Virus record (IMG/VR): IMGVR_UViG_3300035659_000051
Coordinates: 1 to 38,842 of that record
Direction: 5' to 3' (one strand)
Length of the DNA stretch: 38,842 bases
DNA from: a virus
Shown here: piece by piece, positions 1 through 38,842 of the stretch
How positions within the stretch are numbered: the stretch's first letter is position 1
How the letters are laid out: every line of letters begins with the position of its first letter
The notes under the pieces: generated by a model
What the model saw: only the letters and a program-made list of their open reading frames with translations
The model's database searches: none
What the model was told of the DNA's origin: nothing
Program-made: the position numbers and the translations under genes

Positions 1-97
1 TGGTGTTATAGGTTTAGGTGTTGACGCTATATCAGGAGCGATGTTTAAACTTGAACCACAGGAAGTTAATGTAGTATTAAATAAGGAGATAAAATGA
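1..97 (+). CDS. PEGA-type lipoprotein, C-terminal part (continues from 38553)
   Basis: This is the end of a gene cut by the window boundary; codons run from base 2 and stop at TGA 95-97. It reads GVIGLGVDAISGAMFKLEP and onward. Joined to the ORF that starts at 38553, it gives a lipoprotein of about 125 residues. The glycine-rich GNIVLGG..IGL..D..SGAM..L segment is typical of the C-terminus of small PEGA-like envelope lipoproteins, an identification made from memory of the family. The stop overlaps the next start (ATGA). The first 9 bases repeat the last 9 of the window and stay in frame either way. Confidence 0.8.
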   Translation, partial: GVIGLGVDAISGAMFKLEPQEVNVVLNKEIK

Positions 98-243
98 CAT
101 TCAAAGCGACGATCTGGAAAATATCTAAAGACCATGACGGCGAAGTCAAGATGACCCTTGTAATCCCCTTACTTGAAGCTCAAGGTATTATGGAATTACC
201 GACGGATAAAAACATGGACGTTGAGATAACCCCGGAGGGATAG
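94..243 (+). CDS. Small phage protein of unknown function (49 aa)
   Basis: The ORF opens with ATG overlapping the preceding stop (ATGA), with AAGGAG 5 bases upstream. The product is about 49 residues, starts MTFKATIWKISKDHDGE and contains the phrase MTLVIPLLEAQG. No known domain is recognised. The alternating hydrophobic pattern suggests a small beta-rich fold. It lies between a lipoprotein gene and a helix-turn-helix gene and ends directly at the start of the latter, so the three are probably co-translated. Confidence 0.7.
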   Translation: MTFKATIWKISKDHDGEVKMTLVIPLLEAQGIMELPTDKNMDVEITPEG

Positions 244-453
244 ATGAAAAACGCTGACCGAGTTTTGGAATACTTAAAAGCCGGGCATACCTTAACCGCT
301 TTTGACGGATTTACAAAACTTGGTATAGTGTCTGTAAGAGATTACGTTTCCATGTTGCGTCGCTCCGGCGTTAATATCTCGTCGGAGTGGCGATGGAACG
401 CAGACTTCACAAAAAGATTTAAGGAATATACCTTGTCAAAAGAGTCGGTATAG
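244..453 (+). CDS. Small helix-turn-helix protein
   Basis: The product has 69 residues. Residues 5-45 (RVLEYLKAGHTLTAFDGF, then LGIVSVRDYVSMLRRSGVNI) match the small phage helix-turn-helix fold in which a recognition helix precedes a short wing. It probably binds DNA and is a candidate regulator of the adjacent leader-type promoter, whose -35 box lies inside the 3' end of this gene (433-438). The start directly follows the previous stop with GGAGGGAT upstream. The regulatory role is inferred from position only. Confidence 0.75.
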   Translation: MKNADRVLEYLKAGHTLTAFDGFTKLGIVSVRDYVSMLRRSGVNISSEWRWNADFTKRFKEYTLSKESV

Positions 454-461
454 TGTATACT
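433..461 (+). promoter_or_regulatory. Sigma70-type promoter of leader L1
   Basis: TTGTCA (433-438) is separated by 17 bases from TATACT (456-461). The predicted start at about 468 coincides with the first base of the long helix of leader L1. The same TATACT box precedes three other leader RNAs in this genome. Confidence 0.8.
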
Positions 462-467
462 TTAGGT

Positions 468-561
468 AAGCGAACAGGAGAAGGAATTTTTATGAAGTTA
501 ATGCCCCGAAGTGAGACGCAAGAAAATAACCTTTTCTTGTTCGCTTGTCTTGCCGAGGGGC
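468..561 (+). ncRNA. Leader RNA L1: predicted H-type pseudoknot upstream of the replication gene
   Basis: Helix A pairs 468-484 with 530-546 (17 bp, two G-U pairs) and begins at the predicted transcription start. The loop opens with AATTTTTATG. Helix B pairs GCCCC 503-507 with GGGGC 557-561 and GCAAGA 518-523 with TCTTGC 548-553, so the order is A-B-A'-B'. A U-rich tract and an AGAGG ribosome binding site follow, and the gene starts 21 bases after helix B. The total length of 94 nt matches copies L3 (93) and L4 (95). A 32-codon ORF from 492 could also be read through the element, but it is not conserved among copies. Confidence 0.7.
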
Positions 562-582
562 TTCATTTTTATAGAGGTATAA

Positions 583-1293
583 ATGGCTAACCGATTTACT
601 GATAGTCGTAAGTGGGACGATCCGTGGTTTAGGAAACTTCCCTGTAAATACAAATCCTTTTTCATATTCCTTATAGACAAATGTAATCATGCAGGAATAT
701 GGAAAATAGATTTTGAGAGCGCAGAATTTCATATAGGGGAAAAGTTATCTACGGAAGAAGTTATCGGGTTTATGAATGGCCGGATCGTTCAGTTAAAAGA
801 CAAGTGGTTTATCCCTAAATTTATCGAATTTCAGTATCAAGTTTCTATCCAAGACCTTAATCCTTCCAATCGTGTTCATAAGTCGGTTATAGACATCCTT
901 ACAAAAGAAGGGGCTTATAAGGGGCTTATAAGGGGCGTGCAAGGGTGTAAGGACTATGACTATGACAAGGATAAGGATAACGTTAATATCAATAATGAAA
1001 CTGATAAGGATAAAACTGATCATGATAAGGGAACTCGGTGGGAGACCTTCTGGGCCCTATACCCGCGTAAAGTAGGCATGAGTCTCGCGATGGCGGCCTT
1101 CGCCCGACAGGTCAAAACCGATAAGGACTTCAAAGACATAATGACCGCCTTAAAGACCTATCTCGTAAGCGATGAGGTTAAGTCTAAGAAGATAAAGAAC
1201 TGCGATCGATGGATGGAAGATTGGCGCGGATGGCTTGATATGGCTAAGTCGCCCACAAGAGAAATAGATAAATACAAAGTGGAGAAAAAATAA
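583..1293 (+). CDS. Replisome organizer / DnaD-like replication initiation protein
   Basis: The product has 236 residues. The N-terminus (MANRFTDSRKWDDPWFRKLP, then YKSFFIFLIDKCNHAGIWKI) is the winged-helix domain typical of phage replisome-organizer proteins. A charged D/K-rich linker at about 120-150 leads to a C-terminal FWALYPRKVG motif at about 156-165, common in phage replication proteins. It probably binds the origin and helps load the host helicase, since no phage polymerase or helicase gene is visible. AGAGG lies 6 bases upstream. Its transcript begins with leader L1, and its stop overlaps the next start (TAATG). Confidence 0.8.
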   Translation: MANRFTDSRKWDDPWFRKLPCKYKSFFIFLIDKCNHAGIWKIDFESAEFHIGEKLSTEEVIGFMNGRIVQLKDKWFIPKFIEFQYQVSIQDLNPSNRVHKSVIDILTKEGAYKGLIRGVQGCKDYDYDKDKDNVNINNETDKDKTDHDKGTRWETFWALYPRKVGMSLAMAAFARQVKTDKDFKDIMTALKTYLVSDEVKSKKIKNCDRWMEDWRGWLDMAKSPTREIDKYKVEKK

Positions 1294-1727
1294 TGGAAAC
1301 AAACGTAAAGACCAATCCGGCTCTGCCGGCACTTGGTAAGGAACTATTACGAAGGGTATCATCGAAAGAAATCACCATGCAGGATTTTAATAAAGAGTGC
1401 GCCTATTGGATGATGGGAGATATAAGCACGATGTTTTATAAAGGTGATATAGATAAGCCATCGATAATATCTGAATACGAAGAAGAGAAGAAGCGTGATT
1501 ACAAATACCAAGTCTCAAGTGAGTTTTGGAATAAGCAGGAAGTCCGGGAATATCTGGTGCATAGCCGAGGCATACATAGTAGCAATCATGCGAACTGGTA
1601 TTGGCTGCACTTTATAAAAAATCATATACCGGTCGCTGATACCATAAATCAGGGCAAGATCGCCAGGGCGATGGCAAGTTACAAACATGACGGCTATGTA
1701 GTCAAAGATGATTGGCGTAACCGCTAA
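1293..1727 (+). CDS. Hypothetical phage protein following the replication gene
   Basis: The product has 144 residues and starts where the replication gene ends (TAATG). It is rich in aromatic and charged residues (NANWYWLHFIKNHIP region at about 103-115) and has no recognisable motif or membrane segment. Tight coupling to the replication initiator suggests a replication accessory role, for example in helicase loading, but nothing in the sequence proves this. Confidence 0.7.
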   Translation: METNVKTNPALPALGKELLRRVSSKEITMQDFNKECAYWMMGDISTMFYKGDIDKPSIISEYEEEKKRDYKYQVSSEFWNKQEVREYLVHSRGIHSSNHANWYWLHFIKNHIPVADTINQGKIARAMASYKHDGYVVKDDWRNR

Positions 1728-1747
1728 CGAAAGATGAGGGGGAGGAT

Positions 1748-2329
1748 ATGAATAATAAAGATTTTGTATTGAAGTTGAAAGAATTATCGGCTTGTAGCGA
1801 GGCTGTTGAATTTGTAGAAGATAAGGATTTCAAAACCGCATGGGAAAAGTGCAAACGAGCAGATTGGCTTCTTTGGATAATATGTAAAATGGAGATTGGC
1901 ACACGAGAAGAACGGATACACATTATCTGTGATTGTGCCGCGACTGCCTTGAAGTATATTCCAAATGGCGAGAACAGACCCCGACTTGCGATAGAAGCGG
2001 CACGAAAATATGCTGATGAACGAACACCTGAGAATTTAGAAAGATTAAACGCCGCATGGGACGCCGCACGGGCCGCCGCACGGGACGCCGCATGGGACGC
2101 CGCAGGGGCCGCCGCACGGGCCGCCGCAGGGGCCGCCGCATGGGACGCCGCAGGGGACGCCGCACGGGCCGCCGCAGGGGCCGCCGCATGGGACGCCGCA
2201 GGGGCCGCCGCATGGGACGCCGCAGGGGCCGCCGCATGGGACGCCGCAGGGGCCACCGCACGGGCCGCCGCCCATAAAAAAATGTGTAAGATGATACGAA
2301 CAAAGATAAATATTGAAAGGATAAAGTGA
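1748..2329 (+). CDS. Alanine-rich repeat protein 1 (Imm5-like family)
   Basis: The product has 193 residues. The N-terminal 95 residues are helical and end in PRLAIEAARKYADERTPENL, a phrase shared in form with the second such protein at 2742. A run of about 18 four-residue units follows (DAAW, AAAR, DAAG, AAAW and similar), then a basic tail. The family resembles alanine-rich proteins annotated as putative immunity (Imm5-like) proteins in phages and bacteria; the function is not established. GGGGGAGG lies upstream. The next gene starts with GTG overlapping its stop. Reading frames on the other strand through the repeat are artefacts of its composition. Confidence 0.75.
   Translation: MNNKDFVLKLKELSACSEAVEFVEDKDFKTAWEKCKRADWLLWIICKMEIGTREERIHIICDCAATALKYIPNGENRPRLAIEAARKYADERTPENLERLNAAWDAARAAARDAAWDAAGAAARAAAGAAAWDAAGDAARAAAGAAAWDAAGAAAWDAAGAAAWDAAGATARAAAHKKMCKMIRTKINIERIK
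2050..2269 (+). repeat. 12-bp coding repeat (about 18 units) with two variable positions
   Basis: The unit is G(C/A)C GCC GCA (T/C/G)GG. Only the second base of the first codon (Ala or Asp) and the first base of the last codon (Trp, Arg or Gly) vary; one unit also has ACC. Third codon positions are fixed. Both variable positions change the amino acid. Confidence 0.9.
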
Positions 2330-2715
2330 GCAGATTTGCTTCTACCGACAAGTTATTTTTCAAGTATCTCGTAGCCAAAAGAGGCCATATCTGCGAGATA
2401 CACCAAAGGGAATGTCCGGGGATCGGTCCTATGCACATTTTAAGTAAGGCCGCGGCTCCCCGGCTTCGATATGATGAAATAAATGTCGTGCTTGCCGGAT
2501 GGTTTTGTAGTCATTATCCGACTCATCATTCGCCGGATGAACCTAAAGCCGTATTTGCCAGAAAGCGTATTTGCGAACTTCGAGGTTATGAGACATGGGA
2601 AGTTTTAAGATTTGAACTTAAGATTCGGGGAAGAATGGCAAATAAGGTTGATTTGAAAATGATGAATTTATACCTTAGGCGCGAACTCTCATCTTTGAAG
2701 GGGATAGGGAAATGA
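2326..2715 (+). CDS. NinG-like recombination / HNH-type nuclease protein
   Basis: The product has 129 residues. It contains CEIHQRECPGIGPMHILSK, followed by RLRYDEINVVLAGWFCSHYP, then THHSPDEP. The ordering of Cys, His and Asn residues resembles phage NinG/Rap-type and other HNH-related nucleases that act on recombination intermediates. The GTG start overlaps the stop of the upstream repeat gene (GTGA). It sits between two alanine-rich repeat genes. The assignment to NinG rests on motif resemblance alone. Confidence 0.6.
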   Translation: MSRFASTDKLFFKYLVAKRGHICEIHQRECPGIGPMHILSKAAAPRLRYDEINVVLAGWFCSHYPTHHSPDEPKAVFARKRICELRGYETWEVLRFELKIRGRMANKVDLKMMNLYLRRELSSLKGIGK

Positions 2716-2741
2716 AACACAAAAAGAAAAAAGGAGAGTCG

Positions 2742-3404
2742 ATGAAAATAACAAAAAAGTGGCTAAAAGCAAAGGGAGCATGTCAAGAGGGTTGTCAATG
2801 GTTTGAGTCTCAAGAAGAAACCGACCTAGTAAAGTTAATCGAAATCTCCATAAATAGTAAGGATAGAAATTTACTATCTTGGACGAATTGGATTATTGTG
2901 AGGTGTATGACCTATGAGCAGTATGTCTCTTATGCCGTATTTGCCGCGGAACAAGTCTTGAGGATCTTCGAGAAGAAACATCCTAACGATAAAAGGCCAA
3001 GACAGGCAATAGAAGCGGCGAAGAAATGTATTAAAGACCCGTCCATTGATAACAAGAAAGCCGCCTACGCCGCCGCCTACGTCACCGCCGACGCCGCCTA
3101 CGCCGACGCCAACGCCGCCGCCTACGCCACCTACGTCACCGCCGACGCCACCTACGTCGCCGCCTACGCCGCCTACGCCGCCGCCTACGCCGCCGCCGAC
3201 GACGCCGCCGCCGACGCCGCCGACGCCGCCTACGTCACCGCCGACGCCGTCTACGTCGCCGCCTACGCCGTCTACGTCGCCGCCTACGCCGCCAACGCCG
3301 CCGACGACGACGCCGCCTACGCCGACGCCGACGCCGCCGCCGACGCCGCCGCCATGAAAATAAAGATTTTGAAGCATGGAATAAAACTTTTGAAGGGGGG
3401 ATAG
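2742..3404 (+). CDS. Alanine-rich repeat protein 2 (Imm5-like family)
   Basis: ATG 2742 is preferred over ATG 2712 because AAGGAG lies 6 bases upstream and MKITKKWLKAKGACQEG is the usual family opening. The product has about 220 residues. The N-terminal 100 residues are helical, with PRQAIEAAKKCI aligning with the paralogue at 1748. About 98 residues composed almost only of Ala, Tyr, Asp, Val, Thr and Asn follow, then a short basic tail. The function is unknown. The two paralogues flank the NinG-like gene. Confidence 0.75.
   Translation: MKITKKWLKAKGACQEGCQWFESQEETDLVKLIEISINSKDRNLLSWTNWIIVRCMTYEQYVSYAVFAAEQVLRIFEKKHPNDKRPRQAIEAAKKCIKDPSIDNKKAAYAAAYVTADAAYADANAAAYATYVTADATYVAAYAAYAAAYAAADDAAADAADAAYVTADAVYVAAYAVYVAAYAANAADDDAAYADADAAADAAAMKIKILKHGIKLLKGG
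3057..3354 (+). repeat. Trinucleotide-periodic coding repeat, nearly all codons NNC
   Basis: About 98 consecutive codons are GCC, TAC, GAC, AAC, GTC or ACC. The third base is C nearly throughout, while the first and second bases vary. This parallels the 12-bp repeat at 2050-2269, although the spacing of the variable codons is irregular here. Confidence 0.9.
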
Positions 3405-3405
3405 G

Positions 3406-3810
3406 GTGAATAGATTTAAAGGCCTTATGACTTCTCTCAGTCCGCACTATTCAACTCCAAAATGGCTTTACGACGACCTCGACAAGGAGTTTCATTTCAC
3501 TTTTGATCCTTGTCCTTTAGGGGGGGGTATTGATGGATTGTCTATTTCGTGGGGTGAACGCAATTACATTAACCCACCTTATGGGCGAACTATTAGTTTA
3601 TGGATTAAAAAGGCCTTTGAGAGTGGATCGTTATGTGTCATGTTGTTGCCGGCCCGGACAGATACAAAATGGTTTCACAACTATTGCATGAAAGCAGATG
3701 AGATTAGATGGATAAAAGGACGGTTGAAATTCGGTGATGCTAAGAATAGTGCACCCTTTCCATCTATGATCTGTATTTTTAAAAAGGAAACATTATGCAA
3801 AAACTCCTAA
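3406..3810 (+). CDS. Phage-type DNA N6-adenine methyltransferase (Dam family)
   Basis: The product has 134 residues. It shows the compact phage Dam-type layout (PF05869): SPHYSTPKWLYDDLDKEF with FDPCPL near the N-terminus, the catalytic NPPYG motif at about residues 50-54 (the DPPY-type site), and VMLLPARTDTKWFH downstream. It would methylate adenine using S-adenosylmethionine, perhaps protecting phage DNA from host restriction. The GTG start follows GGGGGGATAG; an in-frame ATG at 3427 (MTSLSPHY) is the alternative. The target sequence cannot be read from the protein. Confidence 0.85.
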   Translation: MNRFKGLMTSLSPHYSTPKWLYDDLDKEFHFTFDPCPLGGGIDGLSISWGERNYINPPYGRTISLWIKKAFESGSLCVMLLPARTDTKWFHNYCMKADEIRWIKGRLKFGDAKNSAPFPSMICIFKKETLCKNS

Positions 3811-4010
3811 CCATCCTCTCATGGGTTCTTGTGGGGGTGATTGTAATTTGGTCGTGCAGCTGGGGCACGGTGGATATTTTGGGCTTCAAGACCTGCCATT
3901 CCTGCGGTAAGTGGGTGAGGGGTAAGAGTGAGTATCGGGTGATAAAAGACAAGTATGTTTGGTGCTCGGAATGCTACGAACTTAAAACTATTGTGGAGGA
4001 TATGAGATGA
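3795..4010 (+). CDS. Membrane-anchored zinc-ribbon small protein
   Basis: The product has 71 residues. Residues 3-25 form a hydrophobic segment (LLTILSWVLVGVIVIWS). CHSCGK and CSECYE form a four-cysteine zinc ribbon in the C-terminal half. AAGGA lies 6 bases upstream, and the gene overlaps the methyltransferase end by 16 bases. It is probably an inner-membrane protein of unknown role. Confidence 0.65.
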   Translation: MQKLLTILSWVLVGVIVIWSCSWGTVDILGFKTCHSCGKWVRGKSEYRVIKDKYVWCSECYELKTIVEDMR

Positions 4011-4270
4011 AATATTTAATCGTAGTGGCATTGTTGTTATGCAGCGCGGTGTGTTGGGGGGAAGATTATGGAAATGCGGTTACCGTTACAGATGATAGTT
4101 ATTTTAAAATTCCAGAACCCCCTACATACATTTGTGAAAAGTGCGGCCGTGAAACTCAATACCCATTTCAATTCGGAACAAATGAAGATTATGGACGATA
4201 CTGCCCTTACTGCATGAAAGAAATTGCAGATAAGTATCTGCCGAAAGCAACCCAGAAAGGCTCTATATGA
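4007..4270 (+). CDS. Secreted small zinc-ribbon protein
   Basis: The product has 87 residues. A signal peptide (KYLIVVALLLCSAVCWGE) is followed by a zinc ribbon built from CEKCGRE and CPYCMKE. The start overlaps the previous stop (ATGA). A zinc ribbon behind a Sec signal implies a periplasmic or envelope location. The function is unknown. Confidence 0.65.
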   Translation: MKYLIVVALLLCSAVCWGEDYGNAVTVTDDSYFKIPEPPTYICEKCGRETQYPFQFGTNEDYGRYCPYCMKEIADKYLPKATQKGSI

Positions 4271-4533
4271 CGGCTATACCTAAAGTAAGATTATTGCTTC
4301 GCTCTATCTATCTTAAAGGGCATATGGACGGACACAAAAAGACATCCGACATGTCATGGGAAGAAGATATTTTAGCCGAACTCCGCCAGATGGTGGGTGA
4401 GATGAAGAAGGAGTTGACTGAGCCTATACATCAGCCAGCACCTATTATAGACATAGCAAATAATCTGCACGAAAGAAGTTGTGAAATGGGATTTAACGCC
4501 GCCTTAGATAGCGTAATGGAGAAACTTAAATGA
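4267..4533 (+). CDS. Hypothetical protein (88 aa), helical
   Basis: The product has 88 residues. It contains a predicted helix or short coiled coil (EDILAELRQMVGEMKKELTE) and a C-terminal NAALDSVMEKLK helix. No domain is recognised. It is chained by 4-base overlaps to both neighbours, so it belongs to the same translationally coupled series. Confidence 0.65.
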   Translation: MTAIPKVRLLLRSIYLKGHMDGHKKTSDMSWEEDILAELRQMVGEMKKELTEPIHQPAPIIDIANNLHERSCEMGFNAALDSVMEKLK

Positions 4534-4799
4534 GAAAATTAATATTTACAATATTTATGATACTCATGCTGATTGGCTGTGCCTATGCAGAAAATATATC
4601 TATCAGGGAATTAGGGGAACGGGTCAATTGGGATGAGAGTAGTGGTAATCCAGATTTTATATTGACGGTAAGATATATGAAATATGGAACGGTTTTTTGC
4701 CCCAGCTTTATTGTGCATCCGATGGGTCGAGAAGAAGATTTTCCTAAAGATATGGAAACGGTAGTGTTAAATGAAGAGGGAATGGAGAAGTTAAAGTAA
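4530..4799 (+). CDS. Secreted or lipoprotein-like hypothetical protein
   Basis: The product has 89 residues. The N-terminus (RKLIFTIFMILMLIGCAYAE) is a signal peptide; LIGC resembles a lipobox and AYA-E a signal peptidase I site, so either processing is possible. The remainder has no recognisable domain. The start overlaps the previous stop (ATGA). Confidence 0.65.
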   Translation: MRKLIFTIFMILMLIGCAYAENISIRELGERVNWDESSGNPDFILTVRYMKYGTVFCPSFIVHPMGREEDFPKDMETVVLNEEGMEKLK

Positions 4800-4810
4800 A
4801 GAAGGGGAGT

Positions 4811-4951
4811 ATGACGGTCGAAGTTGTAGAGTATAAAACAGATAAGGTAGTAAAGTCTATCGTGGTATCGAGCGAAAGAAAAGCAGAGAAGGTTATGGAT
4901 GGGCTTGATATAAATTTAGACCACGATAAATATTATACAAGGTTAAAGTAG
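4811..4951 (+). CDS. Small hypothetical protein (46 aa)
   Basis: ATG 4811 is preceded by AGGGGAG. The product reads MTVEVVEYKTDKVVKSIVV, then SSERKAEKVMDGLDINL and a YYTRLK end. This form is common in small phage proteins located near DUF6948-like genes, but its function is unknown. Confidence 0.65.
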   Translation: MTVEVVEYKTDKVVKSIVVSSERKAEKVMDGLDINLDHDKYYTRLK

Positions 4952-4952
4952 C

Positions 4953-4973
4953 ACTCAAAAAGACCTTCGGGTC
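4953..4973 (+). other. ACTCAAAAAGAC repeat leading into a UUCG-loop hairpin
   Basis: ACTCAAAAAGAC (4953-4964) runs into GACC-TTCG-GGTC (4962-4973), a 4-bp stem with a stable UUCG tetraloop. It lies between two genes just before the ribosome binding site of the gene at 4990. The same 12-mer recurs at 5552, also followed by a hairpin. No U-tract follows, so it is not a standard terminator. Confidence 0.5.
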
Positions 4974-4989
4974 AGAAAGGTAGGACAAT

Positions 4990-5361
4990 GTGGAAACAGA
5001 AGTAAAAGAAATTAGTATCAATGGGACAACTTATGTTCCAAAGGGTAGTGAAAATGCACCTGCATTAAAACTTAACGGAATGAAATACTGTATCGTTCGC
5101 ACCTATTCGGCAGGTGTATTTGTTGGATATGTCGAAAGTCGTAATGGTCAAGAAGGCGTCATAAGAAATTCGAGAGGGCTCTGGTATTGGGATGGAGCTT
5201 GTGGGTTAAGCCAGTTAGCAGTTGATGGAACTTCAAAGCCTTCTAACTGCAAGTTTACGGTTGAGGTTGACAAGCGAGAACTAACACAGATTATCGAGGT
5301 TATCGAGTGTTCGGAAAAGGCTCGTAAGAACATACAGTCGGTGGCTATATGGAAAACGTAG
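4990..5361 (+). CDS. DUF6948-like phage protein
   Basis: The product has 123 residues. It carries the recognisable phrases MKYCIVRTYSAGVFVGY, RGLWYWDGACGLSQLA and KPSNCKFTVEVDK, ending KNIQSVAIWKT, which match the DUF6948 family widespread in phages (function unknown). The start is GTG at 4990 with GGTAGGA upstream; the nearby ATG at 4988 closes after five codons. As in other phages, a glycine-rich repeat ORF overlaps its end. Confidence 0.8.
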   Translation: METEVKEISINGTTYVPKGSENAPALKLNGMKYCIVRTYSAGVFVGYVESRNGQEGVIRNSRGLWYWDGACGLSQLAVDGTSKPSNCKFTVEVDKRELTQIIEVIECSEKARKNIQSVAIWKT

Positions 5362-5552
5362 CAACTTCTGGCTCTGGCTTTGGCTATGGCTATGGCTATG
5401 GCTCTGGCTCTGGCTATGACGATGGCTCTGGCTATGGCTATGGCTCTGGCTCTGGCTATGACGATGGCTTTGGCTATGGCGATGGCTCTGGCTATGGCTA
5501 TGGCGATGGCTCTGGCTATGGCGATGGCTTTGGCAAGCCAAGTAATTTATAA
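5349..5552 (+). CDS. Glycine/tyrosine/serine repeat protein (truncated form)
   Basis: The product has 67 residues. A short start (MENVATSG) is followed by about 50 residues of GY, GS, GD and GF dipeptides and the end FGKPSNL. Relatives next to DUF6948 genes often continue into a folded C-terminal domain; that domain is missing here. The gene overlaps DUF6948 by 13 bases. Its function is unknown. The other frame (methionine/alanine repeats) is a shadow. Confidence 0.6.
   Translation: MENVATSGSGFGYGYGYGSGSGYDDGSGYGYGSGSGYDDGFGYGDGSGYGYGDGSGYGDGFGKPSNL
5376..5534 (+). repeat. Hexanucleotide coding repeat GGC-N-N-T
   Basis: GGC alternates with TAT, TCT, TTT or GAT, and GAC-GAT occurs in places. 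The first and second bases of the second codon vary while its third base stays T. This is the third locus in the window with fixed wobble bases and variable coding bases. Confidence 0.85.
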
Positions 5553-5581
5553 CTCAAAAAGACGGAGCTGTGGCTTTCCGT
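5552..5581 (+). other. Second ACTCAAAAAGAC repeat with hairpin; gene-free stretch to 5696
   Basis: ACTCAAAAAGAC (5552-5563) is followed by ACGGA (5562-5566) pairing with TCCGT (5577-5581). The stretch from 5582 to 5696 holds no ORF with a ribosome binding site. It may be the remains of the missing C-terminal part of the repeat gene, but I cannot show homology. Confidence 0.4.
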
Positions 5582-5696
5582 GCCGTTGACAAGATTACAG
5601 GACATCAAACCCGTTGAGTCTTCGGATACTTTGCAGGTTCTATGGTTAAGAACTCGAGCCAAATCTGCCAGCTTCGTCTTACTAAAGGGGGGGATA

Positions 5697-5834
5697 ATGG
5701 TAGGTAGAAGAATTGATATTTTCCCGAAGAAAGTCGGTAGGAAAAAGAAGGGCAGTTGCCTACGCTGTGGTATAGATAGGAAAGAGGGAAAACTCGTAGC
5801 TTGCTTAACTGGATATAATCATAGATGGAAATAA
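5697..5834 (+). CDS. Small basic zinc-finger protein
   Basis: ATG 5697 follows AAAGGGGGGGAT, which favours it over the longer in-frame opening at 5580. The product has 45 residues: a basic stretch (RIDIFPKKVGRKKKGS), then CLRCGIDRKEG and VACLTGYNH. The cysteines and the histidine could bind zinc. It may bind nucleic acid. Confidence 0.55.
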   Translation: MVGRRIDIFPKKVGRKKKGSCLRCGIDRKEGKLVACLTGYNHRWK

Positions 5835-5853
5835 AGGGCAAGGAATGACGACT

Positions 5854-6072
5854 ATGAAATGTAAAAATTGTGGTGGGGAAAACGAGGAATCACTTAGTAA
5901 TTGCTGTTGGGTAGATTGTGAATGTGGGAAAAAGATATGTGGCAAATGTGGTTCTACTAATATAATACACGATGAAGCAACTAATCCCGATGACGAGGAT
6001 GGTGATGATAAATATTGGTGTTGTTTAGTATGCGGAAATTGTGGTCTTGGTGGTTGTGCGATGTGCGTGTAG
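5854..6072 (+). CDS. Cysteine-rich small protein
   Basis: ATG 5854 lies 9 bases after AAGGA; ATG 5845 abuts that site and is less likely. The product has 72 residues with many CxxC pairs (CKNCGG, CECGKKICGKCG, CCLVCGNCG, CAMC), implying several metal sites. A central acidic patch (DEATNPDDEDGDD) separates them. The function is unknown. Confidence 0.65.
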   Translation: MKCKNCGGENEESLSNCCWVDCECGKKICGKCGSTNIIHDEATNPDDEDGDDKYWCCLVCGNCGLGGCAMCV

Positions 6073-6102
6073 TCGCCTTGCCTAAATAAGAAAGGAGTAG
6101 TT

Positions 6103-6279
6103 ATGCGGAAGATAGACCAAGATAAGTTTAAGCAAGCTTATGACTTACTGTGGCAGGTGTATAAATCTAAAGAACTTACTTACCATCCAGGTAATGACGA
6201 AGAAGCAAAGTTGTTAAAGATACTTAATCTTATGGATGATGAATTTCCAGAGGTAGAAATCTCTAATGCCAAAACCTAA
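6103..6279 (+). CDS. Small hypothetical protein (58 aa)
   Basis: ATG 6103 has AAAGGAG 6 bases upstream. The product starts MRKIDQDKFKQAYDLLWQVY and contains DDEFPEVEISNAKT at its end. It is acidic and helical. It overlaps the next gene by 14 bases. No domain is recognised. Confidence 0.65.
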   Translation: MRKIDQDKFKQAYDLLWQVYKSKELTYHPGNDEEAKLLKILNLMDDEFPEVEISNAKT

Positions 6280-6484
6280 ACGCCTTAAAGACAAAGTATG
6301 GAATATCTGTAATATAAAAATAGACCGCCTTGTCAGACAGGATACCGATGGCATAGGAATTACAAATACAACGCTTATGTTTTTAGTAGAGATAAAGACT
6401 AATGGTAGATGGCGAACAATGTTTAACGCAAAATCGCCCAGAGAGGTATGGAAGAAACTAAAAGAGGAGACATATGTTATATGA
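6266..6484 (+). CDS. Small basic hypothetical protein (72 aa)
   Basis: The product has 72 residues. It begins MPKPKRLKDKVWNIC and ends in a basic helix (SPREVWKKLKEE). AGAGG lies upstream within the previous gene. The stop overlaps the next start (ATGA at 6481). No known family is recognised. Confidence 0.6.
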   Translation: MPKPKRLKDKVWNICNIKIDRLVRQDTDGIGITNTTLMFLVEIKTNGRWRTMFNAKSPREVWKKLKEETYVI

Positions 6485-7335
6485 AAATTCCCAGTCCCGA
6501 AGAAATTGAGAGTGCGATTAGAATAATAGAGAACTTTGTAGTATTTGATAGGCCAATAGTTAAAAAGGCATATAAGACAGCATTGGAAGTCCTCTCCGCC
6601 CTTAAATCTGGTGAGTTGGTGGGGAAAGAGGAGATTCTTACCGAAGATGAGATAATAAATGTAATTGAAGGATATTTTCATGACTATGAAGTGAGTGAGT
6701 GTTGTGCTAAAGAACTTATAAAAGCACAAAGTAATAAAGTTTCAAAAACTAAATGGGAAAATTTCCCTGGCCCATCACATCCGACACAAGACGTAAAAGA
6801 TATGGCTACTAAGAAAGATGTGGCTCGCCAATCAAAGTATATGTCGGTTGAGGAAGTGGAGAAGATAGTTTATGACTTACTATTAAAAACAGGTAGCTCA
6901 TCTTATCACTTAAAAGATGACTCAAAAGCACTCGCCCAAGCATTAACTCGATTGCCGAAGTCTGAACTGACGAGGGAAGAGTTGGTGAAGATAATATTTG
7001 CTAATAGCGACCCTATAACCTGCGACCCAGAAAGTGACGCAGTAATATATCAAAACAAATTCGGAGATTTAGCCGACGCTATTCTCGCAACTCGATTGCC
7101 GAAAGGGGTGGGGGATAAATCCCCAGAAGAAATCGTTGAAGAAGAATTTGGAAAAGTAACTATGAGTGGTAATCAATATAACCAACATATTTACCATATT
7201 GAAAGATTAAGAAAAGCCCTGAAGGAAATAATCAAGTTAGAATATCTTGGTAACGATACAGACCTTGTAGAAGTTAATAAATTGTTGATGAGAATATCAA
7301 CCATCGCCAAAACTGCCTTGGAAGGAGGGGAATAG
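6481..7335 (+). CDS. Hypothetical phage protein with internal repeats
   Basis: ATG 6481 overlaps the previous stop and is preferred over the in-frame 6448. The product has 284 residues, mostly helical, with repeated phrases (ALTRLPKSELTREELV and ILATRLPKGVGDKSPEE), suggesting duplicated helical modules. No enzyme motif is seen. Such glutamate-rich modular proteins are common in phage accessory regions. Confidence 0.65.
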   Translation: MKIPSPEEIESAIRIIENFVVFDRPIVKKAYKTALEVLSALKSGELVGKEEILTEDEIINVIEGYFHDYEVSECCAKELIKAQSNKVSKTKWENFPGPSHPTQDVKDMATKKDVARQSKYMSVEEVEKIVYDLLLKTGSSSYHLKDDSKALAQALTRLPKSELTREELVKIIFANSDPITCDPESDAVIYQNKFGDLADAILATRLPKGVGDKSPEEIVEEEFGKVTMSGNQYNQHIYHIERLRKALKEIIKLEYLGNDTDLVEVNKLLMRISTIAKTALEGGE

Positions 7336-7336
7336 G

Positions 7337-7612
7337 ATGGAAGATAGTTTAGAGTCCATAGAAAGAAAAGAGTGCTTAGATTTTTGGAAAGATATTATTT
7401 ATAAAGACGGCAAACTAAATGAAGAACAAGTATTGAAAGAGCTATATGATTATATGGTTGCCTTACAACAAGTCCCAAAAGTTTATTGTGCTATCACAGG
7501 TGGTAAATTATCAAAGGTAAACTATTTCGCTGATGTAGTTATCGCCGAATATGAGAGAGATTTATCGGATAACTATATTCATAAAGACGATTTAAGAGAT
7601 TTACTAAAATGA
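7337..7612 (+). CDS. Conserved phage protein, unknown function (91 aa)
   Basis: The product has 91 residues. The phrase LYDYMVALQQVPKVYCAIT followed by GGKLSKVNYFADVVIAE matches a widespread small phage family of unknown function. GGAGGGG lies upstream. It probably forms a compact helical domain. It is co-directional with its neighbours, with only short gaps. Confidence 0.7.
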   Translation: MEDSLESIERKECLDFWKDIIYKDGKLNEEQVLKELYDYMVALQQVPKVYCAITGGKLSKVNYFADVVIAEYERDLSDNYIHKDDLRDLLK

Positions 7613-7624
7613 GGAGTCCAACCA

Positions 7625-8143
7625 ATGAGTAGATATAGCGAAGTAGAGTTAGATAAGATATTGCCGAAGAAGGTAGCATCAGAGTTTGAAGAGGAATATG
7701 CAAGAATTTATAACCAAGCCATAGACGACTGCCGTAAAGCACTTCTTCAAGATGGGGAGGGGGAGATGAAAAAGTCTTACATCATAGCCGTTGATTTTGA
7801 CGGCACGATAGTTGAACACGAATATCCAAAGATAGGCGAGCCTGTTTTATGGGCGATATCTGTATTACAAAGAATAGTTACTGCTGGGCATAAACTAATA
7901 CTTCATACAATGCGAAGTGGGCAAGAATTACAGGAGGCTGTTGATTATTGTAAAGATAATCATATAGATATATTTGCAATAAACGAAAATCCCACACAAA
8001 AAGAGTGGACAAGTTCGCCCAAAATATATGCCCATTATTACATTGACGATGCAAGCGTTGGTTGCCCTGTAATAACAAATGATAGCAAAAGACCTTATGT
8101 AAATTGGATAAGAGTGCAAGAATTATTAGAAGATATTTTGTGA
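7625..8143 (+). CDS. HAD-superfamily phosphatase-like protein with N-terminal extension
   Basis: The product has 172 residues. Residues 50 onward form a HAD domain: motif I VDFDGTIVEH (nucleophile and acid Asp), motif II LHTMRSG, and the acidic motif YYIDDAS. It is like small Mg-dependent HAD phosphatases of the BT_0820 type. The first 48 residues are an unrelated helical segment. A strong site (GGGGAGGGGGAG) precedes an internal ATG at 7767, so the HAD domain could also be made alone. The substrate is unknown; nucleotide or sugar phosphates are typical of the superfamily. Confidence 0.8.
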   Translation: MSRYSEVELDKILPKKVASEFEEEYARIYNQAIDDCRKALLQDGEGEMKKSYIIAVDFDGTIVEHEYPKIGEPVLWAISVLQRIVTAGHKLILHTMRSGQELQEAVDYCKDNHIDIFAINENPTQKEWTSSPKIYAHYYIDDASVGCPVITNDSKRPYVNWIRVQELLEDIL

Positions 8144-8207
8144 TAAATGTAACGGCACAGGACTTAAAGAGGGAGGGGAATAGTCCTAATTTGTAAAGGA
8201 GGTAACT

Positions 8208-8369
8208 ATGACCAAGAAACTCGCTAAAGAACAGGCAGATGCGATTATGAGAAGATTTCTCTGCTGGTTAGGTTTCCACAGGTGGGCAAAAGACTATCAG
8301 ATGAAGAGAGTTCATGGCATAAACGGTAAGTATTGCATCTATTGTAAGGAGGTTTGGTTTGGGGATTAG
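8208..8369 (+). CDS. Small zinc-binding phage protein (53 aa)
   Basis: ATG 8208 has AAAGGAGG upstream. The product includes MRRFLCWLGFHRWAKDY and KYCIYCKEVWFGD; the CLGFHxW and CxxC pattern is like DUF1660-type small zinc proteins of phages. The function is unknown. It overlaps the next gene by 11 bases. Confidence 0.65.
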   Translation: MTKKLAKEQADAIMRRFLCWLGFHRWAKDYQMKRVHGINGKYCIYCKEVWFGD

Positions 8370-8586
8370 AGACCATTTCTTCAGGTTCAGGCAGAGACTT
8401 TACTGGTTCTTGCAAGAGGACTACCTGAAGATACTTCGGCGCAAACTACGCCCGATAGTATGTTTCTTTGGGGGACACCAACCCTTCTTGTTTAAGCTTA
8501 CCGGAGAGTTTAGGTGTAAAAGATGTCTTAGAGAACTAAATGTCTTAATGAGTCCGACTGAATACTTGGAGGAACTGATAAAGTGA
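8359..8586 (+). CDS. Small zinc-ribbon protein (TTG start)
   Basis: The product has 75 residues. The start is TTG 8359, 6 bases after AAGGAGG, and no better start exists. It is strongly basic and aromatic (RDHFFRFRQRLYWFLQED) and has CKRCLREL with HQPFLFKL, a likely CxxC zinc site paired with an upstream CFFGGH. It resembles the preceding gene in layout and may be a diverged relative. Confidence 0.55.
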   Translation: MGIRDHFFRFRQRLYWFLQEDYLKILRRKLRPIVCFFGGHQPFLFKLTGEFRCKRCLRELNVLMSPTEYLEELIK

Positions 8587-8750
8587 AAGTAATAAAAATA
8601 ATAGCCTGGGTTAGAAAAGATTTAATCAGGAATAAATTTATAGAAAAAGAATGTAACGCAATCCTGGGGGATAGAAGACTAATAAGACTATTGAAACAAG
8701 ATGATTTCTGTGAAGTTATCAAAGTGCGTATAACCATAAGGAAAGTATGA
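8583..8750 (+). CDS. Small hypothetical protein (55 aa)
   Basis: GTG 8583 overlaps the previous stop (GTGA), and the stop overlaps the radical SAM start (ATGA). It is basic (VKVIKIIAWVRKDLIRNKF) and has no domain. Immediate coupling to the radical SAM gene makes it worth noting as a possible partner, but it lacks features of a RiPP precursor. Confidence 0.55.
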   Translation: MKVIKIIAWVRKDLIRNKFIEKECNAILGDRRLIRLLKQDDFCEVIKVRITIRKV

Positions 8751-9685
8751 AACACACTCAAAAGACTTACGGCATAAAAAAGGAAGCCCGCAACTTCCCG
8801 ATGATGTGCGTTCTCTCTCTTGTGTATGTATGTAACGCCAAATGCCCCGCTTGTCCCTATACAAACTCTAATATTAGAGATAGTTATAAAGATAGACCCT
8901 TTATGAACGAGGATACTTTCAAGATTATCGCTGACCAGTGCGGTAAGTATAGTTCGTGGATAAGACTATCTGGTGGTGGTGAGCCGATGCTACATCCAAA
9001 AGCACTTGAACTTATTCTCTATGCAAAGAAGAAGGGTGCAAAGATAGGGCTTATTACTAATGGTTCGCTGTTTAACGAAACGAATAGTCGGGGACTTCTT
9101 AACGCCCAAACAGATATGATAGAGCTCAGCGTTGACGCTGCTGACCCCGATACTTATTCTAGGGTTAGGATAGGTCTTTCGTGGGAGATACTTATACGTA
9201 ATGTCCGTAGAATGATGACTTTAAGGAATAAGTTAAAGAGCAAGACAAAGATAATCGCAAGTTGTATAAACCAAGTTGGCGTGAATATAGATGAAGTTGA
9301 AAGATTTTGGAAACTCATTGTAGATGGCTTCCAAAAAAGGAAATACTTGACTTGGGGCATAAACGACCCTTCAAAATCGGCTGATACTACATCCTACCTA
9401 AAAAAGGATACGCCCTGCCCCTTCATCTTCGAGCGTCTTAATATAGACTCTCGTGGAAATGTAATGGTGTGCGGATTCGATATTGAGGCAAAGACTTCAA
9501 TGGGTAACGTTCACAAGATGAACATTAAAGATATATGGTTGGGAAAGGATTTCGAGTATTACCGCAAACTACATCTTGAAAATAGGGGATGTGAAATAGA
9601 ACTTTGTAGCAAGTGTCCTGACTGGAAGTACCGCTCGTGGAAGCATAATTACTGGAAGATAATAAAAAATGCGGAGGCAAAATGA
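8747..9685 (+). CDS. Radical SAM/SPASM-domain protein
   Basis: The product has 312 residues. CNAKCPACPY at about residues 29-38 is the CxxxCxxC motif that binds the radical SAM [4Fe-4S] cluster. RLSGGGEP at about 73-80 matches the SAM-binding GGEP motif. The C-terminal third (CPFIFERLNID, VMVCGFD, MGNVHKMNIKDIW, CEIELCSKCPD) is a SPASM domain with auxiliary-cluster cysteines. Such enzymes modify peptides, proteins or small molecules by radical chemistry. No precursor peptide or transporter is adjacent, so the substrate is unknown. Translational overlaps on both sides place it in the accessory operon. Confidence 0.9.
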   Translation: MKHTQKTYGIKKEARNFPMMCVLSLVYVCNAKCPACPYTNSNIRDSYKDRPFMNEDTFKIIADQCGKYSSWIRLSGGGEPMLHPKALELILYAKKKGAKIGLITNGSLFNETNSRGLLNAQTDMIELSVDAADPDTYSRVRIGLSWEILIRNVRRMMTLRNKLKSKTKIIASCINQVGVNIDEVERFWKLIVDGFQKRKYLTWGINDPSKSADTTSYLKKDTPCPFIFERLNIDSRGNVMVCGFDIEAKTSMGNVHKMNIKDIWLGKDFEYYRKLHLENRGCEIELCSKCPDWKYRSWKHNYWKIIKNAEAK

Positions 9686-9771
9686 AAGATAAAATAATAA
9701 CCTTTATTCTGGCGATCATAGCTTTCGGCGGATTTGGATTCTTAGTTTACAGTTTCTTATTCTACAAATGA
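9682..9771 (+). CDS. Single-span membrane peptide (29 aa)
   Basis: ATG 9682 overlaps the radical SAM stop. The product reads MKDKIITFILAIIAFGG, then FGFLVYSFLFYK: one transmembrane helix with little else. GGAGG lies upstream. The role is unknown; it is coupled to another membrane peptide by ATGA. Confidence 0.6.
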   Translation: MKDKIITFILAIIAFGGFGFLVYSFLFYK

Positions 9772-9911
9772 GGACACTTACCTTTAGAGAATGGCTAACC
9801 TACTTAATCTTTGCCCCATTCTGGATAGCGGTGTGGCTAATATCTTGTGTCTTATTGGCCTTGTGGCTTGTAGTTAATTCTGTAGTAATGTTTGTTGAGC
9901 TGTCTAAATAA
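9768..9911 (+). CDS. Small membrane protein (47 aa)
   Basis: ATG 9768 overlaps the previous stop. The product is strongly hydrophobic and tryptophan-rich (LIFAPFWIAVWLISCVLL), probably with one long or two short membrane segments. Membrane peptides in series may be lysis or superinfection factors, but nothing specific is visible. Confidence 0.6.
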   Translation: MRTLTFREWLTYLIFAPFWIAVWLISCVLLALWLVVNSVVMFVELSK

Positions 9912-9924
9912 GAAAGGAGCGAAT

Positions 9925-10032
9925 ATGTGTGAAGGGTTCTTATTCGGATTGGGTTGCGGCGGCGGATTGACCGTGTGCTTTATACTCTGGGCAATAATCA
10001 TTGGAAAAATAACAAATCACCCTAAATATTAG
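9925..10032 (+). CDS. Small membrane protein (35 aa)
   Basis: ATG 9925 has AAAGGAG upstream. The product reads MCEGFLFGLGCGGGLTV, then CFILWAIIIGKITNHPKY: one glycine-rich membrane helix with a short basic tail. Confidence 0.55.
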   Translation: MCEGFLFGLGCGGGLTVCFILWAIIIGKITNHPKY

Positions 10033-10044
10033 AAAGGAATAAAT

Positions 10045-10290
10045 ATGTCAAAGTTAGAGCTGTTCATTTTGCAGTATACAGGATATATCGTTACAGCCAT
10101 GGGCTTCTGCGGGGCAATAGTTACCATTATGTTTGACGAGATCGCCGGCAGGGTAGGCCACGGAGCGGATTTCGGGCCTATGCAGATAGCGGGGGTTATA
10201 GTGTTCTTAGTTACTATGCTTTTTGGTGTGATAGTTACCAAGTTTCTATCTCAGGTAAGGGAATTACTCGATACCTACCTTAATCGTTGA
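10045..10290 (+). CDS. Two-span membrane protein (81 aa)
   Basis: The product has 81 residues. Hydrophobic segments lie at about 10-32 (YTGYIVTAMGFCGAIVTIM) and 48-68 (IAGVIVFLVTMLFGVIVT), joined by an acidic and glycine-rich loop. AAAGGAAT lies upstream. The size and two membrane helices would suit a holin, but no adjacent endolysin is seen, so this stays a hypothesis. Confidence 0.65.
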   Translation: MSKLELFILQYTGYIVTAMGFCGAIVTIMFDEIAGRVGHGADFGPMQIAGVIVFLVTMLFGVIVTKFLSQVRELLDTYLNR

Positions 10291-10314
10291 TTTGGGGGCA
10301 TTGTAGGCCCAAAT
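10290..10314 (+). other. Intergenic hairpin before the lipoprotein gene
   Basis: ATTTGGG (10290-10296) pairs with CCCAAAT (10308-10314) around an 11-base loop. No U-tract follows, so it may be an mRNA processing or regulatory hairpin rather than a terminator. Confidence 0.4.
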
Positions 10315-10338
10315 TCGGGCATAACAAAGGGAGGATGT

Positions 10339-10533
10339 ATGAATAAATTAATAGTGTTGATGTTAGGGTGTTTGGTGTTGTCCAGTTGTGCCCTGGGGGC
10401 CGCTACCTCAGCCACTTCTGGCTACTCACTCCAGTCTAAGTCAAGCGATGAACTAGGGCAGAACGCAAGGCAGAGCATTATAGCTGAGGCAGTAAAGCAA
10501 GCTAATGCTTATACAGATAGTAAATTGAAATGA
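10339..10533 (+). CDS. Small lipoprotein
   Basis: The product has 64 residues. A signal sequence (NKLIVLMLGCLVLSSC) ends in the lipobox LSSC, giving a lipid-anchored mature protein of about 48 residues that is Ser/Ala/Gln-rich. AGGGAGG lies upstream. The function is unknown. Its stop overlaps the next start. Confidence 0.7.
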   Translation: MNKLIVLMLGCLVLSSCALGAATSATSGYSLQSKSSDELGQNARQSIIAEAVKQANAYTDSKLK

Positions 10534-10751
10534 AACGTATAAGAAATATGAAGCGAAGCCGTATCGGTTGGGGGGACCCCGAAGAAGTAGAATTGTTTCT
10601 AGGTGAAGGTGATTGGCGAAGTGCAGGGTTTATTGTCCCATATTTATATCATACACCACATACTTTTCAAAGAAGTGGTGAGGTTTACAAGATAAAGATA
10701 ACTATAAAAGTAATGGGGAAAAAACGAGTTCGACAAAGAAGTTTGTTTTAA
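10530..10751 (+). CDS. Basic hypothetical protein (73 aa)
   Basis: The product has 73 residues and starts by ATGA overlap with the lipoprotein gene. It is strongly basic (MKRIRNMKRSRIGWG and KKRVRQRSLF), with a beta-rich middle (VYKIKITIKVMG). It could bind nucleic acid. No family is recognised. Confidence 0.55.
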   Translation: MKRIRNMKRSRIGWGDPEEVELFLGEGDWRSAGFIVPYLYHTPHTFQRSGEVYKIKITIKVMGKKRVRQRSLF

Positions 10752-10770
10752 AGACCCTCTGGGCGTTCAA

Positions 10771-10785
10771 ATGGGCTTTGCCCAT
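10771..10785. terminator. Hairpin between the converging operons (possible weak bidirectional terminator)
   Basis: ATGGGC-TTT-GCCCAT is a perfect 6-bp stem between the ends of the rightward and leftward gene blocks. Neither side has a clear U-tract. Its position suggests termination or 3'-end protection on both strands. Confidence 0.4.
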
Positions 10786-10796
10786 AGATAGATAAT

Positions 10797-10868
10797 ATGT
10801 CTATACTTATAATTGGGATATTTATTGGATACCTATGTAAAGCTCTTATAGATGATTGCTTTGATTAG
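10797..10868 (+). CDS. Possible membrane micropeptide (23 aa)
   Basis: ATG 10797 opens a 23-codon frame (MSILIIGIFIGYLCKALIDD) with one hydrophobic helix. The ribosome binding site is poor. It overlaps the stop of the converging gene by 4 bases. It resembles the membrane peptides at 9682-10032 in composition. Confidence 0.35.
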   Translation: MSILIIGIFIGYLCKALIDDCFD

Positions 10869-12313
10869 TGAAGTATTCCTAAGCCAAACTTGCCAGCTGC
10901 ACCCAAAAGTCCAGCTCCGACCGTTCTTTTAATTATCTTTCCTCCTCTACGAACAGAAAGAGCTTCATCAAATATCTGCTTAGCTTTAGCTTTACCAAGA
11001 TATGGAGTGTATTTATCTACCATACCTTGATATTTAGTAGGGTCTTCAACTACTGATTGTAACTCAGAATGTATCTTAACTGGATCGAGTTTTTCTATCT
11101 TAGACAGATTAGTGGCAACATCTTCAAATTGTCTTGCTTGATGATATAACTCTCTTGCTTTCTGCATTCCTGTAAGACCAGACTTCTCAGCGCTATTATA
11201 CAGGGAATCAACGATGTCTAAAACATCACCCTTGTTGATAACCCGCGCTCTATAAAGATTATCTATCTGTTGTCTAATGTCAGAAAATTGTTCTCTTGAC
11301 ACCCTTACTTCACGGGCTATGTCTTCTAATTTTTCTCCCTTAAACATACGTTTCAAATGAGTTGGCGTGGGCACTCTTTCGCCCGTGGCATAAAAACCTT
11401 TGGCGGCAGGTCGTAATCCCTTGATATTACCTATAACATCTTTAATGGGATTTTTAGGATTTACACTCTTTATTTTATTGTATTTTCTTTGCAATACATC
11501 AAGTGTATCGGCGATGTCTATTTTATCACCGTAGACAGTTGCTTTTTTACTTGTAGCTTCCCTAAAAGCTTGTGTTGCTAATTCATCAGCCAATTTGGGA
11601 TCGGCTACTTTATCATAGCCATGTTGTTTTAATAGTGCGATGGTTTCATCTTTAAGCCCAAGGGCTCTTCCAATTTCGGGATTAGTCTTGATATTCTTAG
11701 ATACTATTTCTGATATTGGCTTAGCTACATTTTCATATAGATAGCTTTTACCTTGTTTCATTATGGATAAATTCTTTGCTTTACTTGATAGACCGGCAAT
11801 CCCCTCAAGCCCCTTGCCTATCTTGCCCGCCATACCCTCCACAGGTCTTTTTAGAATACCTGGACCTCCACCCGCCATGGCCAAAACTGGAGTAGCGGGA
11901 TCGAATGCCGGCCTGACAGCACCTTCTTCAATAATCTTGTTTATAATCTCACGAGGATTAGATATAGAGGCCAAGCCCGCCAGTTGCGGTTGCATAGGAG
12001 TTAACGCTTGAATGCCTCGTATGGCGTTAAAAGGCACTTTCTCAGACAGTATCTTAGTCTGGCCCCTAACCGCGCCCATGGTGGCCTGTATTGCGGGTTC
12101 TTGGGCCTTTAAAACACCCTTCCTGAAGGCCATAGCTGTTTTAGCCAGCGGAACGGCAATCCCCTGTCCTATATCCGCCGGCGTAATGGTAGTCGTTGCT
12201 TCTTCCGGAGTTGCCAAGAGTTTTACTTTAGGAAAGAAGTCTTTAAGACCAACCTGCTCGTCAAGATAAATTATCTTTGATTTTGGCTTTTCATTGTCTA
12301 AATAAGTTATCAT
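10865..12313 (-). CDS. Large ejection / internal virion-like protein
   Basis: The product has 482 residues. It is alanine-, lysine- and isoleucine-rich and mostly helical, with a central glycine/proline stretch (VLAMAGGGPGILKRP) and a glycine-rich end (VGAGLLGAAGKFGLGILH) that could be membrane-active. It is the last gene of the leftward block, following two similar low-complexity proteins, as ejection proteins do in podoviruses. No lytic transglycosylase motif is seen. The function is inferred from position and composition. The start overlaps the previous stop (ATGA). Confidence 0.6.
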   Translation of the reverse strand: MITYLDNEKPKSKIIYLDEQVGLKDFFPKVKLLATPEEATTTITPADIGQGIAVPLAKTAMAFRKGVLKAQEPAIQATMGAVRGQTKILSEKVPFNAIRGIQALTPMQPQLAGLASISNPREIINKIIEEGAVRPAFDPATPVLAMAGGGPGILKRPVEGMAGKIGKGLEGIAGLSSKAKNLSIMKQGKSYLYENVAKPISEIVSKNIKTNPEIGRALGLKDETIALLKQHGYDKVADPKLADELATQAFREATSKKATVYGDKIDIADTLDVLQRKYNKIKSVNPKNPIKDVIGNIKGLRPAAKGFYATGERVPTPTHLKRMFKGEKLEDIAREVRVSREQFSDIRQQIDNLYRARVINKGDVLDIVDSLYNSAEKSGLTGMQKARELYHQARQFEDVATNLSKIEKLDPVKIHSELQSVVEDPTKYQGMVDKYTPYLGKAKAKQIFDEALSVRRGGKIIKRTVGAGLLGAAGKFGLGILH

Positions 12314-13404
12314 TCAATCCTCGCTCTCCTACCAGCTATAATAGCTTCTCCTTTATGACCAGATGCTTCAGCTTCTTGTTCTGTAGCAAAAGAAGGTAGA
12401 TTAGATTTTCCACCCTTAGATTTTATTCTTGTTAGAGTTTGGCTTGCTTTAGGTGAAAGAATATCCTTCTCGTAGGGTTTACCCATAACCCTTTCATAAT
12501 CGTATCCAATAGCTCCCATGCGGCTTTCAAGTAACTCTGCGCCTTTTTGTAGCCAAGCCTGCTTATATTCTCTCGAAGCGTCTTTATCATAAGAACTAAA
12601 CCAATTATGTATCTCTTGGTCTGTGCCACCACTATTCTTAAACACGTTAGCAAGCTCACCTGCTACTGCTGTAATAGCTGTATTCTCATTTGCCATAGCT
12701 AAAGAAGCTGGGCCACCACTTTGGAATTGATTAGCAAAACCCCGCTCTGCTTTTTCAGCAAATTTAATCGGGCTTGAAGGCAAATCTTTATTTTCAGTTA
12801 CATCATAAAGAGAGCCAAGATGTCCTAAAACAGTATTATAAGAACGAATATTTGCCCCTATCTTACCCGATGTAGTTTCCTGTTTGTATTTCTGCCTTAC
12901 ATTAAACTCCGCCATGCTGAATGATGGGTCATACATAGTAGCTAAAGACCCAATACGTTCTCTATCTTTAAAACTAAGACCTCTATATATATCGTAGTTA
13001 TAATCTGTAATAGCTTTAACAAGAGCCGCATCTCTTGGTGGTAATTGTGCAAGCCATGCTTCTTTATCTTGCGGTGCATCAGAAACGGGAGAAGCCATCT
13101 GTTCATTTCGTTCAGATTGCTGAGCTTCTTTAAGTTTAGCCTGATACAATGGGTCTTGCTGTTCAATAGCTTGTTTTACTAATAAGCCTTGAACTCCAGA
13201 CATTTCTGTCTTATCCGAAAGATTGGGATTATTAGTCCTACCTATCGCAAAATTAAACTTATCGGTTAATTGTCCTGAGAAATTCTGCTGTGGTAGTATA
13301 CCCATTGGACTTTGAGGCGCAACTGTTGGCATAGCCATTTTACCAGCTTTTATCTGCTCCGCCATCTGCATTAACTCTTGTTTTCTTTGTTCAGTTATAG
13401 CCAT
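12310..13404 (-). CDS. Ejection / internal virion-like protein
   Basis: The product has 364 residues. It opens with a helical, methionine-rich segment (EQRKQELMQMAEQIKAG). It has a glutamine-rich N-terminal third and a helical middle (AALVKAITDYNYDIYRGLSF; TENKDLPSSPIKFAEKAERG). This composition is typical of podovirus internal or ejection proteins. The start follows the neighbouring stop by 9 bases, with GGAGAAT upstream. It is assigned by position; no catalytic motif is evident. Confidence 0.6.
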   Translation of the reverse strand: MAITEQRKQELMQMAEQIKAGKMAMPTVAPQSPMGILPQQNFSGQLTDKFNFAIGRTNNPNLSDKTEMSGVQGLLVKQAIEQQDPLYQAKLKEAQQSERNEQMASPVSDAPQDKEAWLAQLPPRDAALVKAITDYNYDIYRGLSFKDRERIGSLATMYDPSFSMAEFNVRQKYKQETTSGKIGANIRSYNTVLGHLGSLYDVTENKDLPSSPIKFAEKAERGFANQFQSGGPASLAMANENTAITAVAGELANVFKNSGGTDQEIHNWFSSYDKDASREYKQAWLQKGAELLESRMGAIGYDYERVMGKPYEKDILSPKASQTLTRIKSKGGKSNLPSFATEQEAEASGHKGEAIIAGRRARIE

Positions 13405-13413
13405 ACATTCTCC

Positions 13414-14166
13414 TTATGCAAGTAACGCTTTTAACATTGCCAACTCTTCGGCATTAAGACCGCCAGTATTTACCGCTGCCGCATTTTTCTGTCCAAATAT
13501 CCCGCCACTGCCAAACATACCTTGATTAGCTCGTCCTGTCGCTTGGTTAGTCCCCGAGGGGATTATTTGGTTTAGCGCGGTAGTAACTGGATTATTAGTT
13601 CCAAGCAAAGCATTTATTCCGAATGTTCCAATATTCTGATTCATTTGTGCATTAGTTGCCCTGTTTTCATTAGTAACATTGGCATTGTTTACAGCTGCCT
13701 GATTCTCCACGGCGTTTAAACCCATTAGTGAATTATAATCAGCGCCCATAAGATTACCATACTGCCCGATTGCGGTTCCCTTTTCTGCGGCCTTTTGCTG
13801 TTCATTAGCCAAAGTTAATTGTGCTACTCTATTAGCAATATCACTCTCTACTTCTTGAGAACCCAATCTCGATTGACTTACAGGTATAGTCGAACGTCCA
13901 AGACCTCTTGCTGAAGCCTGTCCAGAAATAGTAGGCATTGTATAATTCTGAAATCCTTCTCTTTGAGATTTAGCATAAGGCGCAGTAGCACTTGACAAAA
14001 CAGAAGGGTCATAACCTAACCCTCTCCCTGCCATCCTATCCTCAAGTGTTTGCCTATAAAGAGGATACTCCGACACGTCTTTTAGCGTAGGCGGTAATTT
14101 TAGTGCCGGTGCTACTGATTTAGATTTTCCCGATTTACCTCCAAACAAGTCTGTAAGCCACGACAT
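13414..14166 (-). CDS. Internal virion / DNA-injection-like protein
   Basis: The product has 250 residues. The start MSWLTDLFGGKSGKSKS is an amphipathic segment followed by Gly/Ser/Lys, often seen at the N-terminus of phage injection or internal core proteins. The rest is rich in Asn, Gln, Ala and Gly (AVENQAAVNNANVTNENRAT) and has a helical end (LNAEELAMLKALLA). AAAGGAG lies upstream. Its place beside two more ejection-type genes supports the assignment. Confidence 0.6.
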   Translation of the reverse strand: MSWLTDLFGGKSGKSKSVAPALKLPPTLKDVSEYPLYRQTLEDRMAGRGLGYDPSVLSSATAPYAKSQREGFQNYTMPTISGQASARGLGRSTIPVSQSRLGSQEVESDIANRVAQLTLANEQQKAAEKGTAIGQYGNLMGADYNSLMGLNAVENQAAVNNANVTNENRATNAQMNQNIGTFGINALLGTNNPVTTALNQIIPSGTNQATGRANQGMFGSGGIFGQKNAAAVNTGGLNAEELAMLKALLA

Positions 14167-14176
14167 AATTTCTCCT

Positions 14177-14392
14177 TTATGGTATATCCGTTAATATAAC
14201 CTTTTTAAGCTCGCCGTTTGCAAGCCTAATGAATAATTCGTTATTAAAATAAGCCATCGTGTTTGGCTTCATTTCCTCTTTTGCTGTTGGAGCAGTATCT
14301 AATATTACAGGATTACCAAGTGCATTCCTGAAAATATGGTCGAAAATCGGGTCTAACTTCTTATCATTTATTATCTGTTTGGCTCGTTCCAT
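14177..14392 (-). CDS. Small virion-module protein (71 aa)
   Basis: The product has 71 residues. It contains PTAKEEMKPNTMAYFNNELF and IRLANGELKKVILTDIP, a beta-hairpin-like pattern that recurs in phage proteins associated with tail fibres. It overlaps the upstream gene by one base (TAATG). No exact function is known. Confidence 0.6.
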   Translation of the reverse strand: MERAKQIINDKKLDPIFDHIFRNALGNPVILDTAPTAKEEMKPNTMAYFNNELFIRLANGELKKVILTDIP

Positions 14393-14709
14393 TATTTCGC
14401 CTCTAATACAGCTGTCTTTGACTCTAAAGTAGTTACTCGCTCTTCTAAAGTCTTTGGTTTAGGTTGCAATTCATAATTAGCGATTATCTGCTCTACCTCA
14501 CTATCGGTTGGTTGCTTTACTCCATTTACTATCCATTTTGTAATAGAGAAAGTGCCATCGGGGTTCTGTTTAGTGCAGACACTTGCACCATCAAACTTCC
14601 CCTGACTTCGTAACCACCACTCTAAAGGACTCGCCGGAGCTTTAATGATAGAAGCAAATGCTGATAATGCAATCAATATTATTAAAATAGTTATAATGTA
14701 TCTTTTCAT
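14392..14709 (-). CDS. Signal-peptide-bearing fibre-associated protein
   Basis: The product has 105 residues. Residues 1-21 form a hydrophobic signal-like segment (RYIITILIILIALSAFAS). The middle has SITKWIVNGVKQPTDSEVEQ, as in small tail-fibre accessory proteins, and the end is a coiled coil (LEERVTTLESKTAVLEAK). A Sec-type N-terminus on a virion-module protein is unusual; it may be membrane-anchored in the host. Confidence 0.6.
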   Translation of the reverse strand: MKRYIITILIILIALSAFASIIKAPASPLEWWLRSQGKFDGASVCTKQNPDGTFSITKWIVNGVKQPTDSEVEQIIANYELQPKPKTLEERVTTLESKTAVLEAK

Positions 14710-14717
14710 AATTCTCC

Positions 14718-16121
14718 TTATTGTGAATATTCAGTTACTCTTAAACTCGAAGCCATAGCCCCGCCACCTGACCTTCCACCGCCAGTTCCGTTAAAAGTAG
14801 TTGTTCCGCCTGCAGTTGCACCTGCGTTAACCCTAAAAGTTATTGGCGATGTAGTCCCTGCAGTCATATAGTGGGTAAACGACTGAACGTGCTGGGTGTT
14901 TGCACTCGGCCAGTTTTCCATTATACAAGCAAGAGCATCGGCATCAGTATTCTTAAACAATGCTACAACAAAATCATATCCGGCTATTGAATTTGCTCCT
15001 TGCCATACAACTTCTATCTTTAGTTTATTCGAAGCATAGGTAGGAACGATAGTTAAGTTCATATACTCATTACCTTCGGAAATCTGCGGAATACTATCAT
15101 CTAATACCATAGTATTCGTTCCAGTTGCTACCGCACCAGTCTGGTAACTTACAACTTGGACTACTTTACCGGCGATATTAGAACTTACTGTAGCGTCTTC
15201 TGAGAACTTAGTAGTAGCATTTATTATAGTCGAGCCTAAACATCTCCAATAGACGTTACCTGCTGTCTTATAGTAGAATAGCGGGCCAGTAGTCCCACCG
15301 TCTGTATTATGGTAAGTAGGCGCAAAAGCACTTAGCTTAACGTCGCCAGATGAGTTCATATAGACAAATAAAGGATTGGCTACTACTGCTTCTACAGCAC
15401 CTGAGATATAATCAGCAGTCGCTGAAATAGTAAGTATTGTCTGCGCAGTTTTAGTTACTTTCGTAGAACCAGCGTTTGCTATGCCTGTATCTACTGTCAA
15501 GGTTGTGGGTGTTCCATAAATAACATTCATGCCTGCTTTATAAAACTCCTCAATATTTAATGATATAGCAGTAATCCTGTCATCCCTGACTGCTGTAACA
15601 TCAGTAGCACTTGTAGTTACTCGTGCAAGTCGAAGCGAGTTGGAAGTAACTGAAGGAACTGCGTCAGTAGTAGCGGTTGCGACATAAGTAAAAGTCCCGT
15701 TATTAGATAAGTCTACATAGATATAATTAGAAGTAGGATAATTGGCTGCACCGGGCGTAGTAGCGTCTTTAACCACTCTCATACCACCTATGTAAGCTGT
15801 TCCTGCTGTAATAACCGCCCCCGCCCTCGTGCCTGTCTGCGGCAAAAGACCTGTATAGACATAGTTATTAAACGACTCCGACCACCTGTTTACAGGATCT
15901 GAATTGGCGTCAAGAGCCGTATGCGGTATTGATTGGGCCGATACGTTAGCACCATCAAAGTTATTTATGCCATCTACTACCCTTGTCCTAAACTGCTCTA
16001 AGTGAGCAATCGTTACTGAATCCACGCTGAGGAACGCATCGACCGTAATTACTCCTGCAGAACTTTCTTTGCAAAATAATAGAATTGATATTAAACTAAT
16101 TACTTGCAACAGCTTTTTCAT
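14718..16121 (-). CDS. Tail fibre-like protein with signal peptide
   Basis: The product has 467 residues. The N-terminus ([22 protein letters not shown]) looks like a Sec signal peptide. Then come [22 protein letters not shown], as in fibre attachment domains, a long Thr/Ala/Ser-rich beta region, and a C-terminus ([20 protein letters not shown], then VTEYSQ) like phage fibre tips. It probably recognises the host surface. The ribosome binding site (AAGGAG) lies inside the upstream HNH remnant. The signal peptide is unexpected for a cytoplasmically assembled fibre. Confidence 0.65.
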
Positions 16122-16257
16122 TATCTACTCCTTGTTTTAAATGATAATGTTTGTTTTTATGGCAATCTTCACAAAGAGTTATGCCATTTGAAATCTCATA
16201 TCTCAATTCAGGATAATAAGTAAAACTTTTAATATGATGTGGATGAGGATAACTCAT
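16096..16257 (-). pseudogene. HNH homing endonuclease remnant (53 aa)
   Basis: This short frame encodes [19 protein letters not shown], then ITLCEDCH, and closes at TAG. It matches the C-terminal half of the HNH motif in the enzyme at 37279 (HHIKSFADYPEFRFEISNG, then VSLCKDCH). The N-terminal modules and the first CxxC with its preceding residues are missing, so it should be inactive. Its ATG overlaps the stop of the tail gene (TAATG), and its 3' end contains the ribosome binding site of the downstream fibre gene. It marks an old endonuclease insertion. Confidence 0.8.
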
Positions 16258-17759
16258 TAAGCACCTACTTTTTCAGCTTTCTTTCCAAATCTATCTATAT
16301 ATTCTACTACTATTGACCTTAATTCCATTGTTAAATCTATTGTAGTATCTATTAAAACAAAAGCTATTGATTTACCTTTTGAATATCCAATTAAAGGTCT
16401 AACTCTATATTGAACAGCATCTTGATTTTTAATTCGTATTTCACCAAGTATTTTATTTTCCCCATCTAAACTTTGATACCAACCCACAACTTGTGTTAGA
16501 TTAGACTGGCGTCCATCAAGCATATACTGTAAGAGTATTCGCCTTGTGCCGGTAGGGGCTATCTTGGGAAAGAACGCAGTAAAGCGGACGTTTCTATTGG
16601 GTACAGGTGTAACATCTCTTGTTCTAAGTCTTACTGGTATGGCAGTAGTATCCCAGTTATAGCCCTCATCAGCCCGCATAATCTTTGGGGTGTCGCTACG
16701 CCCAAGTAGCATAAACTTCTGTTCTATATTAGGGTCAGTCTGCATATACATAGACACGTTACGACCTCTTACAAAGTCTATCTTCTGCTCAAACGCACAC
16801 CACCAGATTTCTAAGTTATTAGTCGTCTGAGCTTTTTCTACGAATGATAACATATAGAAATTATTGTAATAAGTCGCTACTGCTTTATCAAGCTGTTGCC
16901 TGTAAGTATTGACATAGTCTTCAAGTTTCTCTGAGTGCGAGAGCTTTTGAGAAGTCGATCCGTCCCACGACCAAATGTTAAAGTCATCAGCTAAGAAGAT
17001 TATCGCCTTCTCGACTTTAACCGCACTACGCCCTGCTATAATACGCCTTTCTTCTAAGAGTCTTACTTCAAAGGTTGTAGCGAGAGCTGAGATTACATCT
17101 CCGTATAGTATAAAAATACCTTCTGTATTAAAGATGTAGAGCTTGTCTTCAAGTTTTCCCCAAGCCAAGTTCTTGCCCTTACCGGACCCTACGATTATCT
17201 CGATAGAGTCAGTGGCACTTGAGAAGTTGGTGGGATCAAGATTGGCTGAGAGAACTATCGTGGCATTGGTAAGTAAGCAAAGCCTGTCTCTATGCTCGCA
17301 GACATCTAGCGGTTCTATTACTCCGCCTAAGTTAATCAGAGTAAATTTATTGTCATTATTCCCGTCATATTCAAAAAGATTTTTCCCATCTACTAAATAC
17401 ATCTTGGTCTGTGTTTGTGTCTTATAAAGCTGGCTTTTAGGGTATGCTTTAGTATTAAGCCCCGCCTTGATACTTACGGCGGTGCGTAGAAGCTCGTTTA
17501 AGACCCATATCTGTCCATCTTGGGTGTAAACGAAGCTCTTGGGGCTAATTACGCCTGTTTCTATTGAGTTGTAGCGTGCTCCCCAAGTAACTATGTCAGG
17601 TAGGGCGGTGTCTATCGCCTTAGCCGTCCCTTGGGGCTTTACAAGTCTTTTATCCCTTGAAATCAGGTTCTCTCGCTCAATAGGCATAGAAGGATCGCCT
17701 TCGTCATTGGGGCCCCGCCGATCTATCTTTCCTGTTGGAGCAATGCTAATATAAGACAT
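16257..17759 (-). CDS. Tail hub or tail-stabilising-like protein
   Basis: The product has 500 residues and is rich in beta strands with regular repeats ([52 protein letters not shown]), a propeller-like pattern seen in podovirus tail proteins. It begins [17 protein letters not shown]. It lies between the adaptor/fibre genes and the ejection genes, where tail stabilisation proteins usually sit. The family name cannot be fixed from sequence alone. Confidence 0.6.
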
Positions 17760-17777
17760 ATTATGGCATTTTACTCC

Positions 17778-18131
17778 TTACTTTTGGAACAAATGAAACA
17801 TCCTCACCGCGAAAAACATCACACTTCGTTTCCATGAAGGCACTTGCAACACTCCCATTGCCTCGTAAAATACGAAGTCGGACGTGCTTTTAAGCCATCC
17901 ATGTGTAATCATAAAATCATGTAATACGGCGGCCTGGGTATATTCGCCATCCGGCGGAAGTATTCTCCAAAAAAACCTCGGCACACTTGCGAAGTCTGTT
18001 TCAAATCCATTTGGAACCACGATGAAGTTGTCGCTATTTTCAGTACCTATGAAATAGGTAAACGCACGCTCTACCCTCCAAGTGCGTGCACCTATTTTTG
18101 TGACTGTCAAAGGATCGGTAAAGGAGCTCAT
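17778..18131 (-). CDS. DUF1353 family protein
   Basis: The product has 117 residues. The phrases VVPNGFETDFASVPRFFW and AAVLHDFMITHGW are the hallmark of DUF1353, a small phage family of unknown function found in tail and lysis regions. The conserved His-Asp pair in VLHDF suggests a metal site. It overlaps the lipoprotein gene by one base. Confidence 0.85.
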   Translation of the reverse strand: MSSFTDPLTVTKIGARTWRVERAFTYFIGTENSDNFIVVPNGFETDFASVPRFFWRILPPDGEYTQAAVLHDFMITHGWLKSTSDFVFYEAMGVLQVPSWKRSVMFFAVRMFHLFQK

Positions 18132-18481
18132 TATCTACCTATCAGTGCCGAGGCGATCCCCGGAGTTTCTTCCGGCACTACCACTTTACCTGTCGGCAGG
18201 TTCTTCGCCGGCTTGCCTATATTCAAATTAGCATTCGAGTCCTCTTGTAAAGTAGGCACTGTCGGCCAGTCTATTTTAGCAGGAGCGTCTTTTGAGGCGC
18301 ATTGCCTTCCTGTATATAGTGTAATAGCCGTATTCGCCCCTGCGTGAATATATCCATTCGGGCCCAACACCGTAACATTATCACTTCTTATCCTCATCAT
18401 GTTTGCTGAGGAATATATGCTACAAGAATTTAGAAGCATACACATTGAAATACACATTAAGAAAAACATAATTTTTTTCAT
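18131..18481 (-). CDS. Lipoprotein in the late block
   Basis: The product has 116 residues. The signal sequence (KKIMFFLMCISMCMLLNSC) ends in the lipobox LNSC. The mature part is Pro/Ala/Asn-rich and has no recognised domain. AAAGGAG lies upstream; that region also contains the -35 box of the oppositely directed leader L3 promoter. It may be an outer-spanin-like or exclusion lipoprotein, which is not proven. Confidence 0.65.
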   Translation of the reverse strand: MKKIMFFLMCISMCMLLNSCSIYSSANMMRIRSDNVTVLGPNGYIHAGANTAITLYTGRQCASKDAPAKIDWPTVPTLQEDSNANLNIGKPAKNLPTGKVVVPEETPGIASALIGR

Positions 18482-18509
18482 AGACTTCTTCTCCTTTCTA
18501 TGCTATACT
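18481..18509 (+). promoter_or_regulatory. Promoter of leader L3 (antisense to the late block)
   Basis: TAGACT (18481-18486), a 17-base spacer and TATACT (18504-18509) with TG one base upstream of the -10 (extended -10). The predicted start is at about 18516, within one base of the beginning of helix A of L3. Confidence 0.7.
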
Positions 18510-18514
18510 TAAAT

Positions 18515-18607
18515 TGCTTGAAGGTAACAGATTTTTCATGTCCACTAACTGCCCCTGAGTATGCGTTAGTAACTTAACTGTTACTTTCAAGCACGCAGAA
18601 AAGGGGC
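18515..18607 (+). ncRNA. Leader RNA L3: predicted H-type pseudoknot before HNH gene 1
   Basis: Helix A pairs 18515-18530 with 18578-18593 (16 bp, one G-U). The loop opens with ATTTTTCATGTC and closes with ACTTAA. Helix B pairs GCCCCT 18551-18556 with AGGGGC 18602-18607, and TGCG 18562-18565 with CGCA 18594-18597. A T-rich tract and GGAGG follow, and the gene starts 19 bases after helix B. Helix A has no sequence similarity to that of L1, but its length, place and topology are the same. Confidence 0.7.
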
Positions 18608-18626
18608 TTTTTATTTTGGAGGATAT

Positions 18627-19100
18627 ATGCGAAAAGGTTCTCGCCATACAGAAGAAACAATAAAAAAATTGAGTCTTTCTCACATAGGACTTATGCCTTG
18701 GAATACAGGGAAAAAACTTCATTATACCGTTTGGAATAAAGGTAAAAAAGGAGTCATGCCCACTCCGTGGAATAAAGGAAAACATACGGGTATAAAACCT
18801 TGGCTTGGTAAAAAACGTCCTGATGTTTCTAAAGAAAATCATCATAATTGGAACGGGGGGAAAAGAAATCACACATCGGGATATATTCAAATTCTTAGCC
18901 CAAATCATCCTTTTAAAGATAGCAATGGTTACGTCTTTGAGCACCGCCTTGTGATAGAGAAGCGAATAGGTCGATACCTTAAAAAAACCGAAAGTGTTCA
19001 TCATATCAATGGCATTAAAGACGATAATCGAGATAAAAACCTCCGCCTTTTTAAGAATGAATCTGAGCATCATAAATTTCATTGGAATTTGCAAGGCTAA
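18627..19100 (+). CDS. HNH homing endonuclease with NUMOD3 modules (copy 1)
   Basis: The product has 157 residues. N-terminal basic repeats (RHTEETIKKLSLSHIG; PWNKGKHTGIKPWLGKKRP) are NUMOD3-type DNA-binding modules. The C-terminal half (YVFEHRLVIEKRIGRYL; ESVHHINGIKDDNRDKNL) is an HNH nuclease of the phage free-standing homing type. It probably cuts phage genomes lacking the insertion. It lies on the strand opposite to the late genes and has its own promoter and leader. Its stop overlaps that of the converging gene by 3 bases. Confidence 0.85.
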   Translation: MRKGSRHTEETIKKLSLSHIGLMPWNTGKKLHYTVWNKGKKGVMPTPWNKGKHTGIKPWLGKKRPDVSKENHHNWNGGKRNHTSGYIQILSPNHPFKDSNGYVFEHRLVIEKRIGRYLKKTESVHHINGIKDDNRDKNLRLFKNESEHHKFHWNLQG

Positions 19101-19294
19101 ACTACCCCACCTTTCGTGTTTCTGTCCGTTCTCCCGAAGTAAGCAGTAAAGACTGAAGTTATAATACTTGCAGTAGCGGCATCCGGCAATATCCGCTTCC
19201 ATACCGCAAATGCAAAAACAACTCCACATATTACTGTTAAAATATACCTACCTGACGCAATCTTAGCCAATATAGAAACTAATATTTCTTTCAT
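19097..19294 (-). CDS. Holin-like small membrane protein
   Basis: The product has about 65 residues from ATG 19294 (GTG 19297 would add one residue). A hydrophobic region spans ILTVICGVVFAFAVWKRI and TASIITSVFTAYFG, with a basic end. The form (YILTVICGVVFAFAVW, then ILPDAATASII) is like small phage membrane proteins of the holin region. GGAGGG lies upstream. The assignment as holin is tentative. Confidence 0.55.
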   Translation of the reverse strand: MKEILVSILAKIASGRYILTVICGVVFAFAVWKRILPDAATASIITSVFTAYFGRTDRNTKGGVV

Positions 19295-19392
19295 CACACC
19301 CTCCTATCCGGCGGCCTACAATCAGCCTTTATGAAAAACACAACTATCGCCATAACGATAATCCAGCCTATAATTATGAAAAGTTTAGTCAT
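19294..19392 (-). CDS. Membrane micropeptide (32 aa)
   Basis: ATG 19392 overlaps the preceding gene. The product is one membrane helix (TKLFIIIGWIIVMAIVVFF) with a short tail (KADCRPPDRRV). It belongs to a run of small overlapping genes probably involved in lysis or membrane functions. Confidence 0.55.
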   Translation of the reverse strand: MTKLFIIIGWIIVMAIVVFFIKADCRPPDRRV

Positions 19393-19558
19393 TGGCTCGC
19401 CTTATTTCCTCTCGCCTGACATTTTCTTCTGCAATCCGCCAGTCGTCCTCAGCTGTATCCGAAAGGCGAAATTTAAACTGCATCCTCATATCGTAGCGGT
19501 TGCGTGCTAAGCGCCTTATATACTGCTCCCTATTCTCATCATTTATCGGATTTTCCAT
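19385..19558 (-). CDS. Small charged protein (57 aa)
   Basis: ATG 19558 opens MENPINDENREQYIRRLARN; the remainder is an Arg/Glu-rich helix (DDWRIAEENVRREEIRRAND). It overlaps genes on both sides in different frames. The function is unknown. Confidence 0.6.
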   Translation of the reverse strand: MENPINDENREQYIRRLARNRYDMRMQFKFRLSDTAEDDWRIAEENVRREEIRRAND

Positions 19559-19688
19559 CTAAACTCTCCACATCTTTGTGAAGTTGATCGCAAGCTTTGA
19601 CAAGCGTAGATAATGTAAGAGCTATCTTCTTGAGATCGTGCAAAACTTCATCCTTCGCTGTCATTATCGCCCCGAGATCGCCGCTCAT
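19539..19688 (-). CDS. Small helical protein (49 aa)
   Basis: ATG 19688 overlaps the previous stop (ATGA). The product MSGDLGAIMTAKDEVLHDLK, then a heptad-like helix to DGKSDK, could form a coiled coil. The function is unknown. Confidence 0.55.
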   Translation of the reverse strand: MSGDLGAIMTAKDEVLHDLKKIALTLSTLVKACDQLHKDVESLDGKSDK

Positions 19689-19825
19689 CCTATCCCCAAC
19701 CTTGACTGGTCTGATTTCATTCTATGAACCCGTCGCATAAGTTTTCCACAAATGCAGTAAACTTTACCTTTAATTCTTGTGTTAAAAAATCGGTTGCATT
19801 TCGGACACCAATAACGCCATATCAT
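19685..19825 (-). CDS. Small zinc-ribbon protein (46 aa)
   Basis: ATG 19825 begins MIWRYWCPKCNRFF; CPKC and CICG form a four-cysteine zinc ribbon, followed by a basic tail (MRRVHRMKSDQSR). It probably binds nucleic acid or protein. The ribosome binding site is weak. Confidence 0.6.
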   Translation of the reverse strand: MIWRYWCPKCNRFFNTRIKGKVYCICGKLMRRVHRMKSDQSRLGIG

Positions 19826-19847
19826 AGTTATCTTGTTCTCATTCAAA

Positions 19848-20114
19848 TTACACTTTCTTCTCTATCGCCTCTAACTTCGTAAGGATCCTTTCCAACACAA
19901 CAGCAGTCTTTTGGTTATTTGCCTGCTGGCAGTCGATAGCTTCTTTAATGGTCTGTTGAATAGTGATGTCGGTCGTTTCCCTCTTGTCCCGTTCCTCGGC
20001 GACCGCTTTATTCAAGGGGGCGTAAACAATAGTGTAGATTATCACTATTATACTTAACACCCCTCCGATGATACCGCCTACAAATGTGATAGTTTTTGTT
20101 CCGTTTTCAGCCAT
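19848..20114 (-). CDS. Membrane protein with coiled coil (holin/XhlA-like or i-spanin-like)
   Basis: The product has 88 residues. The membrane segment (ITFVGGIIGGVLSIIVIIYT) is near the N-terminus, followed by a charged helical region (KAVAEERDKRETTDITIQ) to the C-terminus (VVLERILTKLEAIEKKV). This layout fits an inner-membrane spanin or a hemolysin XhlA-type protein. The next gene carries a signal peptide and coiled coil, so the two may act together at lysis. Confidence 0.55.
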   Translation of the reverse strand: MAENGTKTITFVGGIIGGVLSIIVIIYTIVYAPLNKAVAEERDKRETTDITIQQTIKEAIDCQQANNQKTAVVLERILTKLEAIEKKV

Positions 20115-20117
20115 GAC

Positions 20118-20483
20118 TTACTCCGTCGGTTCTTCAGGTATAGTCGCCACAAGTGCTACGTCAATGTCTTTGAATAATTTAATCTGGGCATCGATATCTT
20201 TTAACTGTGCGTTATTTCTCGCTACAACCTGTGCCCTTTGAGTGTTTAACTGTATAACTTGCATTTGGGCCTGTTCCTTTGTGATAGGATCATAGGTTAC
20301 CGTTACATCCTGCTTCGCCGGAACCTTAATCGCCTGATTATTTGGCCCCATCGCCGATACTGCTTGATTGGTCAGGGTATTCGTTATGACAGCTTTATTT
20401 TCCACGACCTCAAATGTCATCGCTCCATAACACACCCCACAAAACAACATTGAGACTAATACTGCCCAAATTACCTTTCCCAT
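20118..20483 (-). CDS. Exported coiled-coil protein
   Basis: The product has 121 residues. The signal peptide (KVIWAVLVSMLFCGVCYGA) is followed by a beta segment (VVENKAVITNTLTNQAV) and a coiled coil (EQAQMQVIQLNTQRAQVV). It is periplasmic by prediction. It lies between the main fibre and the membrane coiled-coil protein. An envelope or lysis role is possible; no family is recognised. Confidence 0.6.
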   Translation of the reverse strand: MGKVIWAVLVSMLFCGVCYGAMTFEVVENKAVITNTLTNQAVSAMGPNNQAIKVPAKQDVTVTYDPITKEQAQMQVIQLNTQRAQVVARNNAQLKDIDAQIKLFKDIDVALVATIPEEPTE

Positions 20484-20528
20484 TTGCTCCTCCTTTTTAT
20501 TCCGGTTTACTTACAATTCCCAACTCCT

Positions 20529-23438
20529 TTATTTAATTAGTTCCGCCCTACTCCCGACGGTATTGCGTTGCAAATGCACGCCGACCTGCGTAATGTAAAT
20601 ATCCCCAGAGTATTCCGTTCCGCCCGTCGCCGCTATTCTTTTTACCCTGCATTTTATTTGAGCACCTATTAAATAGTTTGTAAGAGTAAGATTTCCTAAA
20701 TCAAGATAAAGATTGGTAAGTGCGGCAGTAGGATTTGGGATTGTAAGTTCAGCGGTAAGGGGTGCTTCTACCCACGCTTCATTAGTATCAGCGTAAGCAA
20801 AGGTTACTGTGAATTTAGCGTATCTAACTCCTACGTTATTTATTGCCTTTGTAGTTACGTGTAAATGAGCGTCGCCTTGAGTTCCTTCCACCCAATTATG
20901 CGGTATTTCATTGGCATAAGTATCTACTTCATCGTCTACACTAAAAGCATATTCAGAGGTTGTAGCGGTGAAGGTTTCCCAAGTAGGAGCCACATTTGCG
21001 GGATTTGTTTTAGCAGAAGATATTTGAAACTGTAAATCCTCATAGACATTGGTCTGGAGTTCTAAAGTATACCCAGCTCCACAAAAGACATTGGTATCTT
21101 TAGTAGAGTGTAAGTCGAGAGTGTCGGCTGTGGCGGAGTTTATGTATTCGGTAGCTTGTCTAAATGCTATGCCATCTACTGTGCTTTGTAATAAGAAATT
21201 AGTTCCCACATATTGAATAGTTCCTGCCTCTGGTGTGGTAAGCGGATTAACTTGTGTCGTAAACTTCAACGGTGCTGTCCCTGCGGTGGCTGTGCCTGCG
21301 GCAAGATGTAATAGAGCTGTTGGAGCAATGCCTATTCCCAGTCCTCCGCTAGTAAAGTTATAACTTATTCCATTAAGAGCAGACGTCTTTGATGTTCTCA
21401 TAACAAATCCTGCGTTTCCCGCAAGTGAACTATCTAAATAAGAAGTGCCGCCTGTAAATCTTAAATAAGCGCCACCCATCAATACAGATGTGCTTGCCGA
21501 TGTAAATCTAAAGGCGGCATTGCTATCACTTGCTATAAAATTAATTCCATTAGTAGTTTGGACATTGCTTCTTAAATACAAATCTCCTTCAACGAGCAAA
21601 TCTCCTGTAGCATCTGTAAAAGGTTTGATGCTTAATGCTGTAATTGTACCGCTTCCAGATGAAGCCATAGATATAGTAAGTTTTGCTGTTGTAAGTGTCG
21701 TGACATACCAAGTATAACTTCCAGCACCACCCCAGGTTGTTACAATCGTAGGCGCTCCTCCGATGTCAAAATACACACTTGTGCTGCTTGCTGATATGGT
21801 CATCGTTATCTTATAAGTCGTGCCAGCAACAATGTTGGTTACGGCACTCGGTGTGATACTGCCCGAAACAGCAGTTGTAGCCAATGTAGTTCCATTAGCA
21901 ACCCAGCCGCCAGTGCAAGTCCAATTTCCAGCATCAAAAGAAGGAACCTTTTCCGTGCCGAGAGTGGCATAGATATATGCGTTCCGTCCTGTGGTGTTAT
22001 TTCCTACTGTAAGATTTCCTGTAAGAGTAGTCGCCCCTGCTCCGAGAGTGCTGGTAATTGTTACTGCCCCTGTAAATAAACTATCGCCTGTCGCATTTAT
22101 GGCGTAAGTGCCGTCGGCTAAATTAACCGTGTTTGTTCCATCTACAAATATCCCAGCGATACCTGCCCCATCAACCAATCGTGCTTCAACTGAACCAGTT
22201 CTAGCACCCAAAAGAGCAGATGGAGCAGTATCATCTCCAATACCAATAGTGGAACTAAAATAGCTTGTTCCTGTCGCATTTATGGCGTAGGTACCGTCTA
22301 TCAATGACACTATAGTCGTTGGAGTAAGGTTGTCTACAAAATATGCGTTACCCACTACACCGAGAGGGTAACCCATAAAGGTGTTAGCGTTAATGCTAAC
22401 CTGTCCAACGAAACTTGAATCACCCGTTAAAATTAAATCCCCTGTCGCATTTATGGCGTAGATGCCGTCGGCTAAATAAACTGAATTGACCACCGTATCA
22501 TAAAAATATGCAGCTCCACCTGAACCACCTAAATATCCACCCCAAAAACTAGGGACATCCCAAGCAAGATTTTGGCTTAAACCATTAAACATATCTACGG
22601 TCATCGTTCCGCTAATGAAATGATTTGGACCTGTCGCATTTATGGCGTAAGTGCCATCATTGAGAGTCGTTGTAGTTGTGCCATCTATCCCATAAAAAGA
22701 ATAATTCCCATCATCTCCCAGTATCGCCTGATAGGTTGAACCGAATGTTCCTGTGCTTAGGGTGGTGAGGGCATTTGCCACAAGGTCAAGTGGCATTTCT
22801 ATTTTTAGACCGAGAATTTGTGCGCCTGATTTCGTAAGGTGGTAATAATCGTCCCCATCCTGCAAGTCCCAAGTGACATATCTCTGGGCGGCACCGTTTG
22901 TGATATAGCCGTAATGCCTTAATGGTAGGTTTTTAATTCCTGTGGGCTCTCCGATAGCATTTACCGTCCCTATGAGACGCACGATGTTTGTAGAAATTGC
23001 TCCGAGTTCGATTACTCCAGAAGCTAAATTTGACCTGATAGAAATGTCCCAGTTTGAATCGATATAAGCTGTCTGGTCGTCGTTCACATAAAAGTTAAGG
23101 TAAGTATCGCCTTCAGCGGCCCTGCGATTAACGGAAAAAGTTTTACCATCCACGCCGTTAGCCACATCGGTATCCCCGAATAAACCCACGTCCCCCTGCA
23201 CGTCGGGCATAATTTTGAGGTTACCAAGGGAGTTGTATATTGTGGGTAAATCAAGAGCGTTTGTAAGTGGGTCATTGGAGCAGTCGAGTAAAAGAGCGTC
23301 TTGAGTAAGAAACATGGCGGTAGTCGCTAAAACAGGCGTTTTAGTAGGATAACGCATAACATAAACCGAACAATCGGCTACACCGATAAAAAACAAAAGC
23401 AAAAACGTATTTAAGATGAAAACCCTACCAAATCGCAT
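20529..23438 (-). CDS. Large tail fibre/spike-like protein with signal peptide and repeats
   Basis: The product has 969 residues and is the largest in the genome. A signal-like N-terminus (FILNTFLLLFFIGVADCS) is followed by a long beta-rich, Thr/Gly/Asn-rich region. A DGTYAINATG motif occurs four times, about 57-63 residues apart. Further on are YINSATADTLDLHSTKDT and a C-terminal beta domain. No chaperone or protease domain is seen at the end. It probably forms a fibre. The signal peptide is odd for a virion fibre and suggests export or an envelope-anchored role. Confidence 0.6.
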   Translation of the reverse strand: MRFGRVFILNTFLLLFFIGVADCSVYVMRYPTKTPVLATTAMFLTQDALLLDCSNDPLTNALDLPTIYNSLGNLKIMPDVQGDVGLFGDTDVANGVDGKTFSVNRRAAEGDTYLNFYVNDDQTAYIDSNWDISIRSNLASGVIELGAISTNIVRLIGTVNAIGEPTGIKNLPLRHYGYITNGAAQRYVTWDLQDGDDYYHLTKSGAQILGLKIEMPLDLVANALTTLSTGTFGSTYQAILGDDGNYSFYGIDGTTTTTLNDGTYAINATGPNHFISGTMTVDMFNGLSQNLAWDVPSFWGGYLGGSGGAAYFYDTVVNSVYLADGIYAINATGDLILTGDSSFVGQVSINANTFMGYPLGVVGNAYFVDNLTPTTIVSLIDGTYAINATGTSYFSSTIGIGDDTAPSALLGARTGSVEARLVDGAGIAGIFVDGTNTVNLADGTYAINATGDSLFTGAVTITSTLGAGATTLTGNLTVGNNTTGRNAYIYATLGTEKVPSFDAGNWTCTGGWVANGTTLATTAVSGSITPSAVTNIVAGTTYKITMTISASSTSVYFDIGGAPTIVTTWGGAGSYTWYVTTLTTAKLTISMASSGSGTITALSIKPFTDATGDLLVEGDLYLRSNVQTTNGINFIASDSNAAFRFTSASTSVLMGGAYLRFTGGTSYLDSSLAGNAGFVMRTSKTSALNGISYNFTSGGLGIGIAPTALLHLAAGTATAGTAPLKFTTQVNPLTTPEAGTIQYVGTNFLLQSTVDGIAFRQATEYINSATADTLDLHSTKDTNVFCGAGYTLELQTNVYEDLQFQISSAKTNPANVAPTWETFTATTSEYAFSVDDEVDTYANEIPHNWVEGTQGDAHLHVTTKAINNVGVRYAKFTVTFAYADTNEAWVEAPLTAELTIPNPTAALTNLYLDLGNLTLTNYLIGAQIKCRVKRIAATGGTEYSGDIYITQVGVHLQRNTVGSRAELIK
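22087..22665 (-). repeat. Four spaced repeats within the large fibre gene
   Basis: A segment of about 30 bp containing CTGTCGCATTTATGGCGTA (plus strand) recurs at about 22087, 22270, 22441 and 22630, spaced 183, 171 and 189 bp. On the minus strand it encodes the DGTYAINATG motif (one copy has DGIYAINATG). Confidence 0.85.
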
Positions 23439-23691
23439 TGAATAACCTATATGTTAGCCCGTCACGAGCCGCCCAAGAAGTTGCATAAGCACCGCTACCT
23501 CTTGCGTAAGTCCACGCTATGTCATTACCAGTAACTACTTGTTTCTGTATATACCAAGAACCCTCTATATCAAGAAAACCGAAGTAAGTGGTAGCAACCC
23601 CGTCAAAAGACTGGTCTGAAGCTATATAACCAGCTACTATTGAGATGATATTATAGAGCGGTTCTAAACTCCTATTGTAATCTTTAGCCAT
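23425..23691 (-). CDS. Small virion-module protein (88 aa)
   Basis: The product has 88 residues. It contains EPLYNIISIVAGYIASDQSF and EGSWYIQKQVVTGNDIAWTY, a beta-rich pattern. It overlaps both neighbours (8 and 14 bases), so it is translationally coupled to the coiled-coil and fibre genes. It may be a fibre partner or joining protein; no family is recognised. Confidence 0.6.
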   Translation of the reverse strand: MAKDYNRSLEPLYNIISIVAGYIASDQSFDGVATTYFGFLDIEGSWYIQKQVVTGNDIAWTYARGSGAYATSWAARDGLTYRLFNAIW

Positions 23692-24298
23692 TATTTATCT
23701 TTAGTCTCTTTTCTATATGCTCGATGTTTTTTACTCTTAAATCCAGGCTGTTTTGTTTATTATCAAATTCTAACTTGTCTCTATCGAGCTTATTTCTATC
23801 CGAATGTATCTGTGCTTCTTTAATATTCAGGCGTGCGAACTCATCATCGAACTTCTTAGAGCGTTCTATGTTAGTATTCTGCAGTCTCTCCTGCTCTTCT
23901 TTTTTAGACTTTACTTCTAAAGTCAGTTTCTTTTGTTTTTCTACCTCAGCAAGTATTTCTTTCTTGCCCTGCCGTAGTGTCTCAAGATATTCCTCGGCAG
24001 AAAGATGTTTCTTTTCCATCTCTTTTGTAATACCAGACTGTTTGGCAAGTTCATCTGTAAGTTGCTTGGAAATCTTCTCTTGGTTCTTCAGCTCGTCAGT
24101 AATCTTATTTGACTTTAGTAGCCATCTCTTTTCACTCTCTTTTTCTTGCACTTTCAAGTCTTCGAGATACTTATTGTAGTCAACTATAATCTTCTCTACT
24201 TCTTTTTGCTTTACTTCAATGTCCTTTTCTATTACATCAAGACCCGTAAGAAAGTTCTTCAATACATCCATTGCTTTTAATTGGGTTTGCTTTTGCAT
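23684..24298 (-). CDS. Coiled-coil protein
   Basis: The product has 204 residues, almost entirely heptad-like, Lys/Glu/Gln-rich coiled coil (for example KQKEVEKIIVDYNKYLEDLK and HIEKRLKINNG at the end). It sits between the O-antigen ligase-like gene and the fibre genes. It is probably a structural or scaffolding part of the tail or fibre, but the function is not shown by sequence. A plus-strand frame of similar length is a shadow. Confidence 0.65.
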   Translation of the reverse strand: MQKQTQLKAMDVLKNFLTGLDVIEKDIEVKQKEVEKIIVDYNKYLEDLKVQEKESEKRWLLKSNKITDELKNQEKISKQLTDELAKQSGITKEMEKKHLSAEEYLETLRQGKKEILAEVEKQKKLTLEVKSKKEEQERLQNTNIERSKKFDDEFARLNIKEAQIHSDRNKLDRDKLEFDNKQNSLDLRVKNIEHIEKRLKINNG

Positions 24299-24299
24299 A

Positions 24300-25436
24300 T
24301 TAACTCCTTTTAGTTACAATCTCGTAGAGAGCAAAACAGGGAACTGCAAATACCATAATGCGAGCTAAGAAAGCGGGAAAATGTCCAATACTGACTATTA
24401 AGAAACAACCGATAAATCCCGCTAAAGCTATCACATTTCTTGACTTATCTGACTGCCTAAACCAGACGATACACTGTCTTATATACCCGCCCAAGAAGAA
24501 TAACGCTAAGAATCCAAACTCATATTGAAGCGAAACTATTAAGTTATGGGGATTGTCCCATACTGCGGCTTCTTGTTGTTTACCGTCAGCACTTGAAGCC
24601 ACTTGCCTGCCGTATACAAACCCTTTAGAATAGTTAAAACTCCTGAAAGAGTCTAATCCCCAACCTGTAATGGGATGTCGATAGGCGTCATATAAAGCGA
24701 GTTTCCACTGTGAAAATCTCTCTGTGCCAAACTTATCCACTCTTGATACAAAGAATATAGAACCGAGTAATACGAATAGTAAAGTAGTAATGATAAATAG
24801 TTTCTTCGTATATTTAAAATACATCACAAATAAGAAGACAATGCTTGTGGCTATCAAAGCAGACGAGGCGTGCAGTATCCAGAACATAGGCATTAGAGCG
24901 AGGGCAGTAATCGTGGCAAAGTGTCCTTTACGGGAAGCCACAAGCGGAATACAAAGAGCTATAAATGTAGCCATTATTGAAGTGTTGGACATAAAGCCAA
25001 AGGGCGATACAACACTTCCAAATGGAAGACTTGAGCGTTCACTCAAAGTATAGATAAAATCCCAATTTAGAACTTGTAGTATTCCATATAAAAGATTGGC
25101 TACAAGAACCCACAAGATCATATTGATAAACCAGTCTATATGCCTCTTCTCGAAAGCTATTTTTGTAAGATAGAAGAATACGCACCCTGCGAAGATATTG
25201 GTAAGATAGACCTCACCACCTTTAAACTTAAAGAATGAGTATAGGAAAACCGTCAGCCATACAAATAAAGTCAGCCAGATATTACGCAAGAGTAGAGCGA
25301 ACAAGATATACGAAGCAAGCACCCAGACATACTGATGAGCTTCACGGGTAAGCAAGCCCATGATATTTAGACAGCATAAGAAAGCAAGGACTCCAAAGAA
25401 TATTCTTATTACTTTCTGGATAAACTCAGTCGTCAC
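24300..25436 (-). CDS. O-antigen ligase/polymerase-like membrane protein
   Basis: The product has 378 residues with about ten hydrophobic segments. The large loop at about 250-320 holds HPITGWGLDSFRSF and, after it, AVWDNPHNLIVSLQYEFG. The G-G-D-S and NPHN motifs are the signature of the Wzy_C/WaaL O-antigen ligase-polymerase family. Such enzymes act in the inner membrane on lipid-linked glycans. In a phage it could alter the host O-antigen and block superinfection. It is coupled by ATGA to the adaptor gene, so it is expressed with virion genes. Confidence 0.85.
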   Translation of the reverse strand: MTTEFIQKVIRIFFGVLAFLCCLNIMGLLTREAHQYVWVLASYILFALLLRNIWLTLFVWLTVFLYSFFKFKGGEVYLTNIFAGCVFFYLTKIAFEKRHIDWFINMILWVLVANLLYGILQVLNWDFIYTLSERSSLPFGSVVSPFGFMSNTSIMATFIALCIPLVASRKGHFATITALALMPMFWILHASSALIATSIVFLFVMYFKYTKKLFIITTLLFVLLGSIFFVSRVDKFGTERFSQWKLALYDAYRHPITGWGLDSFRSFNYSKGFVYGRQVASSADGKQQEAAVWDNPHNLIVSLQYEFGFLALFFLGGYIRQCIVWFRQSDKSRNVIALAGFIGCFLIVSIGHFPAFLARIMVFAVPCFALYEIVTKRS

Positions 25437-26635
25437 GCCACTATCTTCTTTCTTGGACTAAAGTAAGGTATCATATTCCTGCGGGAGGCAGTCTGTCTAT
25501 TCAACTTTACATTCCTTGAAGCTAATATTATCAAGTCATTTTTTAATTCTTTGACTTTAAGTTTAGCCGCTGTAATTCCCGTGGCATTCTGGCTGTCCAG
25601 CCATTCCATAAGTTCTGCTTTACAGAACGCTATTAAAAGCGGATCGTATCTGTCTTGGAAAGGAAGCGTCCCGCCGGCGACTACCTCGGTTATCTCAAAG
25701 ATATAGTCCAGATAAAGAAGTGAATAAGCATTCGGAGTAGGCCCGAAATAAATCCTATTATCCCATCTACAATAAATATCGGGCACTACTGCTGTAATAG
25801 ACGCGGGATCGGGATACATGGCTATGAAATCCTGATAGGCCATGCCTAAAAGGGCAAATTTGTAAGTTCTTTCGGACATCATAAGTATTTCATCTAAGTC
25901 AGAAATAGCACTTTGCGTCCAGTCTGTAGACGAGGCAAAAAGCCTAGCTAAAGGTGAACCTGTAGTCTGCGCCACTGTAACGCTTGAAGTAGCTCCCGAT
26001 GTAGGAGAGGTAATCACAAGTGGATAGAGACCGCTATATTTGTAAGTAGAACCAGTAACATTCGTAGCGGCGGCGATAGTCATTATCGTATCAGAGGTAA
26101 TGGCGGTTATTGCTCTTTCTTCGCCTGTCGAGTCTATACGTATATATTCGCCCACTACAAAGTCTGTAGTAAATTGAGTATCGGTTCCAGTAACGTTTGT
26201 AGCTCCGGCTATTGTTACAGTGCCTGACCCTGCTTTATAAATCGTAGAAGCCACGCCCGTAAGCCCCGCAGTTCCGTTTATTGTAGCAACTACACCCGCA
26301 ACAGAAAGAAGGCCTGTTAACACAACCGGAACCGCCGCGCCGCCGTCTATTGCGACAGTTATCGCATCAGCGGCTACTGCGGTAAATGTCGCTATATTAC
26401 CAACGATTTTCGCCTGTTGGATGTCAGTGAACGCCTGCAGGGCGTCTGTTTTAAATGTTGCCTGTTGTGAAATATCCTCATAAAGCCCATAGTCATAGAG
26501 GGACTGTTTAATCATCTTTAGACCGTCATTCATGGCGTCAAGTATCAAAGCATCTAAATCAGTATCGCCAGTTACATTATAATCAGCCCTGCGTTTTATT
26601 TTTGCTACAATAGTATCTACTGCAGTTTTACTCAT
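25433..26635 (-). CDS. Head-tail adaptor-like protein with inserted repeat domain
   Basis: The product has 400 residues. The N-terminal (TIVAKIKRRADYNVTGDTDL; MNDGLKMIKQSLYDYGLY) and C-terminal parts (RYDPLLIAFCKAELMEWLDS) form a helical adaptor like those between portal and tail in podoviruses. Between them lies an Ala/Thr/Val-rich beta insertion of about 170 residues with two AATNVTG-type repeats (GATNVTGT and AATNVTGS). The insertion may be exposed on the virion. The assignment rests on order and fold pattern. Confidence 0.6.
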   Translation of the reverse strand: MSKTAVDTIVAKIKRRADYNVTGDTDLDALILDAMNDGLKMIKQSLYDYGLYEDISQQATFKTDALQAFTDIQQAKIVGNIATFTAVAADAITVAIDGGAAVPVVLTGLLSVAGVVATINGTAGLTGVASTIYKAGSGTVTIAGATNVTGTDTQFTTDFVVGEYIRIDSTGEERAITAITSDTIMTIAAATNVTGSTYKYSGLYPLVITSPTSGATSSVTVAQTTGSPLARLFASSTDWTQSAISDLDEILMMSERTYKFALLGMAYQDFIAMYPDPASITAVVPDIYCRWDNRIYFGPTPNAYSLLYLDYIFEITEVVAGGTLPFQDRYDPLLIAFCKAELMEWLDSQNATGITAAKLKVKELKNDLIILASRNVKLNRQTASRRNMIPYFSPRKKIVA

Positions 26636-26931
26636 TTTGCCTCCGGCATTATGGTTTTCTTTATAAGTTCAAGCTCCTCTAAAGTTACCGGAGCGTATGT
26701 AACGATATCATAGCTTGTGCCTTTACTATTTATAAAAGCCCAAGAGTCTTCAGTCCTGTCATTTGCAGATAAATCAACTTTCTTATTAACTTTCTCAAAC
26801 TTAGCTTGGATGTCTTTAGGATAACAAGAGAATGGGATTTGGATAGTATCGGCGAATACAATAGAGCAAAGTATAAAGACACAGATAATGGCGAAAATAG
26901 CCGCCTTCCTACCAAATCCTACTATTCGCAT
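26632..26931 (-). CDS. Exported hypothetical protein after the capsid genes
   Basis: ATG 26931 is preferred over 26979 because GGGGG lies 6 bases upstream. The product has 99 residues with a signal peptide (GRKAAIFAIICVFILCSIVF, then ADT) and a small charged domain (FEKVNKKVDLSANDRTEDSW). It overlaps the adaptor start by 4 bases. It is another exported product in the virion block; the function is unknown. Confidence 0.6.
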   Translation of the reverse strand: MRIVGFGRKAAIFAIICVFILCSIVFADTIQIPFSCYPKDIQAKFEKVNKKVDLSANDRTEDSWAFINSKGTSYDIVTYAPVTLEELELIKKTIMPEAK

Positions 26932-27031
26932 AGCTGTCCCCCAATATAGACTTATCCCTATAATCCAAAGTATTTTCATTTTAAAATTGGGGATTAGTTA
27001 TTCTCCAACCCCCAAATGAGTGTAAGTTACT

Positions 27032-27676
27032 CTATTCGCACTTCAAGAAAATATAACCAGTTGAACCACCAGTTATAGCTTCTAATGCGAACCCTGCTTT
27101 TCCGCAAGTAGTACCGGCTGTTCCTGCAGAAGACAGGAAGCCAGATACTGAACCTGGGACAGTTGACGCTCCAACAGCAGCACCGACCGGAATATCACCA
27201 GCATAGCCAGCGATTGCTGTAACTGCTGTCGCTGTAACTGCTGATTTTCCGTAAGTCTGCAGCCATCCCCAGTTATTCCAACCTGCGTCCATCGAGGCTG
27301 TGGTATTGCCCATATTACCGCGAGGCGACCCCGCCAAACTATCTGGCGTAGGAATTGTGGTAATGGCCATACCAGCTACTCTCGAATCACCAGAAGTAGA
27401 AGTAGTCGTTATAGAAACACCATCTGCCGCTATCGGCGAACGGATCGTGTCCCATATGACTATTGCTCCAGCGGTAATCGCAACTTGAGACGTAAGAGTA
27501 AGCGAGCCACCACCATTCCTCACAAGCCTGAACGTCCTATGCGGATCGAATACATAGCGACTTTGCATACCCATAATATCGCCATTATACCCAGGGCCGC
27601 TCGGATTTACTGCAAACGCCGGCATAGTTATCGCCACAAAAGAGACGATAAGCAAAGCAACAAATAATTTCTTCAT
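27032..27676 (-). CDS. Capsid-adjacent protein with Sec signal peptide
   Basis: The product has 214 residues. The N-terminus (KKLFVALLIVSFVAITMPAF, then AVNP) is a textbook signal peptide with an AFA cleavage site. The remainder is Gly/Ala/Thr-rich and beta-like (GGGSLTLTSQVAITAGAIVI). Its position directly after the capsid gene is that of a head decoration protein, but the signal peptide implies export. Either it is an envelope protein or decoration here is unusual. Confidence 0.65.
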   Translation of the reverse strand: MKKLFVALLIVSFVAITMPAFAVNPSGPGYNGDIMGMQSRYVFDPHRTFRLVRNGGGSLTLTSQVAITAGAIVIWDTIRSPIAADGVSITTTSTSGDSRVAGMAITTIPTPDSLAGSPRGNMGNTTASMDAGWNNWGWLQTYGKSAVTATAVTAIAGYAGDIPVGAAVGASTVPGSVSGFLSSAGTAGTTCGKAGFALEAITGGSTGYIFLKCE

Positions 27677-27689
27677 TGTCTATCTCCTT

Positions 27690-28694
27690 TTATGGCGTTA
27701 CGCCGGTTGCTACGAAATGCGCTCTCGGCAGGTTCGTAGTAAGATTACAAAATACCCAGAAATAGAGAGCCTTGTTTAATGTAAGAGGCACTCTCTCAAA
27801 ACCTTCTGGGTTCCAGATGAAGTTACCGTCTTTTAAAACTTCAAACAAGAAGTGTTTAGAGTTGATACCATACACATACCCTGCGGTAAGCGTATTGGCT
27901 CCACCCTTAACATTTGTGTTTTCAAAAGACACGAGCGTATTCCCGAGATTGATTGTGTCAAAATCGAGTTTCGCCATTCTTTCATCTGGTCGATACCTAT
28001 TTAACGTCGAAAGATATCCGACTAAACCAGCATATAGCGTATCTGTCATGATAAATATGTCTATCATGTCGTTCGCTGTGACTGCCTGTCTAATCTGGAT
28101 ATTCTTTATCGCTTGAACACCAGCCTGAGCACCCATTTGGAACGCAGTCGTCGAAACACCGTTCTGCAGTTCCAATCGTCCAACCCTTGATAATCCACCT
28201 ATCGTCCCAGTCGTGGGGGTGATGGATATAAGGGAAGGAACGCTCTCCGGCTCTAATGCACCAGGAGCAGTATTCCAGAACGCCGAGTTAAAGCTGTTCG
28301 GTATTGTGGACTCTGCCTGGTCTCGAAGTGTCTGGGCGAAATTCTTTACCATTGCCCTGCCTTTATTCTGAGCTTCATGTAATTTGTTAATTACAATCGA
28401 CCCCGTAAAGGTCTTTATTGCAAACCGCAGTCTCTCGACTGGGTCTTGCAGGTTCGCATTCATAGTGTCAGTATGAGACTGCCACTTGAAATTGGTGTTC
28501 TCCTGCTTTATCAAACCTTTCCAGAACTCTAAACCACCCTCGACTTCTCTAAACCGTTTCTTCTCTCTCAATGCCGCCAAGAGAAAGTTACAGTTTATGA
28601 TACCGTCGCCGTGTTCTCCGAAATCTGGAAGGGTATGAAGGACTAGCGACTCTAGAATTGAGTCGGTGCCAGCATAACTAATATTTGTAGGCAC
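27690..28694 (-). CDS. Major capsid protein (putative)
   Basis: The product has 334 residues. The start is GTG 28694 with AAAGG upstream. It follows the scaffold-like gene and precedes the putative decoration gene. It contains REVEGGLEFWKGLIKQENT, RLRFAIKTFTGSIVINKL and a C-terminal HFLFEVLKDGNFIWNPEG, matching a phage major capsid family in which a long helix and a P-domain-like core can be read. It is the only gene in the block that fits the capsid role. Confidence 0.8.
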   Translation of the reverse strand: MPTNISYAGTDSILESLVLHTLPDFGEHGDGIINCNFLLAALREKKRFREVEGGLEFWKGLIKQENTNFKWQSHTDTMNANLQDPVERLRFAIKTFTGSIVINKLHEAQNKGRAMVKNFAQTLRDQAESTIPNSFNSAFWNTAPGALEPESVPSLISITPTTGTIGGLSRVGRLELQNGVSTTAFQMGAQAGVQAIKNIQIRQAVTANDMIDIFIMTDTLYAGLVGYLSTLNRYRPDERMAKLDFDTINLGNTLVSFENTNVKGGANTLTAGYVYGINSKHFLFEVLKDGNFIWNPEGFERVPLTLNKALYFWVFCNLTTNLPRAHFVATGVTP

Positions 28695-28720
28695 TAGTTT
28701 TTCTTACCTTTCCCTATGAG

Positions 28721-29746
28721 TTATTGGACGTTGAGTGCGTCAAGTAGAGCGTCGGCATCTTTCCCAAATTCTCCTGTCTTTTTAGGGACTGTGATAGTTG
28801 CCGCACTGCTCTCTTTTGACAAAGGTCTATTACCCTTTTTCTGCTCTCCACGTTCAATCGCCTTCTTGCCTGACTTTAGACGCTCGATTGTCAAAGTGTG
28901 ATTGATTTCCTTAAAATGCTCCAAAACATCCTGTTGAGTAGCGTTCGGATTCTCGTCCATGAACTTATCGAGATGGGGGGCGATATCTTCTAATGTAAGC
29001 ACGCCTTCTTTCTCTAAAGTCCCTTTGACGGTGTTCATAAATTGAGCCGCTCCGTCTCTCTGGGCGATCTTCGTAGTCTGCTCTTCAATCGGTTTCAGGG
29101 CATTAGGTAAGACTTTCGCCATCCTATCTTTAAAGATGACGTCCGCTATTCTCGCAACGTCGGAAATTACAGCCTTTGTATTCTCATCCATGTTGGCGGT
29201 ATCTATTCCGAGCGTCTTTGCTACAAGCTGAAAATCATCCATGCCTTTCGGCTGAATGTCAAAACCTCTTTCAACCAACGCCTTGTCAATCGCTTCATCC
29301 GTATATCCCTGCGTCTTCATAGCGGCGCGGATATAATCAGGAGAAGAAGTTACCTTATTAAATTCCGCGATACGATTTTTAGTTTCATCGTCAATCGCAG
29401 GCGTTCTCGATTTTTCAAGGAGCTTCTGCCATGCGGGGTCTTTGTGATAACCATGCTGTTTAATATAGGCTTCAACAGCATCCTTGTCATCACCTAAGAT
29501 TTCCGCTATCTTGGCAAGCTTCTCCTCGACCGTTGGGGCTTTATCTACTTCAGATTGAAGATTAGCCTTTTTAGACTGGTCGACCCCAGTATCTTCTTTC
29601 TTTTCGACTACCTCACCGTTTGCGTCTTTAGAGCCTGACGAGGTCTCAAGGGAGTCGAGGAACTTGTCGGCCTCAACATTAAAATCGCCGGCGTTCACCG
29701 CACCCTTCACCACTTCGGTATTAGCGTCTACTTTTACATCTTCCAT
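28721..29746 (-). CDS. Scaffolding-like protein
   Basis: The product has 341 residues. It is acidic and helical, Lys/Asp/Glu-rich at the N-terminus (KKEDTGVDQSKKANLQSEVD) and with a basic-acidic C-terminal part (IERLKSGKKAIERGEQKKGN). Its position between portal and capsid and its composition fit a head scaffolding protein that is removed on maturation. AAAGGAG lies upstream, and a hairpin (29767-29782) sits in its leader. Confidence 0.75.
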   Translation of the reverse strand: MEDVKVDANTEVVKGAVNAGDFNVEADKFLDSLETSSGSKDANGEVVEKKEDTGVDQSKKANLQSEVDKAPTVEEKLAKIAEILGDDKDAVEAYIKQHGYHKDPAWQKLLEKSRTPAIDDETKNRIAEFNKVTSSPDYIRAAMKTQGYTDEAIDKALVERGFDIQPKGMDDFQLVAKTLGIDTANMDENTKAVISDVARIADVIFKDRMAKVLPNALKPIEEQTTKIAQRDGAAQFMNTVKGTLEKEGVLTLEDIAPHLDKFMDENPNATQQDVLEHFKEINHTLTIERLKSGKKAIERGEQKKGNRPLSKESSAATITVPKKTGEFGKDADALLDALNVQ

Positions 29747-29766
29747 TTAATACTCCTTTAGTTTAG

Positions 29767-29782
29767 CCTCGGCGTTCCGAGG
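29767..29782 (-). other. Hairpin upstream of the scaffold gene
   Basis: CCTCGG (29767-29772) pairs with CCGAGG (29777-29782) around a 4-base loop, in the short gap before the scaffold and capsid genes. It may be a processing site that raises downstream expression. There is no U-tract. Confidence 0.5.
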
Positions 29783-29814
29783 ACGAGTGCTTTTGAAATG
29801 GCGGCACTAATCCA

Positions 29815-29979
29815 TTATTTCACAACTTTATAAGCTGGATCTTGTTCATGCGTGCAAAATGGTTTAGAATTATAATTACCCCAGTAGTTTTTAGAGCAAT
29901 CAAAAGATTTTATTTTATTTTCTTTAATAATATATCCCATAGTTGAAATTAACAATAAAACACATATTAAATACCTCAC
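29815..29979 (-). CDS. Small exported or membrane protein (54 aa)
   Basis: GTG 29979 overlaps the preceding stop (GTGA). The product has a hydrophobic N-terminus (VRYLICVLLLISTMGYII) and a mature part with two cysteines (FDCSKNYWGNYNSKPFCTHE), which could form a disulphide after export. The function is unknown. Confidence 0.55.
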   Translation of the reverse strand: MRYLICVLLLISTMGYIIKENKIKSFDCSKNYWGNYNSKPFCTHEQDPAYKVVK

Positions 29980-30153
29980 ATCCACCCCACTTGTTTTAAT
30001 TTCGCAAGTCTATCCTCTAATGCTTTAAGTTCTTCTGAAGCGTAAGGGAGCCCCTTATCTGCCCAATATTTCTTTTCTGCTATCATTGGAAGCAACTCTC
30101 TCAATGTAATATTAGTTACTTCTGTTTTATTGGGGTCATTCTAAATCATTCAT
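29976..30153 (-). pseudogene. Small protein gene interrupted by an apparent +1 frameshift
   Basis: ATG 30153 overlaps the previous stop (ATGA) but closes after MNDLE at a TGA followed by C. Skipping one base (T) resumes an open frame of 54 codons (NDPNKTEVTNITLRELLPMI, then AEKKYWADKGLPYASEE) that has no standard start of its own near its beginning. The frame ends in ATGTGA, overlapping the next gene. Either a one-base indel has broken it, or the UGA-C context allows frameshifting as in prfB. An indel or assembly error is simpler. Confidence 0.55.
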
Positions 30154-30311
30154 CTCTTCACCAATCGCTTCTCCATCTTTGCTAAAATCGTGTAATAGTC
30201 TGGGCGTTCTTTGAGGTGGGCATTTACGATCATCGCCCGCTTCTTCTTATCACTGCCGATAAGGTCTTTGTGTTCCTTTTCGACTTCCATACCTTTGTTA
30301 AACTCGCTCAC
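30150..30311 (-). CDS. Conserved small phage protein (53 aa)
   Basis: GTG 30311 overlaps the previous stop (GTGA). The product (VSEFNKGMEVEKEHKDLI; IVNAHLKERPDYYTILAKM) matches a small phage family found near packaging genes (DUF5661-like resemblance: a basic EHK segment and a HLKExPDYY motif). The function is unknown. Confidence 0.65.
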   Translation of the reverse strand: MSEFNKGMEVEKEHKDLIGSDKKKRAMIVNAHLKERPDYYTILAKMEKRLVKR

Positions 30312-30439
30312 TTCTTAACTTTCCTCTTTGCGACCTTCTCTTTTAGCTTGCTAAAATCGGTATGAGAAGCAAATTCCTTCGCTACCTCCGGCTTCTGCGA
30401 AAATAGAAAACGTTGCTGTGCTTTAGATTTAAACGGCAT
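30308..30439 (-). CDS. Small basic phage protein (MPFKSKAQQR type)
   Basis: The 43-residue product begins MPFKSKAQQRFLFSQKPEVA, a very common phage phrase of unknown function, and ends in a basic tail (VAKRKVKK). The start is contiguous with the previous stop (TAG-ATG), and the stop overlaps the next GTG. It is probably a DNA- or protein-binding minor virion-region protein. Confidence 0.75.
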   Translation of the reverse strand: MPFKSKAQQRFLFSQKPEVAKEFASHTDFSKLKEKVAKRKVKK

Positions 30440-30571
30440 CTAAGTCGCCTTTCCTTTGGAGTATTCCTTATTTTCTGCCTTGCCTAACATCTTGCATTTT
30501 CGCTTTGCTATCTTCTCCTGTAATTCAGTCCCTTCTTTCGCCCCTTTACGCATATACTCCATACTTTTCAT
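30440..30571 (-). CDS. Small basic protein (43 aa)
   Basis: ATG 30571 has AAAGGAG upstream. The product is MKSMEYMRKGAKEGTELQEK with a lysine-rich remainder (AKRKCKMLGKAENKEYSKGK). It is basic and helical. It directly precedes another basic small gene in the packaging-to-scaffold interval. Confidence 0.6.
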   Translation of the reverse strand: MKSMEYMRKGAKEGTELQEKIAKRKCKMLGKAENKEYSKGKAT

Positions 30572-30581
30572 ATAGTCTCCT

Positions 30582-30806
30582 TTAAATTGACATTATCCAA
30601 TGACATTTAGGACATGAAACTATCCCTGACTTCACTCCGATAGGTTCTTTACACCTGTGACAAAGTGTTATACCGGTAGCTCGTGCGGGAGCGGCTGCCT
30701 TAACCTCTTTCCCCGCAATTCTTTTCTCTTTTCCTTTACCAACTCTCTTACCTTCGGGTTCTTTATGTTCGGCTCTTTGAACCCTGCCTTTTCCCATTCT
30801 CGCCAT
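30582..30806 (-). CDS. Basic zinc-ribbon protein overlapping its upstream neighbour
   Basis: The product has 74 residues: a Lys/Arg-rich N-terminal half (GKRVGKGKEKRIAGKEVKAA), then a zinc ribbon (LCHRCKEPIG, IVSCPKCHW). The first 139 bases overlap the gene at 30668-30988 in another frame, which is long. The true start may be later, or a frameshift may once have joined the two frames. The zinc ribbon itself is convincing. Confidence 0.55.
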   Translation of the reverse strand: MARMGKGRVQRAEHKEPEGKRVGKGKEKRIAGKEVKAAAPARATGITLCHRCKEPIGVKSGIVSCPKCHWIMSI

Positions 30807-30988
30807 GTCGTTATCTCCCTATGTGTTTTTTCATCTATAAAGTTCTGACCTATGCCAAAACCGTCTCTAGTGCCCGTAACCGATGGGAAGCCCTCACCCT
30901 TTAGATCCCCGCCGCAAGGGCATACCATTGACAAATAGCTGTCAGGGGCTACTCTACCGCAACTGAGGCACTGATATGTTATTTCCAC
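30668..30988 (-). CDS. Zinc-ribbon small protein after the portal gene
   Basis: The product has 106 residues. The N-terminal ribbon (YQCLSCGRVAPDS; MVCPCGGDL) is followed by FPSVTGTRDGFGIGQNFIDE and TWREWEKAGFKEP, as in small phage proteins downstream of portals, and a basic helical end. It overlaps the portal end by 35 bases. The role is unknown. Confidence 0.65.
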   Translation of the reverse strand: MEITYQCLSCGRVAPDSYLSMVCPCGGDLKGEGFPSVTGTRDGFGIGQNFIDEKTHREITTWREWEKAGFKEPNIKNPKVRELVKEKRKELRGKRLRQPLPHELPV

Positions 30989-32873
30989 TTGCCCCCGCTA
31001 AGTGTTGCTTGATTAAAGGGTCGTTCTTAATTCTCTCTTGAAGCCGAGGATCAGTCTTAACCCTGTTAATTATCTCTGGCGGTAGCTGATCAAGCGGCCC
31101 ACCCTGCCCCATAGGCGGAACTCCCATCTGCTGTAAATCTACAATAAAAGTATCGGGGTTCTGCCCGAACTGAGCAACTGCTTTCTTTAATTCATCAATG
31201 CTTAATGTTTTACCCTGTGTCATTAAGAACGGCTGTAAAATATTTATACACCATGTCAAGAAGTCAACCGTCTCCTTCTTCTTCTGCTCCCTATTGGGGC
31301 GCATGGCTGAGAGAATGTCTATGTCTAGTTCATAATCCCCTGTCAATATGTCTGTAAGAGGATTAAGTATCAACGGTTGACCATTGATAGGATTAAGAAC
31401 CTTCTGGGGTATATACCACTGCGGCATCTGCCCGCCCGTGACCTTAAAAAAGTATTCCCCGTCCCAGAAATTGATCACTATATCCTTGAGGCATTCTATC
31501 TGCTCTTTCATCACCAAACGTAGCCCCTCTTGGACATCAGAACTTGATTGAAGCATTCCCATCTCTTGGATATTGACCTCAGTAGCGAAGTTAGCATTAG
31601 ATATGCCTGATAACTTACTCTGTGAGACATTCCACAATTTCTGTTTCTGGTCTGTAAAAAGCTGCAGCATCTCTTTATTCTCTCTCGATACTATTGAAGG
31701 GGATATAGGTTGAATAGCAATGGCGGGCTGACCGTCTACCCTCACCAAGTCATTAACCATCGCACTCTTCAACGCTTCTTCGCCGTCTTCCTTGACCCTG
31801 TTCTTATCTATGCCATATTTTGGCATCGTTCTCTCGGCGCACTCCATCAAGAACTTGACGTAGTGGTTCATCTCATCCTGCATCTTCTTGTTTATCTGTG
31901 CAAAGGAGATTGGATAGAGGACTCCGTATTTATGAAGTGTGCCTATCTTCATGTTGAAGCCGTTGGTGATATAGGGCCGCTTCCAGCAGTCTATCTCTTC
32001 TGTCGGCGACTGCTTACTCACCACTATATTCCAATACTCGTTATTCTTTTTCTTGATTTGGAACTCATAGAGTAGGACTTTACGCTTGTAGTCTTGCTGG
32101 TCCAATCTCTCAAAGTCCTGTATGTTGTCAGTCGCCCTGACTTTGTCTTTAAACTTAGGATACCTTGCGTTGAACTCTGACTGTGAAAGCTCTATGCGCT
32201 TTAAATTATAACGCCTCTCTCGTAAAACGTTGGCTCTATGGTCTAAAGGCACGTTGCATGGATTCCAACGCCTGATGTAGGTCTTCTCGTTAGTAGAGTA
32301 TGCCTCTTCTTTGCGTGGGAACTCTGCCTCTATCTTATTCTCTGTCTCGTCATTACCACCGAGTATCAGATCTTTCGCCTTCTGTAATAGCGGTCTATTA
32401 TCTTGCTCGTTCTTAGTCATTTGCTGTTCATCTGGCAAGCCCTCGACCGCTTGAGCCTCGTCTATAATGTGGTCAACCTCGACAGCGCAATAGCCGGCAA
32501 AGAGCATGTCAAACAGTGCTACTCTATTCTCAATGAGGGCATCCGTATGCTTAAAGCCATAATCAAGTGCCGACTTCATAAGGTTCTCGTTACTCTCGGC
32601 ATCTGGCTTAGTAGCCTGGCAGACTATGTCAGGATACTTATATATCAGCTCTGAAATCTTAGCGTTGGTATTGGGAAAGTATTCATTTATGATGGCGTAG
32701 GACTCCGCTGTGGTAACGAATGGACTTAGTGCGTTAATCTTTTCAACACCCTCGTAATACAGTAGAAGAAATGGATATGAGTTTCTTTTAATGAGGTCGA
32801 TTTTTTGGCGGTCTTCGCATTTTTTCGCCTCATCAAGCCAAAATTTTACCTCTGACATATTAAGTTTTCCCAC
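30954..32873 (-). CDS. Portal protein
   Basis: The product has 639 residues, the size of podovirus-type portals. The start is GTG 32873 with GGAGGAG upstream. Its position after TerL, and segments such as NENLMKSALDYGFKHTDALI, YGVLYPISFAQINKKMQDEM, QKQKLWNVSQSKLSGISNAN and the Gln/Pro-rich end, support a dodecameric head-tail connector through which DNA is packaged. It acts at one capsid vertex with TerL and the scaffold. Confidence 0.85.
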   Translation of the reverse strand: MGKLNMSEVKFWLDEAKKCEDRQKIDLIKRNSYPFLLLYYEGVEKINALSPFVTTAESYAIINEYFPNTNAKISELIYKYPDIVCQATKPDAESNENLMKSALDYGFKHTDALIENRVALFDMLFAGYCAVEVDHIIDEAQAVEGLPDEQQMTKNEQDNRPLLQKAKDLILGGNDETENKIEAEFPRKEEAYSTNEKTYIRRWNPCNVPLDHRANVLRERRYNLKRIELSQSEFNARYPKFKDKVRATDNIQDFERLDQQDYKRKVLLYEFQIKKKNNEYWNIVVSKQSPTEEIDCWKRPYITNGFNMKIGTLHKYGVLYPISFAQINKKMQDEMNHYVKFLMECAERTMPKYGIDKNRVKEDGEEALKSAMVNDLVRVDGQPAIAIQPISPSIVSRENKEMLQLFTDQKQKLWNVSQSKLSGISNANFATEVNIQEMGMLQSSSDVQEGLRLVMKEQIECLKDIVINFWDGEYFFKVTGGQMPQWYIPQKVLNPINGQPLILNPLTDILTGDYELDIDILSAMRPNREQKKKETVDFLTWCINILQPFLMTQGKTLSIDELKKAVAQFGQNPDTFIVDLQQMGVPPMGQGGPLDQLPPEIINRVKTDPRLQERIKNDPLIKQHLAGASGNNISVPQLR

Positions 32874-32885
32874 AGTAACTCCTCC

Positions 32886-33080
32886 TCAGTTTACCCGTCG
32901 TCTTTTATTCTCCATTATCTCTTTGTCTTCTTTTGGCATGGTGTATTGACCGTAGACATCTTTCGTGTTCCTTCCGCATTTAGAACAAAAGTAAAGTTTT
33001 CTAATCCTGAACTCGATATCTGTGTTGCACTTATGCGGCACTATCTTCCAGAACGCTTTAGTGAATGAACTGATGCGCAT
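32886..33080 (-). CDS. Small zinc-finger protein between terminase and portal
   Basis: The product has 64 residues. It has CSKCGRNTKDVYG with a more N-terminal HKC, a possible zinc finger, and a basic end (KRRRVN). It overlaps the TerL end by 23 bases. The function is unknown, perhaps nucleic acid binding. Confidence 0.55.
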   Translation of the reverse strand: MRISSFTKAFWKIVPHKCNTDIEFRIRKLYFCSKCGRNTKDVYGQYTMPKEDKEIMENKRRRVN

Positions 33081-34368
33081 ATTCGCCCTTCCTCTTTATC
33101 GCCTGGGCCTTGCCCATAGCGGAGCCATCGGGGTAGACTATCGCCTCATCAAGCTTCGTTGCATCGTATCTAGACATCACCATATAGCGAAGAGCGTCGC
33201 AGGCATGATCATCTTTTTTCAATGGCTCCTCTGGCTGGTTCTTGACATCAGTATACTTCAGCCTCTTCCACTTGTAGCCCTGTATCTCCCGAATGGTGTT
33301 AGCACAGGTCTTAAAGATGAACAGTTTATCGTTCTTAAATGCCTCGTTAACTCTATTGATACCGCTTAACACAGTATTATCAGCAGGCAGGAACGACAAG
33401 CCGTTATCTCTATACTCGTCTATAATAGAATGAAGCTCACCTTGTTTCTGTAAAGTCTTAGCAGCGCAAGACGGGTCTATCAGACGTCGCTTTATGTTAT
33501 AATATTCTCTTTTGTTTATTTGTTCGGCGTGATAGCTGACCGTCTTGCCTGCTTCATAGTGCTCGTCTATAATGTAAAGCTTGCCATCCCAGTCTATCGC
33601 TCCCCAGAGGCAGGCTGTTGGATTGGTTACTCCGTGGTCTAAACTAATTATTTTATCCCAGCCGATAGGCACTTCAAACGGATCGACTAAGTGTCTGCCC
33701 TCTTTGAACTCATCCCACACTTGTCCTTCCATGTCCTCGTCGGAGCCGTACAAATGCCTGCGCTGTATCTTGTCCGGAAGTTTCTTTAGGCCCTCAATGT
33801 AATCAGGCGGAAGGTTCTTCTCGTTGTCAAAAGTATTAGTCGTAATGAGCTTGCCACTTAAGAAGGGTTTGCCATCGTGGAGTTTTTTCTCGTTGAACAG
33901 CCTATAAATCCAGTTATGTCCATCATAGTTACACTCAAGGTGTATTTGTCTTGTGCCTTCCTGCCTTCGCATTCTGCCCTTAAGGAACCACAGGTCTTCT
34001 TCGGACATTTCTTCAGCCTGAACCATTAGGGCGCCGCCTAAATTTACGTTCTTAAGAGCGTTTAGGTCATCACCATGCCGGAACATGAGGACTGAGCCAT
34101 TTGGATATATAACGTTCTTGTCACCATTAACAGGCCTACCAATCCAGGAGTCCCAATCGTGAAGGGTAGAATCCCGAAGGTCAATCCATTCTTTTCTTAG
34201 GATGAGATACAGATTGTTGAGATAGTTCTCGCATTCATCATTCGCTTTCATCAGGGCGACACGGGACTTACCACATCCCCAAGTTCCCTTCAGACAAACG
34301 AACTCGTCTTTAGCGAGGAGGAATTTACTTTGAGGATAGTTCAGGTGTAATTCTATTCTGTTTTTCAG
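33058..34368 (-). CDS. terL: Terminase large subunit (non-AUG start)
   Basis: The ATPase and nuclease that packages phage DNA through the portal. From the first in-frame ATG (34251) the protein would lack its Walker A motif. The open frame continues upstream and encodes LKGTWGCGKSRVAL, a clear Walker A. AAAGGAAG lies 6 bases before CTG 34368 (3 before ATT 34371), so a CTG or ATT start giving about 436 residues is likely. A Walker B-like MVQAEEMSEED, the coupling region, and an RuvC-type nuclease segment (LDHGVTNPTACLWGAIDW) with HACDALRYMVMS follow. It overlaps terS by 44 bases. Confidence 0.85.
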   Translation of the reverse strand: MKNRIELHLNYPQSKFLLAKDEFVCLKGTWGCGKSRVALMKANDECENYLNNLYLILRKEWIDLRDSTLHDWDSWIGRPVNGDKNVIYPNGSVLMFRHGDDLNALKNVNLGGALMVQAEEMSEEDLWFLKGRMRRQEGTRQIHLECNYDGHNWIYRLFNEKKLHDGKPFLSGKLITTNTFDNEKNLPPDYIEGLKKLPDKIQRRHLYGSDEDMEGQVWDEFKEGRHLVDPFEVPIGWDKIISLDHGVTNPTACLWGAIDWDGKLYIIDEHYEAGKTVSYHAEQINKREYYNIKRRLIDPSCAAKTLQKQGELHSIIDEYRDNGLSFLPADNTVLSGINRVNEAFKNDKLFIFKTCANTIREIQGYKWKRLKYTDVKNQPEEPLKKDDHACDALRYMVMSRYDATKLDEAIVYPDGSAMGKAQAIKRKGEYAHQFIH

Positions 34369-34720
34369 AATTATCTTCCTTTGCTTTAGGGTCGAGATAT
34401 ACGAAAGTTTTGGAATGCTGTGACTGATCTATAAGGGGTGAGTCCTTCCATCCCATCTTGAACTTTAACCATATTGCTATTGCGCCGATATTGCCATCTT
34501 TAGCGGCCTTGAATAAAGCGTCTACTACGGCATCGTTCCTGCGTTCCGACATCTTATCTATACAAGCCTTGAAGTATCGGTCTATCATAGGCCGGGACTT
34601 GCGCCATAGACTTACGGTATAGGTGCTTTTCATACCAGATGAACGAATAGCCACACCAAGAGTCGTGCCGGCTTCGAGCGATTCTCTTATTAGTTTCATC
34701 TGCTTGCTTTTTAAATACAT
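34325..34720 (-). CDS. terS: Terminase small subunit
   Basis: The product has 131 residues. The N-terminal helix-turn-helix (LIRESLEAGTTLGVAIRSSG, then MKSTYTVSLWRKSRP) would recognise the packaging site; the oligomerisation region includes GNIGAIAIWLKFKMGWKDSP, a phrase typical of small terminases. The C-terminus is acidic and Lys/Asn-rich and overlaps terL. The start abuts the preceding stop (TAG-ATG). Confidence 0.8.
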   Translation of the reverse strand: MYLKSKQMKLIRESLEAGTTLGVAIRSSGMKSTYTVSLWRKSRPMIDRYFKACIDKMSERRNDAVVDALFKAAKDGNIGAIAIWLKFKMGWKDSPLIDQSQHSKTFVYLDPKAKEDNSEKQNRITPELSSK

Positions 34721-34909
34721 CTAAATACCTACTTTTATAAGGCCATCACCAATGAAAAGCACCCTATCGTTATTGATTTCAATGCAATTTATATTGAATT
34801 TATACTTACTAAATAGCATAAGCGTTCTTAGATGGATGTGAGTATCTATAAGAAACAATCGAGGTTCTACACCATGAATAAGTTTAAATACATCTCCATA
34901 TAGTAGCAT
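34721..34909 (-). CDS. Small hypothetical protein before terS
   Basis: The product has 62 residues (MLLYGDVFKLIHGVEPRLFL, then IDTHIHLRTLML), beta-rich, with no recognised domain. It ends exactly at the terS start. The ribosome binding site is weak (AGGGC). Retention of an open frame abutting terS supports expression. Confidence 0.5.
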   Translation of the reverse strand: MLLYGDVFKLIHGVEPRLFLIDTHIHLRTLMLFSKYKFNINCIEINNDRVLFIGDGLIKVGI

Positions 34910-35170
34910 TTGCCCTATTTGAGCATAGGAATATCAATTCGTGGTTATAGTTTGGTGTGTAATGACGACATAGAAGTTAAAACCTACTGCCTCAAGCATT
35001 TTGGCATGGTCATACGGCTTTGACTATAGTCCCCTCTGGTTTACTCTTAGTCCTTCGGCTCTATGTCCGGCGCATTTTTTCAAGATGTGAAACTTGTGCC
35101 TTTGCGAATTATTTATCTGGCCTTAAAGGCTAAGCTCCAGATAAGGCATAGTTCATTATTCTATCCCTCA
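34910..35170 (-). ncRNA. Structured untranslated region at the head of the late block
   Basis: No convincing ORF is present. On the minus strand several helices can be drawn: TTATCTGG with CCAGATAA (plus 35113-35120 and 35137-35144); TGCC with GGCA enclosing it; a 9-bp long-range pairing of GACATAGAG with TTCTATGTC around about 100 nt; GACTA with TAGTC inside; and AAACC with GGTTT. It lies between the strong leftward promoter and terS. Possible roles are antitermination, packaging RNA or a small regulatory RNA. It is not a tRNA. Confidence 0.5.
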
Positions 35171-35314
35171 CTATATAATATACACTAACGGACGTAAGAA
35201 AGCAAATAATGTTATCAGTTCTTGCTTTGAGATATTTCCTTTTTCAAATTCTCGGCGCAGGTAATTCAAAAAAGAATTATAGAAATTATGTGCTCCAATG
35301 GGGTGAAGTTTCAT
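35171..35314 (-). CDS. Possible leaderless small protein (47 aa)
   Basis: ATG 35314 is 7 bases after the -10 box, i.e. at the predicted transcription start, so the message would be leaderless. The product (MKLHPIGAHNFYNSFLNYLR, then REFEKGNISKQELITLFAFL) is basic and helical and could be a regulator of the divergent promoters. Without a ribosome binding site it might instead be part of the non-coding leader. Confidence 0.5.
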   Translation of the reverse strand: MKLHPIGAHNFYNSFLNYLRREFEKGNISKQELITLFAFLRPLVYII

Positions 35315-35320
35315 ATAGGA

Positions 35321-35348
35321 ATTATACCACGAAAATAGCGATTGTCAA
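35321..35348 (-). promoter_or_regulatory. Consensus sigma70 promoter for the leftward (late) block
   Basis: On the minus strand TTGACA (35348-35343), a 16-base spacer and TATAAT (35326-35321) match both consensus boxes perfectly. It faces the terminase and structural genes. Confidence 0.85.
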
Positions 35349-35362
35349 TATTTTAGAGGCGT

Positions 35363-35376
35363 TTATTTTGAAATAA
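35363..35376. promoter_or_regulatory. Palindrome between divergent promoters (candidate operator)
   Basis: TTATTT-TG-AAATAA gives 6-base arms with a 2-base centre, midway between the leftward (35321-35348) and rightward (35416-35443) promoters. It is a candidate repressor site; the binding protein is unknown, and the helix-turn-helix protein at 244 is one option. Confidence 0.4.
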
Positions 35377-35415
35377 CTCGTTTTTCTCGTCGGGTGAGGT
35401 TTGTAAAGAAAAAGC

Positions 35416-35443
35416 TTGCATTCTGCCGTAAATAGTATATACT
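35416..35443 (+). promoter_or_regulatory. Promoter of leader L2 (rightward block)
   Basis: TTGCAT (35416-35421), a 16-base spacer and TATACT (35438-35443). The predicted start, 35450, is the A of an ATG that opens the RlpA frame in full. Confidence 0.75.
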
Positions 35444-35449
35444 CTAAGC

Positions 35450-35574
35450 ATGAATACAAAGACCCTGCAAAGGAAAGAAATGGAAGCGAATTTTTTATGT
35501 CAACTTTCGCCGCAGGAAAAGGTAGAAGGGCTTTACCGCTCGGCCTCTTGCAGGGCCTATCTGATTACTGCGGT
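35450..35574 (+). ncRNA. Leader RNA L2: divergent member of the pseudoknot leader family
   Basis: Helix A pairs 35463-35473 with 35544-35555 (11 bp with one bulge). ATTTTTTATGTC follows at 35490. Helix B pairs GCCGCAG 35509-35515 with CTGCGGT 35568-35574 and AGGTAG 35520-35525 with CTATCT 35557-35562. GATTTTATTT follows. The topology is A-B-A'-B' as in L1, L3 and L4, but the element is longer, helix A starts about 13 nt after the predicted start, and the gene reads through it instead of starting after it. Confidence 0.5.
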
Positions 35575-35932
35575 GATTTTATTTATATCGAGTGTTTGTC
35601 ATGCCCAGGTATTGACCGCTTCCTATTATAGTGTCGCGAGTTTAAAGGCTGAAGGCACTTACAAATACTCAAAAGGAGTGATGGCAAATGGAAAACTTTT
35701 CAAAGATACTTCAATGGTTTGTGCCTCAAACGATTATAGGTTGGGCGATATCCTTCGCATTGTGGATTTGGACAGTTCCAAAAGTATACAGGTGGTTGTC
35801 TCGGATAGAACAGCGAAAAGATTTAAAGGAAAAAGAATCGACCTCAGTAAAGGAGCTATGTTTGCTCTTGGTGGTCAACGGGCACTTGATAAAGGCTTAA
35901 TCAAAGTGAGGGTAGAAAAATGGGGTATATAA
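35480..35932 (+). CDS. RlpA-like double-psi beta-barrel protein
   Basis: The product has about 150 residues from ATG 35480 (AAAGGAAAG upstream); an ATG at the predicted transcription start (35450) would add 10. A signal segment (LITAVILFISSVCHAQ) precedes the barrel: ASYYSVASLKAEGTYKYSKG, then VVVSDRTAKRFKGKRIDLSK, with the DR and IDLS phrases of RlpA. RlpA-type enzymes cleave naked peptidoglycan glycan strands. It could serve in lysis, as no lysozyme is recognised elsewhere. Its coding region contains leader L2, giving an unusually long N-terminus before the signal. Confidence 0.75.
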   Translation: MEANFLCQLSPQEKVEGLYRSASCRAYLITAVILFISSVCHAQVLTASYYSVASLKAEGTYKYSKGVMANGKLFKDTSMVCASNDYRLGDILRIVDLDSSKSIQVVVSDRTAKRFKGKRIDLSKGAMFALGGQRALDKGLIKVRVEKWGI

Positions 35933-36039
35933 TCTTTTTGGTGCTCGGCTTAATTTTGATCATCTACTCCCTTCTCCGTTCAGCTTCTAAAACAAGCCGG
36001 ACGGAAGAAGAACTACATAGAAAGGAGCGTGGGATATGA
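35920..36039 (+). CDS. Single-span membrane protein (39 aa)
   Basis: ATG 35920 overlaps the end of the RlpA-like gene by 13 bases. The product has one membrane helix (GYIIFLVLGLILIIYSLL) and a charged tail (KTSRTEEELHRKERGI). Its position directly after a cell-wall enzyme suggests a membrane partner such as a holin or anchor, by context only. Confidence 0.6.
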   Translation: MGYIIFLVLGLILIIYSLLRSASKTSRTEEELHRKERGI

Positions 36040-36287
36040 AACCCATCATGCACACGAAAGTTTGTAGCGACAGCCAGCTCTACGACTTCCTCGTCAGCGT
36101 CTTAAAGAGGCCAGAAAGGAGATGGCAGAATATGAAAACTCTTGATGAAACTTTAGTAAAGGCAACCTGCGCGGCTTGTGGAAAAGAATTTTGGGCGACG
36201 GAAGTGTATGTCCGGGCGGTGCAGGCGGGAAGACTTGAGAGTTTGTGCGGTGGGTGTGATGAGTCTCATAACGATGGAGGTGTTTAA
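36036..36287 (+). CDS. Zinc-ribbon small protein (83 aa)
   Basis: The product has 83 residues, with its start overlapping the previous stop (ATGA). The C-terminal half has CAACGKEFWATEVYVRA and CGGCDESH, a four-cysteine ribbon. The N-terminal half is basic. The function is unknown. Confidence 0.6.
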   Translation: MKPIMHTKVCSDSQLYDFLVSVLKRPERRWQNMKTLDETLVKATCAACGKEFWATEVYVRAVQAGRLESLCGGCDESHNDGGV

Positions 36288-36493
36288 TGTATATGGACGT
36301 GGCTAAGATAACCGATCCAGTAACATGGATTATATCGCATGATAAATCGGATACTCATGTATTCACTATCAGGGCGAAGATAGGCGATTGGACACAACTT
36401 ACGTTGGCTCTTACGGAAAAAGAGGCTATTTCCTTAGTAGAACAACTTGGGTTTGCAATACAAGATAAGGATGTGAATAATGGCAAAGTTTAA
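36287..36493 (+). CDS. Hypothetical protein (68 aa) before the nuclease
   Basis: The product has 68 residues, beta-rich (DPVTWIISHDKSDTHVFTIR), with a C-terminal helix (KEAISLVEQLGFAIQDKD). GGAGG lies upstream. It overlaps the nuclease gene by 14 bases, suggesting co-expression with recombination functions. No family is recognised. Confidence 0.6.
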   Translation: MYMDVAKITDPVTWIISHDKSDTHVFTIRAKIGDWTQLTLALTEKEAISLVEQLGFAIQDKDVNNGKV

Positions 36494-37127
36494 GGCACAT
36501 CAGAAGTATCATACAAAGGACGGCATCCTTGTGCCGGGGGTAACCACAGTCATAGGGGTTTTAGCAAAACCCGCACTCGTCGGGTGGGCTAATAAATTGG
36601 GTTTACAGGGTGTTGAGGTTGGAAAATATGTTGACTCGTTAGCCTCCGTAGGAACGCTCTGTCATAACATAGTAGAGTGCTACCTTACGAAAAAGGAAGT
36701 TGATTTCTCGGACTACACGCCTAATCAAAGGACGTTAGCCGAAGGCGCGGCGAAGAAGTTTTTTGACTGGGAAAAGAAGAATAAGTTTGTGTTTCTAAAA
36801 TCCGAACTTCAGCTTGTAAGTGAGAAGCATTTCTTCGGCGGAACGTGTGATATATACTGTGAGTTAGATGATAAGAAAACACTCATAGATATAAAGACCT
36901 CGAAGGCGTGCTACGGAGAACACTTCACGCAGGTAGCGGCGTATAAGATACTGCTTGAGGAGAATGGTTATCCCGTTGAAGATGCGAAGATACTAAGGAT
37001 CGGCCGTGAGGAAGCCGAGGGGTTTGATGTTAAAGATATACCGATGATAGATGTCCACGCTGAAAAGTTTTTAGCGTGTTTAAGAATTTTACAGATAGAC
37101 AATAAACTAAGGGAGAAAAAATCATAA
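36480..37127 (+). CDS. PD-(D/E)XK exonuclease (RecB/Cas4-like)
   Basis: The product has 215 residues. The nuclease core is GGTCDIYCELDDKKTLIDIK with TSK following: the D in CDIY, then D-I-K of the D-(D/E)XK motif, and AAYKILLEENG as the helix QxxxY-like motif. CHNIVECYL near residue 60 supplies an upstream acidic site. It probably resects phage DNA ends for recombination or repair. The gene at 37856, separated by the HNH cassette, is its probable functional partner. Confidence 0.85.
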   Translation: MAKFKAHQKYHTKDGILVPGVTTVIGVLAKPALVGWANKLGLQGVEVGKYVDSLASVGTLCHNIVECYLTKKEVDFSDYTPNQRTLAEGAAKKFFDWEKKNKFVFLKSELQLVSEKHFFGGTCDIYCELDDKKTLIDIKTSKACYGEHFTQVAAYKILLEENGYPVEDAKILRIGREEAEGFDVKDIPMIDVHAEKFLACLRILQIDNKLREKKS

Positions 37128-37130
37128 ATG

Positions 37131-37159
37131 TTGCATAATTCTTCAATATATGATATACT
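37131..37159 (+). promoter_or_regulatory. Promoter of leader L4
   Basis: TTGCAT (37131-37136), a 17-base spacer and TATACT (37154-37159), with TG one base upstream of the -10 (extended -10). The predicted start, 37166, is the first base of helix A. Confidence 0.8.
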
Positions 37160-37165
37160 AAAGTC

Positions 37166-37260
37166 GCATAGAGAGAGGCGGATTTTGTATGTCTAAACCA
37201 ATGGCACTCGATGGGTTGAAGGGACTTAACCGTTCTTTCTCTATGCACTCGTCGGGTGCT
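37166..37260 (+). ncRNA. Leader RNA L4: predicted H-type pseudoknot before HNH gene 2
   Basis: Helix A pairs 37166-37181 with 37230-37246 (16 bp, one bulge, two G-U). The loop opens with ATTTTGTATGTC and ends in ACTTAA. Helix B pairs 37203-37216 with 37247-37260 (14 continuous bp, four G-U) directly abutting A', allowing coaxial stacking. ATTTTATT and GGAGG follow, and the gene starts 18 bases after helix B. The total is 95 nt. Helix B here has no sequence likeness to the GCCCC/GGGGC of L1 and L3, so the structure is kept by compensating changes. Confidence 0.75.
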
Positions 37261-37278
37261 ATTTTATTGGAGGAATAG

Positions 37279-37878
37279 ATGCCTAAAGGATTGTATAAGA
37301 GAACGGAAGAAATAAAAAATAAGATACGAAAATCTTTAATAGGTAGAAAACATACAGAAGAAACAAAAAGAAAAATGAGCACTTCTCGTATGGGGCATCC
37401 CACATCTAAAGAAACACGCATAAAAATTGGATTAGCACATAAAGGAAAAATAGTATCACGTGAGGCAAGAAAAAAATTAAGTATTGCTCATATAGGACAA
37501 GTATCGGGAATGAAAGGCAAAAAACATTCGTTGGCAACACGACTAAAACTTCATATTGCAACATCATCAAAACGAGGTAATAAAGCAAGTGGATGGAAAG
37601 GGGGATTAACTAAAAAAGATAAGTTAATAAGAAATAGTAAAGAATATGCAGACTGGAGAATGAAAGTTTTTGTTAGAGATAATTTTACTTGTGTTGAGTG
37701 TAGAAAAATTGGTTGTTATTTAGAAGCACATCATATAAAAAGTTTTGCTGATTATCCGGAGTTTAGATTTGAAATAAGCAATGGCGTTTCCTTATGTAAG
37801 GATTGCCATGAAAAAACGGATAATTATTCATGGAAAAATAGAAAAGGAGGTAATTGTGCGACCACCAAAAAGGGATAA
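37279..37878 (+). CDS. HNH homing endonuclease with NUMOD3 modules (copy 2)
   Basis: The product has 199 residues. The N-terminal two-thirds are repeated NUMOD3-like basic modules (RKHTEETKRKMSTSRMG; THREE such units with SKETRIKIGLAHKG). The C-terminal HNH domain reads VFVRDNFTCVECRKIG, then LEAHHIKSFADYPEF and VSLCKDCHEK, with the zinc cysteines and catalytic histidines. It is a free-standing homing endonuclease with its own promoter and leader. Its last 23 bases overlap the next gene and supply that gene's ribosome binding site. Confidence 0.9.
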   Translation: MPKGLYKRTEEIKNKIRKSLIGRKHTEETKRKMSTSRMGHPTSKETRIKIGLAHKGKIVSREARKKLSIAHIGQVSGMKGKKHSLATRLKLHIATSSKRGNKASGWKGGLTKKDKLIRNSKEYADWRMKVFVRDNFTCVECRKIGCYLEAHHIKSFADYPEFRFEISNGVSLCKDCHEKTDNYSWKNRKGGNCATTKKG

Positions 37879-38320
37879 CAAAGATTACGAAAAAGTTGCA
37901 ATAGGCGAAATGCTTACAGGGATAATTGAGGAATGCCAATATGACGAAAAACATTCCTTCAAGGGATTTCAAGGAAAAGAAGATACTGTCGGAATAGCCA
38001 TCAGGTTTAAATTAAAACTTGATAACTATCAATTCCCACATTATTCCAGATGGATGCGCCTATCGCTTTCAGAAAAAGCCAATCTCTACAAGAAGTATGT
38101 AGTTAAACTTGTCGAGGGGGCCGTCCCTGATATGGATATGGATTTAGATGCGCTTAAAAATATGAAAATTAAGGTAATCTGGAGCGAGGATGGGGATTTT
38201 CAGAACATAGACGCTATCTATCCGGTAGGCTCTAAGGTTAAGGTTACCGACCCTGTGCCTACGGTTGACCTTGAAAAGGAAGAAGAACCGCCGATTGATC
38301 CGGAAGGATTGCCCTTCTGA
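37856..38320 (+). CDS. Conserved phage protein next to the nuclease (possible ssDNA-binding partner)
   Basis: The product has 154 residues. GTG 37856 follows AAAAGGAGG, favoured over the in-frame ATG 37781, which lies within the HNH gene. It has EYEKV-type opening (DYEKVAIGEMLTGIIEECQY), HYSRWMRLSLSEKANLYKKY, and an acidic tail (LEKEEEPPIDPEG). The family is common near RecB-like exonucleases, and the acidic tail recalls single-strand DNA-binding proteins. The role is inferred. Confidence 0.7.
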   Translation: MRPPKRDNKDYEKVAIGEMLTGIIEECQYDEKHSFKGFQGKEDTVGIAIRFKLKLDNYQFPHYSRWMRLSLSEKANLYKKYVVKLVEGAVPDMDMDLDALKNMKIKVIWSEDGDFQNIDAIYPVGSKVKVTDPVPTVDLEKEEEPPIDPEGLPF

Positions 38321-38556
38321 TGAAAGACCCATGTGACCTTGCCACGATTTTCGCTGAAAAGCTCATGAAGGCTCAAGACCTCGATGAATTAGGGCGAATT
38401 TGTGGCGAAATCAAGGCAAGGTTGCACGATCTCGGTGATATGAGGCCATGGCTATTAGATATATATGATAGTGCATATAAGGGCCTAACCATGAAAGAAT
38501 TTCCCGATAGCGAGTTTTTAAACGCTGAAGGATTAAAAAATAAGGAGGTAGTATGA
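38320..38556 (+). CDS. Hypothetical protein (78 aa)
   Basis: The product has 78 residues, with its start overlapping the previous stop (TGATG). It is helical (LATIFAEKLMKAQDLDELGR; GDMRPWLLDIYDSAYKGL) with no known motif. The stop overlaps the lipoprotein start. Confidence 0.6.
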   Translation: MKDPCDLATIFAEKLMKAQDLDELGRICGEIKARLHDLGDMRPWLLDIYDSAYKGLTMKEFPDSEFLNAEGLKNKEVV

Positions 38557-38842
38557 ATAAATTAAAACTATTAGCAGTTTTAATCTGCCCGTTATTATTG
38601 TGTTCTTGCGCCACGATAACGACCGGAACGCACCAGAAGATACCGATCAATTCAAATCCTGCAGGAGCAAATGTGAATATCTCATCAGGATTTCAAGGTA
38701 TAACACCTTGCGTAGCTGACTTGAAACGTAATCAAGATCACACTATCACTATAATCAAGGCAGGTTATGACGCGATAATAGTGAACCTTCGTAAAGGTAT
38801 GTGCGGATCAACCGCCGGAAATATAGTTTTAGGTGGTGTTAT
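38553..38842 (+). CDS. PEGA-type lipoprotein, N-terminal part (continues at base 1)
   Basis: ATG 38553 has AAGGAGG upstream and overlaps the previous stop. The signal peptide (NKLKLLAVLICPLLLCSC) ends in the lipobox LCSC. ATITTGTHQKIPINSNPAGA, then NVNISSGFQGITPC and the KAGYDAIIVNL segment follow; the last is the PEGA-like surface motif. The gene runs off the window and is completed by bases 1-97. The mature protein is probably anchored in the envelope and may alter the host surface. Confidence 0.8.
   Translation, partial: MNKLKLLAVLICPLLLCSCATITTGTHQKIPINSNPAGANVNISSGFQGITPCVADLKRNQDHTITIIKAGYDAIIVNLRKGMCGSTAGNIVLGGV

Follow-up and report, generated by a model that had tools for sequence, protein, structure and literature searches.

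The comparisons reported here show an apparently undescribed family of RNAs which, as predicted from sequence, act in cis as the 5' leaders of phage genes, share a pseudoknot layout and are anchored to a promoter. Pattern scans and a covariance model applied to IMG/VR yielded at least 28 copies in at least 18 phage contigs, with one layout throughout; these numbers are lower bounds, and the copies counted were annotated segment by segment. We are close to certain that this is a real, apparently undescribed RNA family with the structure given below; with strong covariation, a predicted 5' end that does not vary and unpaired sequences that are conserved, it is well enough defined to be testable.

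The leader in the window and in related phages

The window comprises one complete IMG/VR virus record (38,842 bases), from a phage that encodes a P22-like portal and a terminase; megablast of its first 25 kb against isolated phages gave no match. The initial annotation had placed four plus-strand copies in it, and by direct reading the pseudoknot leader is present at three of them, 468, 18515 and 37166 (w1, w3 and w4; Table 1), each with a sigma-70-like promoter, an interleaved helix B and a helix A that begins 6 nt past TATACT, i.e. at the predicted transcription start as had been claimed. Some of the dimensions shift slightly: helix A, given as 16-17 bp, has 17 bp at 468 and 16 with one bulge at 37166, while 18515 has 15, or 16; the spans are 94, 92 and 94 nt rather than 94, 93 and 95; and the start codon follows B' by 21, 19 and 19 nt rather than 21, 19 and 18. 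No unpaired base separates A' from B' in these copies, the register of w4 having been placed by hand from homology. When the same helix search was run across the window, helix A scored 46 at 468 (no background position as high), 37 at 18515 (0.25% of window background positions as high) and 35 at 37166 (0.5%).

The fourth claimed copy (35450..35589, plus strand) was rejected, as it is mostly coding sequence and helix A is absent: the arm due to end at AUUUUUU scores 16 against a background mean of 15.7, the covariance model matches only partially (20.8 bits, E 0.04), and the site falls within a reading frame having its own Shine-Dalgarno, an ATG at 35480 (MEANFLCQLS...) and a lytic-transglycolase-like domain downstream. 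The protein encoded at 35480-35932 is lytic-transglycolase-like (DPBB), with a hydrophobic segment near its start and a TATACT promoter-like sequence upstream, and gave rise to the mistaken fourth copy. Elsewhere in the window, reading frames of strongly low complexity, made up largely of short units in tandem, lie at 5349-5589 and 36480-37127 (GGCTATGGCTCT-like and CCCCTGCGGCGG-like on the minus strand).

Table 1. Predicted leader copies in the window and the genes that follow them
Feature	Position	Strand	Remarks
w1 sigma-70 promoter	433..461	+	TTGTCA 433-438, 17 nt spacer, TATACT 456-461
w1 helix A 5' arm	468..484	+	AAGCGAACAGGAGAAGG; begins 6 nt past -10 box; covariation
w1 loop 1	485..502	+	AATTTTTATGAAGTTAAT
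w1 helix B 5' arm	503..517	+	GCCCC / internal loop GAAG / TGAGAC
w1 loop 3	518..529	+	GCAAGAAAATAA
w1 helix A 3' arm	530..546	+	17 bp with 468-484
w1 helix B 3' arm	547..561	+	no gap to A'; then U-rich TTCATTTTTAT
Gene after w1	583..1293	+	replication-initiation-like protein; PHROG 270, E 3e-8
w3 promoter	18481..18509	+	TAGACT-17-TATACT
w3 pseudoknot	18516..18607	+	107.5 bits, in training set
w3 helix A	18516-18530 / 18578-18592	+	15 bp (16 counting one more U-A)
w3 loop 1	18531-18550	+	
w3 loop 3	18567-18577	+	
w3 helix B	18551-18566 / 18593-18607	+	GAGTA 18557-18561 opposite GAAA 18598-18601
w3 U-rich stretch and Shine-Dalgarno	18608..18622	+	TTTTTATTTT; GGAGG
Gene after w3	18627..19100	+	HNH_3/NUMOD3 homing endonuclease
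w4 promoter	37131..37159	+	TTGCAT-17-TATACT
w4 pseudoknot	37166..37259	+	83.5 bits, in training set
w4 helix A	37166-37181 / 37230-37246	+	16 bp, one-base bulge
w4 loop 1	37182-37203	+	
w4 loop 3	37217-37229	+	
w4 helix B	37204-37216 / 37247-37259	+	
Gene after w4	37279..37878	+	NUMOD3/HNH homing endonuclease

The order of segments is sigma-70 promoter, A, U-rich loop 1, B, loop 3, A', B', U-rich stretch, Shine-Dalgarno and start codon, with promoter spacing, arm lengths and start-codon distance near-constant across copies. The -10 box lies 5-8 nt from helix A in all 28 copies and 16-18 nt from the -35 box; helix A has 14-17 bp, the two parts of helix B, B1 and B2, have 5-8 and 3-6 bp, and loops 1 and 3 have 16-22 and 10-13 nt, giving a total span of 88-98 nt (about 94). 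The Shine-Dalgarno is found 3' of B' and of the U-stretch, outside every conserved helix. Among the unpaired segments, loop 1 is U-rich, typically (W)UUUUUAUGUCYAAA, loop 3 terminates near UUAA, and helix B in most copies contains an internal loop of GAGUA, CGUA or AGUA type opposite GAAA. GUA opposite GAA between two helices, by which loop E / bulged-G motifs are recognised at the sequence level, occurs in 24 of the 28 copies and is absent or changed in w1, w4, G007a and G013; within the window the AGUA/CGUA-GAAA internal loop is seen only at 18515, with ordinary pairs in its place in w4.

The element had been called an H-type pseudoknot, with the U-rich loop placed in the major groove of helix B and an A-rich loop near helix A, and this is supported in part. 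The helices do interleave as A-B-A'-B', but the classic layout, in which the 5' arm of B lies 0-1 nt from A', does not apply since A' adjoins B': B is separated from A' by 10-13 nt, and A' from B' by nothing in 25 of 28 copies and by 1 nt in the other three. Helix B proved to be longer than claimed, reaching A', and because it continues up to A' the two helices can stack end to end; the U-rich loop would then need to span both, as A' adjoins B'. Based on a length estimate from A-form geometry, loop 1 could span a straight A+B stack of ~30 bp, and loop 3 could span A, only if extended.

Two relatives of the window phage have replication-region leaders (L060, about 5870-5990; L062, 5478-5590) that keep the A-B-A'-B' layout and the start position, although loop 1 is A-rich, loop 3 is longer and B is a plain helix; these variants were left out of the 28. 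Judging from them, the layout may persist after the loop sequences have changed, and they perhaps represent an older or sister class. In L062 the leader precedes an HTH_39 gene that is itself 5' of the replication gene, in contrast to the window, where an HTH_39 winged-helix gene (244-453) lies immediately 5' of w1.

Searches, covariation and leader exchange

Relatives of the gene after site 468 led to related phages with the same architecture, and these, with the window copies, gave a loop 3 consensus, CUUAACNGUU. Clear copies came from IMG/VR scans that used loops 1 and 3 together at first and, later, loop 1 by itself or combined with a promoter. A covariance model (R1; helix A plus consensus, 16 training sequences) then picked up, at 64-86 bits, additional copies on the same contigs that had played no part in its training. 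Since additional homologues do carry compensatory pairs, the claim of the initial annotation withstands the check on homologues that it had set for itself. Other searches were discarded. The strict pattern TATACT + ATTTTNNATGTC + GGNGC matched IMG/VR 54 times, by chance, with no match having the helices; an un-gapped descriptor scan missed known copies; and a gapped one returned many low-complexity and chance matches, with shuffles scoring alike. Descriptor scans being unreliable, we trust only the motif-anchored searches and the covariance model. BLAST of one leader against isolated phages and plasmids gave chance matches only, and the last IMG/VR scan added no copies, so the family looks rare in IMG/VR.

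The claim that the element is undescribed held up against Rfam 15, in which the window had no match at E<=1 (glutamine, SAM, preQ1 and fluoride riboswitches included), seven homologue loci had none at E<=2, and single leaders gave chance miRNA/lncRNA matches only, at E>1. No published description was found in the literature covered, which excluded most subscription papers and preprints.

The strong covariation that the initial annotation saw in helix A is borne out by the alignment: both sides change in 14 of its 16 pairs, the covariation is 0.774 vs. 0.283 +/- 0.030 in shuffled controls (0 of 500 as high) and at most 0.254 in slid versions, and RNAalifold unaided returns the same 16 pairs. 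The two helices are interleaved, with covariation, as befits an A-B-A'-B' pseudoknot. Because the arms of B were picked for best pairing, its raw pairing percentage is inflated; the control for this inflation was 280 re-optimised chimeras, each built from the 5' part of one copy and the 3' part of a different one, which score 21 on average (sd 11) in whole-structure optimisation, compared to 49-65.5 for natural copies. We also considered an inverted repeat acting at the DNA level. Among non-Watson-Crick cells in helix A, 40 of 50 (80%) are G-U, 36 of them with G on the 5' side; this excess favors selection on the plus-strand RNA, and together with the strand bias it led us to reject a DNA-level repeat.

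As judged by Pfam, PHROGs and alignment, 24 of the 26 readable downstream genes encode HNH-type endonucleases, mostly NUMOD3/HNH_3 homing endonucleases, and two encode replication initiators, these following the leaders at site 468 and in G007c. Why one leader should serve both a mobile nuclease and a replication initiator is a question this raises. One more copy, in G010, precedes an apparent truncated endonuclease remnant; the leader there (L102/L230) is intact, and the viral contig has been binned into the Omnitrophota genome QNCD01000013.1. Omnitrophota as a host group was rejected, the single match among 384 genomes being this same viral contig binned into a MAG. The element-bearing phages have few genes in common with the window and carry up to four copies each; G008 packs three leaders and the endonuclease genes they accompany into 2.2 kb (29038-31196, L277), with one of the three on the opposite strand. 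At 19 loci reached through relatives of the 37279 endonuclease, no copy was found at the model threshold, so most of these relatives have no leader.

Comparison of leaders with their surroundings shows, at the sequence level, exchange among homing-endonuclease genes of a unit that reaches roughly from the -10 box to the U-rich stretch. In the closest pairs among the matches listed, the leaders are 92% and 87% identical, whereas identity in their flanks, 120 nt on the upstream side and 220 nt on the downstream side, is 41-48%, near background, and picks up only on approaching the -10 box and the U-stretch. The two endonucleases of the first pair are themselves 41% identical. Leaders nearly identical between flanks near background point to an exchangeable module, and since helix A is otherwise free to vary, the exchange between different endonuclease genes was probably recent. 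An expression module can thus be common to homing-endonuclease genes of uncultured phages and yet move apart from their coding sequences.

Possible modes of action

Our tentative preference, short of a firm conclusion, is that the last helix and the U-stretch may form a terminator or pause built into the pseudoknot. As in intrinsic terminators, a G+C-rich helix (B1, 67% G+C) directly adjoins a U-tract: T occurs at frequencies of 0.93, 0.86 and 0.75 at the first three positions after B', the T fraction over the 8 nt after B' is 0.77 vs. 0.27 before the Shine-Dalgarno of 294 other genes, and the median T-run score is about 3.7, with the 99th percentile of the window at 3.2. Intrinsic terminators have a short hairpin loop (3-8 nt), in contrast to the apparent loop of some 28 nt in B, half of which is paired in helix A, and a standard terminator scan left the leader unflagged. 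An A often interrupts the U-stretch at positions 4-6, and a few copies, w1 among them, have a weak one. At w1, which precedes the replication gene of an early operon, strong termination would come at a cost unless it were leaky or conditional. By eye, no competing antiterminator pairing was found. The conserved unpaired bases and the internal loop exceed what a plain terminator needs.

The most likely effect of the leader, we infer, is to limit expression. We postulate that the RNA folds during synthesis: helix A would form first, leaving the 5' end paired, and helix B would follow at the RNA exit channel beside the U-stretch, creating a terminator or pause. The gene would then be reached by no more than a fraction of the transcripts, or only by those synthesised in suitable circumstances (a bound factor or ligand, a modified polymerase or a following ribosome being candidates). 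In this way a mobile nuclease that may be harmful would be expressed at a low level or at particular times. A shade more tentative is the combined picture of a transcription-start-anchored pseudoknot, with its last helix as terminator or pause, exchanged as a module among homing-endonuclease genes in unrelated phages and occasionally captured by replication genes.

Among phage homing-endonuclease genes of the T4 type, I-TevI, segB and mobE are kept in check by hairpins masking the ribosome site, and seg43(25) has a stable predicted hairpin just 5' of a free ribosome site (PMC2988022). Both cases resemble ours in placing structured RNA just 5' of such genes, linked to promoter choice, and the seg43(25) hairpin is similar in place to the pseudoknot leader and different in structure. 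However, most T4-type hairpins occlude the ribosome site, and it takes a longer transcript for them to form; the leader described here is a conserved pseudoknot that begins where the gene's own transcription is predicted to start, keeps the Shine-Dalgarno clear of all conserved helices, and recurs across unrelated phages with conserved loops. A functional analogy, and only that, is the put RNA of HK022, which suppresses pausing and termination on early phage genes (PMC9378689): it too is a structured phage RNA near the transcript start and the leader, like it, could act on polymerase itself, but mostly single short genes follow our leader, which itself ends in a terminator-like stretch.

The main rival, which we rate as rather unlikely, is a constitutive leader without any switch that protects the mRNA and helps translation. 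The first nucleotide, paired and stackable between A and B, would be hidden from 5'-end-dependent decay, while the knot and the U-rich stretch, which stop 17-22 nt short of the start codon, would present an open U-rich ribosome site. This would fit 1) the start position, for which it accounts well, every copy having A begin at the predicted +1, together with a gapless A'-B' junction in 25 of 28; 2) the near-constant distance to the start codon; 3) a U-rich stretch immediately 5' of the Shine-Dalgarno; and 4) the U-richness kept in G001b and L313, where the Shine-Dalgarno is poor. On the other hand, a simple 5' hairpin would suffice, and the conservation of AUGUCYAAA, UUAA and AGUA/GAAA, as well as a G+C-rich B1 abutting U's, is left unexplained. 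Under either the terminator or the protective reading, the conserved unpaired bases suggest a bound partner.

It is improbable, in our judgment, that the leader is a riboswitch-like sensor of a ligand or protein, with the pseudoknot as aptamer and B plus the U-stretch as expression platform. A conserved unpaired core within a compact fold would suit such a role: H-type pseudoknots with groove triples make the ligand sites of the SAM-II/V, preQ1 and guanidine-III riboswitches, the glutamine-I riboswitch has a loop E motif (PMC6698751), and the fluoride riboswitch couples a pseudoknot aptamer to a terminator (PMC11077080). Glutamine-II/downstream-peptide, SAM-II, preQ1 and fluoride RNAs are likewise compact pseudoknots with conserved unpaired bases, some of them using terminators, and we draw on pseudoknot riboswitches as functional analogies only. 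Our leader differs in having no covariance-model match to them, longer helices (about 16 and 14 bp), A' adjoining B', and helix A at the predicted +1; the genes downstream are for endonucleases and replication proteins, with no metabolic pathway, and no alternative fold was seen.

A poorer prospect still, which we rejected as neither AUG nor frame is conserved, is leader-peptide attenuation, in which a ribosome initiating at the loop 1 AUG (MSK...) would open B and prevent termination. That AUG is present in 26 of 28 copies, following a purine-rich stretch, but it is replaced by AUA or AUUG in G005b and G001b and missing from L060 and L062, frames and stops vary, the peptides differ, and the purine stretch is paired in A. 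Very improbable is a trans-acting RNA partner of the downstream protein (an RNA guide or a type III antitoxin-like RNA), to which the defined predicted 5' end, terminator-like 3' end and position directly 5' of a nuclease gene might point: this RNA is found before replication initiators as well as before several unrelated HNH types, the downstream proteins are small (104-311 aa), helix A is self-paired, leaving no guide, leaders swap between diverged proteins, and in place of the tandem pseudoknot repeats before a ToxN-like RNase that mark type III toxin-antitoxin systems there is a single unit before HNH or replication proteins.
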